64,000 nucleotides of DNA. Source: Sinomicrobium pectinilyticum (GTDB lineage: Bacteria > Bacteroidota > Bacteroidia > Flavobacteriales > Flavobacteriaceae). The DNA is taken from positions 62,001-126,000 of the forward strand of contig NZ_RJTM01000029.1 of the NCBI RefSeq assembly GCF_003725735.1. Reading direction: 5' to 3'. Positions within the stretch are counted from its first letter, which is position 1, and each line of letters starts with the position of its first letter. Under the pieces are notes generated by a model, which ran no database searches, had not been told where the DNA came from, and worked only from the letters and a program-made list of their open reading frames with translations. A program made the translations under genes and the position numbers. Shown in pieces: positions 1 through 64,000 of the stretch.

Positions 1-1
1 A

Positions 2-94
2 AAGAGTTTTTTCTGTGATGTTTACGAACTGCAGGATGGAAAAGTAAAAGAAATAAAAAGTTACATGGTCTTTGAACAAAAGCAGGAAGCATAG
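2..94 (+). CDS. C-terminal end of an NTF2/SnoaL-like protein (partial)
   Basis: The window opens inside an open frame of 30 residues ending at a TAG stop. The tail contains FCDVYELQDGKVKEIKSYMV, which resembles the last two beta strands of NTF2-like (SnoaL) fold proteins, where an aromatic, a D/E and a DGKI-type turn are common. The family includes small ligand-binding proteins and enzymes, so no function can be given. It is convergent with the anti-sigma gene that ends at 246. Confidence 0.55.
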   Translation, partial: KSFFCDVYELQDGKVKEIKSYMVFEQKQEA

Positions 95-245
95 TGCCGG
101 GCAGATCACCTACCGTCATATACTTTTCCTCTACCCGGTAAAAGTGGTATGACAATTTTTTTATTGTTGGTGATGGGCTTTGCTTATAAAGGGCCTCCGC
201 AACTTTCAGTACAGGGTATTAGTATGGCACGGACGTAAATTCTTC

Positions 246-1037
246 TCAGGAAGAGACTACACCCAGGGCATATAATCTTTCCAATGTTGGTGTTTCGCTG
301 CCTCCCTCGGGTTCCAGGGTAATACCGAAACCTTCGGATATGTTGGTATTGCTCAATTCGAATATTTTATTTTCATCCGTTTCAAAATCGTCGAGCAATC
401 CCATACTGGTTGGTGTTAGCGGGGCCATTTTCAGGGACCATATCTGGTATACCATACCTTCCGGCGGATCGGGGAGGCCCAGGGCATCTATATAAGTCAC
501 GTTTTTTTCCTTGTCCCAATAGGCAGCTGCATAAGCTTCGGGAGCGGCTTCCTGTCCCTCCAACGGAACTTTCAGAATATTCTTGTCCCGCAAAATATCA
601 AGAAGTCTCCGGGTTTTTTCAGCATTATTCCTAGCATCTGCAATCCGGACCTCCAACTGTATGTTCCTGTTGCGGGTTTCCTCCAGTGATTCTTCCAGTT
701 TTCTGTTCTGATCGAAGAGGAAGAACAATCCGACAAGCAGGATAACACTTGCGGCCCAGCCGGTATAGGTGAACCAGTTGCTGCGTTTCCGTGCCGATAG
801 TTCTGCCAGGGGCCGCGCGGATAGTTTTTCTTTTATAGATTGCAACAGGTGTTCCGGGTTTTCAGGTGCAACGGCTCCCGACAACTCCATTAACGCCTGT
901 TCAATTTCCTCTACCTCGGTACGGATTTCCGGGTATTGTTTCAAATGTTTGGTAATTACCCTGTTTTCTGTTTCAGGCAGGACACCATACACATACAATT
1001 CGAGAATTCCGGAGGCTATAAATTCTTCTGTGTTCAT
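246..1037 (-). CDS. RskA-type anti-sigma factor
   Basis: 263 residues with the anti-sigma-K (RskA) layout. The N-terminal cytoplasmic part (about 1-75) would bind the sigma factor. A single membrane segment lies near residues 88-108 (GWAASVILLVGLFFLF), followed by a coiled-coil-like stretch rich in E, R and N (about 110-150). The extracytoplasmic RskA C-terminal domain follows, with the family motif around EGMVYQIWSLKM. Its start codon overlaps the stop of the upstream sigma gene (TAATG), so the two are translationally coupled and very likely a cognate pair. Expected role, from the family: hold the sigma factor at the membrane until released by proteolysis. Confidence 0.9.
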   Translation of the reverse strand: MNTEEFIASGILELYVYGVLPETENRVITKHLKQYPEIRTEVEEIEQALMELSGAVAPENPEHLLQSIKEKLSARPLAELSARKRSNWFTYTGWAASVILLVGLFFLFDQNRKLEESLEETRNRNIQLEVRIADARNNAEKTRRLLDILRDKNILKVPLEGQEAAPEAYAAAYWDKEKNVTYIDALGLPDPPEGMVYQIWSLKMAPLTPTSMGLLDDFETDENKIFELSNTNISEGFGITLEPEGGSETPTLERLYALGVVSS

Positions 1038-1567
1038 TATCTGATGACGTTAGCACGTAATTTATTAATACACATCCTGTTTCTTGTCTTTACGGTTCCC
1101 AGCGGGATCTGTAACTTTTGGGCACTCTCTTTTTGGGTAAAGCCTTTAAAGAACAACAGGTCTATCAGCTTTTTACACATGGGACCGAGGATATCTATAT
1201 ATTTTTGCAGCCCGATGGCGTCTATTTTGCCGGAAGTCTGATTCCCGGATTCCATAATATCTGAGAAATATTCTTCATGGACATTCCTTTGGCTATTTTT
1301 ATATTCTTTGGACCGTAACCGGTCAATCGACGCATTTCTCGCAATGTTCAGTATCCAGGTGAAAAAACGTCCCTTTTCCGGATCGTAAGAGGGAGCTTCG
1401 TGCCAGATTTTCAAAAAGACATCCTGGAGGATCTCTTCGGAGACCGCTTCGTCACGGATAATACTGTAAATAATTCCGTAGAGGCTTCTGGAGTAAAGTT
1501 CGTAGATCCGCTCAAAGGCTTGTTCGTTCCCGTCCCGGAGCCGGGAAATCAAAAGATCTTGTTGCAT
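1037..1567 (-). CDS. ECF sigma factor, SigK-like
   Basis: 176 residues. Sigma region 2 is seen in the first half (FERIYELYSRSLYGIIYSII, then EILQDVFLKIW and FTWILNIARNASIDRLRS). Region 4 lies near the C-terminus with a helix-turn-helix (FTQKESAQKLQIPLGTVKTR). There is no sigma region 1 or 3, as expected for an extracytoplasmic-function sigma factor. It lies between two ferritin-like genes upstream and the RskA anti-sigma downstream on the same strand, which suggests the exported ferritin-like proteins belong to its regulon (inference). Confidence 0.93.
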   Translation of the reverse strand: MQQDLLISRLRDGNEQAFERIYELYSRSLYGIIYSIIRDEAVSEEILQDVFLKIWHEAPSYDPEKGRFFTWILNIARNASIDRLRSKEYKNSQRNVHEEYFSDIMESGNQTSGKIDAIGLQKYIDILGPMCKKLIDLLFFKGFTQKESAQKLQIPLGTVKTRNRMCINKLRANVIR

Positions 1568-1712
1568 AAATGAGGTATTACATTTTAAATTTAAGTGTTA
1601 AATGACAAAGTGCCAAGTGAAAGAACATTAAAAAGCGAAAAAGAAAACAGCCCGAAGTTAAACTTCAGGCCATTTCCTGCGCTTACAACTAACTTAGAAA
1701 CTACCGTGAATT

Positions 1713-2555
1713 TCACGAAACTATGAATAATCCTGCTATTGCCGAAGCGGTATCACCGTCCATGGGTTCGTCATAAGACTGGGATACCGCTATATTGTCA
1801 AAATTTGTCGCGTTAACGAGGTTTACACCGCCCTGTATTACATTTTCTTCTCCGTCATAAACTGCCTGTGTAGCTTCTGGCATGCCGGGACCTCTTTCGT
1901 TTAATGTAATCCATCCCAGCATATTCTGATCCAGGTCCATCTCCATTACACGTGCCCTTAATCTCCTTATTTCTGATGCATGACGTGCTTCTACGGAATG
2001 AATCTGCAATGCAGGGGTGAGAAAAGGGGTACCCATCAGATTTCCGGCTTGTCCTTTATATGCCCGGACACCAGTATCTTCAAATGCCTGGGCAAGAGCC
2101 AGGAGTTGTGCATAGGCTACTTCCTGCCCCGTACCGTTTTCGTTAAAAGGGTCGAACATTCCTCCTGCCGTAAAATCAAAAACAGGAGAGTCTACGGCAT
2201 CATCACCGAGCCCGGCCATCAGGAAATCGACATGTGCGGTTTCGTGTTTTGAGATTTGTTCATAAATGGCTTCTGCATTGCTTCCCGAGGGAAGTACTCC
2301 TGATTCCAAAGCCTTGATATAAAATTCGGCTTCGAGATATTCGAGAGTAAGGGCAAGTTGAAGCGCCCCTATGGCTGCGTTCTGGTCCTGAAAAGCAAAA
2401 GTCCTGCTCGGTGCTGTGGCTAACCCGAAAGGAATGGCTGCCAGGGCCGCTTTTTTACCGAGTGTTCCGAAAGTACCGAAAACAGCTCTTCTGGAAGAAG
2501 TCCTGGCCAAAAGGTTATCGGAGGTAAAAGCTTCTAAAAATTTTATGATTTCCAT
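1713..2555 (-). CDS. exported ferritin-like domain protein
   Basis: 280 residues of the Ferritin_2 (PF13668-like) type. The N-terminus has a Tat-like export region (SSRRAVFGTFGTLGKKAA followed by a hydrophobic stretch and a cleavage-like site near residue 55). Diiron-type helices are visible: LEYLEAEFYIKAL, KHETAHVDFL and EARHASEIRRL, supplying the usual E, E..H, E, E..H ligand set. It follows its paralogue with a 33-bp gap, so both are probably cotranscribed. Members are common next to SigK/RskA pairs in Bacteroidota; physiological role unknown, possibly envelope iron or oxidant handling. Confidence 0.85.
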   Translation of the reverse strand: MEIIKFLEAFTSDNLLARTSSRRAVFGTFGTLGKKAALAAIPFGLATAPSRTFAFQDQNAAIGALQLALTLEYLEAEFYIKALESGVLPSGSNAEAIYEQISKHETAHVDFLMAGLGDDAVDSPVFDFTAGGMFDPFNENGTGQEVAYAQLLALAQAFEDTGVRAYKGQAGNLMGTPFLTPALQIHSVEARHASEIRRLRARVMEMDLDQNMLGWITLNERGPGMPEATQAVYDGEENVIQGGVNLVNATNFDNIAVSQSYDEPMDGDTASAIAGLFIVS

Positions 2556-2588
2556 AATTTTTCTGTTTTAAGTTAATGTTCGGACAAA

Positions 2589-3317
2589 CTATTCTTCGGG
2601 TAACTGGTTGGCAGTGAATTCGGTCTTGATAAAACCTGTCTGGCCGACAGCCCCCAGAATTTCGGAAGGTGGTTTTGCCAGGTCCAGTCCGTTCGCATCA
2701 ATAATTTCATCCCCTGCAAATGCTTTAGGATCATCCATATAAATAGATCTTATGGCCGCTGCGTGCCGGGCTTCGACAGAAACGATTTTCCCGGCTATAA
2801 CAAGGTAGTCGGGTGTCTGAATATACGCTCCGGCACCGTTATAGGCTGCTACCCCGGTATCTTCCAGCACTCTTGCCGTGGCAAGAACAGAATTTCTGTC
2901 ACCGAAGTTGACAGAGGAAAAATCAAATTCCAGCTCAGGTAAGACTTTACTGCTGTCCCCGTTCACAGCAGCAGTAATAGCCGCCTTGAAGAATTCGCGG
3001 TGAATGACCTCGTGTTTATACAGATCTTCCAGGATAAGTTTCTCTTCGGCACCCGCGCTCATCCAGTACGAACCGTCCAGAACGCTGGTGTAGAAAGCCG
3101 CTTCCAGTTGTTCCAGGGCATATGCGTAATTCAGGATTCCGAGATCTCCGCTTCCAAGATCAAAAACATCGTCCGGGTCTGTCATACCACTGTCGTCGTC
3201 ATTGTTACAGGACAGTAACAAGCTGGTGCCTACAACAGCAAGACTACCGATTTTCAGGAATTGTCTGCGGGTGTTAGATGATTCCCGAAGATTTACTTTA
3301 ACAGGTATTTTTTTCAT
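2589..3317 (-). CDS. exported ferritin-like domain lipoprotein
   Basis: 242 residues. The N-terminus combines a twin-arginine motif (NTRRQFLKIG) with a lipobox (SLLLSC, then NNDDDSG), so it looks like a Tat-exported lipoprotein. The mature part repeats the diiron-type helices of its neighbour: ALEQLEAAFY, LYKHEVIHREFF and EARHAAAIRSIY. It is the first gene of the minus-strand set ferritin, ferritin, sigma, anti-sigma. Sequence similarity between the two ferritin-like proteins in the metal-ligand helices indicates a duplication. Confidence 0.87.
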   Translation of the reverse strand: MKKIPVKVNLRESSNTRRQFLKIGSLAVVGTSLLLSCNNDDDSGMTDPDDVFDLGSGDLGILNYAYALEQLEAAFYTSVLDGSYWMSAGAEEKLILEDLYKHEVIHREFFKAAITAAVNGDSSKVLPELEFDFSSVNFGDRNSVLATARVLEDTGVAAYNGAGAYIQTPDYLVIAGKIVSVEARHAAAIRSIYMDDPKAFAGDEIIDANGLDLAKPPSEILGAVGQTGFIKTEFTANQLPEE

Positions 3318-3587
3318 AATTCCGTATTTTAGTTACGCCGAGACTTACGTAGTTATACGGGAGGAGGTTTTATTTTTAATGTTAAAATAATGTTAAAAAA
3401 CTAATTTATGAAGAGACGTAAAAGGCATCATAGAATAGGATTAAATCTTTCGTAATTATGAAAAGGACATTTCGGGTTGCTGCTATATTCGGTTGTATAT
3501 TCCCTGAAAAACAAATAATTTTACCCCGTGTTTACGAGCAATGACAAAACCCTTTTTTTTAATAGTGTCATACAACGGACAGTTGTT

Positions 3588-4367
3588 ATGCGTTCTCCTT
3601 TTTCCATGCTTCGGGGCTGGCCGGTAGTGTTGTTGTTATTTTTTGCCTGTCAACAGCAGAAAGAAGTCCCGGATATCTATGTGGACCAGGTTCTGGAAAC
3701 CCTTAATGAAGAGGGAGGGAATATGATAAAGGAACAATATGTAAACGCCGTAGAAATATGTGAATCTTCAGACAAAAAGGTTCGGGGACTATCTGAAGCA
3801 GACATGGATAAGCTGGGGACGAGGAGATACCAGCTTGCCATTACTCCCGAAAAAATAGTGATACGACAGGAGTCGTGGGGTTTCCGGATGACAGGGCATC
3901 ATGTAAACCCGGGAGAATGCCGTTTTGTTCTGGTGCATCAGGGAGATCTGACCATAAAAATTCCGGGGCGTACTATGGTTTACGACCTTAAAGAAAATAC
4001 CCTTACCGAGGAAGAACAAGGTATCCCGGAAGCTTTTGACCTGCCTTTTCAGGCACTTTCCGAAACCGGGGAAGAGCAGGATACGTCGGGGGTTCATTCC
4101 GTCCGTCGTGAGTTTATGGGGCAGCCCGTAGTGCAATGGGTACATAATGAAAACAACATCGAGACCCTCTGGGCCGGTGGCAGAGAGTGGGGATTCAGTG
4201 AAATGCCTTCGGAAAACATGTTCGCGGTTCCGGGTAAAATGGTATTGCAAAAGGAACAAAAAAAAGAAGGTTACGTTTTAAAGCTGAACACCCGTACGTT
4301 TACCGTCGGTATCCCCGTAGACTTCGGAACTTTTGCCATTCCGGCAGAAGTCCTTCCCGTTCCCTGA
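3588..4367 (+). CDS. hypothetical lipoprotein
   Basis: 259 residues from the ATG at 3588, chosen because it gives a clean lipoprotein signal (MRSPFSMLRG, hydrophobic run, LLFFAC lipobox, then QQQKEVPD). An in-frame ATG 20 codons earlier (3528) would bury the signal, and ATG 3606 is also possible. The mature protein is beta-rich with no motif recognised. It stands alone between divergent ferritin-like genes and the sensor kinase, with its own about 270-bp upstream region. Confidence 0.75.
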   Translation: MRSPFSMLRGWPVVLLLFFACQQQKEVPDIYVDQVLETLNEEGGNMIKEQYVNAVEICESSDKKVRGLSEADMDKLGTRRYQLAITPEKIVIRQESWGFRMTGHHVNPGECRFVLVHQGDLTIKIPGRTMVYDLKENTLTEEEQGIPEAFDLPFQALSETGEEQDTSGVHSVRREFMGQPVVQWVHNENNIETLWAGGREWGFSEMPSENMFAVPGKMVLQKEQKKEGYVLKLNTRTFTVGIPVDFGTFAIPAEVLPVP

Positions 4368-4421
4368 TTCCGTATCCCGCCGGCTTTTCATGCAGCTCTC
4401 TAAAATCCCAGTTTTTCGGTA

Positions 4422-4453
4422 TTGCGGGCTATGAGGTGTTATAACTACTTTTG
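4422..4453 (+). promoter_or_regulatory. predicted housekeeping promoter of the sensor kinase gene
   Basis: TTG at 4422-4424, a 21-bp spacer, then TACTTTTG at 4446-4453, a full match to the Bacteroidota -7 consensus TAnnTTTG. It is placed 36 bp before the kinase start codon. Confidence 0.6.
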
Positions 4454-4488
4454 TACTGTGCCCGTCTGTAAAGTTTTAATAAAATAGC

Positions 4489-6567
4489 ATGCTTTTTACT
4501 TCTGTATATACCAGTTTCCGATCATGCGGTAACACTCTTTTTTTGCTGCTTCTCATTGCCGGAAGCTGCCTGGGAACGATAAGCCCGGTACAAGCACATA
4601 TTGTAGAAGATTCGCTGAAGCTGGTGCTGTCGCGAAAGGACCTTTCTGTTCCGGAAAGAGTGGAAGCTATGAACAAGCTTGCGGAAATAACATTCTATCG
4701 CAGGGGGCACAAAGAAGGCTTTTCGGTATTGCATAAGGCAATTAAACTTTCCGGGCAACTGGAAGACAAAAAGCATAAAGCGAGGTTATATGCTGTCCTG
4801 GCCAGGTGGTATGTAGAAGACAACCAGTTCCTGCAGGCGAATGAAAACCTGGACAGTGCTTTGTATTACAGCGATAAGACCGGTGATAATGAAGCCCGGG
4901 GGTATGTAGAGTATACTAGGGGATGGCTCCGGCTCCGGCAGAATAAACCCAGGGAAGCCATCGCCGGTTTCCTGGAGGGATTGCACCTGGTGGAGCGGGA
5001 AGAAGCACATGGATTAAAAAGTGCGATATACGGTGAAATGTCTGATGCATACGGACAGTGGAGTGATACTCTCAATCAACAGAAATATGCTGTTTTGTGC
5101 TATAAAGAGGCATTGAGAACCGGAGACCCCGATATGCAGACCTATGCAGACCTGTCCGTAGGCAACAGTTTTGCCGACAGGTTTGAAAAAGATACGACCC
5201 GGCAGGTATTTCGCGACTCGGCCTTCTATTATTACAAACATTCTGTTTCCTTTCTGGAAAAAAACAGGGATCGTGTGGTCCATCTTACCCGCCTGCCCGT
5301 AGCGGCATATAACATAGCAAAACTCTATTCCCGGTATATGCCGTCCTCTTACGAAGAGAAGGTTCGTTATTACCTGGACCTTGCCGTGAAGGAAGCACAA
5401 AAAACAAACGAATATTCCGTTCTGGCGCAGAGTTATATTATGCTGACGGAATATGCCATTATGGAAGAAGATTATATCAGGGCGGAATTTTTTATCGGTA
5501 ATGCCGCCATTGCTGCACATGAAGAACCGGTGGTCAACAAAAGGATACTTCCGGGCATATCCTGGTATTTTTCGGTTATCCGGGAAAAACAGGGAGATCT
5601 CGGGGAAGCATTACGATATTACAAGCAGTATATCCGTGAGTACACCAACCGTTTTGACATGGAAAGAATGGCACTGGCCCAGAAACTGGAAGCACAATAT
5701 GAAGCGAACCGGAAGGAAAGGGAACTGGCCGTCTTACAGGAAAAAATAACCTACAGTAAAAAGCTGAACCGCCTGTACATAGGTCTTGCCCTGGTGGGGT
5801 TTATTGCCGTTATTATCCTGATCTATGCCAACAAACAAAGGACCAAAGCTATGAAGCAGCAAAAGCAGCTTCATAAAATGGAAGTGGGGAAAATAGAACA
5901 GAAAAACCGCATATCTCTTTTATCGGCCATGCTCGAAGGGCAGGAACAGGAGCGGAGCCGCCTGGCAAGAGACCTGCACGACGGGCTTGGCGGACTGCTT
6001 TCGGGTATTAAAATTGAAATGTCGGCAGTAAAAACCATACTCGCCAATCCGGAAGGGCAGGGGCTTATGGATAAGACCATGGAACACCTGGACGATGCCG
6101 TAAACGAACTGCGGCGCATAGCCCACAGCATGATGCCGGAAATACTGATCCGGTACGGGCTGGGAGAAGCAGTGAAAGAGTACTGCCAAAGGTTCCGGAC
6201 TTCCGGAGTTCGAATAGAATGCAGAGTGTTTAATTATACTAATGAGATGGACCATTCCCGGCAAATGGTGTTGTACCGTATTATGCAGGAGTTGGTGAAC
6301 AATGCTATAAAACATGCGGAAGCGTCCCTTATTTATGTACAACTACAACAGGTTGAGGATAAGATATTCCTCACGGTAGAGGATGACGGTATAGGTTTTG
6401 ACAAAGATAAGATAGCCGCTACCGGTAAACAAAGTGCCGGGTGGACCAATATCCGTGCCAGGGTGGAGTTTCTTCATGGCTCTTTGGACATCCTCTCCGA
6501 AAAGGGTTCGGGGACTACGATAACCGTTGAATGCCTTATGAATGCGGATGGACGGGAAAAAAAATAA
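4489..6567 (+). CDS. TPR-containing sensor histidine kinase (HisKA_3 type)
   Basis: 692 residues. An N-terminal hydrophobic signal (ending near VQAH, residue about 37) leads into a long helical repeat region of TPR type (about 40-420, with several paired-helix units such as ARGYVEYTRGWLRLRQNKPR). A membrane segment lies near 428-450 (LYIGLALVGFIAVIILIYA), then a coiled coil. The dimerisation/phosphoacceptor motif is RLARDLHDGLGG with H497 as the phosphorylated residue, followed by a HATPase_c domain (N-box MQELVNNAIKHA, G1 box VEDDGIGFD). This is the NarX/LiaS class that partners NarL-type regulators; no regulator gene is adjacent, the nearest being at 13095-13718. Confidence 0.92.
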   Translation: MLFTSVYTSFRSCGNTLFLLLLIAGSCLGTISPVQAHIVEDSLKLVLSRKDLSVPERVEAMNKLAEITFYRRGHKEGFSVLHKAIKLSGQLEDKKHKARLYAVLARWYVEDNQFLQANENLDSALYYSDKTGDNEARGYVEYTRGWLRLRQNKPREAIAGFLEGLHLVEREEAHGLKSAIYGEMSDAYGQWSDTLNQQKYAVLCYKEALRTGDPDMQTYADLSVGNSFADRFEKDTTRQVFRDSAFYYYKHSVSFLEKNRDRVVHLTRLPVAAYNIAKLYSRYMPSSYEEKVRYYLDLAVKEAQKTNEYSVLAQSYIMLTEYAIMEEDYIRAEFFIGNAAIAAHEEPVVNKRILPGISWYFSVIREKQGDLGEALRYYKQYIREYTNRFDMERMALAQKLEAQYEANRKERELAVLQEKITYSKKLNRLYIGLALVGFIAVIILIYANKQRTKAMKQQKQLHKMEVGKIEQKNRISLLSAMLEGQEQERSRLARDLHDGLGGLLSGIKIEMSAVKTILANPEGQGLMDKTMEHLDDAVNELRRIAHSMMPEILIRYGLGEAVKEYCQRFRTSGVRIECRVFNYTNEMDHSRQMVLYRIMQELVNNAIKHAEASLIYVQLQQVEDKIFLTVEDDGIGFDKDKIAATGKQSAGWTNIRARVEFLHGSLDILSEKGSGTTITVECLMNADGREKK

Positions 6568-6578
6568 AACATTCCCGC

Positions 6579-7307
6579 TTATTCCGGGTCTTTTGCAGGG
6601 ACAGGTTCTTTCTTTCGGGTACCGAACAGACGGTCCCAGATGTTGGTGTAGAACCCGAAATTGCAACGGATGTCCAGGTGATGTCCGTGATGGAAGGAAG
6701 AAGTACCGATATATTTTACCAATGGCCATTTCCTTATCCTTTCCGGCAGGGGCTCTGTTCCCAGGTGTCCCGCCAGCCCGAAGATCACGTTAACCGTAAG
6801 GTATAGTACCACAGCATAAAAGGTTGCCGGGTACACCATAAGTAAAGATAACCACATGAGCCCGAAACCGATGGTTTCCAGGGGGTGCAGTACAAAGAGA
6901 TCGAGCGGTACCGGGTTTTCCGATTCGTGGTGCAGTCCGTGTATGGCCCGGTACAGGAAAGTACGATGGATAAACAGGTGAAAGATATACATCAGGAAAT
7001 CCATCCCCAGGAAAAGCACCAGGAAATCTAAGATAATGTGAGCTGTGTGGCCGGAAGTAATGACGATCCACCCGTTTTGCCATAACAGGTACCCTACATA
7101 GGTTATGGCCGTATTGATGGTTACGGTGACCAGCGATATTCCTGTTTTTTTTAAGGATTCCCGGGTTGCCCGGAATACCTGTTTTTTCCCGGAAAGCCGC
7201 AGTAATACCCATCCCGAAGCCAGTGTACCGGTGTATATGGCGATATTGATCAGCAACAGGACCCACCATACATGAACGGCAGAGGATTGTTCCAGGTAGG
7301 TAAGCAT
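6579..7307 (-). CDS. fatty acid hydroxylase / sterol desaturase family membrane enzyme
   Basis: 242 residues, integral membrane, with the histidine clusters of the diiron hydroxylase superfamily: HLFIHRTFLYRAIHGLHHES and, near the C-terminus, FHHGHHLDIRCNFGFY. Four or more hydrophobic segments precede and separate them. Family members hydroxylate or desaturate long-chain lipids at a non-haem diiron centre. It is the last gene of a four-gene operon; only one base separates its ATG from the stop of the gene before it (TGA-A-ATG). It is paralogous to the first gene of the operon, so two oxidative steps or two substrates are likely. Confidence 0.88.
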   Translation of the reverse strand: MLTYLEQSSAVHVWWVLLLINIAIYTGTLASGWVLLRLSGKKQVFRATRESLKKTGISLVTVTINTAITYVGYLLWQNGWIVITSGHTAHIILDFLVLFLGMDFLMYIFHLFIHRTFLYRAIHGLHHESENPVPLDLFVLHPLETIGFGLMWLSLLMVYPATFYAVVLYLTVNVIFGLAGHLGTEPLPERIRKWPLVKYIGTSSFHHGHHLDIRCNFGFYTNIWDRLFGTRKKEPVPAKDPE

Positions 7308-7308
7308 T

Positions 7309-8205
7309 TCAGGAAATCGGGTTTTGTGCCTGTTGTTTTAATTTGGCCTCTACGAGCAGGGCATGTAATACTTCGGTAGAAAAACCGTGTAATAACAACC
7401 GGAAAGCCGCCCCTGCGGTCGGTAGTGGTATCATGGGGTGTTTATTGTTCAGGGCTACCAGTTTCTCCGGGCAATCCATGATGGTAGCGGCATATAAACC
7501 TATGACTTCATCCAGTTGCAGGGAATTGGTGGCACGCCAGAAATCATTGTCCGTAAGGAAAAACTGGTAGACGGGAGTGAAAATCTCAATAGCCGTACCC
7601 AGGTCGAGAAAATTGGTCCACCCGTTCCGGAAATTTTCAAACGGGATCGGTCCTGTGGAAATCGCGCTGAAATCCGGGTTTTCTTTCTTTTTTACCGTTT
7701 GTCCTTTTTCTTTAAGGGCCTTGTTCAGGTTGATAATAAAATTATAGAGATTGAGGTCGTGTTCCAGGAAAAGATTGTCCTTCACCTCTTTTACCGAAAC
7801 GGGTTTCAGCGGGTTCATGGGAATTTCTCCGGCCCCGTCCACATTGTCTTTTATAAAGCGGAGCACTTCCGACCCCAGGTAAAAATGCCGGAGAATAAGG
7901 AAATTGGCTTCCGGGGTAATAAAGTATTTCATGCCCATATACAGGCTCCAGTGTAATGCCCCGGGGGCATTGACCAGATTCGGAATAAATATTTTCAGAA
8001 CCTGCATAACATGAATGGAAAGACGTGCCAGCACCCGAACAACCGGGTTCAGGAACTGGCGGGTTTTACTGTTGGCATCGTATAAAAAAGCTGCTTTGGC
8101 ATCTTTGTTAAATGGTATGCTGTGGTCCAGGTACAGGGCATGCCAGTGACTGGGGTCCCGCGGGTTGTTTTCCAGGGACTCGAAATATTCGGAATAATTT
8201 TTCAT
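7309..8205 (-). CDS. unrecognised 298-residue protein of the ketosynthase operon
   Basis: I do not recognise the family with confidence. The protein is helical, with no signal peptide. Conspicuous features are amphipathic or membrane-touching helices around residues 50-110 (RVLARLSIHVMQVLKIFI, then YMGMKYFITPEANFLILRHF), a histidine/acid-rich motif LFLEHDLNLYNFIINLN near residue 150, and a conserved-looking C-terminal FRLLLHGFSTEVLHALL. Histidines spaced along helices could bind metal, but this is speculative. Tight packing (12 bp after the ketosynthase, 1 bp before the hydroxylase) implies a function in the same lipid-type pathway. Confidence 0.8.
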   Translation of the reverse strand: MKNYSEYFESLENNPRDPSHWHALYLDHSIPFNKDAKAAFLYDANSKTRQFLNPVVRVLARLSIHVMQVLKIFIPNLVNAPGALHWSLYMGMKYFITPEANFLILRHFYLGSEVLRFIKDNVDGAGEIPMNPLKPVSVKEVKDNLFLEHDLNLYNFIINLNKALKEKGQTVKKKENPDFSAISTGPIPFENFRNGWTNFLDLGTAIEIFTPVYQFFLTDNDFWRATNSLQLDEVIGLYAATIMDCPEKLVALNNKHPMIPLPTAGAAFRLLLHGFSTEVLHALLVEAKLKQQAQNPIS

Positions 8206-8217
8206 GTTAATCGCTTT

Positions 8218-10089
8218 TTAAAAATTATCTATTTCTTCCAGCTGCATTTTGTAAAGCCTGGCCACTACTTTGGCGGTCTTGACGATTTTCTCGGCAACTT
8301 CCCGGGTTAACAGATCGCTTTGAATAGCCTTTTCAAAACGCTCAAAATGATTTTCGTTACTGTCACTGCTTTCGTGATAGATAAGGAACGATACCTGGTC
8401 ATCATCCAGTTCCAGTTGTTGTTTTATGGCGCGACCCCATTTCCCGGCTACGCGGTTTCCCAGTCCTTCTATGATGAACATGCCGCCCAGCAAATCGAAG
8501 GGATCGGGCTGACTGGCCCGGTGGAACATAAAAGCGCTCAGGGCTTCGCTACCGATGTTTTTATTCCCGGTGAGAATATCTTCTTCTTTGCCCCCGCACC
8601 GAAGGTAGTTCTTTTCCAGTAACTGGTAATCCCTGTGTTCGTCCGAAGAATGGCGGATAAAGGACGAGCGTACGGGAAAATGTTCCATACTTATATTGGA
8701 TGCCGCCCGGGCGATCCATTGCGAACCGTCGATAACCTGCTGCCGCAGGTTTACCAGTAAACGCTTGTATTCGTCCAGGGTAAGCGTTCCGTTATAGATC
8801 TTTTGCACCATGGGCACTTCCTGTAAAGAACGTTCGAAATCGAACCAGGTATTGGTAAGCTGCCGTACCAGCCACTCCTGTACCGGCTTTCCGTCCGTGT
8901 GAATTTCCGGGGCTTGTATTTCCCTGTTCAGTTCGTCCGAAGGTATTTGTTTTTTCCCGGATACGACTTTGAGCCACATAAAGCCGGTTATAAAACGGCC
9001 GCTTTCCGGTACCATGCACAGGATGTTCTGGCCTTCCCGGAGCCTGCCGCTGTCCATCAGTTCTTTTATGGTCACAAAAATAGAGGCCGATCCCATATTG
9101 CCTTTGTCATAAAGGGTAGTGTACCACTTTTCATCGGCGATTTCCAATCCTCCCCTGTGCAGCAAATCGACGATCTGGGGTTTGAAGTGATGGGACGAAT
9201 AATGGCACAGCAGCCAGTCGATGTTTTTCGGGTCTATCTTTTGAAGGTCGATAAGTTCGAAAAACCGGTTTACCCCGAGTTTTACAATATTTTCCACCAG
9301 TCCCATATCCTGGCGCAGGTTTATCATGCCCTCACGGTCGGCATCGGATACGGAATCGTAATCCAGCCAGGTTGCGGATACGGAACCATCCCTGTTTTTC
9401 TGTGTACCCGTATACATACAAACATCATAGGCATTGGCATGCGACTGTAAATCCACCCATTTCACTTCCAGAGAAAGTCCGTTTACCGCAGGTTTGTCCT
9501 GTAATAACAAAGCCCCTGCACCATCGCTCAGCATCCATCGCAGGAACTCGGTTTCCAGGGGGATTTCTTCCTGTTGAAGTATGGAGGCCTGGTATTTGAA
9601 CCGGTTGGATTTGAACATCCTGCTCGACAGTTCTGCGGCACAGCATACGGCATTTTTCATTTCGCCTGACTGTACATGCATATATGCGTTTTTTATGGCC
9701 ATGAGCCCGGAAGCGCATACGCTCTGATGGGACGCAATACCACAGCGGTCCAGTCCGCTCTCCCCGTGTACCATACTTGCAAATCCCGGGACCGGGAGGT
9801 CGCTTTGTGTAGTACCGGCACTGAGGAAATCGATATCCGATTTCGGTACCTCTGAACCGGAAAGACAATTTTCAATGGCCAGTGCCGCCATTTCGTAGGC
9901 TTTATGCGTGGTTTTCTGGGATTTATCCATAGCATAGAAGCGGGTTTTGATACCGTTTTTACGAAGGAAAACGGCCTTTTTTCGCGAAGGTGTCCCGTTA
10001 ATATTTCCGAGAAAGTCTTCCATCTCCTCGTTCGTTACCGCAGTATTGGGCAAAAAAGCCCCGGCGGAAGTAATATATACTTTCTTCAT
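8218..10089 (-). CDS. ketosynthase III fused to a haem-oxygenase-like domain (DarB/StlD-like)
   Basis: 623 residues in two parts. Residues 1 to about 375 are a thiolase-fold ketoacyl-ACP synthase III: catalytic C125 in HQSVCASG, H296 in LLCHYSSH and N331 in DKGNMGSAS, so the Cys-His-Asn triad is complete. Residues about 405-623 are all-helical and resemble iron-containing haem-oxygenase-like proteins, with candidate ligands H485, E540, H572, D576 and H581 (HESSDSNENH). The double length and context recall the DarB/StlD ketosynthases that condense two acyl units to cyclohexanediones or resorcinols; that assignment is from memory of the family. The start overlaps the upstream stop by 4 bp (ATGA). 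No acyl carrier or DarA-type aromatase gene is nearby. Confidence 0.85.
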   Translation of the reverse strand: MKKVYITSAGAFLPNTAVTNEEMEDFLGNINGTPSRKKAVFLRKNGIKTRFYAMDKSQKTTHKAYEMAALAIENCLSGSEVPKSDIDFLSAGTTQSDLPVPGFASMVHGESGLDRCGIASHQSVCASGLMAIKNAYMHVQSGEMKNAVCCAAELSSRMFKSNRFKYQASILQQEEIPLETEFLRWMLSDGAGALLLQDKPAVNGLSLEVKWVDLQSHANAYDVCMYTGTQKNRDGSVSATWLDYDSVSDADREGMINLRQDMGLVENIVKLGVNRFFELIDLQKIDPKNIDWLLCHYSSHHFKPQIVDLLHRGGLEIADEKWYTTLYDKGNMGSASIFVTIKELMDSGRLREGQNILCMVPESGRFITGFMWLKVVSGKKQIPSDELNREIQAPEIHTDGKPVQEWLVRQLTNTWFDFERSLQEVPMVQKIYNGTLTLDEYKRLLVNLRQQVIDGSQWIARAASNISMEHFPVRSSFIRHSSDEHRDYQLLEKNYLRCGGKEEDILTGNKNIGSEALSAFMFHRASQPDPFDLLGGMFIIEGLGNRVAGKWGRAIKQQLELDDDQVSFLIYHESSDSNENHFERFEKAIQSDLLTREVAEKIVKTAKVVARLYKMQLEEIDNF

Positions 10090-10802
10090 TTTTCTTTTGT
10101 TTTATATGTAGTGTGGAATAACCGGTCGAACCAGGGGAGCATAAACCCGAAGTTTCCCCTGCCTGTTTTGTGGTGCATACTGTGGCGATAAGAAAATTTG
10201 AGCAGGTGGTTGTTACCGGTACCCCGATAGAACTCGTAATTACTATGCCCCAGCATATTGATGAGTATACTCATTACGGGCAGAGAAAGGGCAGATACCA
10301 CCTGGAACGGATGTACCATAAGCGGGGGAATAATGACCGTACCCAGCAGAAAGGCTTCGAACCAGTGAAAACTATACGTTGAAAATACCGTAGGTTCTTT
10401 AGATCGGTGATGTTCGGCGTGAACGTGGCGCATAAACCATTTCCGGTGCATCAGGGCATGGCAGAGGTAAAAATGTATTTCGTTCCAGAAGAATAAAACG
10501 GGGATTTCTATGAGGCATATCCAACCGGACGAATAGGAGAGGTGCAACCAGCCGTGCTGTATTCCCTGTTGAAAAACAATACCCTGCAGGCTGAAGACCG
10601 TAATAGAGCTCATCGATTTCGAGATTTCCCGTTTTACCTGTCCCAGGCGCAGGTTATGGTTGTCAACCGCCCCTATTATGGCTTTCCTGTGGAAAAACTT
10701 CAAAAGCAACTGTCCTCCAAGGGCGCTTCCCCAGTAAAGAAGATTAAAGAACAGGAACATGCTGATAACCGTATGGTACCATGTTTCAAAACTCCATATC
10801 AT
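10086..10802 (-). CDS. fatty acid hydroxylase / sterol desaturase family membrane enzyme
   Basis: 238 residues from the ATG at 10802, preferred over an upstream in-frame ATG (10883) because AGGA lies six bases before it and because the protein then begins level with its paralogue at 6579-7307. Histidine boxes of the diiron membrane hydroxylases are present: CHALMHRKWFMRHVHAEHH and YRHSMHHKTGRGNFGF. Four or so membrane segments. It is the first gene of the operon; its stop overlaps the ketosynthase start by ATGA. Substrate unknown; a long-chain acyl product of the ketosynthase is the natural guess. Confidence 0.87.
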   Translation of the reverse strand: MIWSFETWYHTVISMFLFFNLLYWGSALGGQLLLKFFHRKAIIGAVDNHNLRLGQVKREISKSMSSITVFSLQGIVFQQGIQHGWLHLSYSSGWICLIEIPVLFFWNEIHFYLCHALMHRKWFMRHVHAEHHRSKEPTVFSTYSFHWFEAFLLGTVIIPPLMVHPFQVVSALSLPVMSILINMLGHSNYEFYRGTGNNHLLKFSYRHSMHHKTGRGNFGFMLPWFDRLFHTTYKTKEK

Positions 10803-10852
10803 TATTTTTTCCTGCATACGATACAAAAATACGGGGTCTTCCTGCAGCATGG

Positions 10853-10983
10853 AATCCCAGAAAACAGGGATTTTCAGAAACATGTGCTGACATCGGTATG
10901 TAAATATATAAAAATAAGGTTCGTATATAGCGGAATATATGAGGATGCGCTTAATCTTCCGAAAATCCCTGTTTTCTGGGATT
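10853..10983. promoter_or_regulatory. two copies of a 23-bp operator-like palindrome in a divergent intergenic region
   Basis: A 23-bp sequence at 10853-10875 recurs as its exact reverse complement at 10961-10983. Each arm is itself a dyad, AATCCC-8 bp-GGGATT, so both copies could be bound by the same dimeric regulator. They lie between the divergent ketosynthase operon (start 10802) and the IgaA-like gene (start 11040), 108 bp apart start to start. Confidence 0.5.
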
Positions 10984-11039
10984 GCGGAAATTCATGGAAA
11001 CTTTGAAGTTTGTAATATAAGTTAAGGAATAAAAAAATT

Positions 11040-12311
11040 ATGGATATTTTGTATTACATATTGCTGTTCGGGGTGCTGATCTATTCCCTTTTCAATGCCA
11101 TCACCTATCTTTCCCGTCGTTCGAGAGACCGGTATTCATCGCGCGAAGCGGAAAAGGATATGGAACTTCACCGGAAACTCACCCCGGAAGAATGTGAACT
11201 TCTGGACCGTTTACAACAGCAGAAAGGCCCCCGGAGAAAGTTTTACAAACGTACCGGGGATGATGTTTATATTATAAAGGGGTTGTTTGACCGCCACGGA
11301 ATTACTGTGAGGTATGATACAGAATGGCATAATATGATAGGAGGACTCGAAGTGACCCTGGAGGATGAGGGGCTTAATTATGTACAGGAAATTAATATGG
11401 CAGAGGTGGTGAAAACAGAGAAAGTCCCGCTGGTACTTGCCTTAAACAATAAATACTCCCTGTTGCACAGTATTCATGCCAGAGAACAGATGGAGAAAGG
11501 AGAAACCGGGAAACTGCCCGGCGAACATGAAGAAGGTATGGAAGTAAGGCTTGTTTCCAATCGTAACCAAACACCTATGGAAATAGAAGCCCGGGAAAAA
11601 GCCGGTGCCGGTATGGGAGGAGCTGTATTACTTTCCGTGGCTTTTTTTGTACTGGGGCTTAGTGCTGTATTAGGACGATATGCACATTGGGGAGTTGTTT
11701 TGGGCGGGGCTCTTCTTTTGTATTGTCTCTGGAGGACCTGGAGGGCCCCGAAATGGTCTTCTCCTGCTCCTGTACGGGTTTTACACGGCGTTCCCACATT
11801 TCTTGCGCAGGTGAACAATACATCATCTCAGATAGAAGGTATGGTAGCCCGTATGGGAAGCCTGGAGCTGAAATATAACAGGGAATGGTTGCCTTTTATG
11901 CTGGCTTATAGTGAAAACCCGGTGAATGCCGAAGTGACAAAAGACGGCTGGCTGATGCGTTTCGGTCCGCATTTGTCTTTAGGAGAAGAGGAGAAAAGAT
12001 TTCCGTCCGGACAGTGGTTTCGCCATGTGGCTGCAGCCATAGTGGGAGCGGCTACTGTAGGCCTTACGCTGATTTTCAGTTCCGGGATATCCGCAAGTAT
12101 ACAAAAAAGCAAATGGTGGATACAGGGAGCTTCGGCCGATTCGTTTGCGCAGGCCTGGACATATATGGCTCCTTCTTTCCTGGTTATTGCGGGAGTGTTG
12201 CTGTTGTCCGTACATATACCCCTGGCCTTGAACGGATATATGAATGATAAAGGAAGAAAGCAAAAAATAAAGGAATACTATTCGGGGGTGATCCACCCGG
12301 ACATGCGCTGA
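11040..12311 (+). CDS. IgaA-family membrane protein lacking the large periplasmic domain
   Basis: 423 residues. Motifs match enterobacterial IgaA (YrfF) in order: RKLTPEE near residue 48, VPLVLALN near 131, then two membrane segments (about 195-232), a second cytoplasmic domain with LHGVPTFLAQVNN, SLELKYNREWLPFM and HLSLGEEEKRFPSGQWFR, a fourth membrane segment (about 335-352), a fifth (about 375-395) and the terminal KIKEYYSGVIHP. IgaA, about 710 residues, restrains the Rcs phosphorelay. Here the roughly 270-residue periplasmic domain that senses RcsF is replaced by about 25 residues, so only the cytoplasmic and membrane core remains. The comparison is from memory, but the number of ordered matches is high. 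Confidence 0.8.
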   Translation: MDILYYILLFGVLIYSLFNAITYLSRRSRDRYSSREAEKDMELHRKLTPEECELLDRLQQQKGPRRKFYKRTGDDVYIIKGLFDRHGITVRYDTEWHNMIGGLEVTLEDEGLNYVQEINMAEVVKTEKVPLVLALNNKYSLLHSIHAREQMEKGETGKLPGEHEEGMEVRLVSNRNQTPMEIEAREKAGAGMGGAVLLSVAFFVLGLSAVLGRYAHWGVVLGGALLLYCLWRTWRAPKWSSPAPVRVLHGVPTFLAQVNNTSSQIEGMVARMGSLELKYNREWLPFMLAYSENPVNAEVTKDGWLMRFGPHLSLGEEEKRFPSGQWFRHVAAAIVGAATVGLTLIFSSGISASIQKSKWWIQGASADSFAQAWTYMAPSFLVIAGVLLLSVHIPLALNGYMNDKGRKQKIKEYYSGVIHPDMR

Positions 12312-12369
12312 ATTTTTAGTATATTGGAATCTGCCGGGGCTTCCCGGCCTGTTATAAAAACGAAAGAAA

Positions 12370-12708
12370 GTGTGGAGAAGGTTTTGCTTGGTGATTATTG
12401 TGGCCTTATGTCTTTTTTCCTGTGATTGTATGCAGAGTTTACGGTGTATGGTAGTCGATGCCGAAACGGGAAGGCCCATGCGGAATGTAACGTACTATAA
12501 AAACGATCCGCAATATGCATCGGTAACAGACAGTACCGGGTATTTCTACGGGCATCGTATCAGTAACGGGTTTACCTGTCGTCCGCGTCTGAGATTTCAT
12601 ATCGAAAAAAAAGGCTATAACCCCGAAGAAGTGGTATGGAAGTCGGGGCAGGATAACAGGGACACCATAGTCGTGAAGTTGAAAAAGACTGAAGAAGCGG
12701 GGTGGTGA
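12370..12708 (+). CDS. small lipoprotein with a carboxypeptidase-regulatory-like fold
   Basis: 112 residues from a GTG start at 12370 preceded by GAAAG. The signal ends in a lipobox (ALCLFSC, Cys 18). The mature part begins like a CarboxypepD_reg-type beta sandwich (LRCMVVDAETGRPMRNVTYY, then SVTDSTGYF and a C-terminal DTIVVKLKK), a fold common in Bacteroidota envelope proteins. It starts 58 bp after the IgaA-like gene on the same strand and may be cotranscribed. Function unknown. Confidence 0.72.
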   Translation: MWRRFCLVIIVALCLFSCDCMQSLRCMVVDAETGRPMRNVTYYKNDPQYASVTDSTGYFYGHRISNGFTCRPRLRFHIEKKGYNPEEVVWKSGQDNRDTIVVKLKKTEEAGW

Positions 12709-12828
12709 CAGAACAGGCTCTCGCTTTTCGCTGTTGGGGGGCGGTAGCAGCTTGTTATTTCGTATTATACCGGTTGAAGGTAACCCACCCGCCATTCAGG
12801 ATAACGTTACCCGGCATTTGGTTCGGTT

Positions 12829-13059
12829 TCATCCGGTTGGGATGAAGATTATTCCCGTAGCCTGCATGATGAAGTCATATACAGCCTGTTCGTTGTAAAA
12901 TATAGGGACTCCGGATTTCCTGGAATGGAGTAAGAGGTTCATGATATAGGGTCGGCCAAAAATCTTTCCCGGGATTTTCACAAAAACAACGGGGCCGGAA
13001 ACTGTATTTTCCCAACTCCGTAATAATGATTTCCATTGATGTTCGAAACCTGTTTTTGT
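12829..13059 (-). pseudogene. possible gene remnant or unannotated small gene
   Basis: An open frame of 76 codons without an ATG near its 5' end. Its translation looks like real protein, with VSGPVVFVKIPGKIFGRPY, SGVPIFYNEQAVYDFIMQ and a C-terminal ATGIIFIPTG. It is downstream of the response regulator on the same strand. A 5'-truncated gene or a decayed copy explains the missing start. No family recognised. The rest of 12709-13094 shows nothing further. Confidence 0.3.
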
Positions 13060-13094
13060 TTAACTATACCAGGATTCTGCTCCGGGCTTACTGA

Positions 13095-13718
13095 TCAGAG
13101 CAATTTAAATTCGGTAGCGTACTTAATAATGGCCGTCATGTTATTGACGTCAAATTTCTCCATCAGGTTCTTGCGGTGGGTTTCTACCGTATACGGACTG
13201 ATAAACAATTTTTCGGCAATTTGTGAGGAGGTGAATCCTTCGGTTACCAGTTGCAGTATCTCTTTTTCCCTACGGGTAATTTTCGGTATAAAATCCGGGC
13301 CGTTGTTGTCCTGATTCTCATAAATATCCCTTGTTTGTTTGCACATATATAACTCGCCGTCTATGACCTTGTGGATAGCCTGGATAATTTCATCACCGAT
13401 GGAATTCTTCAGGACGTACCCGTTGACCCCGTTTTGGAGCACACTGCTTATTACCGCTTTTTCATTATGTACGCTAAGCACAATAATTTTCAACTCCGGG
13501 TAAGCATCGCGTATCTGTTTGCTCAGTTCAATACCGCTGATATCGGGCAGGTTGATGTCCAGTAACAGCACGTCCGGTTCTTCCCCGGCAAGAGCATCTA
13601 TAGTGTCTTTGCCATTCTGGAAGACTCCTTTAAGGGCAATTTCATCTCTGGTGGCCAAAAGGTTTTTTATGCCTTCCTGGACAATGGGGTGGTCATCTGT
13701 GATATATACCTGTATCAT
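13095..13718 (-). CDS. NarL/FixJ-type response regulator
   Basis: 207 residues from ATG 13718, chosen because the receiver domain begins there (MIQVYITDDHP); an upstream ATG at 13760 would add 14 unusual residues. Receiver domain 1-120 with acidic pocket D8 and D9, phospho-acceptor D54 (LLLDINLP) and K104-region VLKNS. A LuxR/GerE-type helix-turn-helix is at the C-terminus (ITRREKEILQLVTEGFTSS, then FISPYTVETHRKNLMEKF). It is an orphan in position; the TPR kinase at 4489-6567 is of the class that pairs with such regulators. Confidence 0.93.
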   Translation of the reverse strand: MIQVYITDDHPIVQEGIKNLLATRDEIALKGVFQNGKDTIDALAGEEPDVLLLDINLPDISGIELSKQIRDAYPELKIIVLSVHNEKAVISSVLQNGVNGYVLKNSIGDEIIQAIHKVIDGELYMCKQTRDIYENQDNNGPDFIPKITRREKEILQLVTEGFTSSQIAEKLFISPYTVETHRKNLMEKFDVNNMTAIIKYATEFKLL

Positions 13719-13882
13719 TCCTGTTTTTTTAAAGCTTTTCCTATCACGGAGAATATACATCCGTTTACCCGTAATATGGGTACGAAGATACGGTGCAAAT
13801 CATTTTTCTTATATCCCGTATTTCCGGTATTTTTCAACATGGCTCCGACAAAGCACAAGGTACGGGAGAAACCGCAGATCGG

Positions 13883-14242
13883 CTAACCTGTCACTGCTTT
13901 TGCCGGGTGTCCGGATTTATCGTATTCGTAATAGCTGTTGTCCCACTTTACGAGATCCAGCATTATAGGGATGAGTGCTTTTCCTTTCGGAGTAAGGCTG
14001 TACTCCACCCGTGGCGGCAGTTCCTTGAATTCCTGTCGCAGTAGTATATGATCTGCTTCCAGTTCTTTCAGCATATCCGTAAGTACTTTTTTGGAAATGG
14101 TGCCTATGGCGGCGTGTAACTGGCCGAAGCGGGCTTTCCGCTCCCTTAAGGCATAGATAATGATGGGTTTCCACTTGGTCCCCAGGATAGCCATGGAACG
14201 GTGCATGGGGCAGTCGCTGTATTTAAATATCTCTTTTCTCAT
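13883..14242 (-). CDS. HxlR-family transcriptional regulator
   Basis: 119 residues with the HxlR winged helix: CPMHRSMAILGTKWKPIIIY, the recognition region KARFGQLHAAIGTISKKVLT, and the wing PPRVEYSLTPKG. C11 near the N-terminus is the family redox or ligand-sensing cysteine. It is divergent from the old yellow enzyme gene, a usual arrangement in which the regulator controls the adjacent reductase, often in response to quinones or other electrophiles. Confidence 0.93.
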   Translation of the reverse strand: MRKEIFKYSDCPMHRSMAILGTKWKPIIIYALRERKARFGQLHAAIGTISKKVLTDMLKELEADHILLRQEFKELPPRVEYSLTPKGKALIPIMLDLVKWDNSYYEYDKSGHPAKAVTG

Positions 14243-14246
14243 TGTT

Positions 14247-14313
14247 GGTTACTTCAAGGTTACCACTATAAACCAATACAGGTTACAAAAATAAACTATT
14301 ACACGTAATTTTG
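14247..14313 (+). promoter_or_regulatory. HxlR operator candidates and promoter of the old yellow enzyme gene
   Basis: GGTTAC occurs three times, at 14247, 14258 and 14281 (spacings 11 and 23 bp, about one and two helix turns). The last overlaps the -33 position of a promoter whose -7 element TAATTTTG lies at 14306-14313, 19 bp downstream of TTAC. Binding of the HxlR protein here would block the promoter. Confidence 0.5.
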
Positions 14314-14346
14314 CATGGAATATCAGTTGAAATTAAAAAAACAGAA

Positions 14347-15408
14347 ATGAATACAGAGACACTTTTCAAGCCTTTTCAATACAAAGGATTAACTTTAAAG
14401 AACAGATTTGTCATGGCTCCGATGACCCGGGCTTTTGCCACGAACGGCATACCGGCTGAGAATGTGGCCGATTATTATAAACGAAGAGCAGCGGGGGGAG
14501 TAGGCCTGATCCTGACGGAGGGCACAGTAATCAACCGTCCGGCTTCGAAGAATTTGAAGGATATTCCTGATTTTTACGGGGACCGTGCCCTGGAAGGATG
14601 GAAGAATGTTGTAGACGAGGTACATGCGGCCGGTGGTAAAATTGCACCCCAGATATGGCATGTGGGTGATACCATTGCAGGAGAATGGAGGCCGGATGCC
14701 CCGATGGAAAGTCCGGATACCATGTCTACGGAAGATATAGAAATGACAATCAGGGCTTTTGCCGAATCTGCCGGGTATGCCAAAACGCTGGGATTCGATG
14801 CTCTGGAACTTCACGGGGCACATGGTTATCTCATAGACCAGTTCTTCTGGGAAGGCATGAACCACAGAACAGACGGTTTCGGTGGAAAAAGCATAAAAGA
14901 ACGCAGCAGGTTTGCCGTAGAAGTGATCAGGGCCGTTCGCCGGGCCGTAGGTCCGAATATGGTAATAATTCTTCGTCTTTCACAATGGAAGCAGCAGGAT
15001 TATACTGCAAAGCTGGCACATACCCCGAAAGAACTGGAAGACTGGATTGTTCCTCTTGCCGAAGCCGGGGTAGATATTTTTCACGGATCACAAAGAAGGT
15101 ACTGGGAACCGGAATTCGAAGGTTCGGACCTTAACTTTGCCGGGTGGCTGAAAAAAGTATCCGGACAACCTTCCATTACGGTGGGTTCCGTAGGCCTGTC
15201 CGGTGATTTTATGGGCGTATGGAAGGGCGAGGGAGCATCCGCTACCGGCATCGAAGAACTGGTGAGAAGGCACGAACGCGGGGATTTTGACCTGGTGGCC
15301 GTAGGCCGTTCTATTCTGCAGGACCCGAATTGGGTACTCAAGGTTAAAGAGCGTCAATTTGAGGAAATACGGACTTTTGATGCTTCAAGCCTGAAAAAAC
15401 TGTATTAG
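14347..15408 (+). CDS. NADH:flavin oxidoreductase, old yellow enzyme family
   Basis: 353 residues from ATG 14347; an upstream ATG at 14311 falls inside the promoter -7 element and is unlikely. FMN-binding TIM barrel: KPFQYKGLTLKNRFVMAPMT at the N-terminus, LHGAHGYLIDQFFW with the H-x-x-H-like substrate-binding region, a conserved RSRFAVEVIRAVR, and FDLVAVGRSILQDPNWV at the phosphate end. Enzymes of this class reduce alkenes conjugated to electron-withdrawing groups using NAD(P)H. Control by the adjacent HxlR regulator suggests a detoxification role. Confidence 0.93.
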   Translation: MNTETLFKPFQYKGLTLKNRFVMAPMTRAFATNGIPAENVADYYKRRAAGGVGLILTEGTVINRPASKNLKDIPDFYGDRALEGWKNVVDEVHAAGGKIAPQIWHVGDTIAGEWRPDAPMESPDTMSTEDIEMTIRAFAESAGYAKTLGFDALELHGAHGYLIDQFFWEGMNHRTDGFGGKSIKERSRFAVEVIRAVRRAVGPNMVIILRLSQWKQQDYTAKLAHTPKELEDWIVPLAEAGVDIFHGSQRRYWEPEFEGSDLNFAGWLKKVSGQPSITVGSVGLSGDFMGVWKGEGASATGIEELVRRHERGDFDLVAVGRSILQDPNWVLKVKERQFEEIRTFDASSLKKLY

Positions 15409-15593
15409 GAAGAATGTATTCCATGAAGAAAACGGTCCAGGCGCGGAAATTTAGTTGTGGAGCTTTTTAGCTGGTAATTCCGCACGGCTTCTGCACAACC
15501 ATTATCTTCTGTAGCTGGAAAAGCTTTTTTATCTGTATAAAATGATCTTCCCGCTAAAACCGGGAATGAAGATTTGTCAACGAGAATCTCCGC

Positions 15594-15633
15594 CAAAAAA
15601 AGAGCCCTTACAAACCTCATGTTTGTAAGGGCT
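15594..15633 (-). terminator. rho-independent terminator of tRNA-Ser
   Basis: A 13-bp perfect stem (AGCCCTTACAAAC at 15603-15615 with its complement at 15621-15633) and a 5-base loop, followed on the minus strand by seven T residues. It begins a few bases after the tRNA 3' end. Confidence 0.9.
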
Positions 15634-15638
15634 TTCTG

Positions 15639-15723
15639 CGGAGAAAGAGGGATTCGAACCCCCGGAGGTGTTACCCTCAACGGTTTTCAAGACCGCCGCA
15701 TTCGACCACTCTGCCATTTCTCC
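15639..15723 (-). tRNA. tRNA-Ser (anticodon TGA)
   Basis: On the minus strand the acceptor stem GGAGAAA (5') pairs with TTTCTCC (3'), discriminator G, no encoded CCA. The anticodon loop reads CTTGAAA, giving anticodon TGA for UCA codons. A long variable arm (GAGGGTAACACCTC) marks a class II tRNA, and the T arm contains GGTTCGAATCC. Length 85 nt. Confidence 0.97.
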
Positions 15724-15881
15724 TTAGCGGATGCAAATATAGAAAGCTTTTTTTGTTCTGACAAAAGATTTTTTTTGCTTTTTTTCGCTCCCCGGATATT
15801 ATTCGGAAACCGGAATTTTCCCCGAAAAATATCGGGTGATAATCTCGCGTTCTCCCTTATCGGCAGACACATATAACCTTA

Positions 15882-16148
15882 TTATTCCTTATCGATTTTC
15901 AGCTCCGGGTCTATTTGTTCGATTCTTTGGTAGAACTCGGAAAGGGAGATCTTGAAATATTTGCACAATTCATATATTGTGCTTGCGGAAGGGTCGTGTT
16001 TGGAGGTTTCAATTCTTCCTATATGAATACCGGTATCATCCTTAACCACTTGCTGGGTTACATTTTTTTTATCCCGCAGTTCTTTAAGTACTAATGAAAT
16101 ACTGTGTAAAAGGTCTTTATTTTTGATCTTTTTCATATACCCTTTCAA
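15882..16148 (-). CDS. small XRE-family helix-turn-helix regulator
   Basis: 88 residues, or 84 from the second ATG at 16136. HTH_3-type helices span most of the protein: LVLKELRDKKNVTQQVVKDD, GIHIGRIETSKHDPSASTIY and LCKYFKISLSEFYQRI. There is no extra domain. It faces away from the large non-coding region at 16149-17122 that holds two structured elements, and could act there (inference). Targets unknown. Confidence 0.85.
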   Translation of the reverse strand: MKGYMKKIKNKDLLHSISLVLKELRDKKNVTQQVVKDDTGIHIGRIETSKHDPSASTIYELCKYFKISLSEFYQRIEQIDPELKIDKE

Positions 16149-16234
16149 AGAGAAACAGAAAAAAGATGGACTACAATTACATATATGTGATTTTGTTTTT
16201 TTATATTTACCCCGTATTAATTACGGATAGTAAT

Positions 16235-16242
16235 TAAATTTG
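16235..16242 (+). promoter_or_regulatory. possible -7 promoter element upstream of the structured region
   Basis: TAAATTTG matches TAnnTTTG exactly. No TTG is found 19-21 bp upstream, so the call rests on the -7 element alone. A transcript would begin near 16249 and run through the hairpin at 16289-16399. Confidence 0.35.
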
Positions 16243-16285
16243 CGAATCTTCTTATAGAAAAATATCAGAAGCTATTCGCTTAGAG

Positions 16286-16402
16286 TCTCGAACAGAAAAC
16301 TGGCACTTTTCAATTGGAACGAGATGATGAGTGAAGAAAGCTCACGACCCGGGCGTGGGCTCACTTATTGTTCCAATGGTATGCCAGTACCTCTGTTCGG
16401 TA
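16286..16402 (+). ncRNA. candidate structured RNA: long interrupted hairpin
   Basis: Five nested complementary blocks make one extended hairpin of about 33 base pairs: CGAACAG 16289-16295 with 16393-16399; CTGGCA 16300-16305 with 16382-16387; ATTGGAAC 16313-16320 with 16370-16377; AGTGA 16330-16334 with 16361-16365; GCTCACG 16340-16346 with 16354-16360. Internal loops of 4-9 bases separate them. The overall rod with bulges is 6S-like in outline, but no family could be assigned. A -7 element lies about 50 bp upstream on the plus strand. Strand is not certain. Confidence 0.5.
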
Positions 16403-16691
16403 AGTAGAGTTCCACGCCATTTTTCTAATTTTTCCGATAAGTTAAAATCGTCCCGGAACTTTTTACATACGATTTCAATAAGGCCCCGATGTAAACAGAT
16501 AACAGTTTTAGTAGAGGTTTTGTTTTTGGTAGTATAAATGAGTGTTATTTGTTTTAAATACATTTAATTGTGTGTTGTATTGTTGATAATTTAAAATATG
16601 AGTATTTATGTTGAATATCCTTAATTATTATTAACTTTGAAATATTCAATCCAATACCTAAAAATAGTGTGAAAACCTTATAATCCTCATT

Positions 16692-16941
16692 TAGAGAGGG
16701 TTTACCGGAGGCATCCCCAGTCAAAACCGCCATGAAGTGAGGTGTGGTGTTCTGAAAAAGGACAATCTTCTTAAGCTATTGTAAGGTTTTTATACGTGGG
16801 CCCCTGCGCATCCCTAATGCAGGTGTTGGGACAACTACCCGTCTTTCCCACCGCGTACATAGAGTTTTTTGTTTAACTGGTGGTCACCTGGAAAACAGTG
16901 CCATCACAAAGGAAACCGCACGTACGGTAATACCCTCTCTA
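16692..16941 (+). ncRNA. candidate structured RNA of about 250 nt closed by a 15-bp stem
   Basis: TAGAGAGGGT plus TTACC at 16692-16706 pairs with GGTAA, one bulged T, and ACCCTCTCTA at 16926-16941. Inside are further stems: CCTGC/GCAGG with a 10-base loop (about 16804-16823), GTTG/CAAC, TACGTGGG with CCCACCGCGTA, TGGTGGT with GCCATCA, and AACCTTA at 16674 (just outside) with TAAGGTT at 16780. The region lacks a convincing open frame. It is not recognisable as RNase P RNA, tmRNA, SRP RNA or a known riboswitch. A weak promoter, TTTG at 16636 with 19 bp to TA at 16659, precedes it. Confidence 0.5.
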
Positions 16942-17122
16942 TGCCTTTTTCCTGGTATGGATCAGAAGGGATAATGGTACTTGTGGTTTTACGGTCTAAC
17001 TAGATTATGGTCGGATATTTTTTATGGCTGATTACCCCGGTTCTTATTCTTACCTGCATTTACCTTTTAATCTTGTGTGTTGATTATGCGTCCGCAAAGT
17101 CTAACGTTGTCATTACGCAATT

Positions 17123-17674
17123 ATGAGTACAGGCTCATCAAAAGAAATACAGCAGCGGGAATTCAGGGAGTTCTATGACCGATTCCATACAAAATTGGTC
17201 CGTTATGCCGATAGTTACCTGCTGGACATCGCTGCGAGCGAAGATGTGGTGCAGGAAGTTTTTGTTTTTTTATGGGAAAATGCCGGCGAACTGGATGTTA
17301 AGCTTTCCCTGAAATCGTATATATATACTGCAGTGAAAAACCGTTGCCTGAACTATCTTAAATCTGTGGATATTACGGATAACCTCGGATTTGCCGATTT
17401 TTATTTCACCGTAGCCAGCCATTATAACCCGGAAGATGTGGTGGAGGATGAAAACGAAAAACCGGAGATGTTACCCGCCATATTGAAAATAACGGAGACC
17501 TTCCCGCCTCAGATGCAACAGATCTTCCGGCTTTGGCTGTGCGAAGGCTGCAAGAAGACTGAGATTGCAGAAAAGCTAAATTTACATGCCAATACGGTGT
17601 ATACCCAGTTGAAAAGGGCCAGGCAAAAGATTTGTCAGGAATTTGCCCGAAAATCTCAGCACAAAAATTTATAG
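17123..17674 (+). CDS. ECF sigma factor of the FecI type
   Basis: 183 residues. Region 2 is seen as FREFYDRFHTKLVRYADSYL and EDVVQEVFVFLWENAGELD, with KSYIYTAVKNRCLNYLKS. Region 4 ends the protein (LWLCEGCKKTEIAEKLNLHA, then NTVYTQLKRARQKI). This is the usual Bacteroidota FecI-like sigma that is controlled by a FecR anti-sigma and drives a SusC/SusD pair; the FecR (18649), SusC (20654) and SusD (24031) genes follow on the same strand. One DsbD-like gene is interposed. Confidence 0.93.
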   Translation: MSTGSSKEIQQREFREFYDRFHTKLVRYADSYLLDIAASEDVVQEVFVFLWENAGELDVKLSLKSYIYTAVKNRCLNYLKSVDITDNLGFADFYFTVASHYNPEDVVEDENEKPEMLPAILKITETFPPQMQQIFRLWLCEGCKKTEIAEKLNLHANTVYTQLKRARQKICQEFARKSQHKNL

Positions 17675-18138
17675 TGGAAACTTCATACTACCTGCTTCCC
17701 GTTATATAATTTCCGGAGGATGATATTCCCGGATTTCAAGCCCGATAATACCTTCCATAAAAAAAAATCACCAAAAAATGCATAAAATATTTTTCATTTA
17801 AAATTCTCATAAACAGTGTCTTGTGATTATTCGGGTATTTTTTTTGAAAAAAAGTTCCTCCTTTTTGTAGTGTTTTTTAATAAATCATTGTCTTAGGGTT
17901 AAACGAATGTTTTTATAAATGCATCAATATTAAAAAAATGTTAAGTATAAATAATTACAGTGCTCCTGTCCGGGTGAAACAGCATCCTCGGGGGAGCCCG
18001 AAAAACGATAGAAAAGGGCTCTGTTTTTATTTCAGCAGGGTTATTTGAGTTAGGATTGTTTTCGGGCGTGGGTCCGGAAGGCTCGCGCCCTTTTAAAGCA
18101 GCTGGAAACTCAGGATAAAACGAGACAAACGCATATAA
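17675..18138. other. 464-bp intergenic region, AT-rich
   Basis: No gene found. The centre is a run of A/T tracts, including eight consecutive T residues near 17850. A terminator-like hairpin lies at 18064-18094. A promoter for the downstream DsbD-like gene or for FecR may lie here, but no consensus element stands out. Confidence 0.5.
18064..18094 (+). terminator. possible terminator
   Basis: A seven-base-pair stem with one G-T pair (GGGCGTG 18064-18070 with CGCGCCC 18084-18090) followed by TTTT. It precedes the DsbD-like gene by 45 bp, so it would separate it from the sigma gene transcript. Confidence 0.4.
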
Positions 18139-18603
18139 GTGAAAATGATGAAAAGATATTTGTGCTTCTTAATAATAATTGCTTCCCATATTGCCGGTGT
18201 TTCCGCCCAGGGGCTGGATCCGGTCGAATGGAGATTTACCTCCGAAAAGCTGGACGATAAAACCTATGAGGTTCGTATTTCTGCCCATATGGAGTACCCC
18301 TGGCGAATCTATTCCCAGCATACCGAAGATGGTGGGCCTTTACCTACGGAAATTACTTTCAGGGAAAACCCCGAAGTGGAACTGGACGGGGAGGTAAAAG
18401 AAGAAGGCGATCTTGTAGAAAAATACGAGGAAGTATTTATGGTAGATGCCCGTTATTATATCGGTAATGTAGATTTCGTACAGAAAGTGAAAGTAGAAAA
18501 AGGAACACAGGAAACCCTGGAAGGAAGTGTTGTTTTTATGGCCTGTACGGACGAACAATGCCTTACACCCCGGGAAGTGAAATTTAACCTGCGATTAAAC
18601 TGA
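18139..18603 (+). CDS. exported DsbD N-terminal-domain-like protein
   Basis: 154 residues with a signal peptide (cleavage near SAQG, residue 24). The mature part resembles the periplasmic alpha domain of DsbD: DPVEWRFTSEKLDDKTYEV, then the C-terminal VVFMACTDEQCLTPREVKF with the paired cysteines C139 and C144 that in DsbD pass electrons to periplasmic partners. The membrane and thioredoxin domains of DsbD are absent. It sits between the sigma gene and fecR, suggesting a role in extracytoplasmic thiol chemistry linked to this locus, as the TlpA- and MauE-like neighbours also do. Confidence 0.85.
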   Translation: MKMMKRYLCFLIIIASHIAGVSAQGLDPVEWRFTSEKLDDKTYEVRISAHMEYPWRIYSQHTEDGGPLPTEITFRENPEVELDGEVKEEGDLVEKYEEVFMVDARYYIGNVDFVQKVKVEKGTQETLEGSVVFMACTDEQCLTPREVKFNLRLN

Positions 18604-18648
18604 AAGTCTTCCGGCAGTATCATATTGCCGTCAAAAGATCAGGATACA

Positions 18649-19785
18649 ATGGAATTTGAACTTATCATAAGAAAACTGGAGAATGCCCTTACCGAAGAGG
18701 AAAAAGAGATTTTTGACCAATGGTACGCAGCATCCCCGAAGAACAGGGCATATTTTGAGAAAAGAAAGGAATACCACCTGCGCCATACCCGTATGCCCTT
18801 TGCCGAAAAGAAAGGGGAAGTTTTAGAACAGGATGTACGGACCTCAGGCAGCCAAGGGAATAAACCACAACAGAACAGGCAAAAGTTATACAGGTGGTTG
18901 GGCGTCGCAGCTTCGATTGTCTTACTCGTTTCTCTCGGGGCCTACTTTTCCGATTATATCATCCCCGCAAATAGGGCCGAAGTCACTATAGAACCCGGAA
19001 GCAGTAAGGCTGTACTCACCCTGGGGGACGGTACACAAGTGGTCCTGGACAAAGGAGAAACTTATACTTCGGATAATTTAAGCAGTGACGGGGAGTCCCT
19101 GATTTACGGAACGGGGAAAGAAGGTGCGGAAACGTATAACGAACTCACGGTTCCACGGGGAGGAGAGTTCTTTGTTTTGCTGGCAGACAGTACCAGAGTG
19201 TGGCTCAATTCGGAGACAAAGATAAAATATCCCGATACTTTTATTGACGGGCAGCCCCGGGTGGTGGAATTGCTTTACGGTGAGGCCTTTTTTGAAGTTT
19301 CTCCTGCCGCAAAACACGGGGGGAGCACTTTCAAGGTAGCTACCCGCAACCAGGAGATCGAAGTATTGGGTACGCAGTTTAATATATCCGCTTATCGCGG
19401 GGATAAAACCGTGACCAGCACCCTGATAGAAGGTAAGGTGATGGTGAGTAACGGCGGGACGAGCAAACAACTGAAACCGGGAGAGCAGTCTGTGGTAGGT
19501 GAAGGCAGTGCCGGGATAACCATAACTGCGGTGGATGTATACAATGCAGCGGCGTGGAAAGAAGGGCTGTTCGGATTTGAGAACAAATCACTGAAAGAAG
19601 TTATGGAGGTCCTTGCGCGCTGGTATGATATAGAAGTAGAGTTCCGTAACAAAACGCTGGGATCCCGTCGTCTCGGCGGTATGCTGAGCCGCAGGCAAAG
19701 TATACAAAATATCCTCACCGCACTTTCCGCGACCAATGAAGACCTGAACTTCCGGGTCGAAGGAAAAAAGGTGATCGTGGAATAG
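18649..19785 (+). CDS. FecR-family anti-sigma factor
   Basis: 378 residues from ATG 18649; a TTG start 24 bp earlier is possible but less likely. The N-terminal sigma-binding segment is ALTEEEKEIFDQWYAASPKN. A membrane segment is near residues 85-103 (LGVAASIVLLVSLGAYF). The FecR domain carries the usual LADSTRVWLNSETKIKYP, and VEVLGTQFNISAY; the C-terminal DUF4974 signaling domain ends the protein (KSLKEVMEVLARWYDIEVEF). It senses the occupied SusC receptor through the STN domain and releases the sigma factor encoded at 17123. Confidence 0.94.
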   Translation: MEFELIIRKLENALTEEEKEIFDQWYAASPKNRAYFEKRKEYHLRHTRMPFAEKKGEVLEQDVRTSGSQGNKPQQNRQKLYRWLGVAASIVLLVSLGAYFSDYIIPANRAEVTIEPGSSKAVLTLGDGTQVVLDKGETYTSDNLSSDGESLIYGTGKEGAETYNELTVPRGGEFFVLLADSTRVWLNSETKIKYPDTFIDGQPRVVELLYGEAFFEVSPAAKHGGSTFKVATRNQEIEVLGTQFNISAYRGDKTVTSTLIEGKVMVSNGGTSKQLKPGEQSVVGEGSAGITITAVDVYNAAAWKEGLFGFENKSLKEVMEVLARWYDIEVEFRNKTLGSRRLGGMLSRRQSIQNILTALSATNEDLNFRVEGKKVIVE

Positions 19786-20653
19786 AAAAGAAGAGGCCGG
19801 TGGTTTCGGTACGATTTTCATGTGAAAATCACTCAACCACCTGGTGCAGTGCATGATGTTGAGTGGTTACCCTCAGGGAAGTATATCGAAGCAACCGGAC
19901 AATAAAGAGGATAATATATCCCAACCCCATGGGACCCGGATAATAGAAAAAGTGTATAATTAAAAAATCATCATGTATTGCATACGGACAACAACAAAAG
20001 TCCGCGTGTATAACAAACCTGAAATGTATGTCCTTGTTTGTAAAAACAGGAAAACAAAAAACGCCCCGAAACAAACAATACAAAGCACCCCCGGCCGCTC
20101 CGGACCATTTACCCCGCGGCCCTTTCTTGCCCATACAACCTAAAGTTCCGCCAGGAACAAAATACAAGTATATCTGCCCTCATTGGGGTGGATGATTAAA
20201 TTACTGTATTAGGGGAAATATAACAGATTCCGGAAAGAATTTCTCCTGAAATATCTGTGCATCCGTGGCTAAAAAGGCCCGAGATCGCAGAAGGGTTATA
20301 AGGTTACCGAGTTATTGAGATACAGGAGGATTCCGAAGTGAATTTTTTCTGAAACATCTTGCATCTGCGGCTAAAAAAGGCGTGAGATGACAGAAGAACT
20401 ACCGGGTTGTTGAGATACAGGGAATATTGAAAAATAATCTCTCTCCACAACATTCGGGAATCCGTAGCCAATCAACTCATGACTAAAAAACTAACAACTA
20501 AAAACTACCTTTTATGAAGAAAGCTATAAAAACATGACGCGGTAAAAGCCCCGAAATGTCAAAAAAGAAAGGGAAAGTAACGGCCTGCGAAAACTCGGAA
20601 CTTCCCCTTCTTGGGTTCATTAGTCAATTAAAAACCAACGAATACACAAATTT
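19786..20653. other. 868-bp intergenic region with imperfect tandem repeats
   Basis: No gene found. It contains the tandem repeat listed at 20226-20425 and a degenerate third copy to about 20470. The promoter recognised by the FecI-like sigma factor is expected immediately upstream of 20654, but I could not define it. Confidence 0.5.
20226..20425. repeat. two imperfect tandem copies of a ~100-bp unit
   Basis: Unit A (20226-20331) and unit B (20330-20425) share GATTCCG at the start, CTGAAA-TATCT-GCATC, CGGCTAAAAA, GAGAT, CAGAAG and TTGAGATACAGG in order. A third, degenerate unit follows (AATCCGTAGCC at 20459-20469). The core ATCCGTGGC is shared with the palindromic repeats at 29.8 and 30.1 kb. 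Confidence 0.6.
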
Positions 20654-23600
20654 ATGAAAATTAGGCAAATAAACGCGCACTTTTCCTGGTATGGGAAAAC
20701 AATACTTTTCGTAATGAGGGCTTTTATAGGTTTGTTCTGTATGGTTGCATTCGGTTTTTCATCAAAACATGGTCTTTCCCAAACCACCGTAGTTATTGAT
20801 GCCGATACTACAATGACCGTATACCAGGTATTCGGCCTGATCAAAAAACAGACCGGGAGCACCTTTCTTTACGATTACGATATGTTTAAGGACAGCCCGG
20901 CCATCCGTCTGAAAAAAGGTACGGTAAAGACCGGGACACTCCTGGATAAAATACGGAATACAGGCAATTTCAAATACGAATACACGGCAGATAAAACCGT
21001 CATATTCTCCAAAATAAAAGACAGCCCGTCCAGCCAACCGGATAACCGCTCCGTTATCCGGCAACTCCGGGTAACCGGAACGGTCACCGACCCGAACGGC
21101 GCCCCCTTACCCGGAGTTAATATAGTGGTTAAAGACGCGCGGCATGGTACAATGTCCGATGAGGACGGAAGCTATAGTGTACTGGTAAATGCTACGGATG
21201 TACTGACGTTTTCATTTGTAGGGTTTAAGAAGGTGGAGTTGGCTGTAGATGGAAGGGAGGTTATAGATGTGCAGATGGAAGAAGATGTGATGTCTTTGGA
21301 GGGGGTGGAAGTGAATGCGGGGTACTATACTGTAAAAGAAAAGGAAAAGACCGGAAGTATAAGCAGGATTACAGCCCGGGACATAGAAACACAGCCTGTA
21401 ACTAATGTTTTAGGTGCTGCTATAGGTCGTATGCCTGGGGTAATGATTACACAAAATACCGGGGTGCCTGGTGGGGGTTTTACAGTGCAAATTAGGGGAC
21501 AAAACAGTTTAAGGACCGACCCCGAAGCCAACCAGCCTTTATATATTGTAGATGGGGTGCCTTTTACAGCAACATATATAGGTGGAAGCATAAGTAATAT
21601 GATGGTAGGAGCAAATCCATTAAACAATATCAATCCATCTGATATAGAAAGTATAGAGGTATTAAAAGACGCTGATGCTACAGCTATCTATGGCTCCCGT
21701 GGCGCTAACGGAGTAGTGCTCATTACGACCAAGCAGGGATATGGAAAGGAAGGTAAAACCCGGGTAGATATCGATATACAATCCGGGATAGGAAAAGTGG
21801 CTGATTTTTTAGATCTATTGAATACGGAACAATACCTGGAAATGCGAAGGGAGGCTTTTGCCAATGACGGGATGGAGCCGACCGAGGCCAATGCCCCGGA
21901 ACTCTTGTTATGGGATCAAAACCGTGAAAACAATTGGCAAAAAGAATTAATTGGAGGGACAGCTTATATTACAAATCTGCAAGCTTCAGTTTTGGGTGGG
22001 AATGACCGGACTTCCTTTCGTTTGGGAGGAGGGTTGTACAAGGAAACCACGGTATATCCGGGAGACCTCGGATATAAAAGGATGTCTGGTCAATTTAACC
22101 TAAACCATTGGTCCAAAGACCGTAAGTTTCAAATGATACTTGCTTTAAACTATGTTTCCGATAAAAATAATTTGTCTTACAATGATTTGACGAGATATGC
22201 TATACTTGCTCCCCCGAATACGCCTGAATTTTTAGATGCTAATAATGAATTGTCATGGCCTGATGGAGTATCAACTAACCCTTATGCTTTCTTAAGACAA
22301 AAATATAAAGTGAGCATAAGAAATTTGATTAGTAGCCTACAACTCAATTATCAAATTGTTCCGGGTTTATACCTAAAAACGCGATTGGGTTACACTACAC
22401 TGGACCGGGATGAAGTACAAACCAATCCTAAAAGCACTTTTCATCCAACTTCTACCACTCAATCATATACACGATTTAATGATGCCAATATCAAAACGTG
22501 GAATGTAGAACCCCAAATAGAATATATTAAAAATTTTGGTCACGGTAAGCTAAGTGTTATGGTCGGGGGGACTTTTCAGGAAGATATAAAGCAGAATACA
22601 AGATTTGAAGCCACAGGTTTCTCTAACGAAGCCCTGTTGGAAACCATAGAAGCAGCATCCGATATTACGGTTATCCCGAATCTTTCCAATGACATACAAT
22701 ATCGATATCATGCTGTTTTTGGAAGGGTCAATTATACGTTAAAAGACAGGTATATCCTTAACTTAACCGGAAGGCGTGACGGGAGCAGCCGCTTTGGGCC
22801 AGACAAGCGCTTTGCCAATTTTGGTGCTGCTGGGGCCGCGTGGATATTTTCTAACGAAAACTTCTTGGAAAACTCTTCATTTCTAAGCTTTGGAAAACTT
22901 CGTGGAAGTTATGGAGTCACCGGAAGCGACCGGATTGGAGATTATGGTTATTTAGATAGTTGGGGGGTATCGCAATACCCATATCTGGGAGAAAGCGGAT
23001 TAGAACCCACCGGTTTTTTTAATCCAGATTATGCCTGGGAACGGAATGTGAAATTGGAAGGCGGGTTGGAATTAGGTTTTCTAAATGACCGGATTTTTAT
23101 TCAAGTAGGCTATTACCACAATCGCTCCGATAATCAGCTGTTAAGAATGCCTTTGCCGTCAAGTGTAGGGTTTTCCAGCGTTCAAGCCAATTTACCGGCC
23201 ACGGTACAAAATACGGGATGGGAGTTTGAATTCAATAGCACAAATATTAAGAACCGGGATTTTACATGGTCGAGCGCATTTAATCTTACTGTCCCCAGAA
23301 ATAAACTCATTGATTTTCCAGGTATAGAAAACACCTCGTATGTTAATCAGTATGAAGTAGGGAAGTCATTATACGTGCAAAAACTGTATCATTTTCTTGG
23401 TGTTGACGCCGAAACCGGAGTTTATCAGTTTCAAGATGTAAATGATGATGGGATGATGTCCCCAACGGACGATTATCAGGGGATTAAAGAAATTACACAA
23501 GATTTTTACGGCGGCCTTCAAAACAGTTTTTCCTATAAAGGCTGGCAATTGGACGTGTTCTTCCAGTTTGTCCGCCAAACCGGTAGAAATTATATTCCAA

Positions 23601-23983
23601 GTTTCTTAACTCCTGGTTATCGAATGAATAATCAGCCGAGTGTTGTTATGGATCGATGGCAAAATCCTGGAGATATTACCGATATTCAACAGTTTGCCCA
23701 ATCGTTTGCTTCCCCGGCATTTCTTGCCTATTTTAGCGATTTATCGAACAGTGATGCTATAGTCAGTGATGCTTCTTTTATCCGCCTAAAAAATGTATCT
23801 TTCTCATATACCCTACCCAAGAAGTATATACAAAAAATAGGACTGAATAATTGCCGCTTTTATATAAAGGGTCAAAACCTGCTTACCATTACAGATTACC
23901 TGGGTATGGATCCTGAAAATCAAAACATTAGCTTCCTCCCTCCTTTGCGGCGAATTCTTGGCGGTATTCAGTTAAGCTTTTAA
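20654..23983 (+). CDS. SusC/RagA-family TonB-dependent outer membrane receptor with STN domain
   Basis: 1109 residues. Signal region 1-43; STN domain about 45-115 (VYQVFGLIKKQTGSTFLYD), which marks a transducer that talks to a FecR protein; carboxypeptidase-regulatory-like domain about 133-215 (GAPLPGVNIVVKDARHGTMS); plug about 228-345 ending in TAIYGSRGANGVVLITTK; then a 22-strand-type barrel ending in phenylalanine. It imports a bound nutrient with the downstream SusD lipoprotein; substrate not inferable. Base composition changes from GC-rich to AT-rich near 21230, inside the second domain, suggesting a mosaic gene. Confidence 0.95.
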   Translation: MKIRQINAHFSWYGKTILFVMRAFIGLFCMVAFGFSSKHGLSQTTVVIDADTTMTVYQVFGLIKKQTGSTFLYDYDMFKDSPAIRLKKGTVKTGTLLDKIRNTGNFKYEYTADKTVIFSKIKDSPSSQPDNRSVIRQLRVTGTVTDPNGAPLPGVNIVVKDARHGTMSDEDGSYSVLVNATDVLTFSFVGFKKVELAVDGREVIDVQMEEDVMSLEGVEVNAGYYTVKEKEKTGSISRITARDIETQPVTNVLGAAIGRMPGVMITQNTGVPGGGFTVQIRGQNSLRTDPEANQPLYIVDGVPFTATYIGGSISNMMVGANPLNNINPSDIESIEVLKDADATAIYGSRGANGVVLITTKQGYGKEGKTRVDIDIQSGIGKVADFLDLLNTEQYLEMRREAFANDGMEPTEANAPELLLWDQNRENNWQKELIGGTAYITNLQASVLGGNDRTSFRLGGGLYKETTVYPGDLGYKRMSGQFNLNHWSKDRKFQMILALNYVSDKNNLSYNDLTRYAILAPPNTPEFLDANNELSWPDGVSTNPYAFLRQKYKVSIRNLISSLQLNYQIVPGLYLKTRLGYTTLDRDEVQTNPKSTFHPTSTTQSYTRFNDANIKTWNVEPQIEYIKNFGHGKLSVMVGGTFQEDIKQNTRFEATGFSNEALLETIEAASDITVIPNLSNDIQYRYHAVFGRVNYTLKDRYILNLTGRRDGSSRFGPDKRFANFGAAGAAWIFSNENFLENSSFLSFGKLRGSYGVTGSDRIGDYGYLDSWGVSQYPYLGESGLEPTGFFNPDYAWERNVKLEGGLELGFLNDRIFIQVGYYHNRSDNQLLRMPLPSSVGFSSVQANLPATVQNTGWEFEFNSTNIKNRDFTWSSAFNLTVPRNKLIDFPGIENTSYVNQYEVGKSLYVQKLYHFLGVDAETGVYQFQDVNDDGMMSPTDDYQGIKEITQDFYGGLQNSFSYKGWQLDVFFQFVRQTGRNYIPSFLTPGYRMNNQPSVVMDRWQNPGDITDIQQFAQSFASPAFLAYFSDLSNSDAIVSDASFIRLKNVSFSYTLPKKYIQKIGLNNCRFYIKGQNLLTITDYLGMDPENQNISFLPPLRRILGGIQLSF

Positions 23984-24030
23984 TGCATAAGTGAAAAATA
24001 GTTACATACATTCCTTAATAATTTACTTTC

Positions 24031-25443
24031 ATGAAAAATATACTGTCATATTCCAATAAACGAAATTTCTATCCGGAAAGATATATCCTGATTTTGACCT
24101 TTTTTCTTGTAGTATCATGCGAGGATATGGTTGAAGTTGACCCTCCCAAGGAGCGTTTGATAAGGTCCGAGGTTTTTACTGACGATGCTGTGGCCCTGTC
24201 CGCTATGACAGGGATATATAGCTATATGATGAATCGAACGTTTTCGAGTGGGTATAATACATTAAGTGTTACTTTTCTATGTGGGATGTCTTCAGATGAG
24301 TTTAATAACTATAATACCTCGCTCGAACCCTTTTCAGATAATTCGCTTTCTCCGTCGGTTTCTAATGTGTCAAATTTATGGTCGGGAGCGTATTCGATTA
24401 TTTATAGATCCAACAGTATTTTGGAAGGGATAGCGGCTGAGGAAGCCGGGGTTAGTGAAGAGGTTAAAAAACAATTAGAAGGGGAGGCTAAATTTGTCCG
24501 GGCCTTTAGTTACTTCTATCTCATTAATCTTTTTGGGGATGTGCCTCTATATACTACACCAGATTTTTTGGCCAATTCCAAAGCCGAACGCAGTCCGGTA
24601 GAAGAGGTTTACCAACAAATTATAATTGATCTTGAAGATGCGCAGAACCTGCTGTTAACAGATTATACGGTTTCCGGTGGAGAACGGAGCCGCCCCAATA
24701 GATATGCCGCTATGGCCTTATTGTCTCGGGTACACCTGTACTTAGGCAATTGGAGCCAGGCAGAAACCCTGGTTACTGAAGTGATTCAATCCGAAACCTT
24801 ATACAAAATGGAGGAGGATTTAAATCAGGTATTTTTGGCTAATTCGTCAGAAGCCATTTGGCAGTTGGTCCCTGTAGAACCAGGGTATAATACTAATGAA
24901 GGGCGATATTTTATACTTAATTCTTCGCCCATCAATAGTTTTAGGGTAGATTTAAGTGATGTCATACTGGCGTCTTTTGAAGAAAAAGACCAAAGAAGGG
25001 AGGTGTGGGTAGGAGATTTTACGGAAGGGACCGATACATGGTTTTTCCCTTATAAATATAAGGTAGCCGTAGGGGAAACCTTAACCGAGTATTCCATGGT
25101 GTTGCGATTGGCAGAACAATATTTGATTAGGGCGGAGGCCCGGGCACAACAAGGTAATCTAAATGGTGCCCAGGAAGATTTAAATATAATACGCCATAGG
25201 GCAGGCCTCGTCGATGCTCCTGCTGTATCTCAAACTGAACTACTCGATGCCATTTTACAAGAACGACGTATAGAGTTCTTTGCTGAGTGGGGCCATCGTT
25301 GGTTCGATCTAAAACGGACCGGGCAGGCAGATGCTGTTCTTGGGGCTGCTAAACCCAATTGGGAACCTACCGATGCTCTCTACCCCATCCCGGAGCAGGA
25401 AATACTCAATAACCCGAATATAACACAAAATACGGGTTATTAA
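24031..25443 (+). CDS. SusD/RagB-family nutrient-binding lipoprotein
   Basis: 470 residues with a lipobox near residue 30 (FFLVVSC, then EDMVEVDPP). The usual SusD features follow: TPR-like helices with AKFVRAFSYFYLINLFGDVP, NRYAAMALLSRVHLYLGNW, and a C-terminal region with ILQERRIEFFAEWGHRWFDL and the ending YPIPEQEILNNPNITQN. It caps the SusC barrel at 20654-23983, 47 bp upstream. No catalytic enzyme gene such as a glycoside hydrolase is present, so the ligand may not be a glycan. Confidence 0.95.
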   Translation: MKNILSYSNKRNFYPERYILILTFFLVVSCEDMVEVDPPKERLIRSEVFTDDAVALSAMTGIYSYMMNRTFSSGYNTLSVTFLCGMSSDEFNNYNTSLEPFSDNSLSPSVSNVSNLWSGAYSIIYRSNSILEGIAAEEAGVSEEVKKQLEGEAKFVRAFSYFYLINLFGDVPLYTTPDFLANSKAERSPVEEVYQQIIIDLEDAQNLLLTDYTVSGGERSRPNRYAAMALLSRVHLYLGNWSQAETLVTEVIQSETLYKMEEDLNQVFLANSSEAIWQLVPVEPGYNTNEGRYFILNSSPINSFRVDLSDVILASFEEKDQRREVWVGDFTEGTDTWFFPYKYKVAVGETLTEYSMVLRLAEQYLIRAEARAQQGNLNGAQEDLNIIRHRAGLVDAPAVSQTELLDAILQERRIEFFAEWGHRWFDLKRTGQADAVLGAAKPNWEPTDALYPIPEQEILNNPNITQNTGY

Positions 25444-25759
25444 TACGATATGGTTTTAAAAGAACAGCAATAATTTTTTTAAGGGATTGAACGGTTTAAG
25501 GATAAAAGAATAGTGAAGAAATGATCCCTTGACCCTGTTCGGAGTGACAGCTCAGCCTGGAATTACAGGACGGAACCGTACAGGTTATTAACAAAAGTAC
25601 ATCAACGATCATTACTACGGCAAAGGGGTAGTGGGTAGCAAGCCAGGTGAAAAATATCATAATTTATGTTGACCATGGTGAAACCATAACAAAAGATCAG
25701 GAATATTACCAATGGACTATAACTTAAATAATAGAAACAAAAAATAAAACGTGTTCGAG
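25444..25759. other. 316-bp intergenic region
   Basis: No gene or clear structure seen. It separates SusD from the TlpA-like gene on the same strand, so a separate promoter is possible. Confidence 0.4.
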
Positions 25760-27337
25760 ATGAAAAATATATCGATAAACATCCTGTTAACAGTATTTTG
25801 TCTAATAGGGTTTATGAGTAGCAGCGATGTACAGGCCCAGAATACTACTGATAAAGTTTATATCTCGGGCCATATAGTTAATGAAAAAGATAGTATAGGA
25901 AAGAGTAGGATATGGCTTTATGCCCCTATTTTTACCATTTCTCCGCTTAGGGAAACGACTGGTGGATATTCAGACAGTCTGGATACAAAAAATCGTTTTT
26001 CATTGGAGTTTGATAATAAAGACCTGTTCCAGCCGGAGACTAATAAATTGGGTAAGGTTAGTATTATGCTTGTACCCGAAAATAGAGATATTAAAACGTC
26101 ATTAGCGGACTATCCCGTAGAACCCGGGGACAGTATTCATATAGGTTTAAAAGGATCAGGAAAAACATGGAAAGAGGAGGAAGTCTCTTTTACCGGTAGG
26201 GGGGCAGCAAAATATCAATGTCGAAGGGAAATTGAAATAGTGCTAAAAGAAGGAGGTTTTAATTCCGGAAAACATATAAGTAAAAATACCATAGAAGACT
26301 TGAAGCAGATGTGTCAATATTATCAAAACCAGGAAGATCGAGTGTTAAAAATATTGTGGAAATATAAAGATAATATAAACAAAGAAGTCTATACATTGCT
26401 TAAAGCCGATGCCATGTCAGAAATCCAACAGGGAATGTTAGTTCAAGTTAAGGAAAATTATGAGAAGAGTTCTAACATTCCAAAAAATGAGCTGCTGGAA
26501 GTAGTTGGTTATGATGATGGCTTAGAGATTCAGGCATTTTACGATAAAGATGATTCTTATATAACCCTATCCCCTGACTATGCTCGTTATTTAATTTCTC
26601 ATACTGCCATCAGGTTGTATCTGGAAAAGAAAGGGGAAGTTCCTTCATTTGAAGATGTATCTGAAGCTGTTGTGGATAAGTATTCCGGGAAAACCTTGGA
26701 ATACATGTTGGCAATATTGGCCATTTCCTCTATGGATCCCCATCCTTTTTCTTCTACATCAGGTATAGCATCTGCAAATATTAATGTCCGTTCCAATTTC
26801 ATGGATAAGATATTGATGTTGATAAAGACTCCTTATATACATAAACAAATTGAAAATAAATCTCATATCAAAAAGGGGGCACCGGCCTATGATTTTGCGT
26901 TTGAAGATCCTGCCGGTAACTTGGTCAAACTGCAAGATTTCCGGGGGAAAACGGTATTGATGGATATGTGGTTTACAGGCTGTGGTGGTTGTGCCGAATT
27001 TGCAAGATATCTAAAGAAACATATAAAACCGGAATTTCGAGACAACGAAGATTTTGTCATTGTCAGTATTAATGTAGACCGGGAAAAAGAAACATGGTTG
27101 AAAAGTTTGGAGGCAGAGGTTTACTCAGAAAAGGAAGATGTTAACTTGTATAATGATGATAGATATAAGGATGCTGGAATTTATAAGTATTACGGCCTTA
27201 ACGGTTTACCCTTTGCTTTGCTGATCGATAAATATGGAAAGGTTGTGTCCCATCTTTCTTTTGGAATGGATCCAAAACATGTTAAAAATTTGATCCGCGA
27301 AACGATTGAGGAAAAGAATCCTGATTTAAATAATTAA
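25760..27337 (+). CDS. exported TlpA-like thioredoxin-fold protein
   Basis: 525 residues from ATG 25760; GTG at 25751 is an alternative. Signal peptide (about 1-26, ending VQAQN). The long N-terminal half (30-360) has no motif I recognise, though a beta-rich DUF4369-like start is likely. The C-terminal TlpA/AhpC-TSA domain runs from about 370: GAPAYDFAFEDPAGNLVKL, GKTVLMDMWFTGCGGC with C408 and C411, and the cis-proline region YGLNGLPFALLID. Such proteins are periplasmic thiol-disulfide oxidoreductases. It ends 13 bp from the convergent gene at 27351. Confidence 0.9.
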   Translation: MKNISINILLTVFCLIGFMSSSDVQAQNTTDKVYISGHIVNEKDSIGKSRIWLYAPIFTISPLRETTGGYSDSLDTKNRFSLEFDNKDLFQPETNKLGKVSIMLVPENRDIKTSLADYPVEPGDSIHIGLKGSGKTWKEEEVSFTGRGAAKYQCRREIEIVLKEGGFNSGKHISKNTIEDLKQMCQYYQNQEDRVLKILWKYKDNINKEVYTLLKADAMSEIQQGMLVQVKENYEKSSNIPKNELLEVVGYDDGLEIQAFYDKDDSYITLSPDYARYLISHTAIRLYLEKKGEVPSFEDVSEAVVDKYSGKTLEYMLAILAISSMDPHPFSSTSGIASANINVRSNFMDKILMLIKTPYIHKQIENKSHIKKGAPAYDFAFEDPAGNLVKLQDFRGKTVLMDMWFTGCGGCAEFARYLKKHIKPEFRDNEDFVIVSINVDREKETWLKSLEAEVYSEKEDVNLYNDDRYKDAGIYKYYGLNGLPFALLIDKYGKVVSHLSFGMDPKHVKNLIRETIEEKNPDLNN

Positions 27338-27350
27338 TATTTTATCCAGA

Positions 27351-28403
27351 TCAAGGTTTAACATTAAATTGGTCTATGACTAAGTAATTTCCCTGCAGGC
27401 TTATAATATGGTTATTGAACACTTTAAATTCTCTAAGCTTTTCATTCTTATAAGAAAGTATGTAAAAACTGTTTTGATATGCTATTTCGGTGTTATTTAA
27501 GGTATAGACGTCGATTACGGTATTGTGTTTAAAAGCCTGTTTATTTTCGTTACTGGCCACGAGGGCAGAACGGACATAAAGCTTTCCGTTATAAGCATTA
27601 TTTTGTTTATTGACATACAAAGGCGGGGCAGACAGGGTCATTTTGTTTTCTGATTGTATGGTGTCCATTTTCAACTGGGCTTTACTTATGGGGTCAATAG
27701 TATTCCCTTTATAGATAGGGTTAAGGTCAGTGTCGAAACAGATAAGTTCGTTGTGGTAAAAATGTGTATAGACCACTTTTTGAGTAACGGGGTCATATGT
27801 TAGCATTCCGTCTGAAGAAAAGATGTTTTTGTTTTGCTGTTCCAAAACGTACTTGGAGTCCAGGCTTGAGATGGGATCTAATAGGCCTTTGGTTAAGATA
27901 AAGGAGTTTGTATTGGTATCGTAAACCCTGGCCAAAAAGCTATTTTTGGAAAGAGGCAAAGGGTGGTGAAAAGGTTGATTGTCCTGGGTGTAAGTATTAT
28001 ATTGGCCGGGATTGGAGTAAGAACCCCGTAGTATGGTTGGGGTTATCCCCTCGATGAGGAAGACGTCCGGGTAATTCACAAAAATCTTAACGGCTTTCCA
28101 GGCTATCCGGGTACTGTCGGGCACATTTAAGTCTTTGTATTGCCCGTTGTTCAGATTATAATCCGTTGTAAAGAGTTTACCGGAATAGGCTTTATCACCT
28201 AAAAAAATGTTTTTTTCGGTAAGCCCGGCAATATAATGGAACTCGTTCCTTAGCTTTAGCACCTTTCGGTTTTTAATAACCAAAGGGCTCTCTGTAAAGG
28301 TCCTGGAAAAATCATATGTTTTAGAATTATCTTTTCTTGAAACCCAAAACAACCCGCCTATGACTACCAGGGCCGCCAGCAGGCAATACATAATATAACG
28401 CAT
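27351..28403 (-). CDS. membrane-anchored exported protein, possibly a beta-propeller
   Basis: 350 residues with an N-terminal membrane anchor or uncleaved signal (MYCLLAALVVIGGLFWVS). The rest is beta-rich with repeated short blocks containing F-x-T-D-Y/L-N (for example LFTTDYNLNNG, CFDTDLNPIYKG) that suggest a six-bladed propeller of the type common in Bacteroidota. No catalytic motif. It is the last of a minus-strand run MauE-like, two small cysteine proteins, then this, with 47 bp to the gene before it. Function unknown. Confidence 0.75.
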   Translation of the reverse strand: MRYIMYCLLAALVVIGGLFWVSRKDNSKTYDFSRTFTESPLVIKNRKVLKLRNEFHYIAGLTEKNIFLGDKAYSGKLFTTDYNLNNGQYKDLNVPDSTRIAWKAVKIFVNYPDVFLIEGITPTILRGSYSNPGQYNTYTQDNQPFHHPLPLSKNSFLARVYDTNTNSFILTKGLLDPISSLDSKYVLEQQNKNIFSSDGMLTYDPVTQKVVYTHFYHNELICFDTDLNPIYKGNTIDPISKAQLKMDTIQSENKMTLSAPPLYVNKQNNAYNGKLYVRSALVASNENKQAFKHNTVIDVYTLNNTEIAYQNSFYILSYKNEKLREFKVFNNHIISLQGNYLVIDQFNVKP

Positions 28404-28450
28404 TTTTCAATAGGATTAAGTGAGGTTAGCCTTTAATTGTTTTTGTTAAG

Positions 28451-28696
28451 TTATTCTACAGGTAGAAAACCTATGGTTACCGTGTTTTGCTCATTCTCGC
28501 AATCTCGTATGGAAGGGTATAATGCACCACTCACAATACATGCAAACTCCCCGATAGCAGCACAGCTTATCTGGCATCTGCCATTGACCTTGGCATAAAG
28601 GTCGGCCGGGACAGCCATATGGTTTATACTTGCAAAGGCCCCTGCACAGGCAAAAACAAAGGCAGACAAAGACAACAAAAATTTGGACTTTTTCAT
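28451..28696 (-). CDS. small exported four-cysteine protein (copy B)
   Basis: 81 residues from ATG 28696; an upstream ATG at 28744 is inside the preceding terminator hairpin and is rejected. Signal peptide MKKSKFLLSLSAFVFACAGA; mature part with four cysteines in the order C-x3-C-x7-C-x12-C (GRCQISC, FACIVS, RDCENEQN). It is a paralogue of the protein at 28765-29004. Similar small proteins of flavobacteria are grouped as DUF6520; that link is from memory. Four conserved cysteines suggest two disulfides. Function unknown. Confidence 0.78.
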   Translation of the reverse strand: MKKSKFLLSLSAFVFACAGAFASINHMAVPADLYAKVNGRCQISCAAIGEFACIVSGALYPSIRDCENEQNTVTIGFLPVE

Positions 28697-28721
28697 AATA
28701 CTTGGTTTTAAAATTAAAAAT

Positions 28722-28748
28722 GGGGTTGGCAGAATATCTGCCAACCCC
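28722..28748 (-). terminator. hairpin between the two small paralogous genes
   Basis: A 12-bp perfect stem (GGGGTTGGCAGA 28722-28733 with 28737-28748) and a three-base loop, followed on the minus strand by ATTTTTAATTTT. It would end or attenuate transcripts of copy A before copy B. Confidence 0.7.
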
Positions 28749-28764
28749 TAATAAACTTACCTGC

Positions 28765-29004
28765 TTAGTTTGTAGGTTCGAAACGCAGCTGGACAGGGTT
28801 TTGCTCAGCTTCACAATCCTGAATTGTCTGATAGGCGGCAGGTACAGCACAAGCTTCAACACCTTCACTGGCACACCTTAATTGACATTGTCCATCGACT
28901 TTAGCGTAAAGGTCAGCCGGAATGGCACTGTTCATACTTGCAAACGCGCCTACGATAGCAAAGGCAAATGCAGACAAAGACAATAAAATTTTGGACTTTT
29001 TCAT
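28765..29004 (-). CDS. small exported four-cysteine protein (copy A)
   Basis: 79 residues with a signal peptide (MKKSKILLSLSAFAFAIVGA) almost identical to that of copy B. The mature part has C-x3-C-x7-C-x11-C (GQCQLRC, EACAVP, QDCEAEQN) after the shared IPADLYAKVDG. A terminator hairpin follows the stop codon, so this copy should be the more strongly expressed. The MauE-like membrane protein lies 155 bp upstream on the same strand. Function unknown; an exported structural or signalling peptide are both possible. Confidence 0.8.
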   Translation of the reverse strand: MKKSKILLSLSAFAFAIVGAFASMNSAIPADLYAKVDGQCQLRCASEGVEACAVPAAYQTIQDCEAEQNPVQLRFEPTN

Positions 29005-29159
29005 GACTTAAAAATTTAAAAGATTGGTATTAGACGACTTACTTTGGTTTATACAGGTGTTCGGTTCTTTATCTTCCTGTGTGGCATTGCGCAATAGGGA
29101 GGGGGTAGCTAAGTCCCTCAATTTATCGGCCCCGATAAATATCGTTTTATCCTTCGTTT

Positions 29160-29651
29160 TTATTGATTTAATTGATATCTGGAAGTTGAAAGGTTAGAAG
29201 TATCTTTTTTGGTTTGAGAGAGCAGAATACCTGATAATCCCAGTAAAATAAAAGCAATATTAAAAATAAGATGCTCAGTCCACCCCAACTTTTCCAGGAC
29301 ACCGCCGCAAGAACAAGGGATCTTTTCGCTAAAACTGAGAATAGCTATGATATAGGCAGTAAACATGACCATAAGGCTAAAAGCGGCATACATACCAATA
29401 AGACGGGTTTTCGGCCATGCCAATAACAGGGCTACGATAATTTCTATAATAGGGATAAACCAGGCTGTGAAACCTGCAATGTTGGTGAGTAATGGAGATT
29501 GGCCTATTTGTACCGTAAACTTTTGCACATCCATAAGTTTGTTCACGGCTGCATAAACAAAGAGCAGGATAAAAAAAAAGCAGATAATTTCGATAAATAT
29601 GCTTTTATGTCTCACAAAAAATCGTGGAATAGCTAAAACAGCTTGTTTCAT
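29160..29651 (-). CDS. MauE/DoxX-like redox-associated membrane protein
   Basis: 163 residues with four membrane segments (about 18-38, 55-75, 82-105, 125-145). The pattern FVYAAVNKLMDVQKF, IIEIIVALLLAWPKTRLIG and the short loop IPCSCGGVLEKLGW match the MauE family, whose prototype is needed for disulfide formation in methylamine dehydrogenase. The paired cysteines of PCSCGG may exchange with exported thiol proteins. It is upstream of two small four-cysteine proteins on the same strand, which are plausible clients. Confidence 0.85.
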   Translation of the reverse strand: MKQAVLAIPRFFVRHKSIFIEIICFFFILLFVYAAVNKLMDVQKFTVQIGQSPLLTNIAGFTAWFIPIIEIIVALLLAWPKTRLIGMYAAFSLMVMFTAYIIAILSFSEKIPCSCGGVLEKLGWTEHLIFNIAFILLGLSGILLSQTKKDTSNLSTSRYQLNQ

Positions 29652-29822
29652 CGTTAGGTAGATTTAGGTTGCTTTTTTATAATTCTTAATCTATGAGTTT
29701 TGGAGTCGGGAGTTTTTGCGCTGGTTTACTTAATTATACTATTCGTTAGTTTAAAAACCCCAAACAGCGTGTCAACTCCCATACTCCCAAAACAATATAT
29801 AGAGGTTGGCTAGTTTCTGTTT

Positions 29823-29883
29823 AGCCACGGAGGCACGAATTATTTATGGGATATTTTTAAAAATTATTAGTGTATCCGTGGCA
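29823..29883. repeat. MITE-like palindromic repeat, copy 1
   Basis: About 61 bp with inverted ends GCCACGG (29824-29830) and CCGTGGC (29876-29882). Roughly 87 percent identical by eye to copy 2 at 30147-30207, including the central ATTATTTATGGG and TTTTTAAAAAT. Confidence 0.65.
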
Positions 29884-30146
29884 ACATATATTTTCAATCC
29901 GTTATAAGAACTTATGGACGTTAAGTCCGGTAGTTATTGTTGAAGCAGGGGATTCAAAGGTTCCTGGTATCCTTTTGCGCTTTGAATCCCTTTACTTCAT
30001 AAAGTAACCCTATAATGTCAACATCTTCATTCTTCATGATGTTCTTTATCATGGCGTTTTGACATATGTAAAATTCTGAATTATAAAAGGATAGAAAACT
30101 AGCCGACCGGAAGTATTTTACTGGCCTATCCGAAATTTTTAATTTT

Positions 30147-30207
30147 AGCCACGGATACACGGATTATTTATGGGTACTTTTTAAAAATCATTCGTGTATC
30201 CGTGGCA
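30147..30207. repeat. MITE-like palindromic repeat, copy 2
   Basis: About 61 bp with a 14-bp perfect terminal inverted repeat, GCCACGGATACACG at 30148-30161 and its complement at 30193-30206. It lies between the downstream end of the AraC regulator gene and copy 1. Confidence 0.7.
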
Positions 30208-30242
30208 AAAACTAAAAAACTCCTTTTTATCTGAACATAAGA

Positions 30243-31139
30243 TCAATTCTTCTTTCTCATCGCATTGGGTGTACACCCGTATTTGTGCTGAAAAGCGCGA
30301 TAAAAACCGGACTCGGACATATATCCCAGTTTTTCTGCAATTTCCAGGTTGGACATATCCGTATGGCATACATACTCCCTGGCTTTTTCCATTCTTCTGT
30401 CCATGTAGAATTCATATATGGTTTTGCCGAAAATATACTTAAACTCTGTTTTTAGCTTTTGCCGGTTAACGCCCAGTGTTTTGGATAGCTCCTTCAGGGG
30501 GGGCAGGGGCTTGTCGTAATGATTTTCAATATATTCCGCCAGTTCCCGGATGCGTTTTTTATCATTTTCCCGCTTTTTATGTACGATGTGATGCTCTACG
30601 GCCTCCATTTCCCGGTTCAGCATTTTGTCCAGGGGATCTTCCCCGGTTGTGTATTCTTTGGAAGTAACATAGACCACCTCGTGGACCGGCGAGCGGTAAA
30701 AGCAGCATATTGCAGGGATTTCGGCGGGGCCGTTCCTGTAATGCAAGGTCTTTAGTACAAGAGGCGTGCCTTGTGACAACAGTAGTTGAACGGCGCGGAA
30801 ATTCTCTATCCCGTTAGGGGAAAGTAAGCTGCTAAATGCTTTACCGTTTAAATAACCGGGTTTTTTGCCGAAGATGTGGTTTACGGCTTTGTTGGTTTCC
30901 CGGATAAAAAAATCACCATCGAGTACGAACAACATGATGTTGTTCTTATCAGCATCCTCGTACGGGAATCCCGGTTGCACATAGGATGCCATGAGGTTTA
31001 TGATCTGTACGAAATCGTTATAAACACCTTCGGTGTCGGATAGTTGAAGGCGATAAGAAAAATTACCGGAATACATTTCCCTGAGCATACAGAAGAAGCT
31101 GTACCATTTTTCAGCATCTGCATAAGGTTTCATAATCAT
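30243..31139 (-). CDS. AraC-family regulator with N-terminal PAS-like domain
   Basis: 298 residues. Residues about 70-180 resemble a PAS domain (IMLFVLDGDFFIRETNKAVN, then GYLNGKAFSSLLSP). A linker with charged residues leads to the AraC double helix-turn-helix (about 205-298): PPLKELSKTLGVNRQKLKTE, FYMDRRMEKAREYV and NLEIAEKLGYMSESGFYRAF. No membrane segment, so it senses a cytoplasmic signal. Two pairs of direct repeats with 21-bp spacing lie upstream (31402-31438 and 31971-32007), which fits the two-half-site binding of AraC proteins. Confidence 0.92.
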   Translation of the reverse strand: MIMKPYADAEKWYSFFCMLREMYSGNFSYRLQLSDTEGVYNDFVQIINLMASYVQPGFPYEDADKNNIMLFVLDGDFFIRETNKAVNHIFGKKPGYLNGKAFSSLLSPNGIENFRAVQLLLSQGTPLVLKTLHYRNGPAEIPAICCFYRSPVHEVVYVTSKEYTTGEDPLDKMLNREMEAVEHHIVHKKRENDKKRIRELAEYIENHYDKPLPPLKELSKTLGVNRQKLKTEFKYIFGKTIYEFYMDRRMEKAREYVCHTDMSNLEIAEKLGYMSESGFYRAFQHKYGCTPNAMRKKN

Positions 31140-31662
31140 TGGGGTTTTAGGTTGTTCGGATCAGAGGGTAGGGTGTCAGCTTGTAAGTTACATTTTTCTG
31201 TGGTTTTGGACTCGACGCCCCGAATGCGGTTCGGGATGAACGAAGCGCTGTTAGTAAAGGTTTTTAATCGGACCACCTGTATTTCAATTACAGGTAAACT
31301 CATCATTGCGAACCGGTGAAGCTTCGATTCGTGTATTTTGAAGGTGAATGGCCTCCAATAATACTGTTTTGTAAATATAAAGACTTCGGATTGCGAAGAC
31401 TTACCTGGCAGGGATTATCTTTTATCTGAGAGGGATTTTCTTCCGTTTCATACTCAAAACTGTTTGTAATAACCTGTTTATTAGTGATTTTATGCTTTAT
31501 GCCGTTTTTAAAACAGTTTGAGCAAAAGCAGGAAAAAATGAAAAGCCCGTCTTCTGTTGCTTTTCGGTATAGCATGAGACCGGAGGCAAAATCATTAAAA
31601 CAAGGTCCGACAGTTTTTTTGAAATGATAATATTTTGTATGACCTGCATGCTGTGTTTTATA
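31140..31662. other. 523-bp region without an accepted gene
   Basis: It contains the first pair of 16-bp direct repeats (31402-31438). A 90-codon minus-strand frame at 31303-31575 covers this pair and has no family resemblance or clear ribosome binding site, so it is not called. Confidence 0.5.
31402..31438. promoter_or_regulatory. direct-repeat operator candidate, pair 1
   Basis: TACCTGGCAGGGATTA (31402-31417) and TATCTGAGAGGGATTT (31423-31438): two 16-bp near-identical units spaced exactly 21 bp. The same arrangement occurs at 31971-32007. Two-turn spacing suits an AraC-type protein, and such a gene starts 263 bp away at 31139. Confidence 0.55.
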
Positions 31663-31821
31663 TCAATCTTTTCCGTGCTGTTTCCGCTTGCGAACGTTTT
31701 CTTCTAATTTCCGGAAATATTCCCTGTGCTCTGCCGATGCCGAAAACCACCGGTCAAAAATTTCACATTCTTCCGGAGTGAGCTGGTAAAACAATTTTTT
31801 GTAAAGGATCAAATATTCCAT
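31663..31821 (-). CDS. stand-alone FecR N-terminal (sigma-binding) domain
   Basis: 52 residues from ATG 31821; a longer frame from 31944 adds unrelated residues. The sequence MEYLILYKKLFYQLTPEECE, IFDRWFSASAEHREYFRKLE aligns with the first 45 residues of the FecR at 18649 (ALTEEEKEIFDQWYAASPKN, then AYFEKRKEY). The membrane segment and all extracytoplasmic domains are missing and there is no downstream continuation. Either a truncated remnant or a soluble mini anti-sigma. A pair of direct-repeat operator candidates lies 150 bp upstream. Confidence 0.6.
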   Translation of the reverse strand: MEYLILYKKLFYQLTPEECEIFDRWFSASAEHREYFRKLEENVRKRKQHGKD

Positions 31822-31970
31822 ACCGCTTGATTTTTCGGTTGAGCAATAAATAGGTTTCAAGCATGGGTTATCTCCTGATTTGTATAAAGACAAGATAACT
31901 CCCGGTAATCTTCTGTCAAAAAGGAAATCCGTAAAAAGCCCCAATATATCTGTAATAATGAAAAAAGACT

Positions 31971-32007
31971 TATCTGAGAGGGATTGTTTCTTATCCGGGA
32001 GGGATTA
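31971..32007. promoter_or_regulatory. direct-repeat operator candidate, pair 2
   Basis: TATCTGAGAGGGATTG (31971-31986) and TATCCGGGAGGGATTA (31992-32007), again 21 bp apart. Consensus of the four units: TAYCYGRSAGGGATT. Located upstream of the mini-FecR gene. Confidence 0.55.
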
Positions 32008-32125
32008 TTTTTGTTTTTTGAGGTATTTAATAAAAAAAACGGCCGGTTCCGGGAGTAAATGAAAGCCGCATTCCGGTGAATGGAGTGATGAAATACGCAA
32101 TAAACGGAACGAAAAATTCCGCTTA

Positions 32126-32171
32126 CCCCAAAAAACCCAATGGTTTCATACCTGTGAAACCATTGGGTTTT
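32126..32171 (-). terminator. terminator after the quinone reductase gene
   Basis: A 17-bp perfect stem (AAAACCCAATGGTTTCA at 32132-32148 with its complement at 32155-32171), six-base loop, and six T residues on the minus strand. The symmetric arms could also work on the plus strand. Confidence 0.85.
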
Positions 32172-32237
32172 ATTGAAGCATAAAGATTAAAATAATACTT
32201 TATCCGTACATCACCGATCCGATATGGCCGGATGTGT

Positions 32238-32783
32238 TTATTTCAGCTCGGTCAATCGGGTTATCAGCTTTTTTGCGTGTTCTTTTGCATTGGTTTTTAT
32301 CTCATCTTCCGTATAACCATCCGCCAGAGAAGTCTTGTAAAGATAGATCGGATCAATGTAATGCATTTGTGCAAAATAGGCGGTTTGCTCTAAATTTTTA
32401 CAAAATTCGTAGACACGAAAATGGTGTTTTCCAAATGTTTTGTAACCACCTTCTGCACCGCCGATTGTAAAACTCGGTACAAAATTTTTGCCTTTCAATT
32501 TATCTCCTTTCGAACCAAAAGCAAATTGATATTCAAATACCACATCAAACCAGTGTTTTAAAATAGCAGGCATATTATACCAATAAAAAGGATATTGGAA
32601 CACAATAGTGTGGTGCCTTAATAATACTTCCTGTTCCGCTTTTGCGTCGATGTTGTAACCCGGATACAGCTGATAGATATTCCTGATTTCTGTTTCCAGG
32701 TTACTTTTTTCGAGTGTGTCGACAATTGTTCTGTTAGCGAAAGATCTGTCAAAATTCGGGTGTGCTAAAATGATTAGTGCCAT
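32238..32783 (-). CDS. NAD(P)H-dependent FMN quinone reductase (flavodoxin-2 family)
   Basis: 181 residues of the MdaB/KefF-like flavodoxin fold: the N-terminal MALIILAHPNFDRSFAN binds the FMN phosphate, and QYPFYWYNMPAILKHWFDVV and FTIGGAEGGYKTFGKHHF are the flavin and substrate loops. Family enzymes reduce quinones by two electrons. It is divergent from an HxlR regulator at 32868 with overlapping promoters, the usual arrangement for a quinone- or electrophile-induced reductase. Confidence 0.92.
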   Translation of the reverse strand: MALIILAHPNFDRSFANRTIVDTLEKSNLETEIRNIYQLYPGYNIDAKAEQEVLLRHHTIVFQYPFYWYNMPAILKHWFDVVFEYQFAFGSKGDKLKGKNFVPSFTIGGAEGGYKTFGKHHFRVYEFCKNLEQTAYFAQMHYIDPIYLYKTSLADGYTEDEIKTNAKEHAKKLITRLTELK

Positions 32784-32799
32784 ACTATAATTATTTTAG

Positions 32800-32852
32800 T
32801 TGCAAAACTATTTTGAGTAAACTACATTTGCAATAACTATCTAAACAGATAG
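32800..32852. promoter_or_regulatory. overlapping divergent promoters and operator for quinone reductase and HxlR genes
   Basis: Plus strand: TTG 32800-32802, 20 bp, TACATTTG 32823-32830. Minus strand: TTG (complement of 32831-32833), 20 bp, TAGTTTTG (complement of 32803-32810). Both match TTG-N20-TAnnTTTG fully. A dyad CTATCT-AAAC-AGATAG at 32837-32852 lies on the plus-strand start point and just upstream of the minus-strand -33, ideal for the HxlR repressor. Confidence 0.7.
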
Positions 32853-32867
32853 CTTAAAATCAGCAGA

Positions 32868-33245
32868 ATGAAAACAGAATGTATTGGCGATTATGTAAAA
32901 CTAAAGGGAAAAGCATATCCTTGTACGGTAAGCCTGGCAATGGGTTTGGTGGGAGGAAAATGGAAAGCCGTTATTCTTTATCACTTAAAAGATGAAGCCA
33001 AAAGATATAGTGAGCTTCGTAAAGAAATGCCTGCTGTTACCGAAATGACATTAAGTTTGCAGTTAAAGCAGTTAGAAAAGGACGGGTTGATATCCAGAAA
33101 GGTCTATGGCAAAAAACCGCCTGTTAAAGTCATTTACGGTTTAACCGGTTTCGGTAAAACTTTTGTTCCGGTTTTGGAGGCTATTACAGCATGGGGGAAC
33201 CAGGTTGCCAATGAAAAAGGTGAGTTTGTTAGCGGGTCGGGCTAA
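32868..33245 (+). CDS. HxlR-family transcriptional regulator
   Basis: 125 residues. HxlR winged helix: YPCTVSLAMGLVGGKWKAVI, the recognition area RYSELRKEMPAVTEMTLSLQ, and the wing PPVKVIYGLTGFGKT. The cysteine in PCTVS is the family redox-sensing position. It is divergent from the quinone reductase gene and probably represses both. Confidence 0.93.
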   Translation: MKTECIGDYVKLKGKAYPCTVSLAMGLVGGKWKAVILYHLKDEAKRYSELRKEMPAVTEMTLSLQLKQLEKDGLISRKVYGKKPPVKVIYGLTGFGKTFVPVLEAITAWGNQVANEKGEFVSGSG

Positions 33246-33404
33246 ATAGCAGGCCCTGGTGGTTTTTATACGGAGTTGCCGGGGATATATGATCATGGTG
33301 CTGAAAGACCCGGAGTTGTCGGCTAACCAATGTCATTCCTTTTGCACCTCTTGCACCTCATTCCGGTCCACACCGGATAGGATAGGGTTTCTTCATCAGA
33401 AAAG

Positions 33405-34265
33405 TTATTCCGCGATGGCTATTTCCAGTTTTTGCGGGGCGATATAAGCATTTACTTCAGAAACAGTGTGGCAATACTCCCCGTCAATCTGAAAGTCGAC
33501 CGGTTTTTCAGTCCTTACCCTGGCTTGTTTTACAGGAATGATTTCCACAAAGTCACTGGAGAGGTTTTCAGCATTCTGCAATGTCTTAAAGATTTCAATG
33601 ACATCGATTTTTTTAAAAACGAGTATTTCGAAAACCCCATCATCAATTTTGCCCTCCGGATTTACTACCGCGCCCGTGCCAAACTTGTTACTATTGGCGA
33701 AGGCGAGCATAATACCGCTATGGGTATAGGTTATATCTTTGGTCTCAATGGTAAATTCATAAGGCCCCTCACTCTGGAACAGTGTGGGAATGGAGTTCAG
33801 TGCATATCCCAGTTTTCCGCGAAAGAAACTGCTTTCATATTTTTTTATCAATTCGGCATTCAGGCCCAGGTCGCTGATGTGCAATCCGAGCTGACCATTT
33901 AAACAAATAGCATCGATTTTCCTGGTTTTCGATCCCAGGGCCACAGGTATGGCTTCATCGACAGAAAGCGGTAATTCCAGATCATGGGCAAGGCCATTGG
34001 CAGAACCCGCCGGAATAATTCCCATACTCAGAGGGTTATCGCCCATAGTTTCGGCCACGGACTTGATGGTGCCGTCCCCTCCCATTACCAATACCCGGTC
34101 ATATTTTTTTTGAAAATATTTCCGGAGCCTTTCCGCATCATCTTTTCCGTTAGTCTTATAAATATCCAGATCATTTTGGGAACCCAAATAATCTTTTATT
34201 TTTTTAATAAGTGGTTCTTTATCATTATCCCCACTTACAGGATTTATAACCAACAGTAGTTTCAT
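33405..34265 (-). CDS. diacylglycerol/lipid kinase of the DAGK_cat family (YegS/BmrU-like)
   Basis: 286 residues. The ATP-binding N-terminal domain has LLVINPVSGDNDKEPLIKKI and the GGDGT motif (VLVMGGDGTIKSVAETM), then GIIPAGSANGLAHDLELPLS. A C-terminal beta-sandwich domain follows (FEILVFKKIDVIEIF). Such cytoplasmic enzymes phosphorylate diacylglycerol or related lipids. It is divergent from the APP1-like phosphatase gene (165 bp apart), giving a lipid kinase beside a phosphatidate phosphatase-like protein. Confidence 0.92.
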   Translation of the reverse strand: MKLLLVINPVSGDNDKEPLIKKIKDYLGSQNDLDIYKTNGKDDAERLRKYFQKKYDRVLVMGGDGTIKSVAETMGDNPLSMGIIPAGSANGLAHDLELPLSVDEAIPVALGSKTRKIDAICLNGQLGLHISDLGLNAELIKKYESSFFRGKLGYALNSIPTLFQSEGPYEFTIETKDITYTHSGIMLAFANSNKFGTGAVVNPEGKIDDGVFEILVFKKIDVIEIFKTLQNAENLSSDFVEIIPVKQARVRTEKPVDFQIDGEYCHTVSEVNAYIAPQKLEIAIAE

Positions 34266-34429
34266 CTGTTCATTTTTACTTGTTTTTAATCGGTCAGATG
34301 TAATTCGCCATTGAACATTTTAGTTGGTATCAACTCAATTGTTATGGCTCTTTTGATACTTTTTGCCTATCTTAAAGTATTAAAAGTATAAATTCTAATG
34401 AAGTGATAACGTTATATTTTACTTAATTT

Positions 34430-35395
34430 ATGGAATCTGAGCTCAAAATATATAGAGGATATGCCAATGACAGGGAAATAGTTGTGATGGGACATGTATT
34501 CAAAAAATATGATCCCGGTATTTTTGATCTGAAAAAACGCTGGTACAGGCATGCCTGGGCGGTTATACGTATGTTCAGCATAAAGACCATAGGCAATGTG
34601 GAGGTTACTTTTCGTTTTAAAGATATGGAAGCCAGCACCAGGACTTTAAACGACGGGCATTTTAGGCTTACCTTACCTTATGAGGATGATTTGGAAAGTG
34701 GCTGGCACAGTTTTACGGTTGAAACGACAATTGAGGGGGTTACCCAAAAAAAAGAAGGAGAGTTTGTAAAACCCTATGCAGGAGAGTATGGAGTAATTTC
34801 GGATATAGATGATACGTTTCTTATATCCCATTCGGGAAACATTTTTAAAAAATTATATGTGCTGCTCACAAAAAACATCAATAAAAGACATGTCTTTGAA
34901 GAAGTAGTAGATCACTATCGCCTTTTAAATAGGCTCGGACGGAAAGATAAAGACACCAATAATGCCTTTTTTTATGTAAGCAGCAGTGAATGGAACTTGT
35001 ATAATTTCATTATCCGGTTTACACAATTACACCAGTTTCCCCAGGCGGTGCTAATATTAAAAAATATAAAAACAGGGATAGCAGATTTTCTGTTCACCGG
35101 CGGTGGGGACCACAACCATAAATTCTACAAGATAAAACATCTGGTAGAATTTTACCCTGAATTGAGATTCGTATTACTGGGGGATGACAGCCAGCAGGAT
35201 CCTTTTATCTATGAAAATATATCCAAAATTTTCCCTGAAAATATAAGCACCGTTTATATCAGGAAAACAAACCGGAACAAATCCAGGAAAAAGGTTGAAC
35301 AAGCTATGGCTACCATGAAGAAGATAGGGGTGAAGGTATGTTATTTTTCTGCCAGTTATGAAGCTATGCAACACACCCGGGAAAAATTGGGATAA
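34430..35395 (+). CDS. APP1-family phosphatase domain protein
   Basis: 321 residues. The central DUF2183/APP1 motif is GVISDIDDTFLISHSG near residue 120, a D-x-D-D-T haloacid-dehalogenase-type nucleophile like that of yeast phosphatidate phosphatase App1. The C-terminal half has VSSSEWNLYNFI, then HKFYKIKHLVEFYPELRFVL and LLGDDSQQDPFIYENI, the family acidic motif. The N-terminal 110 residues form a beta domain. Likely dephosphorylates phosphatidate or a similar lipid; divergent from a lipid kinase gene. Confidence 0.9.
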   Translation: MESELKIYRGYANDREIVVMGHVFKKYDPGIFDLKKRWYRHAWAVIRMFSIKTIGNVEVTFRFKDMEASTRTLNDGHFRLTLPYEDDLESGWHSFTVETTIEGVTQKKEGEFVKPYAGEYGVISDIDDTFLISHSGNIFKKLYVLLTKNINKRHVFEEVVDHYRLLNRLGRKDKDTNNAFFYVSSSEWNLYNFIIRFTQLHQFPQAVLILKNIKTGIADFLFTGGGDHNHKFYKIKHLVEFYPELRFVLLGDDSQQDPFIYENISKIFPENISTVYIRKTNRNKSRKKVEQAMATMKKIGVKVCYFSASYEAMQHTREKLG

Positions 35396-35788
35396 AATAC
35401 CACCCCGAACCATTTGAGGGCACAAAAGTCCCGGGAGATCACTTTCACACACCTGCTGTTTTTGGAAAAGGAGATTGGCCTTCTTTGCCGTGTGACCCCG
35501 GGAAAAACAGTATTATGGAGGTTGTCCGGCGAATGCTTTCCGTGAGAGAGATATGGGTGTTAACAGAGGACAGATGGAGAGTTAATATATACCGGGAAAA
35601 TAGATTTCTTTTAGTAAAGCGGATGTATCATCGCTATAAAAGAAATCTATTTTCTTTGGCCTGAGACCGGATGCGGGGCCCTTGTAGTGCTTTTTGCCCG
35701 GGACAGGTCTGCATAACCGTTTTTGCTTTGGATATAGCAGGTTCTATAAGTCCCTGTTCATGGTTCCGATAGCTTTTACCCCTGCCCG
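35396..35788. other. 393-bp intergenic region with a long perfect inverted repeat
   Basis: No gene seen. The notable content is the hairpin at 35596-35654, listed separately. Confidence 0.5.
35596..35654. repeat. 18-bp perfect inverted repeat with a structured loop
   Basis: Left arm GAAAATAGATTTCTTTTA at 35596-35613, exact complement at 35637-35654. The 23-base loop can itself pair (GCGGATG with CATCGC), so the whole 59 bp is a single hairpin. It lacks a T-run beyond the arms. Confidence 0.7.
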
Positions 35789-36211
35789 TTACTCTTCCCA
35801 GGCAATATCCAGGTAAAGGGTAATATAACCGGACTCATCGTCCATACCGGAACCGATGGTCACTGTTTTCGGGCTCACGGCCATCCAACCGCCCTGTCCC
35901 TGGAAAGCACCGAATTCATATGTGCCTTCGGGCAGGTCGTAAATAAAAGCGGGTAATTTCAAAAAGCCGTTTACCCGGTTCGGATAGGAGTAATAGTACT
36001 CACCGGTTTCAACATTCATGGCGTAAAATCCTGCCAGGTCATAACTTCCGGATAGAGTGGGGGTTCCGGATGTTGTTATAAGCCCCAAACGGATGTCGTG
36101 AGTCTGTACAGGGGTTACCCGGTCTGTTGAAATACGTTCGGGGATAGCATTGCCATGACCTGCAAAAGACACGGCCAAAAACAGGATCGTTAACAAAGTT
36201 AAATTTTTCAT
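35789..36211 (-). CDS. hypothetical exported protein
   Basis: 140 residues with a signal peptide (MKNLTLLTILFLAVSFAGHG). The mature part is beta-rich, with YEFGAFQGQGGWMAVSPKTV and a terminal TLYLDIAWEE; no cysteines and no recognised family. It looks like a small single-domain beta sandwich. It is monocistronic with an AT-rich upstream region. Function unknown. Confidence 0.75.
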   Translation of the reverse strand: MKNLTLLTILFLAVSFAGHGNAIPERISTDRVTPVQTHDIRLGLITTSGTPTLSGSYDLAGFYAMNVETGEYYYSYPNRVNGFLKLPAFIYDLPEGTYEFGAFQGQGGWMAVSPKTVTIGSGMDDESGYITLYLDIAWEE

Positions 36212-36410
36212 ACGTGTTAAATTTTATAATTCACCTGTAAGTTATTTCTTTTATTTTAATTTGCCCTGGTATTATTATTAATAAATGGTTAACCGGATGA
36301 AAAGGTACGGTTTTCTCCGGTTGCACAAGAGGTTGACCGTAGCATTGGGTTCTTGTTTTCCGGTCTTCCTGCTATTCGTAGAGGGACCAAAACCCTTTGT
36401 GCCTTTCAGT

Positions 36411-36821
36411 TCAGTAAGGAGCAGCTTGGCCGTCTATGATAGGGGTAGGGTTTTTGTCATCGTCTACGGCCACAAAAGTAAACTTGCCCGAAACAGCTTT
36501 TTCACGTACATCTTCATACATATTTTCCATGAAGATATCTACCTGTACCACACAGCTTGTCCGCCCTACCTTGGTAATATGGGCTATCAGTTCCACAAGG
36601 GTTCCCTGCGGAATGGGTTTGGTGAAATCTATTTTATCGGTAGATACGGTGACCACTTTTTTACGACTGAACCGGGTAGCACATATAAAAGAAGCCTCGT
36701 CCATCAGTTGCAGGGCTGTGCCCCCGAAAAGGGTGTCGTAATGGTTGGTGGTATTCGGAAAAACAGCTTTGAAGATATGGGTTTCCGCCTTGTTAATGCG
36801 CTCTTGTATATGGTCATTCAT
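36411..36821 (-). CDS. acyl-CoA thioesterase, hotdog fold (YciA/BACH-like)
   Basis: 136 residues of one 4HBT hotdog domain: VFPNTTNHYDTLFGGTALQL with the family N-x-x-x-T-x-F-G-G active-site loop, LMDEASFICATRFSR, and VTVSTDKIDFTKPIPQGTLV. Enzymes of this group hydrolyse acyl-CoA thioesters in the cytoplasm. Start ATG at 36821 is adjacent to a suitable A-rich leader. It is divergent from the nitroreductase-like gene at 36973. Confidence 0.92.
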   Translation of the reverse strand: MNDHIQERINKAETHIFKAVFPNTTNHYDTLFGGTALQLMDEASFICATRFSRKKVVTVSTDKIDFTKPIPQGTLVELIAHITKVGRTSCVVQVDIFMENMYEDVREKAVSGKFTFVAVDDDKNPTPIIDGQAAPY

Positions 36822-36972
36822 GGGTATAATATTGTTAATTTGAAGGCCAAAAATACTATTTCTTTACCCATTATTCTTACATTTGTTATGCATTTATCCG
36901 GATGGGGTCCCTGTCGAAGGATGTGGATAAAGAAATCTTATTGGACCTCAATTTTATCCAAAACAATATAAG

Positions 36973-37605
36973 ATGAATACAATAGAACAGCTACGATGGC
37001 GCTATGCTACCAAAAAATTTGATGCTGTGCGCAAATTAGGAGACGACCAGGTGGAGATGCTGAAAGAGGCATTTAACCTCACGGCGCTTTCCTTTGGTTT
37101 GCAGCCCGTAAAACTCGTTATAGTAAGTGATCCGGACAAGAGAGAGGAACTGCTTCCCCATGCATTTGACCAGAAGCAGGTAACCGAGGCTTCCCACCTG
37201 TTGATATTCTGTATAGAAACAGTCATTGATGAAGAATTTATCCGCAGTTATTTTGACAAGGTAAAGGCCGTCCGTAATACTTCGGAAGAAGTGCTGAAGC
37301 CTTACCGGGATTTTCTCATAGCGGATTTTAATAAAAAAACCAGTGAAGAGATCGAGGCCTGGGCCAAGAACCAGGCTTATCTTGCCCTGGGCAACCTGTT
37401 GACGGTATGTGCCATGGAAAAAATAGACGCTTGTCCGATGGAAGGGTTCCTGCCGGGTAAGTTTGACAAGGTACTGGGGCTGGGCCATGAAGGATTGAGA
37501 TCGGTCCTTATTATGCCTGTGGGCTACCGTGCGGAAGACGATGTTTTTTCTACGATGGAAAAGGTACGTAAAGAAATAAGCGAAAGCGTTATCGAAATAA
37601 AATAG
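36973..37605 (+). CDS. NAD(P)H-dependent oxidoreductase, nitroreductase family
   Basis: 210 residues. The N-terminus RWRYATKKFDAVRKLGDDQV is the FMN-binding arginine cluster typical of NfsB-like nitroreductases. LTALSFGLQPVKLVIVSDPD, AYLALGNLLTVCAMEKIDA and PMEGFLPGKFDKVLGLG follow in the expected order, and the end has RSVLIMPVGYRAEDDVF. Probable dimeric flavoenzyme reducing nitro compounds or quinones. The aminotransferase gene starts 76 bp downstream on the same strand. Confidence 0.93.
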   Translation: MNTIEQLRWRYATKKFDAVRKLGDDQVEMLKEAFNLTALSFGLQPVKLVIVSDPDKREELLPHAFDQKQVTEASHLLIFCIETVIDEEFIRSYFDKVKAVRNTSEEVLKPYRDFLIADFNKKTSEEIEAWAKNQAYLALGNLLTVCAMEKIDACPMEGFLPGKFDKVLGLGHEGLRSVLIMPVGYRAEDDVFSTMEKVRKEISESVIEIK

Positions 37606-37681
37606 ACGCTCCGTATTTCAGCCACTTTCCCGGATATTCCGTGAACACAAAAAGTAAACTAACGTTATAATTATACGATTT

Positions 37682-38878
37682 ATGCCCGGATTTGAACTCT
37701 TCGGAGATATAGAACGAAAACATCTGAATGATGTACTGGACAATGGCGTCCTGATGCGATACGGCTTTGAAGGTATGCGTAAAGGCCACTGGAAGGCAAA
37801 AGAACTGGAAGCGGCATTGTGCGGCAGAATGCAGGTAAAACACGCCCAGCTGGTAAGTAGCGGCACGGCTGCCCTTACCGTAGCTCTTGCAAGTGCCGGT
37901 GTGGGGGCCGGGGACGAGGTCATTATGCCGGTTTTTACTTTTGTCGCCAGTTTCGAATCGCTTATGGCCGTAGGGGCTGTTCCGGTACTGGTGGATATTG
38001 ACGAGACCCTGACGCTGGATCCCGCTGCAGTGGAAAAAGCCATCACTCCCCGAACCAGGGTAGTAATGCCCGTACATATGTGCGGTTCTTCGGCACAATT
38101 ACGCGAACTGAAAGCAATATGTGAAAAACACAACCTACTTTTACTGGAAGATGCCTGCCAGGCCATAGGAGGGACTTATGAAGGCAAACCATTGGGAAGT
38201 TACGGCGATATGGGATGTTTTTCTTTTGATTATGTAAAGACTATTACCTGCGGTGAGGGCGGTGCCGTTATTACCAATAACCCCGAATATGCAAAACATG
38301 CCGATCATTATTCCGACCACGGGCATGACCATTCAGGTAACGATCGCGGTGCGGAACAGCATCCTTTCCTTGGATATAATTACCGGATCTCCGAACTTCA
38401 TGCGGCAGTTGGGCTGGCACAGCTGTCCAGGCTGGATGATTTTCTGGAAGTACAGAAAAAGAATTACACGGTATTGCGACAGGCCCTGGAAACCATTCCT
38501 GAAGTAATATTTCGTAAAGTACCGGAAGGGGCGGAGGAGAACTACTCTTTTTTAAGTTTCTTCCTGCCGGATGAAGCCACGACGCGAAAGGGACATAAAG
38601 CACTGGGAGAAGCCGGTGTGGACGGTTGTTTTTACTGGTATGATAACAACTGGCATTACATTAAAAAATGGGAGCATTTAAAACAATTAAAATCTCTCGG
38701 AAAAATGCCGCAGGAAATTGTAGACGGCATGCGCGATTATGATAAAAGTGATTTTCCTGCTTCCGATGCAATAATCGGGCGTACTGTCTCCGTGCTTGTC
38801 AAACTCAGCTGGAGCGAAGAACAGCTACGGGAGAGGGCGGAAAAGATGGTAAAAGCAATCAGGGGCGCTATAGGATAA
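37682..38878 (+). CDS. DegT/DnrJ/EryC1/StrS-family PLP aminotransferase
   Basis: 398 residues. Key features: substrate-loop GTAALTVALASAGVGAGDEV, the PLP ring aspartate region LLLEDACQAIGGTYEGKPLG, and the lysine K186 in FDYVKTITCGEGGAVITN that forms the Schiff base. C-terminal YNYRISELHAAVGLAQLSRL is family-typical. Members usually aminate nucleotide-linked keto sugars; here no sugar-nucleotide genes are adjacent, so the substrate is open. A strong bidirectional terminator follows. Confidence 0.93.
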   Translation: MPGFELFGDIERKHLNDVLDNGVLMRYGFEGMRKGHWKAKELEAALCGRMQVKHAQLVSSGTAALTVALASAGVGAGDEVIMPVFTFVASFESLMAVGAVPVLVDIDETLTLDPAAVEKAITPRTRVVMPVHMCGSSAQLRELKAICEKHNLLLLEDACQAIGGTYEGKPLGSYGDMGCFSFDYVKTITCGEGGAVITNNPEYAKHADHYSDHGHDHSGNDRGAEQHPFLGYNYRISELHAAVGLAQLSRLDDFLEVQKKNYTVLRQALETIPEVIFRKVPEGAEENYSFLSFFLPDEATTRKGHKALGEAGVDGCFYWYDNNWHYIKKWEHLKQLKSLGKMPQEIVDGMRDYDKSDFPASDAIIGRTVSVLVKLSWSEEQLRERAEKMVKAIRGAIG

Positions 38879-38902
38879 AATGCAGGTGGCATAGCCATAT
38901 AA

Positions 38903-38980
38903 AAAGGTACCGGGAAGTTCATAAACTGTCATGAAAACAGGAATGACAGGGAAAAACCGGAACTTTTCGGTACCTTTCTT
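38903..38980. terminator. bidirectional terminator between convergent genes
   Basis: An 18-base imperfect stem (AAAGGTACCGGGAAGTTC at 38903-38920 with 38960-38977) encloses a second hairpin (CTGTCAT 38926-38932 with ATGACAG 38943-38949). It separates the DegT gene (plus) and ribBA (minus). Confidence 0.75.
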
Positions 38981-38985
38981 CGTTT

Positions 38986-40134
38986 CTAATAATTTACATA
39001 TTCGACGATCTCCAGTCCGTAACCGATGATCCCCACACGCTTGGTCTGTTCAGAATTGGATACCAGGCGTACTTTTGAAATGTCCAGATCGTGGAGTATT
39101 TGAGCACCGATACCGAAATCTTTCTGGTCCAGTACGACCTTCGGAGCTTTTACGATTCCCTCTTTTTGTAATTCTTTTAAACGGCCCAGTCGCTGAAGCA
39201 GGTTCAGGGATTGGTTTTGCTGGTTGATGAAAACAATGGCGCCACGGCCTTCCTCATTGATCACACGGAACATACCGTCCAGTTTTTTGTCCAGGTTATT
39301 GGTAAGTGTGCCCAGGATATCGTTGTTTACCAGTGTGGAATTGATCCTGGTAAGTATAGGGTCACCGAGTTTCCAGCTACCTTTGGTAAGCGCTATGTGG
39401 ACCTGGTTGTTGGTAGTCTGTACATAAGCCCTCAGGCGAAAATTCCCGAACCGTGTCTCTATATCGAAGTCCTCCTTCTTTTCTATCAGGCTGTCGTGCT
39501 GCATTCTGTAGGCAATAAGATCTTCGATGGACACTATTTTCAGGTCCATTTTTTTCGAGATCTCCAGCAGTTGCGGTAATCTTGCCATAGACCCGTCTTC
39601 ATTCATCACTTCCACGATAACACCTGCGGGAGCCAGTCCGGCCAGCCGGGCCAGGTCAATGGCCGCTTCCGTATGGCCTGTTCTGCGCAACACTCCTCCC
39701 TCTTTTGCTATAAGGGGGAATATATGGCCGGGGCGTGCAAGTTCAAAAGGCTTGGTATCCGGGTCAATAAGAGCCTTTACGGTTTTGGCCCGGTCTCCTG
39801 CGGATATTCCCGTAGTAACGCCGTTGCCCCTGAGATCGACCGATACGGTAAAGGCCGTTTCCATCGGGTCCGTATTGTTGTGTACCATGGCAGTGAGCCC
39901 CAGTTCCTTGCACCGCTTTTCCGTGAGCGGGGCACAAATGAGGCCACGACCGTGTGTAGCCATAAAGTTGATCATTTCCGGGGAGACCATTTCCGCAGCC
40001 GCGACAAAATCCCCTTCATTTTCCCTGTCTTCATCGTCAACTACAATGACAATCCTGCCATTGCGTATGTCCGCAATGGCCTCTTCGATCGTATTCAGTT
40101 TTATTTCGGGTTCTTCCATTGTTGTGGTGTTCAT
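38986..40134 (-). CDS. ribBA: DHBP synthase with a degenerate GTP cyclohydrolase II domain (RibBA-like)
   Basis: 382 residues. The N-terminal half (about 10-210) is a complete 3,4-dihydroxy-2-butanone-4-phosphate synthase: VDDEDRENEGDFVAAAE, THGRGLICAPLT, TGISAGDRAKTV, RRTGHTEAAIDLARLAG. The C-terminal half keeps the cyclohydrolase II outline (ETRFGNFRLRAY, EEGRGAIVFINQQNQSLNLL, DFGIGAQILHDLDISKVRLV) but lacks the H-S-E-C, C-D-C zinc cysteines, so GTP ring opening is unlikely from this half. Another GTP cyclohydrolase should exist elsewhere. Riboflavin pathway, cytoplasm. Confidence 0.92.
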   Translation of the reverse strand: MNTTTMEEPEIKLNTIEEAIADIRNGRIVIVVDDEDRENEGDFVAAAEMVSPEMINFMATHGRGLICAPLTEKRCKELGLTAMVHNNTDPMETAFTVSVDLRGNGVTTGISAGDRAKTVKALIDPDTKPFELARPGHIFPLIAKEGGVLRRTGHTEAAIDLARLAGLAPAGVIVEVMNEDGSMARLPQLLEISKKMDLKIVSIEDLIAYRMQHDSLIEKKEDFDIETRFGNFRLRAYVQTTNNQVHIALTKGSWKLGDPILTRINSTLVNNDILGTLTNNLDKKLDGMFRVINEEGRGAIVFINQQNQSLNLLQRLGRLKELQKEGIVKAPKVVLDQKDFGIGAQILHDLDISKVRLVSNSEQTKRVGIIGYGLEIVEYVNY

Positions 40135-40293
40135 CTTTACGAAATTTTACGGTACAAAGATACCTAATTTTTATGGGTTGATGCCTTGGTAAGGGCATGG
40201 CTTTTTAAGCCGTGGCACATATAGGTTTACTCATAAAGTGAGACTTGAAATATCGGTGTATTTTTATCGGATGTCCCGGGGTAGCAGCCTTTT

Positions 40294-41772
40294 TTATTTT
40301 TCCTTTTTTTGGAATTTCCCGATCAGGTTTCTGAGAGGGTCCATGATACTGTCTATGTTCAGTAAGCCTTTGTCTGCCGTAGCCCTTCGGGTGAGGAAAA
40401 TCCCCAGGGGAAGCATGATAATGGTAGACAACCACGACCCGAGAATGGGAGGAATGCTGGCGTCTTTGGCATAGTTCCTGGCAAACATGCCCAGAAAGTG
40501 ATAGGAAAGGAACAATGCGATACCCACAACCATAGGCAGTCCGAGCCCCCCTTTGCGGATAATAGCCCCGAGCGGAGCGCCTACAAAGAAGAGGATAACA
40601 CAGGCAAAGGCCAGGGCATATTTGCTGTGCATGGCCATAATGTAATAGTTCAGTACCATGTCTTTTCGCTGCAGCTCCGCTTTTCTGCTGTCTATGGTAT
40701 TGACAATGTTGGTTATATTGCTGAGGGCGGTCTCCACCACCTGTTCTTTCTTTCTTCCTTCGAAAAGACTCAGGATATCACCCGGAGTATTGGAGACCCG
40801 GGGTTGTTCTTCTGTAATTTTGACCGTGTTCTTTATGCTGTCCTTCTTGTTGTCGGTTTCATAAGAACGGTTCATGGTGGTTATTCCCGTTCGCTTGTAG
40901 ATATTGTCGCTAAAGTTACGTACGGTAGTACTGTTGTTCTCTTCGATGGAATCGATGAGGTACCCCAGTTCGCTCACATTATACATTTTGTATGTGTTGT
41001 AACTTTCTTCATCCAGGTCAACATCGTTCATTTCGGAGAGGTCCACGTTGATCGTGTATACCTCGAATTCGGCTTTGGCATGCGGGTAATTGTCCAGGTT
41101 TTTCGGGTTGGAGGGTGTCTGGTCTTCATAATAATAACCGTCAATGAGCTTGAGTTTCAGTATATCTGATTTCTCATTACTGATAAGCTCCCCTTTTTTG
41201 GCTTTGATTACCGTTTTATTCTCTCCTTTGGAATTTTTTTGATGTAAGATCACATTGTCGAGAAGCCTGTCGTCCTTGCCGTGTTTCTTCTCCACTTTGA
41301 TATTCATATCCTGTATGTCATTAAATATACCTTCCGATATGGCCATGGCGGGTTTAACCTTGGCAATGTTCTGTTTGAGGTTATAGGCTTTGAATTCCGC
41401 CCGGGGAATAACACTGTTGGCAAAGTAGAATGTAAATGCGCCCAGGGCGACCATGAACACAATAAGGCTTCGCATGGCCCGGTACAGTGAGATCCCGGAA
41501 GATTTCATGGCGGCAAACTCATAGTTCTCCGCAAAACTACCGAAGGTCATCAGGGAAGCCAGCAGCACAGTGAACGGTAATACCGTGGGGACCAGGCTCG
41601 GAGAATAGTACAGCAGGAACTTCCCGATCACCCAAAGATCGAGCCCTTTCCCGGCCAGGTCATCAATAAAGAGCCAGATAGCCTGGAAAATAAAGATAAT
41701 CATCAGTATGGTAAAACAACTGATGAAATTAAACAGGAATCGGGATAATATATATCGGTCTAAGATCTTCAA
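40294..41772 (-). CDS. LptF/LptG-family lipopolysaccharide export permease
   Basis: 492 residues of the YjgP/YjgQ family. Three membrane segments open the protein (about 10-35, 55-80, 95-120: FISCFTILMIIFIFQAIWLF, VPTVLPFTVLLASLMTFGSF) with AMKSSGISLYRAMRSL typical of the first cytoplasmic loop, and three close it (about 385-470, from ALAFACVILFFVGAPLGAII). The middle periplasmic domain is longer than in Escherichia coli homologues (about 360 residues), with a charged insertion around 280-370. It is part of the LPS transport ABC complex. LolA is encoded just upstream on the same strand. Confidence 0.93.
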   Translation of the reverse strand: MKILDRYILSRFLFNFISCFTILMIIFIFQAIWLFIDDLAGKGLDLWVIGKFLLYYSPSLVPTVLPFTVLLASLMTFGSFAENYEFAAMKSSGISLYRAMRSLIVFMVALGAFTFYFANSVIPRAEFKAYNLKQNIAKVKPAMAISEGIFNDIQDMNIKVEKKHGKDDRLLDNVILHQKNSKGENKTVIKAKKGELISNEKSDILKLKLIDGYYYEDQTPSNPKNLDNYPHAKAEFEVYTINVDLSEMNDVDLDEESYNTYKMYNVSELGYLIDSIEENNSTTVRNFSDNIYKRTGITTMNRSYETDNKKDSIKNTVKITEEQPRVSNTPGDILSLFEGRKKEQVVETALSNITNIVNTIDSRKAELQRKDMVLNYYIMAMHSKYALAFACVILFFVGAPLGAIIRKGGLGLPMVVGIALFLSYHFLGMFARNYAKDASIPPILGSWLSTIIMLPLGIFLTRRATADKGLLNIDSIMDPLRNLIGKFQKKEK

Positions 41773-41838
41773 TGTACGGAAATTCCATGCCCGGTGCCGA
41801 AGTTTTATGGACTTCCGGGACCGGGGTTAGTTTTTGGA

Positions 41839-42501
41839 TTATTGCTTAACAATATAATACCCTTCATCTTCGTACTTCTTAGCGTTGAATTTGAACAGGT
41901 TGCCGGACAAGGGCTGATTGGTCTTGAACGAGTTCACCGTTATGGTGGTTTTCGTGCCGTTTTGCCCCGTCTGTATCAGGTTATATATATGCTTCGTCTG
42001 TGCGTCGATACCCAGAAGTATTTCTTTGGCTTCCGCTTCGGTATCGATGGGTATAAGCTTTATATACTGAATTTGTCTTCCTCTCACATTCTGTAAAACA
42101 TCCCAGCTATAGTTATAGCCCTGCCTGTAAAAGGTAAGCATTTTGGAAGGTGTAATGGTGTTTTCGTCTTCCACATCTGGGCTTTCGATAACGACTTCCT
42201 CGTTTTCAGGGATAATGGTAATTACTTTATTACCGTCAAATATTTTGGTGGCTCCCAGGTAGTTGAAAAGGTATTTTTCCCCTTGTATGGTAACATCTCC
42301 ACGGGTTTCCTGTTTAATATTCTCCGCTTTGTTTTCCAGGACATATTTAAAGTCTACCTGGATATTATCATAGCTTTTTACTTTGTTATATACTTCGTCG
42401 AGCAGGGTTTTCGCTTTGTCGGAACTTTGCGCATATCCCAGTCCGAACATCATTAAAGCTATTACGATAACAATCTTTCTTATTTCACATAGTGTTTTCA
42501 T
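41839..42501 (-). CDS. lolA: LolA-like outer membrane lipoprotein carrier protein
   Basis: 220 residues with a signal peptide (to about residue 25, GYAQS). The mature part has the LolA half-barrel pattern: VDFKYVLENKAENIKQETRG, YLFNYLGATKIFDGNKVIT, and DAQTKHIYNLIQTGQNGTKT. It is a periplasmic chaperone that moves lipoproteins to the outer membrane. ftsK lies 44 bp upstream and the LptF/G gene 66 bp downstream on the same strand, the gene order usual in flavobacteria. Confidence 0.9.
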   Translation of the reverse strand: MKTLCEIRKIVIVIALMMFGLGYAQSSDKAKTLLDEVYNKVKSYDNIQVDFKYVLENKAENIKQETRGDVTIQGEKYLFNYLGATKIFDGNKVITIIPENEEVVIESPDVEDENTITPSKMLTFYRQGYNYSWDVLQNVRGRQIQYIKLIPIDTEAEAKEILLGIDAQTKHIYNLIQTGQNGTKTTITVNSFKTNQPLSGNLFKFNAKKYEDEGYYIVKQ

Positions 42502-42545
42502 ACCAGTAAATTCGTTTCAATTCTATTATCGGGCCTTTTTTAAGG

Positions 42546-45014
42546 TCAGGCTCCGTTTCCTTGTTCGTTGTTAAAAAACTGTTCCAGGGCATAGGTGTCG
42601 GCTATAAGAACCTGCCGGGCCTTGCTGCCTTCAAAAGGGCCTACGATACCTGCGGCCTCCAACTGATCAATGATCCTTCCTGCCCTGTTGTATCCCAGTT
42701 TCAGTTTTCGCTGCAGAAGAGATGCCGATCCCTGCTGGGCTATGACAATAACTTCTGCCGCCTCTTTGAAAAGGGCGTCCCTTTCCCCCGGATCTACATC
42801 AAGACCCGTGCCAGATTCTTCCCCGACATATTCCGGGAGCAGGTGTGCGTCCGGATACGCCTTTTGAGACCCTATAAAATCGGTTATTTTACTGACCTCA
42901 GGGGTATCGACAAAAGCACATTGCAGGCGGACGAGATCGTTGCCCTGGGTATAGAGCATGTCCCCCCGGCCAATGAGCTGGTCCGCACCCTGACTGTCGA
43001 GGATGGTCCGGGAATCTATCTTTGATGTTACCCGGAAAGCTATCCGCGCCGGGAAGTTAGCTTTAATGATACCCGTAATAACGTTTACAGAAGGCCTTTG
43101 TGTGGCGATTATAAGGTGTATGCCGATAGCCCGTGCAAGCTGTGCCAATCGGGCAATAGGCGTTTCCACCTCTTTCCCCGCTGTCATGATCAGGTCTGCA
43201 AACTCATCTACTACCAGTACGATATACGGCAGGAACTTATGACCGTTATTGGGGTTTAATTTACGTGCCTTGAACTTGGTGTTGTATTCTTTGATGTTAC
43301 GAACCATGGCATCTTTAAGCAGTTCATAACGGTTGTCCATTTCTATACAAAGGGAGTTCAGGGTATTGATTACCTTATTGTTGTCCGTTATGATGGCTTC
43401 TTCCGTATCCGGAAGCTTGGCCAGGTAATGCCTCTCTATTTTGTTGAAGAGGGTAAGTTCCACTTTCTTGGGGTCTACCAGCACAAACTTCACTTCTGCC
43501 GGGTGTTTTTTATACAGCAGCGAGGTGAGTATGGCATTCAACCCTACTGATTTACCCTGTCCCGTAGCTCCGGCCATAAGCAGGTGGGGCATCTTGGCCA
43601 GGTCGACCACAAAGGTCTCGTTGCTGATATTTTTTCCGAGGGCAATCGGAAGTTCCATTTCGGCATTATGAAAGCGGGTAGATGCAATAACCGACCGCAT
43701 GGACACGGTAGTGGGGTTTTTGTTAGGCACTTCAATACCTATGGTCCCTTTACCCGGAATAGGTGCAATAATACGGATACCCAGTGCAGCCAGGGAAAGG
43801 GCAATATCGTCTTCCAGGTTTTTTATCTTGGAGATCCTTACACCGGCGGCAGGAACAATTTCATACAGCGTTACGGTTGGCCCGATCGTCGCCTTTATCT
43901 GGGAGATATCTATCTTATATTGTTTCAGGGTCTCTACGATACTGTTCTTGTTCTCTTCCAGTTCTTCCTGGTTGATGGTAATACCGCTTTGTCCGCCATG
44001 GTCGACAAGGAGGTCGAGGGGAGGGAACTGGTAGTTGCCGAGTTCGAGTTTCGGGTCGAATTCACCGAAATCCTGCACCAGCTTATCCGAGAGAATATCC
44101 GTTTCTTCTTTTTCCTCTTCTATTTTTTTTATTTCCATCCGGATATCGTCGTGTTTCTCTTCTTTGGCAGAGGTATGGGAAGTAGGGCGTATTTCATCTT
44201 CGTCCTGTCCTGCTATTTTTATTTCAAAAGAGTTTTCGATATCAACATCCGATGTCTTATCTATGCGCGAATACCCGGAACCGGTATTTTCTTTTTCCTT
44301 GTTTTCCAGTGCAACCTCAAAAGGAGAGGGGGAGTCATTGGCGGTGGTACGTATAACAGGCTCTTCCGTGTTTTCACCGGCAGGATTGTCCCGTTTCATC
44401 CTGTTAAGGTCCCTGCGCATGCCTTCCCGCATTCCGGCAAACTGGGTACCTATTTTCTCGGGAGTGACTTTCAGTTTTTTTACCGCAAATATGATAAAAC
44501 CGAAGAGCAATAATAAAATAACCCCGATTTTACCGATATAATCCTGCAGGAAATCGTTTATTTCATAACCGACAACACCACCGAGGAGAGGTGCTTTTGC
44601 AGCAAAAAAACCAAAAAACACGGAGAACCACAGGATAGCCAGAAGTCCCCATACCCAGCGATTGACGAGTTTCTTCTTATCCAGGCCAATGAACCAGTGC
44701 AGCCCGGTAAGGAAAAACAGGTAAATAAAGATAAAAGCCGCAATTCCGAATCCCTTATAAATAAACAGGTAGCTTACGGAAGCGCCGAATTTGTTCAGCC
44801 AGTTTTCCGCCTGGGCATTCCTGTCGCTAAACTCGGACAGCAGGCTTTGGTCTTGTTGCCAGGTAAAAAAGAAAGAGACAAAAGCAATGCACAGGGCAAC
44901 GCTCAACAACATACCCAGGCTCCCGAGAATGATCTTATTTTGTTTTGAAAAAGTGAATCTTGAGGTTTTGGGCTGTGTTGAGGTAGCTTTTTTTCTGTTC
45001 CTTTTTTTAGCCAT
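42546..45014 (-). CDS. ftsK: DNA translocase FtsK
   Basis: 822 residues. Four membrane segments in the N-terminal 200 residues (for example IILGSLGMLLSVALCIAFVS and FIFIYLFFLTGLHWFIG), a charged linker (about 205-325), then the motor: Walker A GATGQGKSVGLN, Walker B YIVLVVDEFADLIMTAGKEV, and HLIIATQRPSVNVITGIIKA. The C-terminal gamma winged helix (about 750-815, LLQRKLKLGYNRAGRIIDQL) reads KOPS-type polarity sequences. It moves and resolves chromosomes at the division septum with XerCD. Confidence 0.97.
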   Translation of the reverse strand: MAKKRNRKKATSTQPKTSRFTFSKQNKIILGSLGMLLSVALCIAFVSFFFTWQQDQSLLSEFSDRNAQAENWLNKFGASVSYLFIYKGFGIAAFIFIYLFFLTGLHWFIGLDKKKLVNRWVWGLLAILWFSVFFGFFAAKAPLLGGVVGYEINDFLQDYIGKIGVILLLLFGFIIFAVKKLKVTPEKIGTQFAGMREGMRRDLNRMKRDNPAGENTEEPVIRTTANDSPSPFEVALENKEKENTGSGYSRIDKTSDVDIENSFEIKIAGQDEDEIRPTSHTSAKEEKHDDIRMEIKKIEEEKEETDILSDKLVQDFGEFDPKLELGNYQFPPLDLLVDHGGQSGITINQEELEENKNSIVETLKQYKIDISQIKATIGPTVTLYEIVPAAGVRISKIKNLEDDIALSLAALGIRIIAPIPGKGTIGIEVPNKNPTTVSMRSVIASTRFHNAEMELPIALGKNISNETFVVDLAKMPHLLMAGATGQGKSVGLNAILTSLLYKKHPAEVKFVLVDPKKVELTLFNKIERHYLAKLPDTEEAIITDNNKVINTLNSLCIEMDNRYELLKDAMVRNIKEYNTKFKARKLNPNNGHKFLPYIVLVVDEFADLIMTAGKEVETPIARLAQLARAIGIHLIIATQRPSVNVITGIIKANFPARIAFRVTSKIDSRTILDSQGADQLIGRGDMLYTQGNDLVRLQCAFVDTPEVSKITDFIGSQKAYPDAHLLPEYVGEESGTGLDVDPGERDALFKEAAEVIVIAQQGSASLLQRKLKLGYNRAGRIIDQLEAAGIVGPFEGSKARQVLIADTYALEQFFNNEQGNGA

Positions 45015-45098
45015 TATATACGTTCGGTTTATACTACTTGCTCAGCAAGTTTAAAAGCAAAAATACAAATTACAAACGTACAGGATTAAAATATATTT

Positions 45099-45458
45099 TT
45101 AAAATATTTTAGGAATGTAGATTATGCAGCCAATGATAATGGCCGTGGCAGCAGCTATAAAAACAGCCCCTGCGGCAATGTCTTTTATGATGCCTATTTT
45201 ATGGTGATGGTCCGGGTGTATGAAATCGGCCATTTTCTCTATGGCCGTATTCAGGCCTTCCACACTCATAATAACGGCTATGGTGAGTATCTGGAGGATC
45301 CACTCCGTAGCGGAAATATCGAAGTAAAAACCTGCGACGGTCACTATACAGGCTATGGTAAACTGCACCTGTATACTGGCTTCCGTACGGAACAGGATCA
45401 CAGCCCCTTTGGCAGCATACCGGACACTTTTTACCCGGTTTTTGAAGAAAGAACTCAT
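45099..45458 (-). CDS. diacylglycerol kinase family protein (DgkA-like)
   Basis: 119 residues from ATG 45458, chosen over 45476 because AGGA lies five bases upstream. Three membrane helices with the DgkA family signature EGLNTAIEKMADFIHPDHH near the middle, preceded by RYAAKGAVILFRTEASIQVQ. The family phosphorylates diacylglycerol or undecaprenol. The stop lies about 85 bp from ftsK, on the same strand. Confidence 0.92.
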   Translation of the reverse strand: MSSFFKNRVKSVRYAAKGAVILFRTEASIQVQFTIACIVTVAGFYFDISATEWILQILTIAVIMSVEGLNTAIEKMADFIHPDHHHKIGIIKDIAAGAVFIAAATAIIIGCIIYIPKIF

Positions 45459-45485
45459 GTTCCTGATATTGAACAACTAAAACTA

Positions 45486-45530
45486 AAACGGCAGTTGACA
45501 GAAATCCAAGGCTGCCTGCTGCCGTTTTTT
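45486..45530 (-). terminator. terminator of the thiol peroxidase gene
   Basis: Stem AAACGGCAG (45486-45494) with CTGCCGTTT (45519-45527), followed on the minus strand by TTTTAGTTTTAG and on the plus strand by TTT. It lies just after the tpx stop. Confidence 0.75.
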
Positions 45531-45545
45531 AGGATAGTCTGATGA

Positions 45546-46046
45546 TTATTTCAGGGTCTTAACGGCAGCTTCGTAATCCGGTTCGTCCGTGGTCTCCGCC
45601 ACCTGTTGGGTATGGATAACCTTACCATCTTCGTCAATGACTACTACCGACCTGGAAAGCAGTCCGGCCAAAGGGCCGTCCACAAATTCCACCCCATAGC
45701 TTTTCCCGAATTCCCTTTCCCGGAAATCGGACAGGGTAATCACATTGTCCAGTCCTTCCGCACCGCAGAACCGGGCCTGAGCAAAAGGCAGGTCCCTGGA
45801 GATGCACAATACGGCTGTGTTGTCCAGTCCGGATACCTTCTGGTTGAACTTGCGTACCGAAGCGGCACATACACCGGTATCTATACTCGGAAAGATGTTC
45901 AATACAACTCTTTTTCCTTTGAAATCCTGAAGTGAAGCAGAAGAAAGATCGTTTTTAACCAGTGAAAAGCCAGGTGCTTTTTCGCCGGTTCGGGGTAATT
46001 CCCCTGCAGTTTTTATCGTATTTCCTTTAAGCGTTACTGTTGCCAT
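45546..46046 (-). CDS. tpx: thiol peroxidase Tpx
   Basis: 166 residues from ATG 46046 ([20 protein letters not shown]), the usual N-terminus; a longer frame to 46169 adds 41 unrelated residues. The peroxidatic cysteine is in [17 protein letters not shown] and the resolving cysteine in [14 protein letters not shown], the atypical 2-Cys Tpx arrangement. It reduces hydrogen peroxide and organic peroxides at the expense of thioredoxin. A thioredoxin gene is close by at 46509. Confidence 0.95.
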
Positions 46047-46153
46047 GTTTTCTTGTTTTTTTTTAGGTATTATACATCGTGTCCGTATATGGGACAAGTG
46101 ATTGTAAAGATAGCCAATCTTTGAGGAAAAACCCGGGAGGACGGAAAGAAAAA

Positions 46154-46182
46154 ATCCCCTTTCCCGCAAAGAGAAAGAGGAT
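46154..46182 (-). terminator. terminator after the Prx-Trx-small protein genes
   Basis: Stem ATCCCCTTTC (46154-46163) with GAAAGAGGAT (46173-46182, one mismatch) followed on the minus strand by TTTTTTC. Confidence 0.7.
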
Positions 46183-46212
46183 TATCAGCAATTTTTTCCC
46201 AACCGGGTACGT

Positions 46213-46470
46213 TTATTTGTCGATGGAGCCGAGGACCCTGCCCATAAAAGCATTCAATGCTTCTTTTCTGGACATACCGTCTTTTACCATTTTATCTACT
46301 TCCACGGCACCGTACATATTGGAGATAAGTTCTCCTATTACGTCGAGTTCCTCATCCTTCAGGGAAGGGACTTCCGTGAGTGCTTCCAGGGTTTCTATGG
46401 CTTCGATGACATAGTCCTGGTCATTTTCTTCTATAAAATTTGCCAGATGTTTTATGATAGGTAACTTCAT
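46213..46470 (-). CDS. small conserved hypothetical protein next to thioredoxin
   Basis: 85 residues, acidic and helical: MKLPIIKHLANFIEENDQDY, then IEALETL-type helices and MYGAVEVDKMVKDGMSRKEA. No signal peptide, cysteine or catalytic motif. Flavobacterial genomes commonly carry a protein of this size next to Trx and Prx (grouped as DUF6952, from memory). Separated from the trx gene by 38 bp on the same strand, so cotranscribed. Function unknown. Confidence 0.82.
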   Translation of the reverse strand: MKLPIIKHLANFIEENDQDYVIEAIETLEALTEVPSLKDEELDVIGELISNMYGAVEVDKMVKDGMSRKEALNAFMGRVLGSIDK

Positions 46471-46508
46471 GTTTCCGTTGTTATAAAATGCAGCCCCTGG
46501 TTAACCTG

Positions 46509-46817
46509 CTATTTGTTATTTTCGATAAATGATTTTAAAACATCTGTCTTATTGGTCTGGATCTGATTTACCAGTTCCCCGTTTTTAAAGGCGGCAAAAG
46601 TAGGAAGATTATCCACATTTGCCAGCTTTCTTGATTCCGGGAATTTTTCGGCATCCGCCACTACAAAGGAGGCATTTTCCGTTTCGGAAGCAAATTTTTT
46701 AAATTTAGGCTTCATAATACGGCAGTTACCACACCATCCGGCGGAATACTGAACAAATACCGTGTCATTTCCTGCAACAACCTCGGGAAGGTTGTCTTTC
46801 TCTAATTCCTGTATCAT
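46509..46817 (-). CDS. thioredoxin-family protein
   Basis: 102 residues, a single thioredoxin domain with active site WCGNCRIMKP and the cis-proline motif DNLPTFAAFKNGE. The CGNC motif differs from the classical CGPC. No signal peptide, so cytoplasmic; likely electron donor to the neighbouring peroxiredoxin and Tpx. A perfect -7 element TACTTTTG (complement of 46883-46890) lies 66 bp upstream. Confidence 0.93.
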   Translation of the reverse strand: MIQELEKDNLPEVVAGNDTVFVQYSAGWCGNCRIMKPKFKKFASETENASFVVADAEKFPESRKLANVDNLPTFAAFKNGELVNQIQTNKTDVLKSFIENNK

Positions 46818-46882
46818 AACACTTGTTTTTACTTTCGTTTTTTACATGTTGCACCGGGATTTTCCGAAGTCCGTAACCCCGG

Positions 46883-46935
46883 CAAAAGTATCCCGACTTT
46901 ACCTTCGGAAATCATTCCCAGTAGTAAAGTCGGGA
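46883..46935 (-). promoter_or_regulatory. hairpin and -7 element between peroxiredoxin and thioredoxin genes
   Basis: An 11-bp inverted repeat (TCCCGACTTTA 46891-46901 with 46925-46935) is followed directly on the minus strand by TACTTTTG (46883-46890). It may end most peroxiredoxin transcripts while a separate promoter starts trx. The -33 element is not clear. Confidence 0.4.
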
Positions 46936-46974
46936 ACCTGATACCAAAAAGACCGGAACTTTTAATTCCGTATA

Positions 46975-47613
46975 TTAGTTGGCACTCAGGTATTCGGCAA
47001 CACCTTGTCTGTTGGCAGACATGGCTTCTTTACCGTTTTCCCAGTTGGCAGGACATACTTCCCCGTGTGTCTGAACGTGTGCATAGGCATCGATCAGTCT
47101 CAGGAATTCATTTACATTTCGTCCTACCGGCATATGGTTTACACTTTCGTGGAATACGGTACCTTCTTCATCGATAAGGAAAGTGGCCCTGTAAGTTACA
47201 TTATCTCCTTCGTAAACATACGAATCGGTTTCTTCGTTGTATGCTTCGGACTGCAGATCCAGGATGCGCAGCATGTTGGCCAGGTTTCTGTTGCTGTCGG
47301 CAAGCAGAGGGTAGGTTACACCTTCAATACCTCCGTTATCTTTAGCTGTGTTCAGCCATGCAAAGTGTACTTCGGGAGTATCACAGGAAGCACCGATAAC
47401 CACAGTGTTCCTTTTTTCAAACTCCGGCAAAGCGGCCTGGAAAGCGTGCAACTCCGTAGGACATACGAAAGTAAAGTCTTTCGGATACCAGAACAGGATA
47501 ACTTTTTTGTTGTTTTTTATCGCTTCTTCCAATACATTCACTTTGAATGTATCACCCATTTCATTCATAGCATCAACTGCTATGTTGGGGAACTTTTTAC
47601 CTACTAATGCCAT
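46975..47613 (-). CDS. typical 2-Cys peroxiredoxin (AhpC/Prx1 group)
   Basis: 212 residues from ATG 47613 (MALVGKKFPNIAVDAMNEMG); the longer frame to 47661 is unlikely. Peroxidatic cysteine in DFTFVCPTELHAFQ, resolving cysteine near the C-terminus in HGEVCPANW, with HGEVCPANWENGKEAM at the tail. It reduces peroxides in the cytoplasm and is followed by thioredoxin. Confidence 0.95.
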   Translation of the reverse strand: MALVGKKFPNIAVDAMNEMGDTFKVNVLEEAIKNNKKVILFWYPKDFTFVCPTELHAFQAALPEFEKRNTVVIGASCDTPEVHFAWLNTAKDNGGIEGVTYPLLADSNRNLANMLRILDLQSEAYNEETDSYVYEGDNVTYRATFLIDEEGTVFHESVNHMPVGRNVNEFLRLIDAYAHVQTHGEVCPANWENGKEAMSANRQGVAEYLSAN

Positions 47614-47872
47614 AGTTATTATTTTTATTGGATTAATACTTTTCTGATGCAAAAATAGCATAGTATCCCGTGCCTTTGCATTGAGATAGATTATAATATT
47701 TTATAGTCTGATAGAGGTTCTTAATAGGGGTGAAAAAGAGAGGTTTTTTTTAGGTACTTGTCAATTATGAAGGGTGGTATTTGTTGTATCCGTAATTTTA
47801 TTTCTAAACGCTGAAAATATTATTTTTCCTTTGTGATTTGTTCCGTACAAGAGTCTGCCGGCAGGCTTTTGC

Positions 47873-49327
47873 CTATTTATCACTGAGTTGTTTTATTTTA
47901 ATGCGGAAAGCAGCAAAGAGAAGTGTCATAAACGGGCTTAAGTAATTAAATACCGCATACCCTGCATATGCGGTAGGAGAGACCCCCAGCACACTGCTGT
48001 GATAAGCTCCGCAGGTATTCCACGGAATGAGTACGGAAGTGACCGTGCCCGAATCTTCCAGGCTCCTGCTCAGGTTTTCCGGGGCCAGCCCCTTGTCCTT
48101 ATAGGCTTTTGCAAACATTTTTCCCGGAACCACAATGGCGAGATACTGGTCCGAAGCTGTAGCATTCAGGGCAAGGCAGCTGGCAACGGTACTGGCAAAC
48201 AACCCGAAGGTCGTATGAAAGAGCTTTAATAAACTGTCCGTAATTCTGGCCAATGCTCCTATGGCTTCCATAACCCCCCCGAACACCATGGCGCAGATAA
48301 TAAGCCATATGGTACCGAGCATACCGGACATGCCTCCTGCAGAAAAGAGATCGTTAAGTGCCGGATTTGTGGTTTCTACCGAGGTATCTATGGTTATGGC
48401 ATCCATCACCCCGCGATATGCAGAATGAAAGTTAAGACTGCTTTCTCCTGCTATGCCCGTTACAATATCCGGTTGAAAAATGACGGCAAATACTCCGCCA
48501 AGAAGGGTCCCGGTAAGTAATGCAATGAGCGGCTGTGTTTTTCTTATGATCATAAGGATAACCAGGGCCGGAACTATAAACAGCCAGGGAGATATGTAAA
48601 AAGATTCGTCTATGGCGGCAAGAATGCCATCGGTATCGGGTTTTCCCGTGGTATCTATGGTAAAGCCCAGGATGATAAATACGATAAGTGTAACTGTGAT
48701 AGTAGGTACGGTAGTAAGGGCCATATAGCGGATATGCGTGAACAGATCTGTTCCTGCCATGGCAGGGGCAAGGTTGGTGGTATCACTGAGCGGAGACATT
48801 TTGTCGCCGAAATATGCACCCGAAAGTACAGCCCCTGCAGTCATGCCCAGTGAAATACCCAAAGCATCGCCTATCCCGATCAGGGCAATACCTACTGTGG
48901 CTGAAGTTGTCCAGCTACTGCCGGTAGCTACCGATATAATAGCACAAATAATGACACAGGCAGCCAGGAAAATAGTAGGATTAAGGATTTGCAGGCCGTA
49001 ATAGATCATGGAAGGGATAATGCCGCTGATGAGCCATGTCCCCGAAAGTGCTCCTACCATCAGCAATATCAGGATAGCCCCGGTCGTGGATTTCACATTC
49101 CGAGCCACTTCTTCCATCATTACTTCATAAGAAACTTTATTAAAAAAACCTACGACAGCGGCTACAGCTGCCCCGAGAAGCAGGATAAACTGGTTGGAAC
49201 CGGACAAGGCATCGTCTTTATAAACAAAAAGGACATTATAAGCTAACATACCTATGAGCGCAAATACGGGGATAAGGGCTTCCCAGATCGATAATTCCCT
49301 GTTTTCAATGACCTTGTTTTCTTCCAT
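47873..49327 (-). CDS. nhaC: Na+/H+ antiporter, NhaC family
   Basis: 484 residues from ATG 49327 (MEENKVIENRELSIWEALIP); a longer frame begins at 49393. About eleven membrane segments. Family features: SGTWLISGIIPSMIYYGLQI, ATGSSWTTSATVGIALIG and GDKMSPLSDTTNLAPAMAGT, and near the end NATASDQYLAIVVPGKMF and LIPWNTCGAYHSSVLGVSP. It exports sodium in exchange for protons at the inner membrane. Confidence 0.93.
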   Translation of the reverse strand: MEENKVIENRELSIWEALIPVFALIGMLAYNVLFVYKDDALSGSNQFILLLGAAVAAVVGFFNKVSYEVMMEEVARNVKSTTGAILILLMVGALSGTWLISGIIPSMIYYGLQILNPTIFLAACVIICAIISVATGSSWTTSATVGIALIGIGDALGISLGMTAGAVLSGAYFGDKMSPLSDTTNLAPAMAGTDLFTHIRYMALTTVPTITVTLIVFIILGFTIDTTGKPDTDGILAAIDESFYISPWLFIVPALVILMIIRKTQPLIALLTGTLLGGVFAVIFQPDIVTGIAGESSLNFHSAYRGVMDAITIDTSVETTNPALNDLFSAGGMSGMLGTIWLIICAMVFGGVMEAIGALARITDSLLKLFHTTFGLFASTVASCLALNATASDQYLAIVVPGKMFAKAYKDKGLAPENLSRSLEDSGTVTSVLIPWNTCGAYHSSVLGVSPTAYAGYAVFNYLSPFMTLLFAAFRIKIKQLSDK

Positions 49328-49464
49328 ATAATTAAAATTGTTCCGGGTATTCTTATGTTCCGGGATACGGGCTGCTTTTTCAGTATGCCGCACCGGATGT
49401 TTACAGGTTGTAATAATACGACTTTGCCTAAAGGTTTACAAATTTTTTAGAGGTGAGAGAAGGG

Positions 49465-49857
49465 GAGATGGTGAGACAGTGAGAGAAGATCAGAGGTGAG
49501 GACATGGGAGATTATTTTTTACAGGTGGATTTGATTTTTGATACGATTTTCAATCTTTCAATGCCTTTGGCCCAATACAGACATTCATCGGCTTCTTCTA
49601 CGAGACAAATCTTGGCATAGTGTTCCTTTGCAGAGCCTCCTCTGCAGAATGCCCTGGAATTGGCTCCTACCGAAGTGGACGACTTAGCCAACTGATAACC
49701 GATCACTCTGGCAGAAATATTTTCTGGAATAGCCTCCGAAAAACCCAACACCCGCACAGCATATTCCGGCGTACGGTTTCTCATCTGCTCGTTAAATTCC
49801 GCGTTTGTCATATAACTCGTTTCACTACCCTTTCACCTCTCGCTTTCTCACCATCTC
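49465..49857. repeat. inverted purine-rich repeats flanking the four-helix-bundle gene
   Basis: GAGATGGTGAGA at 49465-49476 recurs as its exact complement at 49846-49857. Both sit in wider GTGAGA-rich tracts (49451-49500 and 49821-49864, complementary strand). The 300-bp gene lies between them. Confidence 0.55.
49512..49811 (-). CDS. four-helix-bundle protein (23S rRNA intervening-sequence protein family)
   Basis: 99 residues, helical, resembling the bIVP/S23-type four-helix bundle: YQLAKSSTSVGANSRAFCRG, EHYAKICLVEEADECLYWAK, and a lysine-rich tail. Such genes occur both inside rRNA genes and free in genomes; function is unclear, though some are near diversity-generating or mobile sequences. 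It is flanked by inverted purine-rich repeats. The PLP enzyme gene begins (3' end) 52 bp downstream. Confidence 0.82.
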   Translation of the reverse strand: MTNAEFNEQMRNRTPEYAVRVLGFSEAIPENISARVIGYQLAKSSTSVGANSRAFCRGGSAKEHYAKICLVEEADECLYWAKGIERLKIVSKIKSTCKK

Positions 49858-49863
49858 ACTTTC

Positions 49864-51060
49864 TCATATCCCCAGCGTCTTCATACATGTTTTCATTTTG
49901 TCATAGGTCCGTTCTATATCATTGTCCAGACCTATGGAGAAACGGATAAGTCCGTCGGTAAGTCCCATTTGTTTTTGTTCCTCCGGAGAAATTTCGGAAG
50001 AAGTGGAGGTGCCCGGTGCACTGAAAAGGGTTTTATAGAAGCCGAGACTTACGGCAAGGTACCCGAGGTTGCTGTTTTGCATGTTTTCCATAAGTGCATT
50101 GGCTTTGTCGAGAGAACCGACATCAAGGGTCATCATTCCCCCGAAACCGTATTCGGTATTTAACTGCTTCCTCATGGTTTCATGGCCGGGGTGTGATTTC
50201 AGGCCGGGGTAAACCACTTTGCGGCCATCTTCTTCGAATTTCCTCGCAAGGAAAAGAGCATTTTCACTGTGTTTTTTAATACGGATATGCAATGTTCTGA
50301 GGTTTTTGAGTATGGATGCCGCCCTCAGGCTGTCCATGGTGCTACCCAGCAACATGCCCGCGCCGTCGTTAACATCTTTCAGGGAAAGACAAAAGTCCTT
50401 ACTGCCGCAAACTACACCGCCTACACAGTCACTGCTGCCGTTGATGAATTTTGTAAGGCTGTGGATGATCACATCAGCACCATGCTGAGCAGGAGCAATA
50501 CTGAGCGGGGAGAAGGTATTGTCCACAACCAGCGGAATATTATGTTTTTTGGCAATTTCGGATAAGGCCCGGATATCTGCTATTTCCAGCAGGGGATTGC
50601 TCACGACCTCGCAATAAAGCATTTTGGTTTTTTCGGTAATAGCGGCTTCTACTTTTTCTACGGAGGTAGTATCTACAAAAGAGGTATGTATGTTCATCCG
50701 GGGGAGAAAGTTTTTCATAAAGGCATAGGTGCCTCCGTAAACTGTTCTTCCGGAAACAATATGACTGCCTGCATTGCAGTATTGCAGGATAACGGCGGTG
50801 ATAGCTCCCATGCCACTGGCGGTGACATTGGCTGTTTCTGTCCCTTCCATAGCGGCAAGGGCTTCGCCGAGATAGAGATTGGAAGGGGAAGAATGCCGGG
50901 AATAGAGATAGCAACCTTCGGTATTTCCTTCAAAGGTGTCGAACATGGTTTTTGCGGAAAGAAAGGTGTAGGTGGACGAATCGGAAACCGAAGGGTTGAC
51001 CCCACCGAATTCTCCGAAATATTGCAGGTCCTGTATCTTGTTTGCGGGATCGAATGCCAT
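49864..51060 (-). CDS. trans-sulfuration family PLP enzyme (methionine gamma-lyase-like)
   Basis: 398 residues. PLP features: SRHSSPSNLYLGEALAAMEG, the aromatic stacking region VSGRTVYGGTYAFMKNFLP, VVDNTFSPLSIAPAQHGADV, and the Schiff-base lysine in HSLTKFINGSSD. C-terminal LIRFSIGLDNDIERTYDKMK is typical of the Cys/Met metabolism family. Candidate activities are methionine gamma-lyase, cystathionine lyase or an O-acetylhomoserine enzyme; residues that tell them apart could not be scored by eye. metE lies upstream. Confidence 0.9.
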   Translation of the reverse strand: MAFDPANKIQDLQYFGEFGGVNPSVSDSSTYTFLSAKTMFDTFEGNTEGCYLYSRHSSPSNLYLGEALAAMEGTETANVTASGMGAITAVILQYCNAGSHIVSGRTVYGGTYAFMKNFLPRMNIHTSFVDTTSVEKVEAAITEKTKMLYCEVVSNPLLEIADIRALSEIAKKHNIPLVVDNTFSPLSIAPAQHGADVIIHSLTKFINGSSDCVGGVVCGSKDFCLSLKDVNDGAGMLLGSTMDSLRAASILKNLRTLHIRIKKHSENALFLARKFEEDGRKVVYPGLKSHPGHETMRKQLNTEYGFGGMMTLDVGSLDKANALMENMQNSNLGYLAVSLGFYKTLFSAPGTSTSSEISPEEQKQMGLTDGLIRFSIGLDNDIERTYDKMKTCMKTLGI

Positions 51061-51237
51061 ACGAATCAGTTTTATGAATTAGTGCTGCAAGCTACCGAAA
51101 CCGGGGCATTTTCACAAGCGGATTTTTCGATATTAATAATTGCAGGTGTTTTTTCAGGAGATATTTTTAAAATTATTTATTAAAACACGGTTCATGATAG
51201 TGATTTACGAATTTTTTCAAGGAGGGGGAAAATAAGG

Positions 51238-51279
51238 AAAGGCTGTTTTTTTACCTCCGGGAGATATAAAACAGCCTTT
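51238..51279 (-). terminator. terminator of metE
   Basis: Stem AAAGGCTGTTT (51238-51248) with AAACAGCCTTT (51269-51279) around an inner ACCTCC/GGGAG pairing, followed on the minus strand by CCTTATTTTCC. Confidence 0.75.
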
Positions 51280-51306
51280 CTTTAAAGTTAAATACGGTGA
51301 TACGGA

Positions 51307-53610
51307 TCAGGAAACGGGCTGATCTACACTTTCCCTGATTTTTGCTGCAGCCTTTACCATATTGGTAAGAGCAGCTTCAGTCTCTTCCCATTTACGGGTT
51401 TTCAGTCCGCAGTCCGGGTTTACCCAAATGTTTTGTGCAGGTAACAGCGCACTTGCTTTTTCGAGCAATGCAACCATTTCTTCTACGGTAGGGACCCGCG
51501 GTGAATGAATATCATACACTCCGGGGCCTATTTCGTTCGGATATTTGAAATCCGAAAAGGCTTCCAGCAATTCCATTTGCGAACGGGAAGTTTCTATGGT
51601 AATGACATCTGCGTCCATGGCGGCTATGTGCTCTATGATGTCGTTAAACTCGCTGTAACACATGTGGGTATGTATCTGGGTCTCGTCTTTGACGCCACTG
51701 GCGGATATTCGGAAAGCTTTTATGGCCCAGTCCAGGTAGACAGGCCAGTCTCTCTTGCGGAGGGGTAAACCTTCCCGGATAGCGGGTTCGTCGATCTGTA
51801 TCATGGAGATACCTGCTTTTTCCAGGGCTACGACTTCATCCCTGATCGCCAAAGCGATCTGGAATGTAGTTTCCGATCGTGGCTGATCGTCCCTTACAAA
51901 GGACCATTGCAATATGGTAACCGGACCGGTAAGCATTCCCTTGACAATTTTGTCCGTGTGTTCCTGGGCAAAACGGCTCCAGCGAACGGTCATATCTTCG
52001 GGCCTGCTCGCATCTCCGAAAATAATAGGGGGCTTTACGCAGCGGCTGCCATAGCTTTGTACCCACCCGTTTTTGGTGAACACAAAACCTTCCAGCAACT
52101 CCCCGAAATACTCTACCATGTCATTGCGTTCAAATTCTCCGTGAACCAGTACGTCCAGGCCTATACGTTCCTGAATATCTATGGCCTCGATGGTTGCGGC
52201 TTCGATCTTCGCTTCATATTCGGTATGGCTAAGGGTACCTTTCTTCAGTGCGGCACGAAGTTTACGGATGTCCGTGGTCTGCGGAAAGGAGCCGATGGTG
52301 GTCGTAGGATAGAGGGGAAGCCCGAAACGTGTTTGCTGCAGTTTCTGCCTTGTTTCAAAACCAGAGAGCCTGGAGGTGTCTTTTCCGGAAATTGCAGCTA
52401 CCCGGTCTTTCACTTCCTGTTTATGGATCAGAGACGACATACGCCTGCTTTCCAGGGCCTTTGTGTTTTCTTCCAGTAAGGCCTTGTTGCCGTTCAGGAT
52501 GTCATAGAGATCGGATATTTCTCCGAGTTTCTGCCGGGCAAAAGCAAGCCAGTTCTTTATTTCCGGAGCCAGTTCCGTTTCCGCTTCCAGGTCGTAGGGT
52601 GTATGAAGGAGGGAAGATGAAGGAGCTATAAAGACTCTTTCGTTTCCCAGGGCCGTAGTGGCTTTTCCGATGAATTCCAGCGACTTTCTATAATCGTTCT
52701 TCCAGATGTTACGTCCGTCTACCACGCCCAGGGAGAGCGACAAGCTTTCCGGGATTGCCTTCAGTACAGTGTCCAATTGTTGTGGTGCCCGCACCAGGTC
52801 TATATGAAGCGCTTTTACAGGAAGCGAAGCGGCGAGATCCGTATTGTCGCCCAGGGCTTCAAAATAAGTAGCGACCATGATGTTAAGGTCCTTACAGGCT
52901 TTGGCAATGGTGGTATAGGCTTCTTTGTAGGCTTTCTTTTCGTTTTCGGTAAGATCAAGGGACAAAAAGGGCTCGTCCAGCTGTACCCATTCCGCACCAA
53001 GGTCTTTGAGTTTGTTCAAGACTTCCAGGTATACCGGGAGCAGGTTTTTAAGAAGGTCTATACGGTGAAAACCTTCTTCTTTTTCTTTACCGAGTAAAAG
53101 GTAGGAAACGGGGCCGACTAGAACGGGCTTCGGTGTTTTGTCCAGTACCTTCTTGGCTTCGGTAAACTCTTCGGTTATTTTGGAAGAGAACCATTTAAAT
53201 TCCTGGTCTTTATAGAATTCGGGCACGATATAGTGATAATTGGTGTCGAACCATTTGGTCATTTCCATGGCGGTAATGTCCAGTCCGCCTTTCTGATATC
53301 CCCTGGCCATGGCGAAATACAGGTCGAGTTCGGTATTATCCTTGTTCTGTGTCAGTACAGGAGTGTAGCGTTTAGGAATGGCACCGAGGGTGAGGGACAT
53401 GTCCAGGACCTGATCGTAAAAGCTGAAATCGTTACAGGGCACCAGGTCTATACCTGCCTCCTGTTGTACTTTCCAGTTCTGCCTGCGGAGCCCTTCCGCA
53501 ACGGAGAGCAGTTCGTTCCGGTCAATGCCGCCCGACCAATACTGTTCACAGGCTTTTTTCAGTTCACGCCGGGCGCCGATACGGGGGTAGCCCAAATTGT
53601 TTTTTTGCAT
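51307..53610 (-). CDS. metE: cobalamin-independent methionine synthase
   Basis: 767 residues, full length for MetE. Two homologous barrels: the N-terminal one starts NNLGYPRIGARRELKKA; the catalytic C-terminal one starts FGLPLYPTTTIGSFPQTTDI. Zinc ligands are in IHTHMCYSEF and NPDCGLKTR, with PTVEEMVALL between. It methylates homocysteine from 5-methyltetrahydropteroyltriglutamate. A cobalamin riboswitch in its leader (53802-53985) should turn it off when vitamin B12 is available. Confidence 0.97.
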   Translation of the reverse strand: MQKNNLGYPRIGARRELKKACEQYWSGGIDRNELLSVAEGLRRQNWKVQQEAGIDLVPCNDFSFYDQVLDMSLTLGAIPKRYTPVLTQNKDNTELDLYFAMARGYQKGGLDITAMEMTKWFDTNYHYIVPEFYKDQEFKWFSSKITEEFTEAKKVLDKTPKPVLVGPVSYLLLGKEKEEGFHRIDLLKNLLPVYLEVLNKLKDLGAEWVQLDEPFLSLDLTENEKKAYKEAYTTIAKACKDLNIMVATYFEALGDNTDLAASLPVKALHIDLVRAPQQLDTVLKAIPESLSLSLGVVDGRNIWKNDYRKSLEFIGKATTALGNERVFIAPSSSLLHTPYDLEAETELAPEIKNWLAFARQKLGEISDLYDILNGNKALLEENTKALESRRMSSLIHKQEVKDRVAAISGKDTSRLSGFETRQKLQQTRFGLPLYPTTTIGSFPQTTDIRKLRAALKKGTLSHTEYEAKIEAATIEAIDIQERIGLDVLVHGEFERNDMVEYFGELLEGFVFTKNGWVQSYGSRCVKPPIIFGDASRPEDMTVRWSRFAQEHTDKIVKGMLTGPVTILQWSFVRDDQPRSETTFQIALAIRDEVVALEKAGISMIQIDEPAIREGLPLRKRDWPVYLDWAIKAFRISASGVKDETQIHTHMCYSEFNDIIEHIAAMDADVITIETSRSQMELLEAFSDFKYPNEIGPGVYDIHSPRVPTVEEMVALLEKASALLPAQNIWVNPDCGLKTRKWEETEAALTNMVKAAAKIRESVDQPVS

Positions 53611-53801
53611 TTTAAAATAGCATTAAGTTAAACATCAAATACATTAATGTTCCTTACCAACTATTTTTCCGTATGCCTTAAATGAATCGTAGAAGAGAGG
53701 ATAAATCCGTCAGCAGAACACACCACCCGGGCAGGTGATTTTTCCGCAAAAATATCCCGACTACTGCTTCAAAACCGCGAAAGCATACGTCTCTGCATTA
53801 T

Positions 53802-53985
53802 AAGCAAGTCTCCTGGCTTGTAACATTGCTGCCATCCTTCTCATCCCGGGAGCTGTAGGGACAATGGATTGTGGTACGGCAGCAACTTCGCGTTACTTAC
53901 AGTTGCGCGTCAGCCCGTGATTTTCACACGGTTCCTTTTTAAGAAGTAACCCCTGATATTTGGGTGCAACTTCACTTATAATGGG
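53802..53985 (-). promoter_or_regulatory. cobalamin riboswitch upstream of metE
   Basis: Read on the minus strand: GTTGCACCC near 53970 starts the aptamer, GGAACCGTGTGAAAATCACGG, then GGCTGACGCGCAACTGTAAG (about 53895-53925), and the B12 box AAGCCAGGAGACTTGC (53804-53819). It lies about 195 bp before the metE start. Confidence 0.93.
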
Positions 53986-54022
53986 AAATAGTATGTATGA
54001 ACGGTACAAAGGTAGTTAATAA

Positions 54023-54148
54023 AAGTTAGAAGTACGAAGTTGGAAGTTAGAAGTTCCGGGTCATTCAGGTAGTCAAGAGGCCCCTCGCGGGCTCAGGGTG
54101 ATAAGGAATGCTTAGAATAGTAAGGTTTTTACTTCGTACTTCTAACTT
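54023..54148. repeat. 18-bp inverted repeat of AAGTTAGAAGTACGAAGT type
   Basis: AAGTTAGAAGTACGAAGT at 54023-54040 has its exact complement at 54131-54148, and both arms continue into further GAAGT/TTAGAAG units (to 54055 and 54163). The 90 bp between them include CCCCTCGCGGG. It lies between the divergent riboswitches. Confidence 0.6.
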
Positions 54149-54186
54149 CGTACTTCCAACTTTAGTTCGTACTTTTGCCGCAAAAT

Positions 54187-54395
54187 CTGGTTCGGCATTG
54201 CCGATGAAAAGGGAACCGGGTGTAAAACCCGGGCTGTACCCGCAACTGTAAGCTCAGTCCCGTCCCGATCCCGATAATTATCGGGATTATCGGGAGCTAT
54301 CGGGATGCCTGTTACAATCACTTCGTTGCCACTGTTCCGATAATTATCCGAACGGGAAGGCCTGTAACAGGACGCAAGCCAGGAGACCTGCCTGA
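54187..54395 (+). promoter_or_regulatory. cobalamin riboswitch upstream of the BtuB-like receptor
   Basis: GGTTCGGC, GGGAACCGGGTG and AAAACCCGGGCTGTACCC GCAACTGTAAG occur in order at 54189-54252, GCCACTG at 54328-54334 and the B12 box AAGCCAGGAGACCTGCC at 54376-54392. The variable arm carries a 16-bp palindrome, CCCGATAATTATCGGG (54270-54285), and related CCGATAATTATCCG further on. Confidence 0.95.
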
Positions 54396-54474
54396 TTTTA
54401 AACGGATGTCAAACTTTCGGGATAAAAGTTTGCGTATGCATAGCCATACTTTTTCCCATGTATTAAACACAAAA

Positions 54475-56325
54475 ATGAAGAAAAGAACAATTTCTTTCGG
54501 TGCTCTGGCACTGCTATGTACTGCGGGTTTTGCCCAGGAAGTACAAGAACTGGACGAAGTAGTCGTTACAGATTCCCGCTTTGAACTGAAACGGGAGAAT
54601 TCCGGAAAAACGGTAATTAAAATTACCTCCGAAGAACTGGAGAAGAACCAGGGAAAAACCCTGGCAGAAGTAATCAATACCAAGAGCGGTATAGAAATAG
54701 GGGGGAGCCGCAGTAATGCCGGGCAAAACCTGGGGTATTATATCAGGGGCGGAGGTAACCGGCAGGTACTGGTGCTTATAGACGGTGTGCAAATGAGCGA
54801 CCCGTCTTCCATTTATAACGATTTCGACCTGCGCCTGGTAGATCTCAGCAAGGTAGAATCCGTAGAGATCGTCAAAGGAGCGGCCAGTACCCTTTATGGT
54901 AATGCCGCCGCTACGGCAGTAATAAACATTACCACCAAAAAAACGGCAGACAAACCCCTGTCTGCAACCTTCCGTTCCAGTATAGGTACTAACCAGTCGC
55001 ACAATGACCAGGATTACGACCTGGCCGATTTTTCCAATAGTGTTGCCGTAAGCGGAACTTCCGGTAAGGTAACCTACCAGGCAGGTTTTGCACAACAATA
55101 TACGGACGGGCTTTCTGCTGCCGTATCCGGAACGGAAAGAGATCCTTTTTCCCGTTTCAATACCAATGTAAAAGTAGGTTATAAAGCAACAGAGCGGTTT
55201 TCCGTGGATGTATTCGGTAACTATGATAAGTTCAAGGCGGATATAGACGGGTATACGAACGAAGGTTTTTCCGATACGTCCGACCGGAGTCTGAGTAAAC
55301 AATACCGTACGGGCATAGCTCCCAGATTTACCTACGGGAACGGCAGTGTACAGGCCAGTGTTGCTTATAACAAGATAGAACGGGAAACCATATCTGACTT
55401 TCCTTCGGCATACGATGCCAACAGCCTGGTGGTGGACCTGTATAACAAATACAATTTTAACGACCGTTTCTATACTATAGTAGGGGTGAATTATATTCGC
55501 AGCGAAGCGGAATTTGACCGTGACCGTGACTTTACCATTGCCGACCCCTATGCCAATGTGGTATGGGTGTCCGGTTTCGGGCTTAACATGAACGCCGGGG
55601 CAAGGCTGAATAACCACAGCGATTATGGCACACATTTTACGTATAACCTGAACCCTTCTTTTACTTTTCCGTTACAGGAAAAGAGTTATATCAAGGCTTT
55701 GGGGTCTTTCAGTACATCGTACATAGCTCCCAGCTTATCGCAACTTTACGGAGATTTTGGCCCGAATCCGGATTTGGAACCGGAAGAAGACCGTACGTTG
55801 GAAGGAGGATTGGAATACGGTTCCGGGGCGTGGCGGTTAAGTGCTTTGTACTTTAACCGAAAAGAAGAGAATCGTATTGATTACCTGTTGATAAACCCGG
55901 ATAATTTCGTGTACCAATATAGGAATGTAATGGGGGACTTTACCGTGAATGGTGTAGAAACCGAACTTTCTGTAAAGCCTGTGGACTTCCTTCAGCTGGA
56001 TGCGAATTATACCTTTACCGAAAAACGCGACCAGGTAGCACTTCGTATTCCGAAACATAAAGTCAATGCCACTGCCGGGTTTACCCTGTGCCCCACAACT
56101 TTTGCGTCTGTCAGTTACCAGTACGTGGATGACCGCCTGGACTCCGGCGAAATCCTGATGGATAGCTTTTCCACTTTCGATGCCTATATAAGCCACAGCA
56201 TCCTGAAAAACAAAATGAAACTCTTTGCCAATGTAAGCAATATTTTCAATGAGGATTATGTAGAACTGGTAGGGTATACGACCAGGGGGAGGAATGTGAG
56301 AGTAGGGTTTAGTTTGGTGTTTTAA
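54475..56325 (+). CDS. TonB-dependent receptor, BtuB-like (cobalamin uptake)
   Basis: 616 residues from ATG 54475, which gives a clean signal peptide (MKKRTISFGALALLCTAGFA); ATG 54406 falls close to the riboswitch. Plug domain about 25-150: ELDEVVVTDSRFELKRENSG, EVINTKSGIEIGGSRSNAGQ and SVEIVKGAASTLYGNAAATA. The barrel ends in ...RNVRVGFSLVF with a terminal phenylalanine. It is not of the SusC type. Placement behind a cobalamin riboswitch indicates vitamin B12 or corrinoid import. Confidence 0.93.
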   Translation: MKKRTISFGALALLCTAGFAQEVQELDEVVVTDSRFELKRENSGKTVIKITSEELEKNQGKTLAEVINTKSGIEIGGSRSNAGQNLGYYIRGGGNRQVLVLIDGVQMSDPSSIYNDFDLRLVDLSKVESVEIVKGAASTLYGNAAATAVINITTKKTADKPLSATFRSSIGTNQSHNDQDYDLADFSNSVAVSGTSGKVTYQAGFAQQYTDGLSAAVSGTERDPFSRFNTNVKVGYKATERFSVDVFGNYDKFKADIDGYTNEGFSDTSDRSLSKQYRTGIAPRFTYGNGSVQASVAYNKIERETISDFPSAYDANSLVVDLYNKYNFNDRFYTIVGVNYIRSEAEFDRDRDFTIADPYANVVWVSGFGLNMNAGARLNNHSDYGTHFTYNLNPSFTFPLQEKSYIKALGSFSTSYIAPSLSQLYGDFGPNPDLEPEEDRTLEGGLEYGSGAWRLSALYFNRKEENRIDYLLINPDNFVYQYRNVMGDFTVNGVETELSVKPVDFLQLDANYTFTEKRDQVALRIPKHKVNATAGFTLCPTTFASVSYQYVDDRLDSGEILMDSFSTFDAYISHSILKNKMKLFANVSNIFNEDYVELVGYTTRGRNVRVGFSLVF

Positions 56326-56345
56326 GCAAACAAATAAGTAAGAAA

Positions 56346-56385
56346 ATAACGCCCCGGGTTCGCATAAAAGATCCCGGGGCGTTAT
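56346..56385. terminator. bidirectional terminator
   Basis: Stem ATAACGCCCCGGG (56346-56358) with CCCGGGGCGTTAT (56373-56385), between the convergent btuB-like and protease genes. Confidence 0.75.
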
Positions 56386-56416
56386 TTATGGCAGATTGAA
56401 ATTTGCGATTAGGTTT

Positions 56417-57877
56417 TTATTCTTCCGGATCTTTAGGTGTTATATACATATTATCTTTCATTGGGGTAAATCTTTTACTGTCCGTCAGTATTTCAATGGA
56501 CATTCCCGGCCCGGTTTTCGCCAGCCTTGCAGAAACTCCGGTTATTTCCTGGATAGCCCTGGCCAAAAGCGGTTCATTGGTGCTACCCAATATTCCCATA
56601 TTTTCCAGGTCTTCATAAAGTTCGATATCGGGAATAAGTCCCTCAGTGTAATCCGAAAAGCCGTCCGCATTTTCGCTTCTGCCTATAAGTGGCTGCATTC
56701 CCCAGGAGTTGTTCGGGTTGATTGCGTTTTTGCGAGATTCATTATATATATAATTATACTCAGGAGCATCTACCAGGGTTATGGAAAATTCATTTTTTCC
56801 TGTGGTTTCTGAACCGATATGGATTACATCAATGTACGGAGCTAACCCATTCATCACTAATTCACTTGCTGAAGCACTGCTTTCTAATGCCAGTACATAT
56901 ACCTTGTTTAGTCCGAGGCTGTTTATTGCCGTTCCGTCCGAGAGTTCGTCCGGGAAATAATCCTCTAAATCACTTTTTGAAAATTGAGATTGTAACTTTT
57001 CATTATAGCGCTGCTTAATAAATAATTCTCCGGTGAACTGGCCGGTAATCATGCTTGACAATTGAAGTGCCGAATTAACGGAGCCTCCCGGGTTGTATCG
57101 TAAATCCAGGACGAGGTCTGTTACGCCCTGGCTTTTAAAGTCACTGAAAACATCGTTCAGTGTATTATCGAAAGAAGCTGTAAAGCCATTATATACAAGA
57201 TACCCTATTTTATGACTTCCAATGGTAAATACATCATACAGGTAAACAGGATCTTCGGTATATTCATGTTTGGTCAGTGTTACTTCTTCGCCGTTAGGAG
57301 AAATAGTATTATTCTCTACATCACCCATATTGAGTGTGTAAGTATCATTTTGCCCGAAAAGTAACTCACTATAATTGTCGACGGTAAGCGTTGTTCCGTT
57401 AACAGCTACAAATACATCCCCACGCCGGATATTTTTGGTAGAAGCATCGGAATTGGGTAATATATACCTTACATATCCGAATACATCATCGCTGTTCGAA
57501 TACTTACTCAATCCAAACTCTACGCCATTGGTTTTGTATATTCCCTGTTGCGAATTGACAAGTTCATTATAGTCCTCCACGATCCAGGAGAAACGGTCCC
57601 TGTCTGATTCACTTCTGTTATATTTTAAGTGCTCAAACAATGCTTCCGGATCGGAATAATTACTTAAAAAATCTCGGTATTCCTGGTTACTGGAAAACCG
57701 TGTATCGCTAAGGTCAGCGACATCTCCCTGCCAGTAATACCACAAGTTAAGCGCCTTCCAGACAAAATCCTGGACTTCCAGGTTTTCCGATGGCTTAGGT
57801 ACAAAAGCATCATCGTCCTTATCGGAACAGCTCCATAAAACCAGGCCGGATACAAAGAGGTAAAAAAGCTTTTTCAT
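56417..57877 (-). CDS. S41-family peptidase lipoprotein
   Basis: 486 residues. Signal with lipobox (LFVSGLVLWSC, then SDKDDD). A PDZ-like region near 165-235 (RRGDVFVAVNGTTLTVDNYS), then the S41 tail-specific protease core: DLRYNPGGSVNSALQL and the nucleophile region YVLALESSASASELVMNGLA, with GSETTGKNEFSI after it. Exported, lipid-anchored C-terminal-processing-type protease or peptidase. Its role in this organism cannot be read from the neighbours. Confidence 0.92.
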   Translation of the reverse strand: MKKLFYLFVSGLVLWSCSDKDDDAFVPKPSENLEVQDFVWKALNLWYYWQGDVADLSDTRFSSNQEYRDFLSNYSDPEALFEHLKYNRSESDRDRFSWIVEDYNELVNSQQGIYKTNGVEFGLSKYSNSDDVFGYVRYILPNSDASTKNIRRGDVFVAVNGTTLTVDNYSELLFGQNDTYTLNMGDVENNTISPNGEEVTLTKHEYTEDPVYLYDVFTIGSHKIGYLVYNGFTASFDNTLNDVFSDFKSQGVTDLVLDLRYNPGGSVNSALQLSSMITGQFTGELFIKQRYNEKLQSQFSKSDLEDYFPDELSDGTAINSLGLNKVYVLALESSASASELVMNGLAPYIDVIHIGSETTGKNEFSITLVDAPEYNYIYNESRKNAINPNNSWGMQPLIGRSENADGFSDYTEGLIPDIELYEDLENMGILGSTNEPLLARAIQEITGVSARLAKTGPGMSIEILTDSKRFTPMKDNMYITPKDPEE

Positions 57878-58216
57878 ACATTTATGTTTTTTGATCGCAA
57901 GACAAAAGGCAGGGGGGTGTGTTTCGTCTTTGGTACAGTTAGGATTAGGTTATTGAAATTACTATTATTTGTTGGTTAAACTAACACATAGATAACGGTT
58001 ATCCGTATAAGCAAGGAGGGGGCACCCGGTTATAAAACGCTAAATTTACTTTAATTATTGGCTTTTGGAAATTTTTTGTAACATTTTTTCAACTCGTTCG
58101 TCTCCCTTTTGAACGACCGCTATTAAGGTACCTTTAAAAACAGATGCGGAACAGAAAAAACAAAGTAACCAATAGTAATTGTTTTCCCGGGAAGGAAACA
58201 GACTAACCGACAAAAA
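57878..58216. other. 339-bp intergenic region with an ECF-type promoter
   Basis: No gene. The functional element seen is the ECF-type promoter at 58077-58103; a CGTTCG/CGAACG-type dyad (58095-58115) overlaps its -10 end. Confidence 0.5.
58077..58103 (+). promoter_or_regulatory. ECF-type promoter for the sigma/anti-sigma operon
   Basis: TGTAAC at 58077-58082, a 16-bp spacer, then CGTCT at 58099-58103. This is the -35/-10 form of ECF sigma factors (compare TGAAAC-N16-CGTC of Bacillus ECF sigmas) and not of the Bacteroidota housekeeping promoter. It lies 114 bp before the sigma gene, so autoregulation is likely. Confidence 0.6.
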
Positions 58217-58726
58217 ATGAAACAGGCAGAGTTTTTACATACTGTGATGCCTTTTAAGGACAAGCTGTTCCGGCTGGCCAAACGGCTCCTAGTATCTACT
58301 GAAGAGGCTGAAGATGCCATGCAGGAGGTACTGCTGAAATTGTGGGCCAATAAAAGTAAGATAGGTACCTACAGAAGTGTAGAGGCCTTTGCGGTTACGG
58401 CGACCAAAAATTATTGCCTGGACAGGCTGCGTTCCAAACAGGCAGGAAACCTGAAACTGGTGCACAGTAATTATACGGATGAAAATATTTCTTTGCAACG
58501 GGAGATAGAGGCCAGAGACAGCGTGTCCCTCATGCAGGAGATCATGGAAAGCCTGCCCGAACAGCAAAAGATCATATTGCAGTTGCGGGATGTGGAACAA
58601 TACGAATTCGAAGAAATAAGTGAAATGCTGGACATGAACCCCACCGCGGTGCGGGTAGCCTTGTCGAGAGCCCGGAAAACGGTCCGGGAAGAACTGATAA
58701 AAAAACACAATTATGGAGTTGGCTAG
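58217..58726 (+). CDS. ECF sigma factor
   Basis: 169 residues. Region 2: FKDKLFRLAKRLLVSTEEAE, DAMQEVLLKLW, VEAFAVTATKNYCLDRLRSK. Region 4: LPEQQKIILQLRDVEQYEFE, EISEMLDMNPTAVRVALSRA. Its end overlaps the start of the next gene by 14 bp, so the two are coupled. Likely controls itself and the downstream DUF4252 genes through the promoter at 58077-58103. Confidence 0.94.
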   Translation: MKQAEFLHTVMPFKDKLFRLAKRLLVSTEEAEDAMQEVLLKLWANKSKIGTYRSVEAFAVTATKNYCLDRLRSKQAGNLKLVHSNYTDENISLQREIEARDSVSLMQEIMESLPEQQKIILQLRDVEQYEFEEISEMLDMNPTAVRVALSRARKTVREELIKKHNYGVG

Positions 58727-59144
58727 GATAGAAAAACTGGTGGAAAAGTACTTTGAGGGTACAACCACAACAGCAGAAGAAAAGGAACTTAGGGCTTATT
58801 TCTCACAAGACGAGGTGGCTCCGCACCTGGTGGCTTACCGGCCTATGTTCCGGTATTTTTCGGAAGCAAGAAAAGAAAAGTCTGAAAAGGAATTTCGGAT
58901 TAAACCCGGTAAGAGACGAAATTACGCCTGGCTTTCGGTTGCGGCTACAGTAGCAATAGCTGTGGGGATATGGTTTTCCAGCCGTCCGTCCGCGGAAGAA
59001 AAAGAGGCTTTGCTCGCTTACCAGGAAACTGTAGAGGCCCTCTATATGATAGGGGAAAACCTGAACAAAGGGACAGACAAAATAGAATACCTGAACGAGT
59101 TCGAAGAAACAAAAAATAAAATATTACCTGTAGAGAACAGGTGA
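58713..59144 (+). CDS. small membrane protein, probable anti-sigma factor
   Basis: 143 residues. The N-terminal cytoplasmic 65 residues are acidic and helical (ARIEKLVEKYFEGTTTTAEE), a motif like the N-terminus of FecR/RskA-type anti-sigmas (KYF-x-G-x-T-x-x-E-E). One membrane segment lies at about 72-92 (WLSVAATVAIAVGIWFSS). The short C-terminal part is helical. Overlap with the sigma gene supports an anti-sigma role. Confidence 0.8.
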   Translation: MELARIEKLVEKYFEGTTTTAEEKELRAYFSQDEVAPHLVAYRPMFRYFSEARKEKSEKEFRIKPGKRRNYAWLSVAATVAIAVGIWFSSRPSAEEKEALLAYQETVEALYMIGENLNKGTDKIEYLNEFEETKNKILPVENR

Positions 59145-59203
59145 AAAACCGAAAACAAAAAGAAAAAACAAAACCATAACGATTTACAGTAAAACAGAAA
59201 AAG

Positions 59204-59824
59204 ATGAAAAAGTTGAGAGAATTCCATGGACTTTCCTGTTCGGAAAGCCGGGAAAAGCACGGTAAAACCTCCGGATTGACCAGAATGACGAGCAGAAAAT
59301 GGATGGTGTGCATGCTGCTTGCGATATTGCCTGCCCTGGGGTTTTCACAGTCCGAATTTGATAGGTTTGAGGCTATGGATGACGTGTCGGCAGTGATAGT
59401 AAACCAGAACATGTTTAAATTATTTTCAAGAATAGAAGCAGACGATCCGGAAGCGAAGGAGTTTATGAGTATGGTGAAATCATTGAAGAACCTGAAAGTG
59501 TTCTCTACCGAAAACAAGGCCATAGCGAAAGAAATGCAGTCTACCATGAATGACTATATTAAAAAATCCTCCCTGGAAGAACTCATGAGGGTCAAAGACA
59601 AGGGGTCCAATGTAAAGTTCTATATCCGTCCGGGCCGCGATGAAGACCATGTAAGCGAATTGCTGATGTTTGTTTCCGGAATGAAAGACGTGGAAATAGG
59701 AGGTACCAATATAGAAACGGTATTGCTGTCCCTTACCGGGGATATAGACCTGAACAAGATAAGTATGCTTACCAAAAAAATGAACCTTCCTTCCGAACTG
59801 GATGAGGCCGGGAAGAACCGATAG
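59204..59824 (+). CDS. DUF4252 protein (copy 1)
   Basis: 206 residues as read from 59204; a start at 59285 (MTSRKWMVCMLLAILPALGF) would give a normal signal peptide and 179 residues. The mature part has the DUF4252 layout: MDDVSAVIVNQNMFKLFSRI, MVKSLKNLKVFSTENKAIA, and VSELLMFVSGMKDVEIGGTN, with SLTGDIDLNKISML at the end. Such proteins recur next to ECF sigma/anti-sigma pairs in Bacteroidota; their activity is unknown. Confidence 0.85.
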   Translation: MKKLREFHGLSCSESREKHGKTSGLTRMTSRKWMVCMLLAILPALGFSQSEFDRFEAMDDVSAVIVNQNMFKLFSRIEADDPEAKEFMSMVKSLKNLKVFSTENKAIAKEMQSTMNDYIKKSSLEELMRVKDKGSNVKFYIRPGRDEDHVSELLMFVSGMKDVEIGGTNIETVLLSLTGDIDLNKISMLTKKMNLPSELDEAGKNR

Positions 59825-59969
59825 GTAGAGTTGACAGGGGAATTTCGGGTAGCGTTAAGGCATGACTGAAAAGCGGAGACCTTTATTCTGCCCGGAATCC
59901 TGTAATTAAAACCGGAAACTAACCGGATATATGGAGAATAAAACAGGATGTAATCAAAATAATATACCA

Positions 59970-60521
59970 ATGAAGCGACGAAATAATTTATGGACAGGTG
60001 CATTTCTGGCCCTCTTTCTGGCGGTAATGAGTGCGTGCGGTGACGGGCAGAGCCTTCAGCAATACTATGTAGATAGTGCTGAAAAAGAAGGCTTTATCAG
60101 CCTGGATATACCTTCCAGCATGCTGAATATATCTAATGCCGATCTTACGGAAGAACAGAAAGAGGCTTATAGATCAGTTAAAAAGCTTAATGTCCTCGCC
60201 CTCCCGGTGACGACAGAGAACAGGGAAGTCTTCGAGACTGAGAAAGCAAAAGTGAATGCCATACTTGCGGAGGGTGGTTTCCAGGAATTATTCCGGATGT
60301 CCGATAAAAACAGGCGTGCGGTGCTGAAATATCTTGGAGATGACAAATCTATTGATGAAGTAGTGTTTTTCGGGGCAGACCCCGATCGCGGTTTTGCTTT
60401 GGTACGTATTCTCGGAAAAGGAATGAACCCGGAAAAAATGATGGAATTCGTAAAGCTCATCGAAAAATCGGATATCGATGAAGGACAGCTCGGAGACCTG
60501 AAAAAGCTTTTGGGGGAATAG
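59970..60521 (+). CDS. DUF4252 lipoprotein (copy 2)
   Basis: 183 residues from ATG 59970, chosen because it gives a lipoprotein signal (FLALFLAVMSAC); an upstream ATG at 59931 is possible. The mature part follows copy 1: LDIPSSMLNISNADLTEEQK, SVKKLNVLALPVTTENREVF and VVFFGADPDRGFALVRILGK, ending DIDEGQLGDLKKLLGE. Separated from copy 1 by about 145 bp. Probable target of the adjacent ECF sigma factor; function unknown. Confidence 0.85.
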   Translation: MKRRNNLWTGAFLALFLAVMSACGDGQSLQQYYVDSAEKEGFISLDIPSSMLNISNADLTEEQKEAYRSVKKLNVLALPVTTENREVFETEKAKVNAILAEGGFQELFRMSDKNRRAVLKYLGDDKSIDEVVFFGADPDRGFALVRILGKGMNPEKMMEFVKLIEKSDIDEGQLGDLKKLLGE

Positions 60522-60548
60522 TTTAAAGAACAGGATCGCTCTAAAAAA

Positions 60549-60592
60549 AGATGTCTGAAAAGTAACTTATTTCCTGTTATTTTCAGACATCT
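60549..60592 (-). terminator. terminator of purB
   Basis: A 13-bp perfect stem AGATGTCTGAAAA (60549-60561) with 60580-60592, followed on the minus strand by seven T residues. Confidence 0.85.
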
Positions 60593-60610
60593 CCTTTAAA
60601 TTTCCCTTTT

Positions 60611-61954
60611 TCAGATCCCTGTATAATTGGCAGGGGTTATTTGCTTCAGTTCGTTCTTAATGGCGTCCGGGACATCTAGGGTATCTATAAACTTTGCTAT
60701 GGATTGACGGTTTATTTTCTCATTGGTACGGGTAAGGCCTTTCAGGGCTTCGTAGGGGTTAGGATAACCTTCCCGCCGGAGTATGGTCTGAATGGCTTCC
60801 GCTACAACAGCCCAGTTGTTTTCCAGGTCTTCGGCAAATTTCTCTTTATTCAGCAGCAGTTTGTTTAATCCTTTAAGGGTAGACAAAAAGCCGATCAGCG
60901 TATGTCCGAAAGGTACACCGATATTTCGCAGCACGGTACTGTCCGTCAGGTCGCGTTGCAGCCTGGATACGGGTAGTTTGGCCGACAGGTGTTCGAATAT
61001 GGCATTGGCAATTCCCAGGTTTCCTTCCGAATTCTCAAAATCTATCGGGTTCACCTTATGCGGCATGGCCGAAGACCCCACTTCACCTTCTTTGATCTTC
61101 TGTTTGAAATAGTCCATGGAAATATAGGTCCAGATATCCCTGTCCAGATCAATTAAAATGGTATTGATGCGTTTTAGTGCGTCGAACAGGCCGGCCATAT
61201 GATCGTAATGTTCTATTTGCGTAGTGGGGAAAGAATGGCTTAATCCCAGCATTTCTTCTACGAAATGGGTACCGAAGGCTTTCCAGTTGGTTTCGGGGTA
61301 TGCTACGTGGTGTGCATTGTAATTTCCTGTGGCCCCACCGAATTTAGCAGCATACGGAATGGTTTTCAGGACTGCCAGCTGCTCTTCGATACGGGTAATG
61401 AAGACCTGTATTTCCTTGCCGAGACGGGTAGGGGAAGCCGGTTGGCCGTGTGTGCGGGCCAGCATGGGAATATCGGCCCAGCCGGCTGCAAGTTCCTTTA
61501 GCTTTACAAGTACTTTATCCAGGCACGGAATATATGTTTCCTCCACCGCTTCTTTCAGTGACAAGGGGATGGATGTATTGTTGATGTCCTGGGAGGTAAG
61601 TCCGAAGTGGATAAATTCCTTCGAAGCGGACAGCCCGAGGCCATCGAACTTTTGTTTGATGAAATATTCCACCGCTTTCACATCGTGGTTGGTGGTTTTT
61701 TCGATCTCTTTTATAGCTTCGGCATCTTGTGCTGAAAAGTTGGTATATATACCTCTCAGGTCTCCGAAAAGGGCCCGGTCAAAATCCTTTAATTGCGGTA
61801 AGGGAAGGTTGCAGAGGGCAATAAAATACTCGATCTCTACCCGTACCCGGTATTTGATAAGGGCTTCTTCGGAAAAGAAAGGGGCCAGGTTTTCGGTTTT
61901 GTTCCGGTATCTCCCGTCAATAGGGGAAATGGCATTCAGTTCAGTAAGTTGCAT
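60611..61954 (-). CDS. purB: adenylosuccinate lyase
   Basis: 447 residues, full length. The lyase signature GSSAMPHKVNPIDFENSEGN is present, with the HDVKAVEYF region (TTNHDVKAVEYFIKQKF) and ARTHGQPASPTRLGKEIQVF. It cleaves adenylosuccinate and SAICAR in purine synthesis. Monocistronic with its own terminator. Confidence 0.97.
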   Translation of the reverse strand: MQLTELNAISPIDGRYRNKTENLAPFFSEEALIKYRVRVEIEYFIALCNLPLPQLKDFDRALFGDLRGIYTNFSAQDAEAIKEIEKTTNHDVKAVEYFIKQKFDGLGLSASKEFIHFGLTSQDINNTSIPLSLKEAVEETYIPCLDKVLVKLKELAAGWADIPMLARTHGQPASPTRLGKEIQVFITRIEEQLAVLKTIPYAAKFGGATGNYNAHHVAYPETNWKAFGTHFVEEMLGLSHSFPTTQIEHYDHMAGLFDALKRINTILIDLDRDIWTYISMDYFKQKIKEGEVGSSAMPHKVNPIDFENSEGNLGIANAIFEHLSAKLPVSRLQRDLTDSTVLRNIGVPFGHTLIGFLSTLKGLNKLLLNKEKFAEDLENNWAVVAEAIQTILRREGYPNPYEALKGLTRTNEKINRQSIAKFIDTLDVPDAIKNELKQITPANYTGI

Positions 61955-62007
61955 TGTTGATAGTCTGTAAAAGAGATGATTTATTCGGTTTTGTGAAACA
62001 GTATTTC

Positions 62008-62562
62008 TTACAGGAATATGATAATCCCGAGCCTCAGTTCGTTCAGGTCCAGGCCGAAACCGTAGTTGTCCGAATCTTTACCTTCATTATCATAACCGAA
62101 CCGGCCTATGATGGCGTCAAAGGCAATGCTGTCGTTGAGCCGGTAAGTGAGGCCGGGCCGCAGGTTAACACCCCACGCAAAATTGTCCGCACTACTGTCT
62201 TTGGCCCACCCGAGTCTCACGTCTCCCTGTGCAAAGGGCATCAGTTTTGAAGCAGGAAACCAGTATTTCCTGGCGTAGGGAAGTACGCCGTAAAATTCTT
62301 TTTTGGAACTTACCCCGTCAATTTTTACTTTGGATTGTTCGTATCCGGCACTGAGACCTACTACAAAATCATTTTCCAGGAAAATACCGATGGAAGGTAA
62401 TATGGAAAAATCGGTGGTCTCGGTGCCCGAGTTGTTATCTTTGGAAAAACCAAAAGATCCCCCTACCATCCATTTTCCCTTAAGTAGCTCTTCGCCTTCC
62501 TGTGCATGAAGGTTGGAAACGGCAATAAAGCCCATGGCCATTAACAATACGATCTTTTTCAT
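62008..62562 (-). CDS. small outer membrane beta-barrel protein
   Basis: 184 residues with a signal peptide (LLMAMGFIAVSNLHAQ). The mature part has alternating beta strands typical of eight-stranded barrels: KWMVGGSFGFSKDNNSGTET, NDFVVGLSAGYEQSKVKIDG, and a terminal LRLGIIIFL. Resembles the porin-family or OmpA-barrel-like proteins of Bacteroidota; no peptidoglycan-binding domain. Structural or permeability role unknown. Confidence 0.85.
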   Translation of the reverse strand: MKKIVLLMAMGFIAVSNLHAQEGEELLKGKWMVGGSFGFSKDNNSGTETTDFSILPSIGIFLENDFVVGLSAGYEQSKVKIDGVSSKKEFYGVLPYARKYWFPASKLMPFAQGDVRLGWAKDSSADNFAWGVNLRPGLTYRLNDSIAFDAIIGRFGYDNEGKDSDNYGFGLDLNELRLGIIIFL

Positions 62563-62674
62563 TTTATCAGCATTTAGGTGTTAATCTGGCAAAAATAAGA
62601 TATATCCCGAAGTTAGGTCATAACTTAGGCATTAAATAGTCTCAAAAGCCGGTGTTTTTCGAATTATTGTCGGG

Positions 62675-62977
62675 TTATGATGAGGTGGAAAAGGTGTTTT
62701 GATCTTCCCTGAGGTATTTTTTCTCGGCGTAAAAGGTACCGAAAGGTAGCAGCGCGGCGATAAAGAGCAGCGAGAACCGTTTCAGTCCCCAGTTCTTTTG
62801 ATAACATACCAGTACGGCAAGAATCACATAAAGAATAAAAAGAAAACCGTGGATATACCCGATCATCATATTAGTGGCCGTATGTGCAAAAATATATTTT
62901 AACGGCATGCCTACCAGAAACAGCAATAAATATGAAATACCTTCCAGAATGGCGGTTATCCTGAAGCTTTTTAACAT
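62675..62977 (-). CDS. DUF3817 membrane protein
   Basis: 100 residues, three membrane helices, with the DUF3817 start FRITAILEGISYLLLFLVGM PLKY, HGFLFILYVILAVL and LPFGTFYAEKKY. No catalytic motif. Function unknown. The end of the Lpd gene is about 70 bp upstream. Confidence 0.9.
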   Translation of the reverse strand: MLKSFRITAILEGISYLLLFLVGMPLKYIFAHTATNMMIGYIHGFLFILYVILAVLVCYQKNWGLKRFSLLFIAALLPFGTFYAEKKYLREDQNTFSTSS

Positions 62978-62992
62978 GATATAGGATTTAAA

Positions 62993-63025
62993 AAAAGCTT
63001 CCGCTAAAATACCGCAGAAGCTTTT
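62993..63025 (-). terminator. terminator of lpd
   Basis: Stem AAAAGCTTC (62993-63001) with GAAGCTTTT (63017-63025), followed on the minus strand by TTT. Confidence 0.75.
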
Positions 63026-63045
63026 GTATGGTGTTAGGTTATCTC

Positions 63046-64000
63046 TTAGAGATGGATTACTTCGTCATAAGCATCTGCAACGGCTTCCATCACTGCTTCA
63101 CTCATTGTGGGGTGTGGGTGTACGGCTTTGAGTACTTCATGACCGGTAGTTTCCAGTTTCCGGGCTACAACGGCCTCTGCGATCATGTCGGTAACCCCGG
63201 CGCCGATCATATGGCAGCCCAGCCATTCGCCATACTTGGCATCGAAGATCACTTTTACAAAACCATCGGCATTGCCACTGGCTTTTGCCTTACCGGAAGC
63301 AGAGAAAGGGAATTTACCTACTTTGATATCATATCCTTTTTCCCTGGCCTGTTTTTCGGTCAGTCCTACGGAAGCTACTTCGGGTATGCAATATGTACAT
63401 CCGGGTATGTTGCCATAGTCCAGGGCTTCCACATGCATACCTGCAATTTTCTCTACGCAGAGAATACCTTCGGCAGAAGCTACGTGTGCCAAAGCCTGCC
63501 CCGGAGTTACATCGCCTATGGCATAGTATCCCGGTATATTGGTCTGGTAGTAATCGTTAACCACTATTTTGTCCCTGTCGGTAGCGATACCGACGTCCTC
63601 CAGGCCTATGTTTTCGATATTGGTTTTGATACCTACGGCAGAGAGCACAATGTCCGCTTCCAGTACTTCTTCGCCTTTTTTGGTTTTTACCGTGGCTTTG
63701 ACCCCTTTTCCGGAAGTGTCTACTTTAGTAACTTCGGCAGAGGTCATTATTTTTACTCCTGCTTTTTTAAAGCTTCTTTCCAGTTGTTTGGAGACGTCCT
63801 CGTCCTCTACGGGAACGATATTCGGCAAATATTCCACTACGGTCACTTCCGTTCCCATGGTATTGTAGAAGTAAGCAAATTCGATCCCGATGGCCCCGGA
63901 ACCTACTACAATCAGTTTTTTAGGTTGTTCCGGCAGGTTCATGGCTTCGCGATAGCCTATCACTTTTTTCCCGTCCTGTGGCAGACTTGGTAATTCCCTG
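63046..64000 (-). CDS. lpd: dihydrolipoyl dehydrogenase (partial, 5' end outside window)
   Basis: The last about 318 residues of a pyridine nucleotide-disulfide oxidoreductase. The frame is open to the window edge (ELPSLPQDGKKVIGYREAMN continues into the rest), so the true start is beyond 64000. The NAD-binding fold KLIVVGSGAIGIEFAYFYNT is complete, then FAD-contact GDVTPGQALAHVASAEGI, and the C-terminal dimer domain with the catalytic His-Glu pair in KAVHPHPTMSEAVMEA. It is the E3 subunit of 2-oxoacid dehydrogenase complexes. Confidence 0.95.
   Translation of the reverse strand, partial: RELPSLPQDGKKVIGYREAMNLPEQPKKLIVVGSGAIGIEFAYFYNTMGTEVTVVEYLPNIVPVEDEDVSKQLERSFKKAGVKIMTSAEVTKVDTSGKGVKATVKTKKGEEVLEADIVLSAVGIKTNIENIGLEDVGIATDRDKIVVNDYYQTNIPGYYAIGDVTPGQALAHVASAEGILCVEKIAGMHVEALDYGNIPGCTYCIPEVASVGLTEKQAREKGYDIKVGKFPFSASGKAKASGNADGFVKVIFDAKYGEWLGCHMIGAGVTDMIAEAVVARKLETTGHEVLKAVHPHPTMSEAVMEAVADAYDEVIHL

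Follow-up and report, generated by a model that had tools for sequence, protein, structure and literature searches.

Among the closest described counterparts of the locus analysed here is the DarB/DarA system, which is linked to flexirubin in Chitinophaga pinensis. Heterologous expression of C. pinensis darB and darA yielded a dialkylresorcinol, as reported in PMC3992019. A related ketosynthase, StlD, acts in bacterial stilbene synthesis (PDB 5gk0, 5gk2). Haem-oxygenase (HO)-like dimetal oxidases such as UndA, SznF, BesC, and AetD belong to a fold that also includes metal-independent members (PMC13108848). Here, these two separately known enzyme families are united, a combination not found in the literature searched. 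No fusion of a ketosynthase with an HO-like domain (KS-HO), nor a product of one, is described among the literature matches listed, and the words “ketosynthase” and “fused” have no occurrence in the text of the review of HO-like oxidases (PMC13108848).

A four-gene operon in Sinomicrobium pectinilyticum

The window, a stretch of 64,000 nucleotides from Sinomicrobium pectinilyticum, contains four abutting minus-strand genes at 6579-10802, namely FAH1, KS-HO, DUF6999, and FAH2, as delineated by ORF analysis. FAH1 and KS-HO share an ATGA overlap, followed by spacings of 12 bp and 1 bp, and the ORF coordinates agree with the gene layout of the original prediction. An ACP gene is absent from the four-gene operon. 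The features are as follows:

10086-10802, minus strand: FAH1, a PF04116 membrane hydroxylase (83 bits, His boxes)
8218-10089, minus strand: KS-HO, 623 amino acids, stop codon at 8218-8220
8962-10089 (residues 1-376), minus strand: ketosynthase domain, StlD/DarB-like by its StlD match and triad C125/H296/N331
8221-8907 (residues 395-623), minus strand: HO-like domain, PF14518, with invariant H480, E484, E541, H572, D576, and H581
7309-8205, minus strand: DUF6999 protein, 298 amino acids, PF22523 (404 bits), a near-obligate neighbour of KS-HO
6579-7307, minus strand: FAH2, the second PF04116 hydroxylase, 242 amino acids (96 bits)
10853-10983, no strand assigned: leader with inverted repeat upstream of the operon, arms 10853-10879 and 10957-10983

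For FAH1, the ORF list uses an upstream ATG at 10883, a possible alternative to the start at 10802. The arms of the leader repeat are 27 nt long, its folding z is -6.0, and a genome search returned no further close copy; it is possibly a regulatory element.

Ketosynthase and HO-like domains of the fusion protein

StlD is the closest solved relative of the ketosynthase domain (E 2e-79; 39% identity; TM 0.94 of the target PDB 5gk2 in Foldseek), and the domain has the ketosynthase III fold and Cys-His-Asn triad of StlD/DarB ketosynthases. C125, H296, and N331 are invariant in an alignment of 46 rows, the triad thus being complete as claimed. For the full KS-HO model, the best 50 of 1,495 Foldseek matches are all ketosynthase III-type entries. 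The predicted relationship to DarB/StlD is borne out by identity and structural match, but the domain remains below both NCBIfam cut-offs (409 bits versus 450 for StlD/DarB, NF005293; 384 bits versus 550 for DarB, NF053539). For comparison, the stand-alone ketosynthase of C. pinensis scores 593 and 620 bits, respectively. In the tree, ketosynthases of the KS-HO type form their own branch apart from the DarB-type enzymes with a support of 100/100. With conservation of 96% or more within each group as the threshold for a fixed position, 44 positions including the triad are common to 53 HO-linked and 26 DarB-type ketosynthases, and only two differ.

The second domain is HO-like, as had been proposed. 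The profile search with the C-terminal domain suggested at that stage places it above the PF14518 cut-off (30.2 versus 28.9 bits), while the full KS-HO protein scores 27.6 bits, just under it; PF14518 matches 37 of 39 members at E 0.01. Further, the domain matches 3dde (E 5e-8) and carries a set of three His and three carboxylates (H480, E484, E541, H572, D576, and H581) found in 48 of 48 alignment rows, sequence L101 being present twice. Of the ligands originally listed (H485, E540, H572, D576, H581), the last three are among these invariant residues, whereas residue 540 is Ile, the Glu being E541, and H485 occurs in 47 of 48 rows. The six candidate ligands sit on three predicted helix stretches, with H572, D576, and H581 forming an H-D-H set on the third. 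Aligned to 3dde, Tyr/Phe488 stands in place of a His, the order in α1 looks unusual, and two extra residues separate D576 and H581 in 16 of 46 rows, including the protein studied here. Consequently, the presumed metal site may be unusual. Judged by its sequence, the HO domain is a probable non-haem dimetal oxidase.

DUF6999, gene linkage, and partner oxidases

The third gene, originally called an unknown protein, encodes a member of Pfam DUF6999 (PF22523, 404 bits, cut-off 27). Its core of His, Asp, Glu, and Arg residues is invariant in the sequence comparison, and its predicted structure is confident (pLDDT 90.5). Assignment to a known fold was rejected, as no convincing PDB match was found for the model (best E 0.75 among the best 50 of 129 Foldseek matches at E 10) and a profile search against PDB sequences gave no match. 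The pattern H107, H149-D150, D201 may resemble that of HD-domain oxygenases, which we take as a lead; no such oxygenase is among the best 50 of the 129 Foldseek matches. The literature search found no paper on DUF6999.

A scan of an 84,980-species genome collection with two short HO-domain patterns gave 395 stretches encoding a relative, of which 80 loci, from eight phyla by record label, were kept. DUF6999 follows KS-HO in 76 of these, and in the other four a contig end lies within 1.4 kb. The arrangement thus exceeds chance, and KS-HO with DUF6999 is the conserved unit. In 296 genomes of the window's phylum, a strong HO match occurs in four and full DUF6999 in the same four, while 23 stand-alone DarB-type ketosynthases adjoin neither. 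Among 149 genomes surveyed around G308, only G308 itself has DUF6999. In Pseudoalteromonas and three Myxococcota-group genomes, ketosynthase and HO are encoded by separate neighbouring genes; the fusion therefore joins partners of one pathway. At loci that combine ketosynthase and DUF6999 without HO, a P450 (L141) or a flavin monooxygenase (L012) lies nearby; in L012, the DUF6999 match is weak (the open frame scores 21.5 bits against a cut-off of 27) and the ketosynthase branch very long.

Linkage of all four genes beyond this genome, the other expectation raised at the outset, holds for the KS-HO–DUF6999 order but less so for the hydroxylases. Of the 80 loci, 43 have a PF04116 gene on the upstream side of KS-HO, 16 of them with the same 4-bp overlap, and the second hydroxylase is rare. 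FAH1 and FAH2 both exceed the PF04116 cut-off of 31 bits and contain the His motifs, and they bracket KS-HO as described; yet they are only 24% identical, and among the 80 loci both the FAH2 position and PF04116 genes on either side recur only in Sinomicrobium oceani (L016). Bracketing as a general plan was accordingly rejected. On the OlsE model, FAH1 reaches 25 bits against an NCBIfam cut-off of 475 and is thus not OlsE; FAH2 has no match. Partner oxidases differ between loci, comprising PF04116 enzymes, desaturases, P450s, and flavin monooxygenases, and a 195-residue membrane protein adjoining some loci has no Pfam family. His-box membrane enzymes are located within 4.5 kb in 53 loci, and 27 of the 80 have none of three membrane-enzyme types within that distance, so chain hydroxylation is not general.

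Proposed pathway and comparison with known systems

KS-HO and DUF6999 very likely form a dedicated pathway to an oxidised acyl-derived compound. The cluster probably yields a lipid-like, possibly aromatic product, because the same gene set recurs in unrelated bacteria. A detailed scheme, to which we give slightly less than an even chance, would combine acyl condensation, HO oxidation on the same polypeptide, a DUF6999 step, and chain hydroxylation in the membrane, in that presumed order. The ketosynthase domain would take two acyl thioesters from fatty-acid metabolism and join them, most likely in a DarB-type reaction giving a dialkyl-cyclohexanedione. The fused HO-like domain would then oxidise this product, most plausibly by ring dehydrogenation or hydroxylation, as a substitute for the aromatase DarA. 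DUF6999 may perform or assist the following step, and FAH1, here also FAH2, would hydroxylate the alkyl chains.

Alternatively, the ketosynthase might give a linear product, a β-keto acid or ketone, with a chain then cleaved or desaturated by the HO domain to an alkene or unsaturated ketone without any ring, much as UndA decarboxylates fatty acids. The separate branch and the score under the DarB cut-off are in line with such chemistry, but the 44 positions fixed alike in both ketosynthase groups, triad included, and StlD as the closest solved relative make it unlikely. It appears less probable still that the HO-like domain has no oxidase role and instead serves in structure, in binding, or in catalysis that needs no cofactor, leaving all oxidation to the membrane enzymes. 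Metal-independent members of the fold (PMC13108848) and the α1 residues that depart from the His of 3dde fit this view; against it stand the six His/carboxylate residues, H-D-H set included, conserved in every row, and the 26 of 80 loci in which KS-HO and DUF6999 occur but all three membrane-enzyme types are missing nearby.

Although its ketosynthase is a DarB relative, the operon is most unlikely to be a variant source of the dialkylresorcinol moiety in flexirubin-type pigments. With the C. pinensis DarA-like protein as query, a match was obtained in one of 15 genomes searched, C. pinensis itself, and none in G000, consistent with the original prediction of an operon without its DarA partner. 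Moreover, C. pinensis and G182 hold a separate DarB-type ketosynthase besides KS-HO, the fully supported KS-HO branch stands apart, and KS-HO extends over eight phyla. Membership in the flexirubin/dialkylresorcinol pathway was thus rejected, DarA not being found and the ketosynthase lying in a separate branch.

Beyond the dedicated pathway favoured here, the system might represent a new biosynthetic class in which a single polypeptide combines a ketosynthase with a non-haem dimetal oxidase and both forms and oxidises a dialkyl ring, HO chemistry replaces the flavin aromatase, and DUF6999, as a metalloenzyme of new fold, completes an oxidised lipid in eight phyla; we regard this broader reading as rather doubtful. 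The 395 stretches and 80 kept loci mark a widespread system whose product is not described in the literature searched, and DUF6999, which lacks a PDB fold match, gains a testable pathway context. Cultured Pedobacter, Chitinophaga, and Myxococcus strains carry the system, so their lipid extracts can be compared.

Like the PF04116 lipid hydroxylases, including OlsE, FAH1 and FAH2 score above the family cut-off, but FAH1 fails that of OlsE. StlD resembles the ketosynthase domain in sequence and fold (39% identity, target TM 0.94); its chain lacks an HO domain, and the domain described here scores under the NCBIfam StlD/DarB cut-off. The DarB/DarA system has a related ketosynthase with the same triad and the shared fixed positions, whereas the operon holds an HO domain and DUF6999 instead of the flavodoxin-like DarA, and its ketosynthase branches separately. 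With UndA, SznF, BesC, and AetD (PMC13108848), the HO-like domain has PF14518 and an invariant set of three His and three carboxylates as candidate ligands in common; unlike these oxidases, it is fused to a ketosynthase, and its α1 residues and two-residue insertion look unusual.

Operon architecture and surroundings

The operon consists of four closely packed genes, centered on an StlD/DarB-like ketosynthase (KS) fused to a haem-oxygenase-like (HO) domain (KS-HO, 623 aa).

6579-10802, minus strand: four-gene operon in the order FAH1, KS-HO, DUF6999, FAH2

FAH1 and KS-HO share an ATGA overlap of 4 bp, followed by gaps of 12 bp and 1 bp. The membrane hydroxylases FAH1 and FAH2 both match PF04116 in Pfam and carry His boxes, with a mutual identity of 24%, while the third protein belongs to Pfam DUF6999 (404 bits). 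Searched with full-length KS-HO, the 5.65 Mb assembly (235 contigs) returns its own gene and two weak FabH-like matches. The closest named relative of the KS is found in Sinomicrobium oceani.

Immediately upstream of FAH1 lies a 27-nt inverted repeat (arms 10853-10879 and 10957-10983, 96% complementary, 77 nt between), and the RNA fold of this region has a z of -6.0. Elsewhere in the genome, the repeat has no copy with fewer than three mismatches and a single copy with three. In S. oceani (locus L016, near 5939), one arm is intact and the other, judged by eye, slightly altered. The divergent gene at 11040-12311 (plus strand) matches IgaA (PF07095, 110 bits, cut-off 25), a protein known from enterobacteria. 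Further, a TPR-histidine kinase (4489-6567, plus strand) ends just beyond FAH2, with a 692-aa frame at the corresponding position in Sinomicrobium, and a LuxR-type response regulator is located at 13095-13760 (minus strand).

Ketosynthase, HO-like domain, and DUF6999

KS residues 3-376 match StlD, the ketosynthase of the bacterial stilbene pathway (E 2e-79, 39% identity, target TM 0.94), and the triad C125/H296/N331 is invariant across the 46-row KS-HO alignment. The 53 HO-linked and 26 DarB-type KSs compared have the same residue at 44 positions, the triad among them, each fixed in at least 96% of either group; fixed differences are confined to positions 102 and 103. A maximum-likelihood tree with 84 rows unites 49 fused KSs, four split KSs (HO in a separate neighboring gene), and three related HO-less KSs in a single branch with 100/100 support, outside of which the 26 DarB-type KSs fall. 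The three HO-less KSs (L012, L102, and L141) are long branches of unsure placement. As the fused label requires three changes on this tree, fusion or its loss occurred more than once.

At 7706-11810 of L102, a Streptomyces plasmid locus devoid of an HO domain, the related KS (43% identity) is accompanied by an ACP and an FAD monooxygenase; a 321-aa protein without Pfam match is also encoded there. In L032, the KS is split over two frames, and in L055, DUF6999 is in two pieces, reflecting either decay or assembly error.

PF14518 matches 37 of the 39 members of the HO-domain set. KS-HO itself scores 27.6 as full protein, just below the cut-off of 28.9, and 30.2 as isolated domain, just above it. 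Against PDB sequences, the 39-member profile yields one match at E up to 10, the HO-like 3dde (5e-8). H480, E484, E541, H572, D576, and H581 are conserved in all 48 rows of an alignment that contains L101 twice, as are E419, D487, E492, and E619. According to the review PMC13108848, three histidines and three carboxylates form the ligand set of most HO-like dimetal oxidases. Two points call for caution in ligand assignment: 3dde aligns a histidine where the HO domain has Tyr/Phe488, and 16 of 46 rows, including our sequence, carry a two-residue insertion between D576 and H581. In the predicted KS-HO model (mean pLDDT 89.7, pTM 0.65), the candidate ligands are placed on helices 468-497, 533-559, 567-575, and 580-589; D576 falls in the gap that separates the last two. 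Residues 571-580 have the second-lowest mean pLDDT (61), after 381-390 (58); the corresponding ligand helix is described in PMC13108848 as flexible or disordered in metal-free structures.

The DUF6999 protein is predicted to be all-helical (mean pLDDT 90.5). Neither Foldseek (best E 0.75) nor a profile search matches it to a PDB entry. D27, R106, H107, N121, H149, D150, and D201 are conserved in 56 of 56 rows and D232, H273, and E278 in 55; judging from this conservation, they may be catalytic or metal-binding.

Conserved neighborhood and genome census

An HO-domain scan identified 395 relatives, of which we kept the best 80; the neighborhood counts thus describe the closest relatives. By label, these 80 belong to Bacteroidota (the majority), Myxococcota, Planctomycetota, Verrucomicrobiota, Acidobacteriota, Chlorobiota, and Neomarinimicrobiota (Fidelibacterota); one further record is labeled Rickettsiales and placed with Planctomycetota by the tree. 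DUF6999 follows KS-HO on the same strand in 76/80 loci, its center within 2 kb of the HO center. In three of the others (L059, L067, L083), the contig stops within 600 bp of KS-HO, and in L058, a thiolase gene comes next and the contig stops after 1.4 kb. A PF04116 gene lies upstream of KS-HO in 43/80 loci (16 with an exact 4-bp overlap) and anywhere in the stretch read in 44/80. At least one of three profiled membrane-enzyme types occurs within 4.5 kb in 53/80 loci and none in 27/80: PF04116 in 44, PF00487 desaturase in 11, and an unnamed 195-aa membrane protein in five. In L057, a P450 gene precedes KS-HO.

A His-rich membrane-like protein of 185-195 aa (mutual identity 42-76%) adjoins the KS/HO genes in five loci and is perhaps another membrane oxidase; the L076 and L101 copies have no Pfam match.

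L076, 4645-5232: His-rich membrane-like protein
L139, 2958-3539: the same
L101, 11436-11993: the same
L086 and L090: the same

Of the 296 genomes surveyed in the window's phylum group, five match DUF6999 (four in full; G219 with a short fragment whose frame crosses a stop) and five match the HO profile (four strong; G204 weak), and the four strong-HO genomes are those with full DUF6999. A KS search of the 296 found 27 KSs in 26 genomes. Four frames of 617-675 codons belong to these same four genomes; the other 23 span 378-423 codons, with neither HO nor DUF6999 within 1.5 kb on either side. The chance of this coincidence among 26 KS genomes is 1 in 14,950, uncorrected for relatedness.

In the phylum of Myxococcus (G305), 12/117 genomes carry DUF6999. 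Six encode fused KS-HO (seen for G305 in locus L066), three encode KS and HO as separate neighbors (in L139 with DUF6999 on the opposite strand), and G339 has a KS without HO, alongside a P450; the last two show no KS or HO within the 12-13 kb read (L136, and L142 with a partial DUF6999 match). Around G308, only this center genome of 149 has DUF6999. In the control set common to the three DUF6999 surveys, one of 14 genomes, Caulobacter vibrioides, gives a match. On a Pseudoalteromonas plasmid, KS, HO, and DUF6999 are three consecutive genes; this HO protein is not matched by PF14518 in a Pfam search and matches the KS-HO domain profile at E 4e-98, its own sequence being among the profile's 39 rows.

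Proposed pathway and relation to dialkylresorcinol synthesis

We rejected KS-HO as part of the flexirubin pathway, as its KS lies on a separate branch and a gene resembling the aromatase DarA was found in only 1/15 genomes, the one it was taken from. This flavodoxin-like gene adjoins the stand-alone KS of Chitinophaga pinensis and, by position, is presumably DarA. Among 14 KS-HO genomes searched with the KS at E 1e-20, only C. pinensis (strain YS-16) has a second KS, this stand-alone enzyme; G182 likewise carries both types. Against the NCBIfam models, KS-HO scores 409 for StlD/DarB (cut-off 450) and 384 for DarB (cut-off 550), below the threshold in each case, whereas the stand-alone C. pinensis KS passes both (593 and 620). 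C. pinensis darB and darA are labeled DAR-cyclase and DAR-aromatase in PMC3949708, and those of DSM 2588 yield dialkylresorcinol in a heterologous host, as PMC3992019 reports.

From sequence, the pathway probably runs from KS via HO and DUF6999 to the membrane enzymes. The KS would condense two acyl chains, with ring formation suggested by the positions common to HO-linked KSs and DarB. The attached HO domain would oxidize the KS product, if the dimetal site is present; the lack of DarA suggests an aromatase role, and a more general role in oxidation is suggested by a P450 or flavin monooxygenase near two HO-less KS genes, one of which (L012) rests on weak matches. DUF6999 may finish the product or pass it on, and the membrane enzymes, where encoded, would hydroxylate or desaturate the chains. 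Among the papers listed by searches of the open-access literature, none describes a KS-HO fusion or DUF6999, and a description may exist elsewhere. Within that literature, the component families are known and their combination is not.
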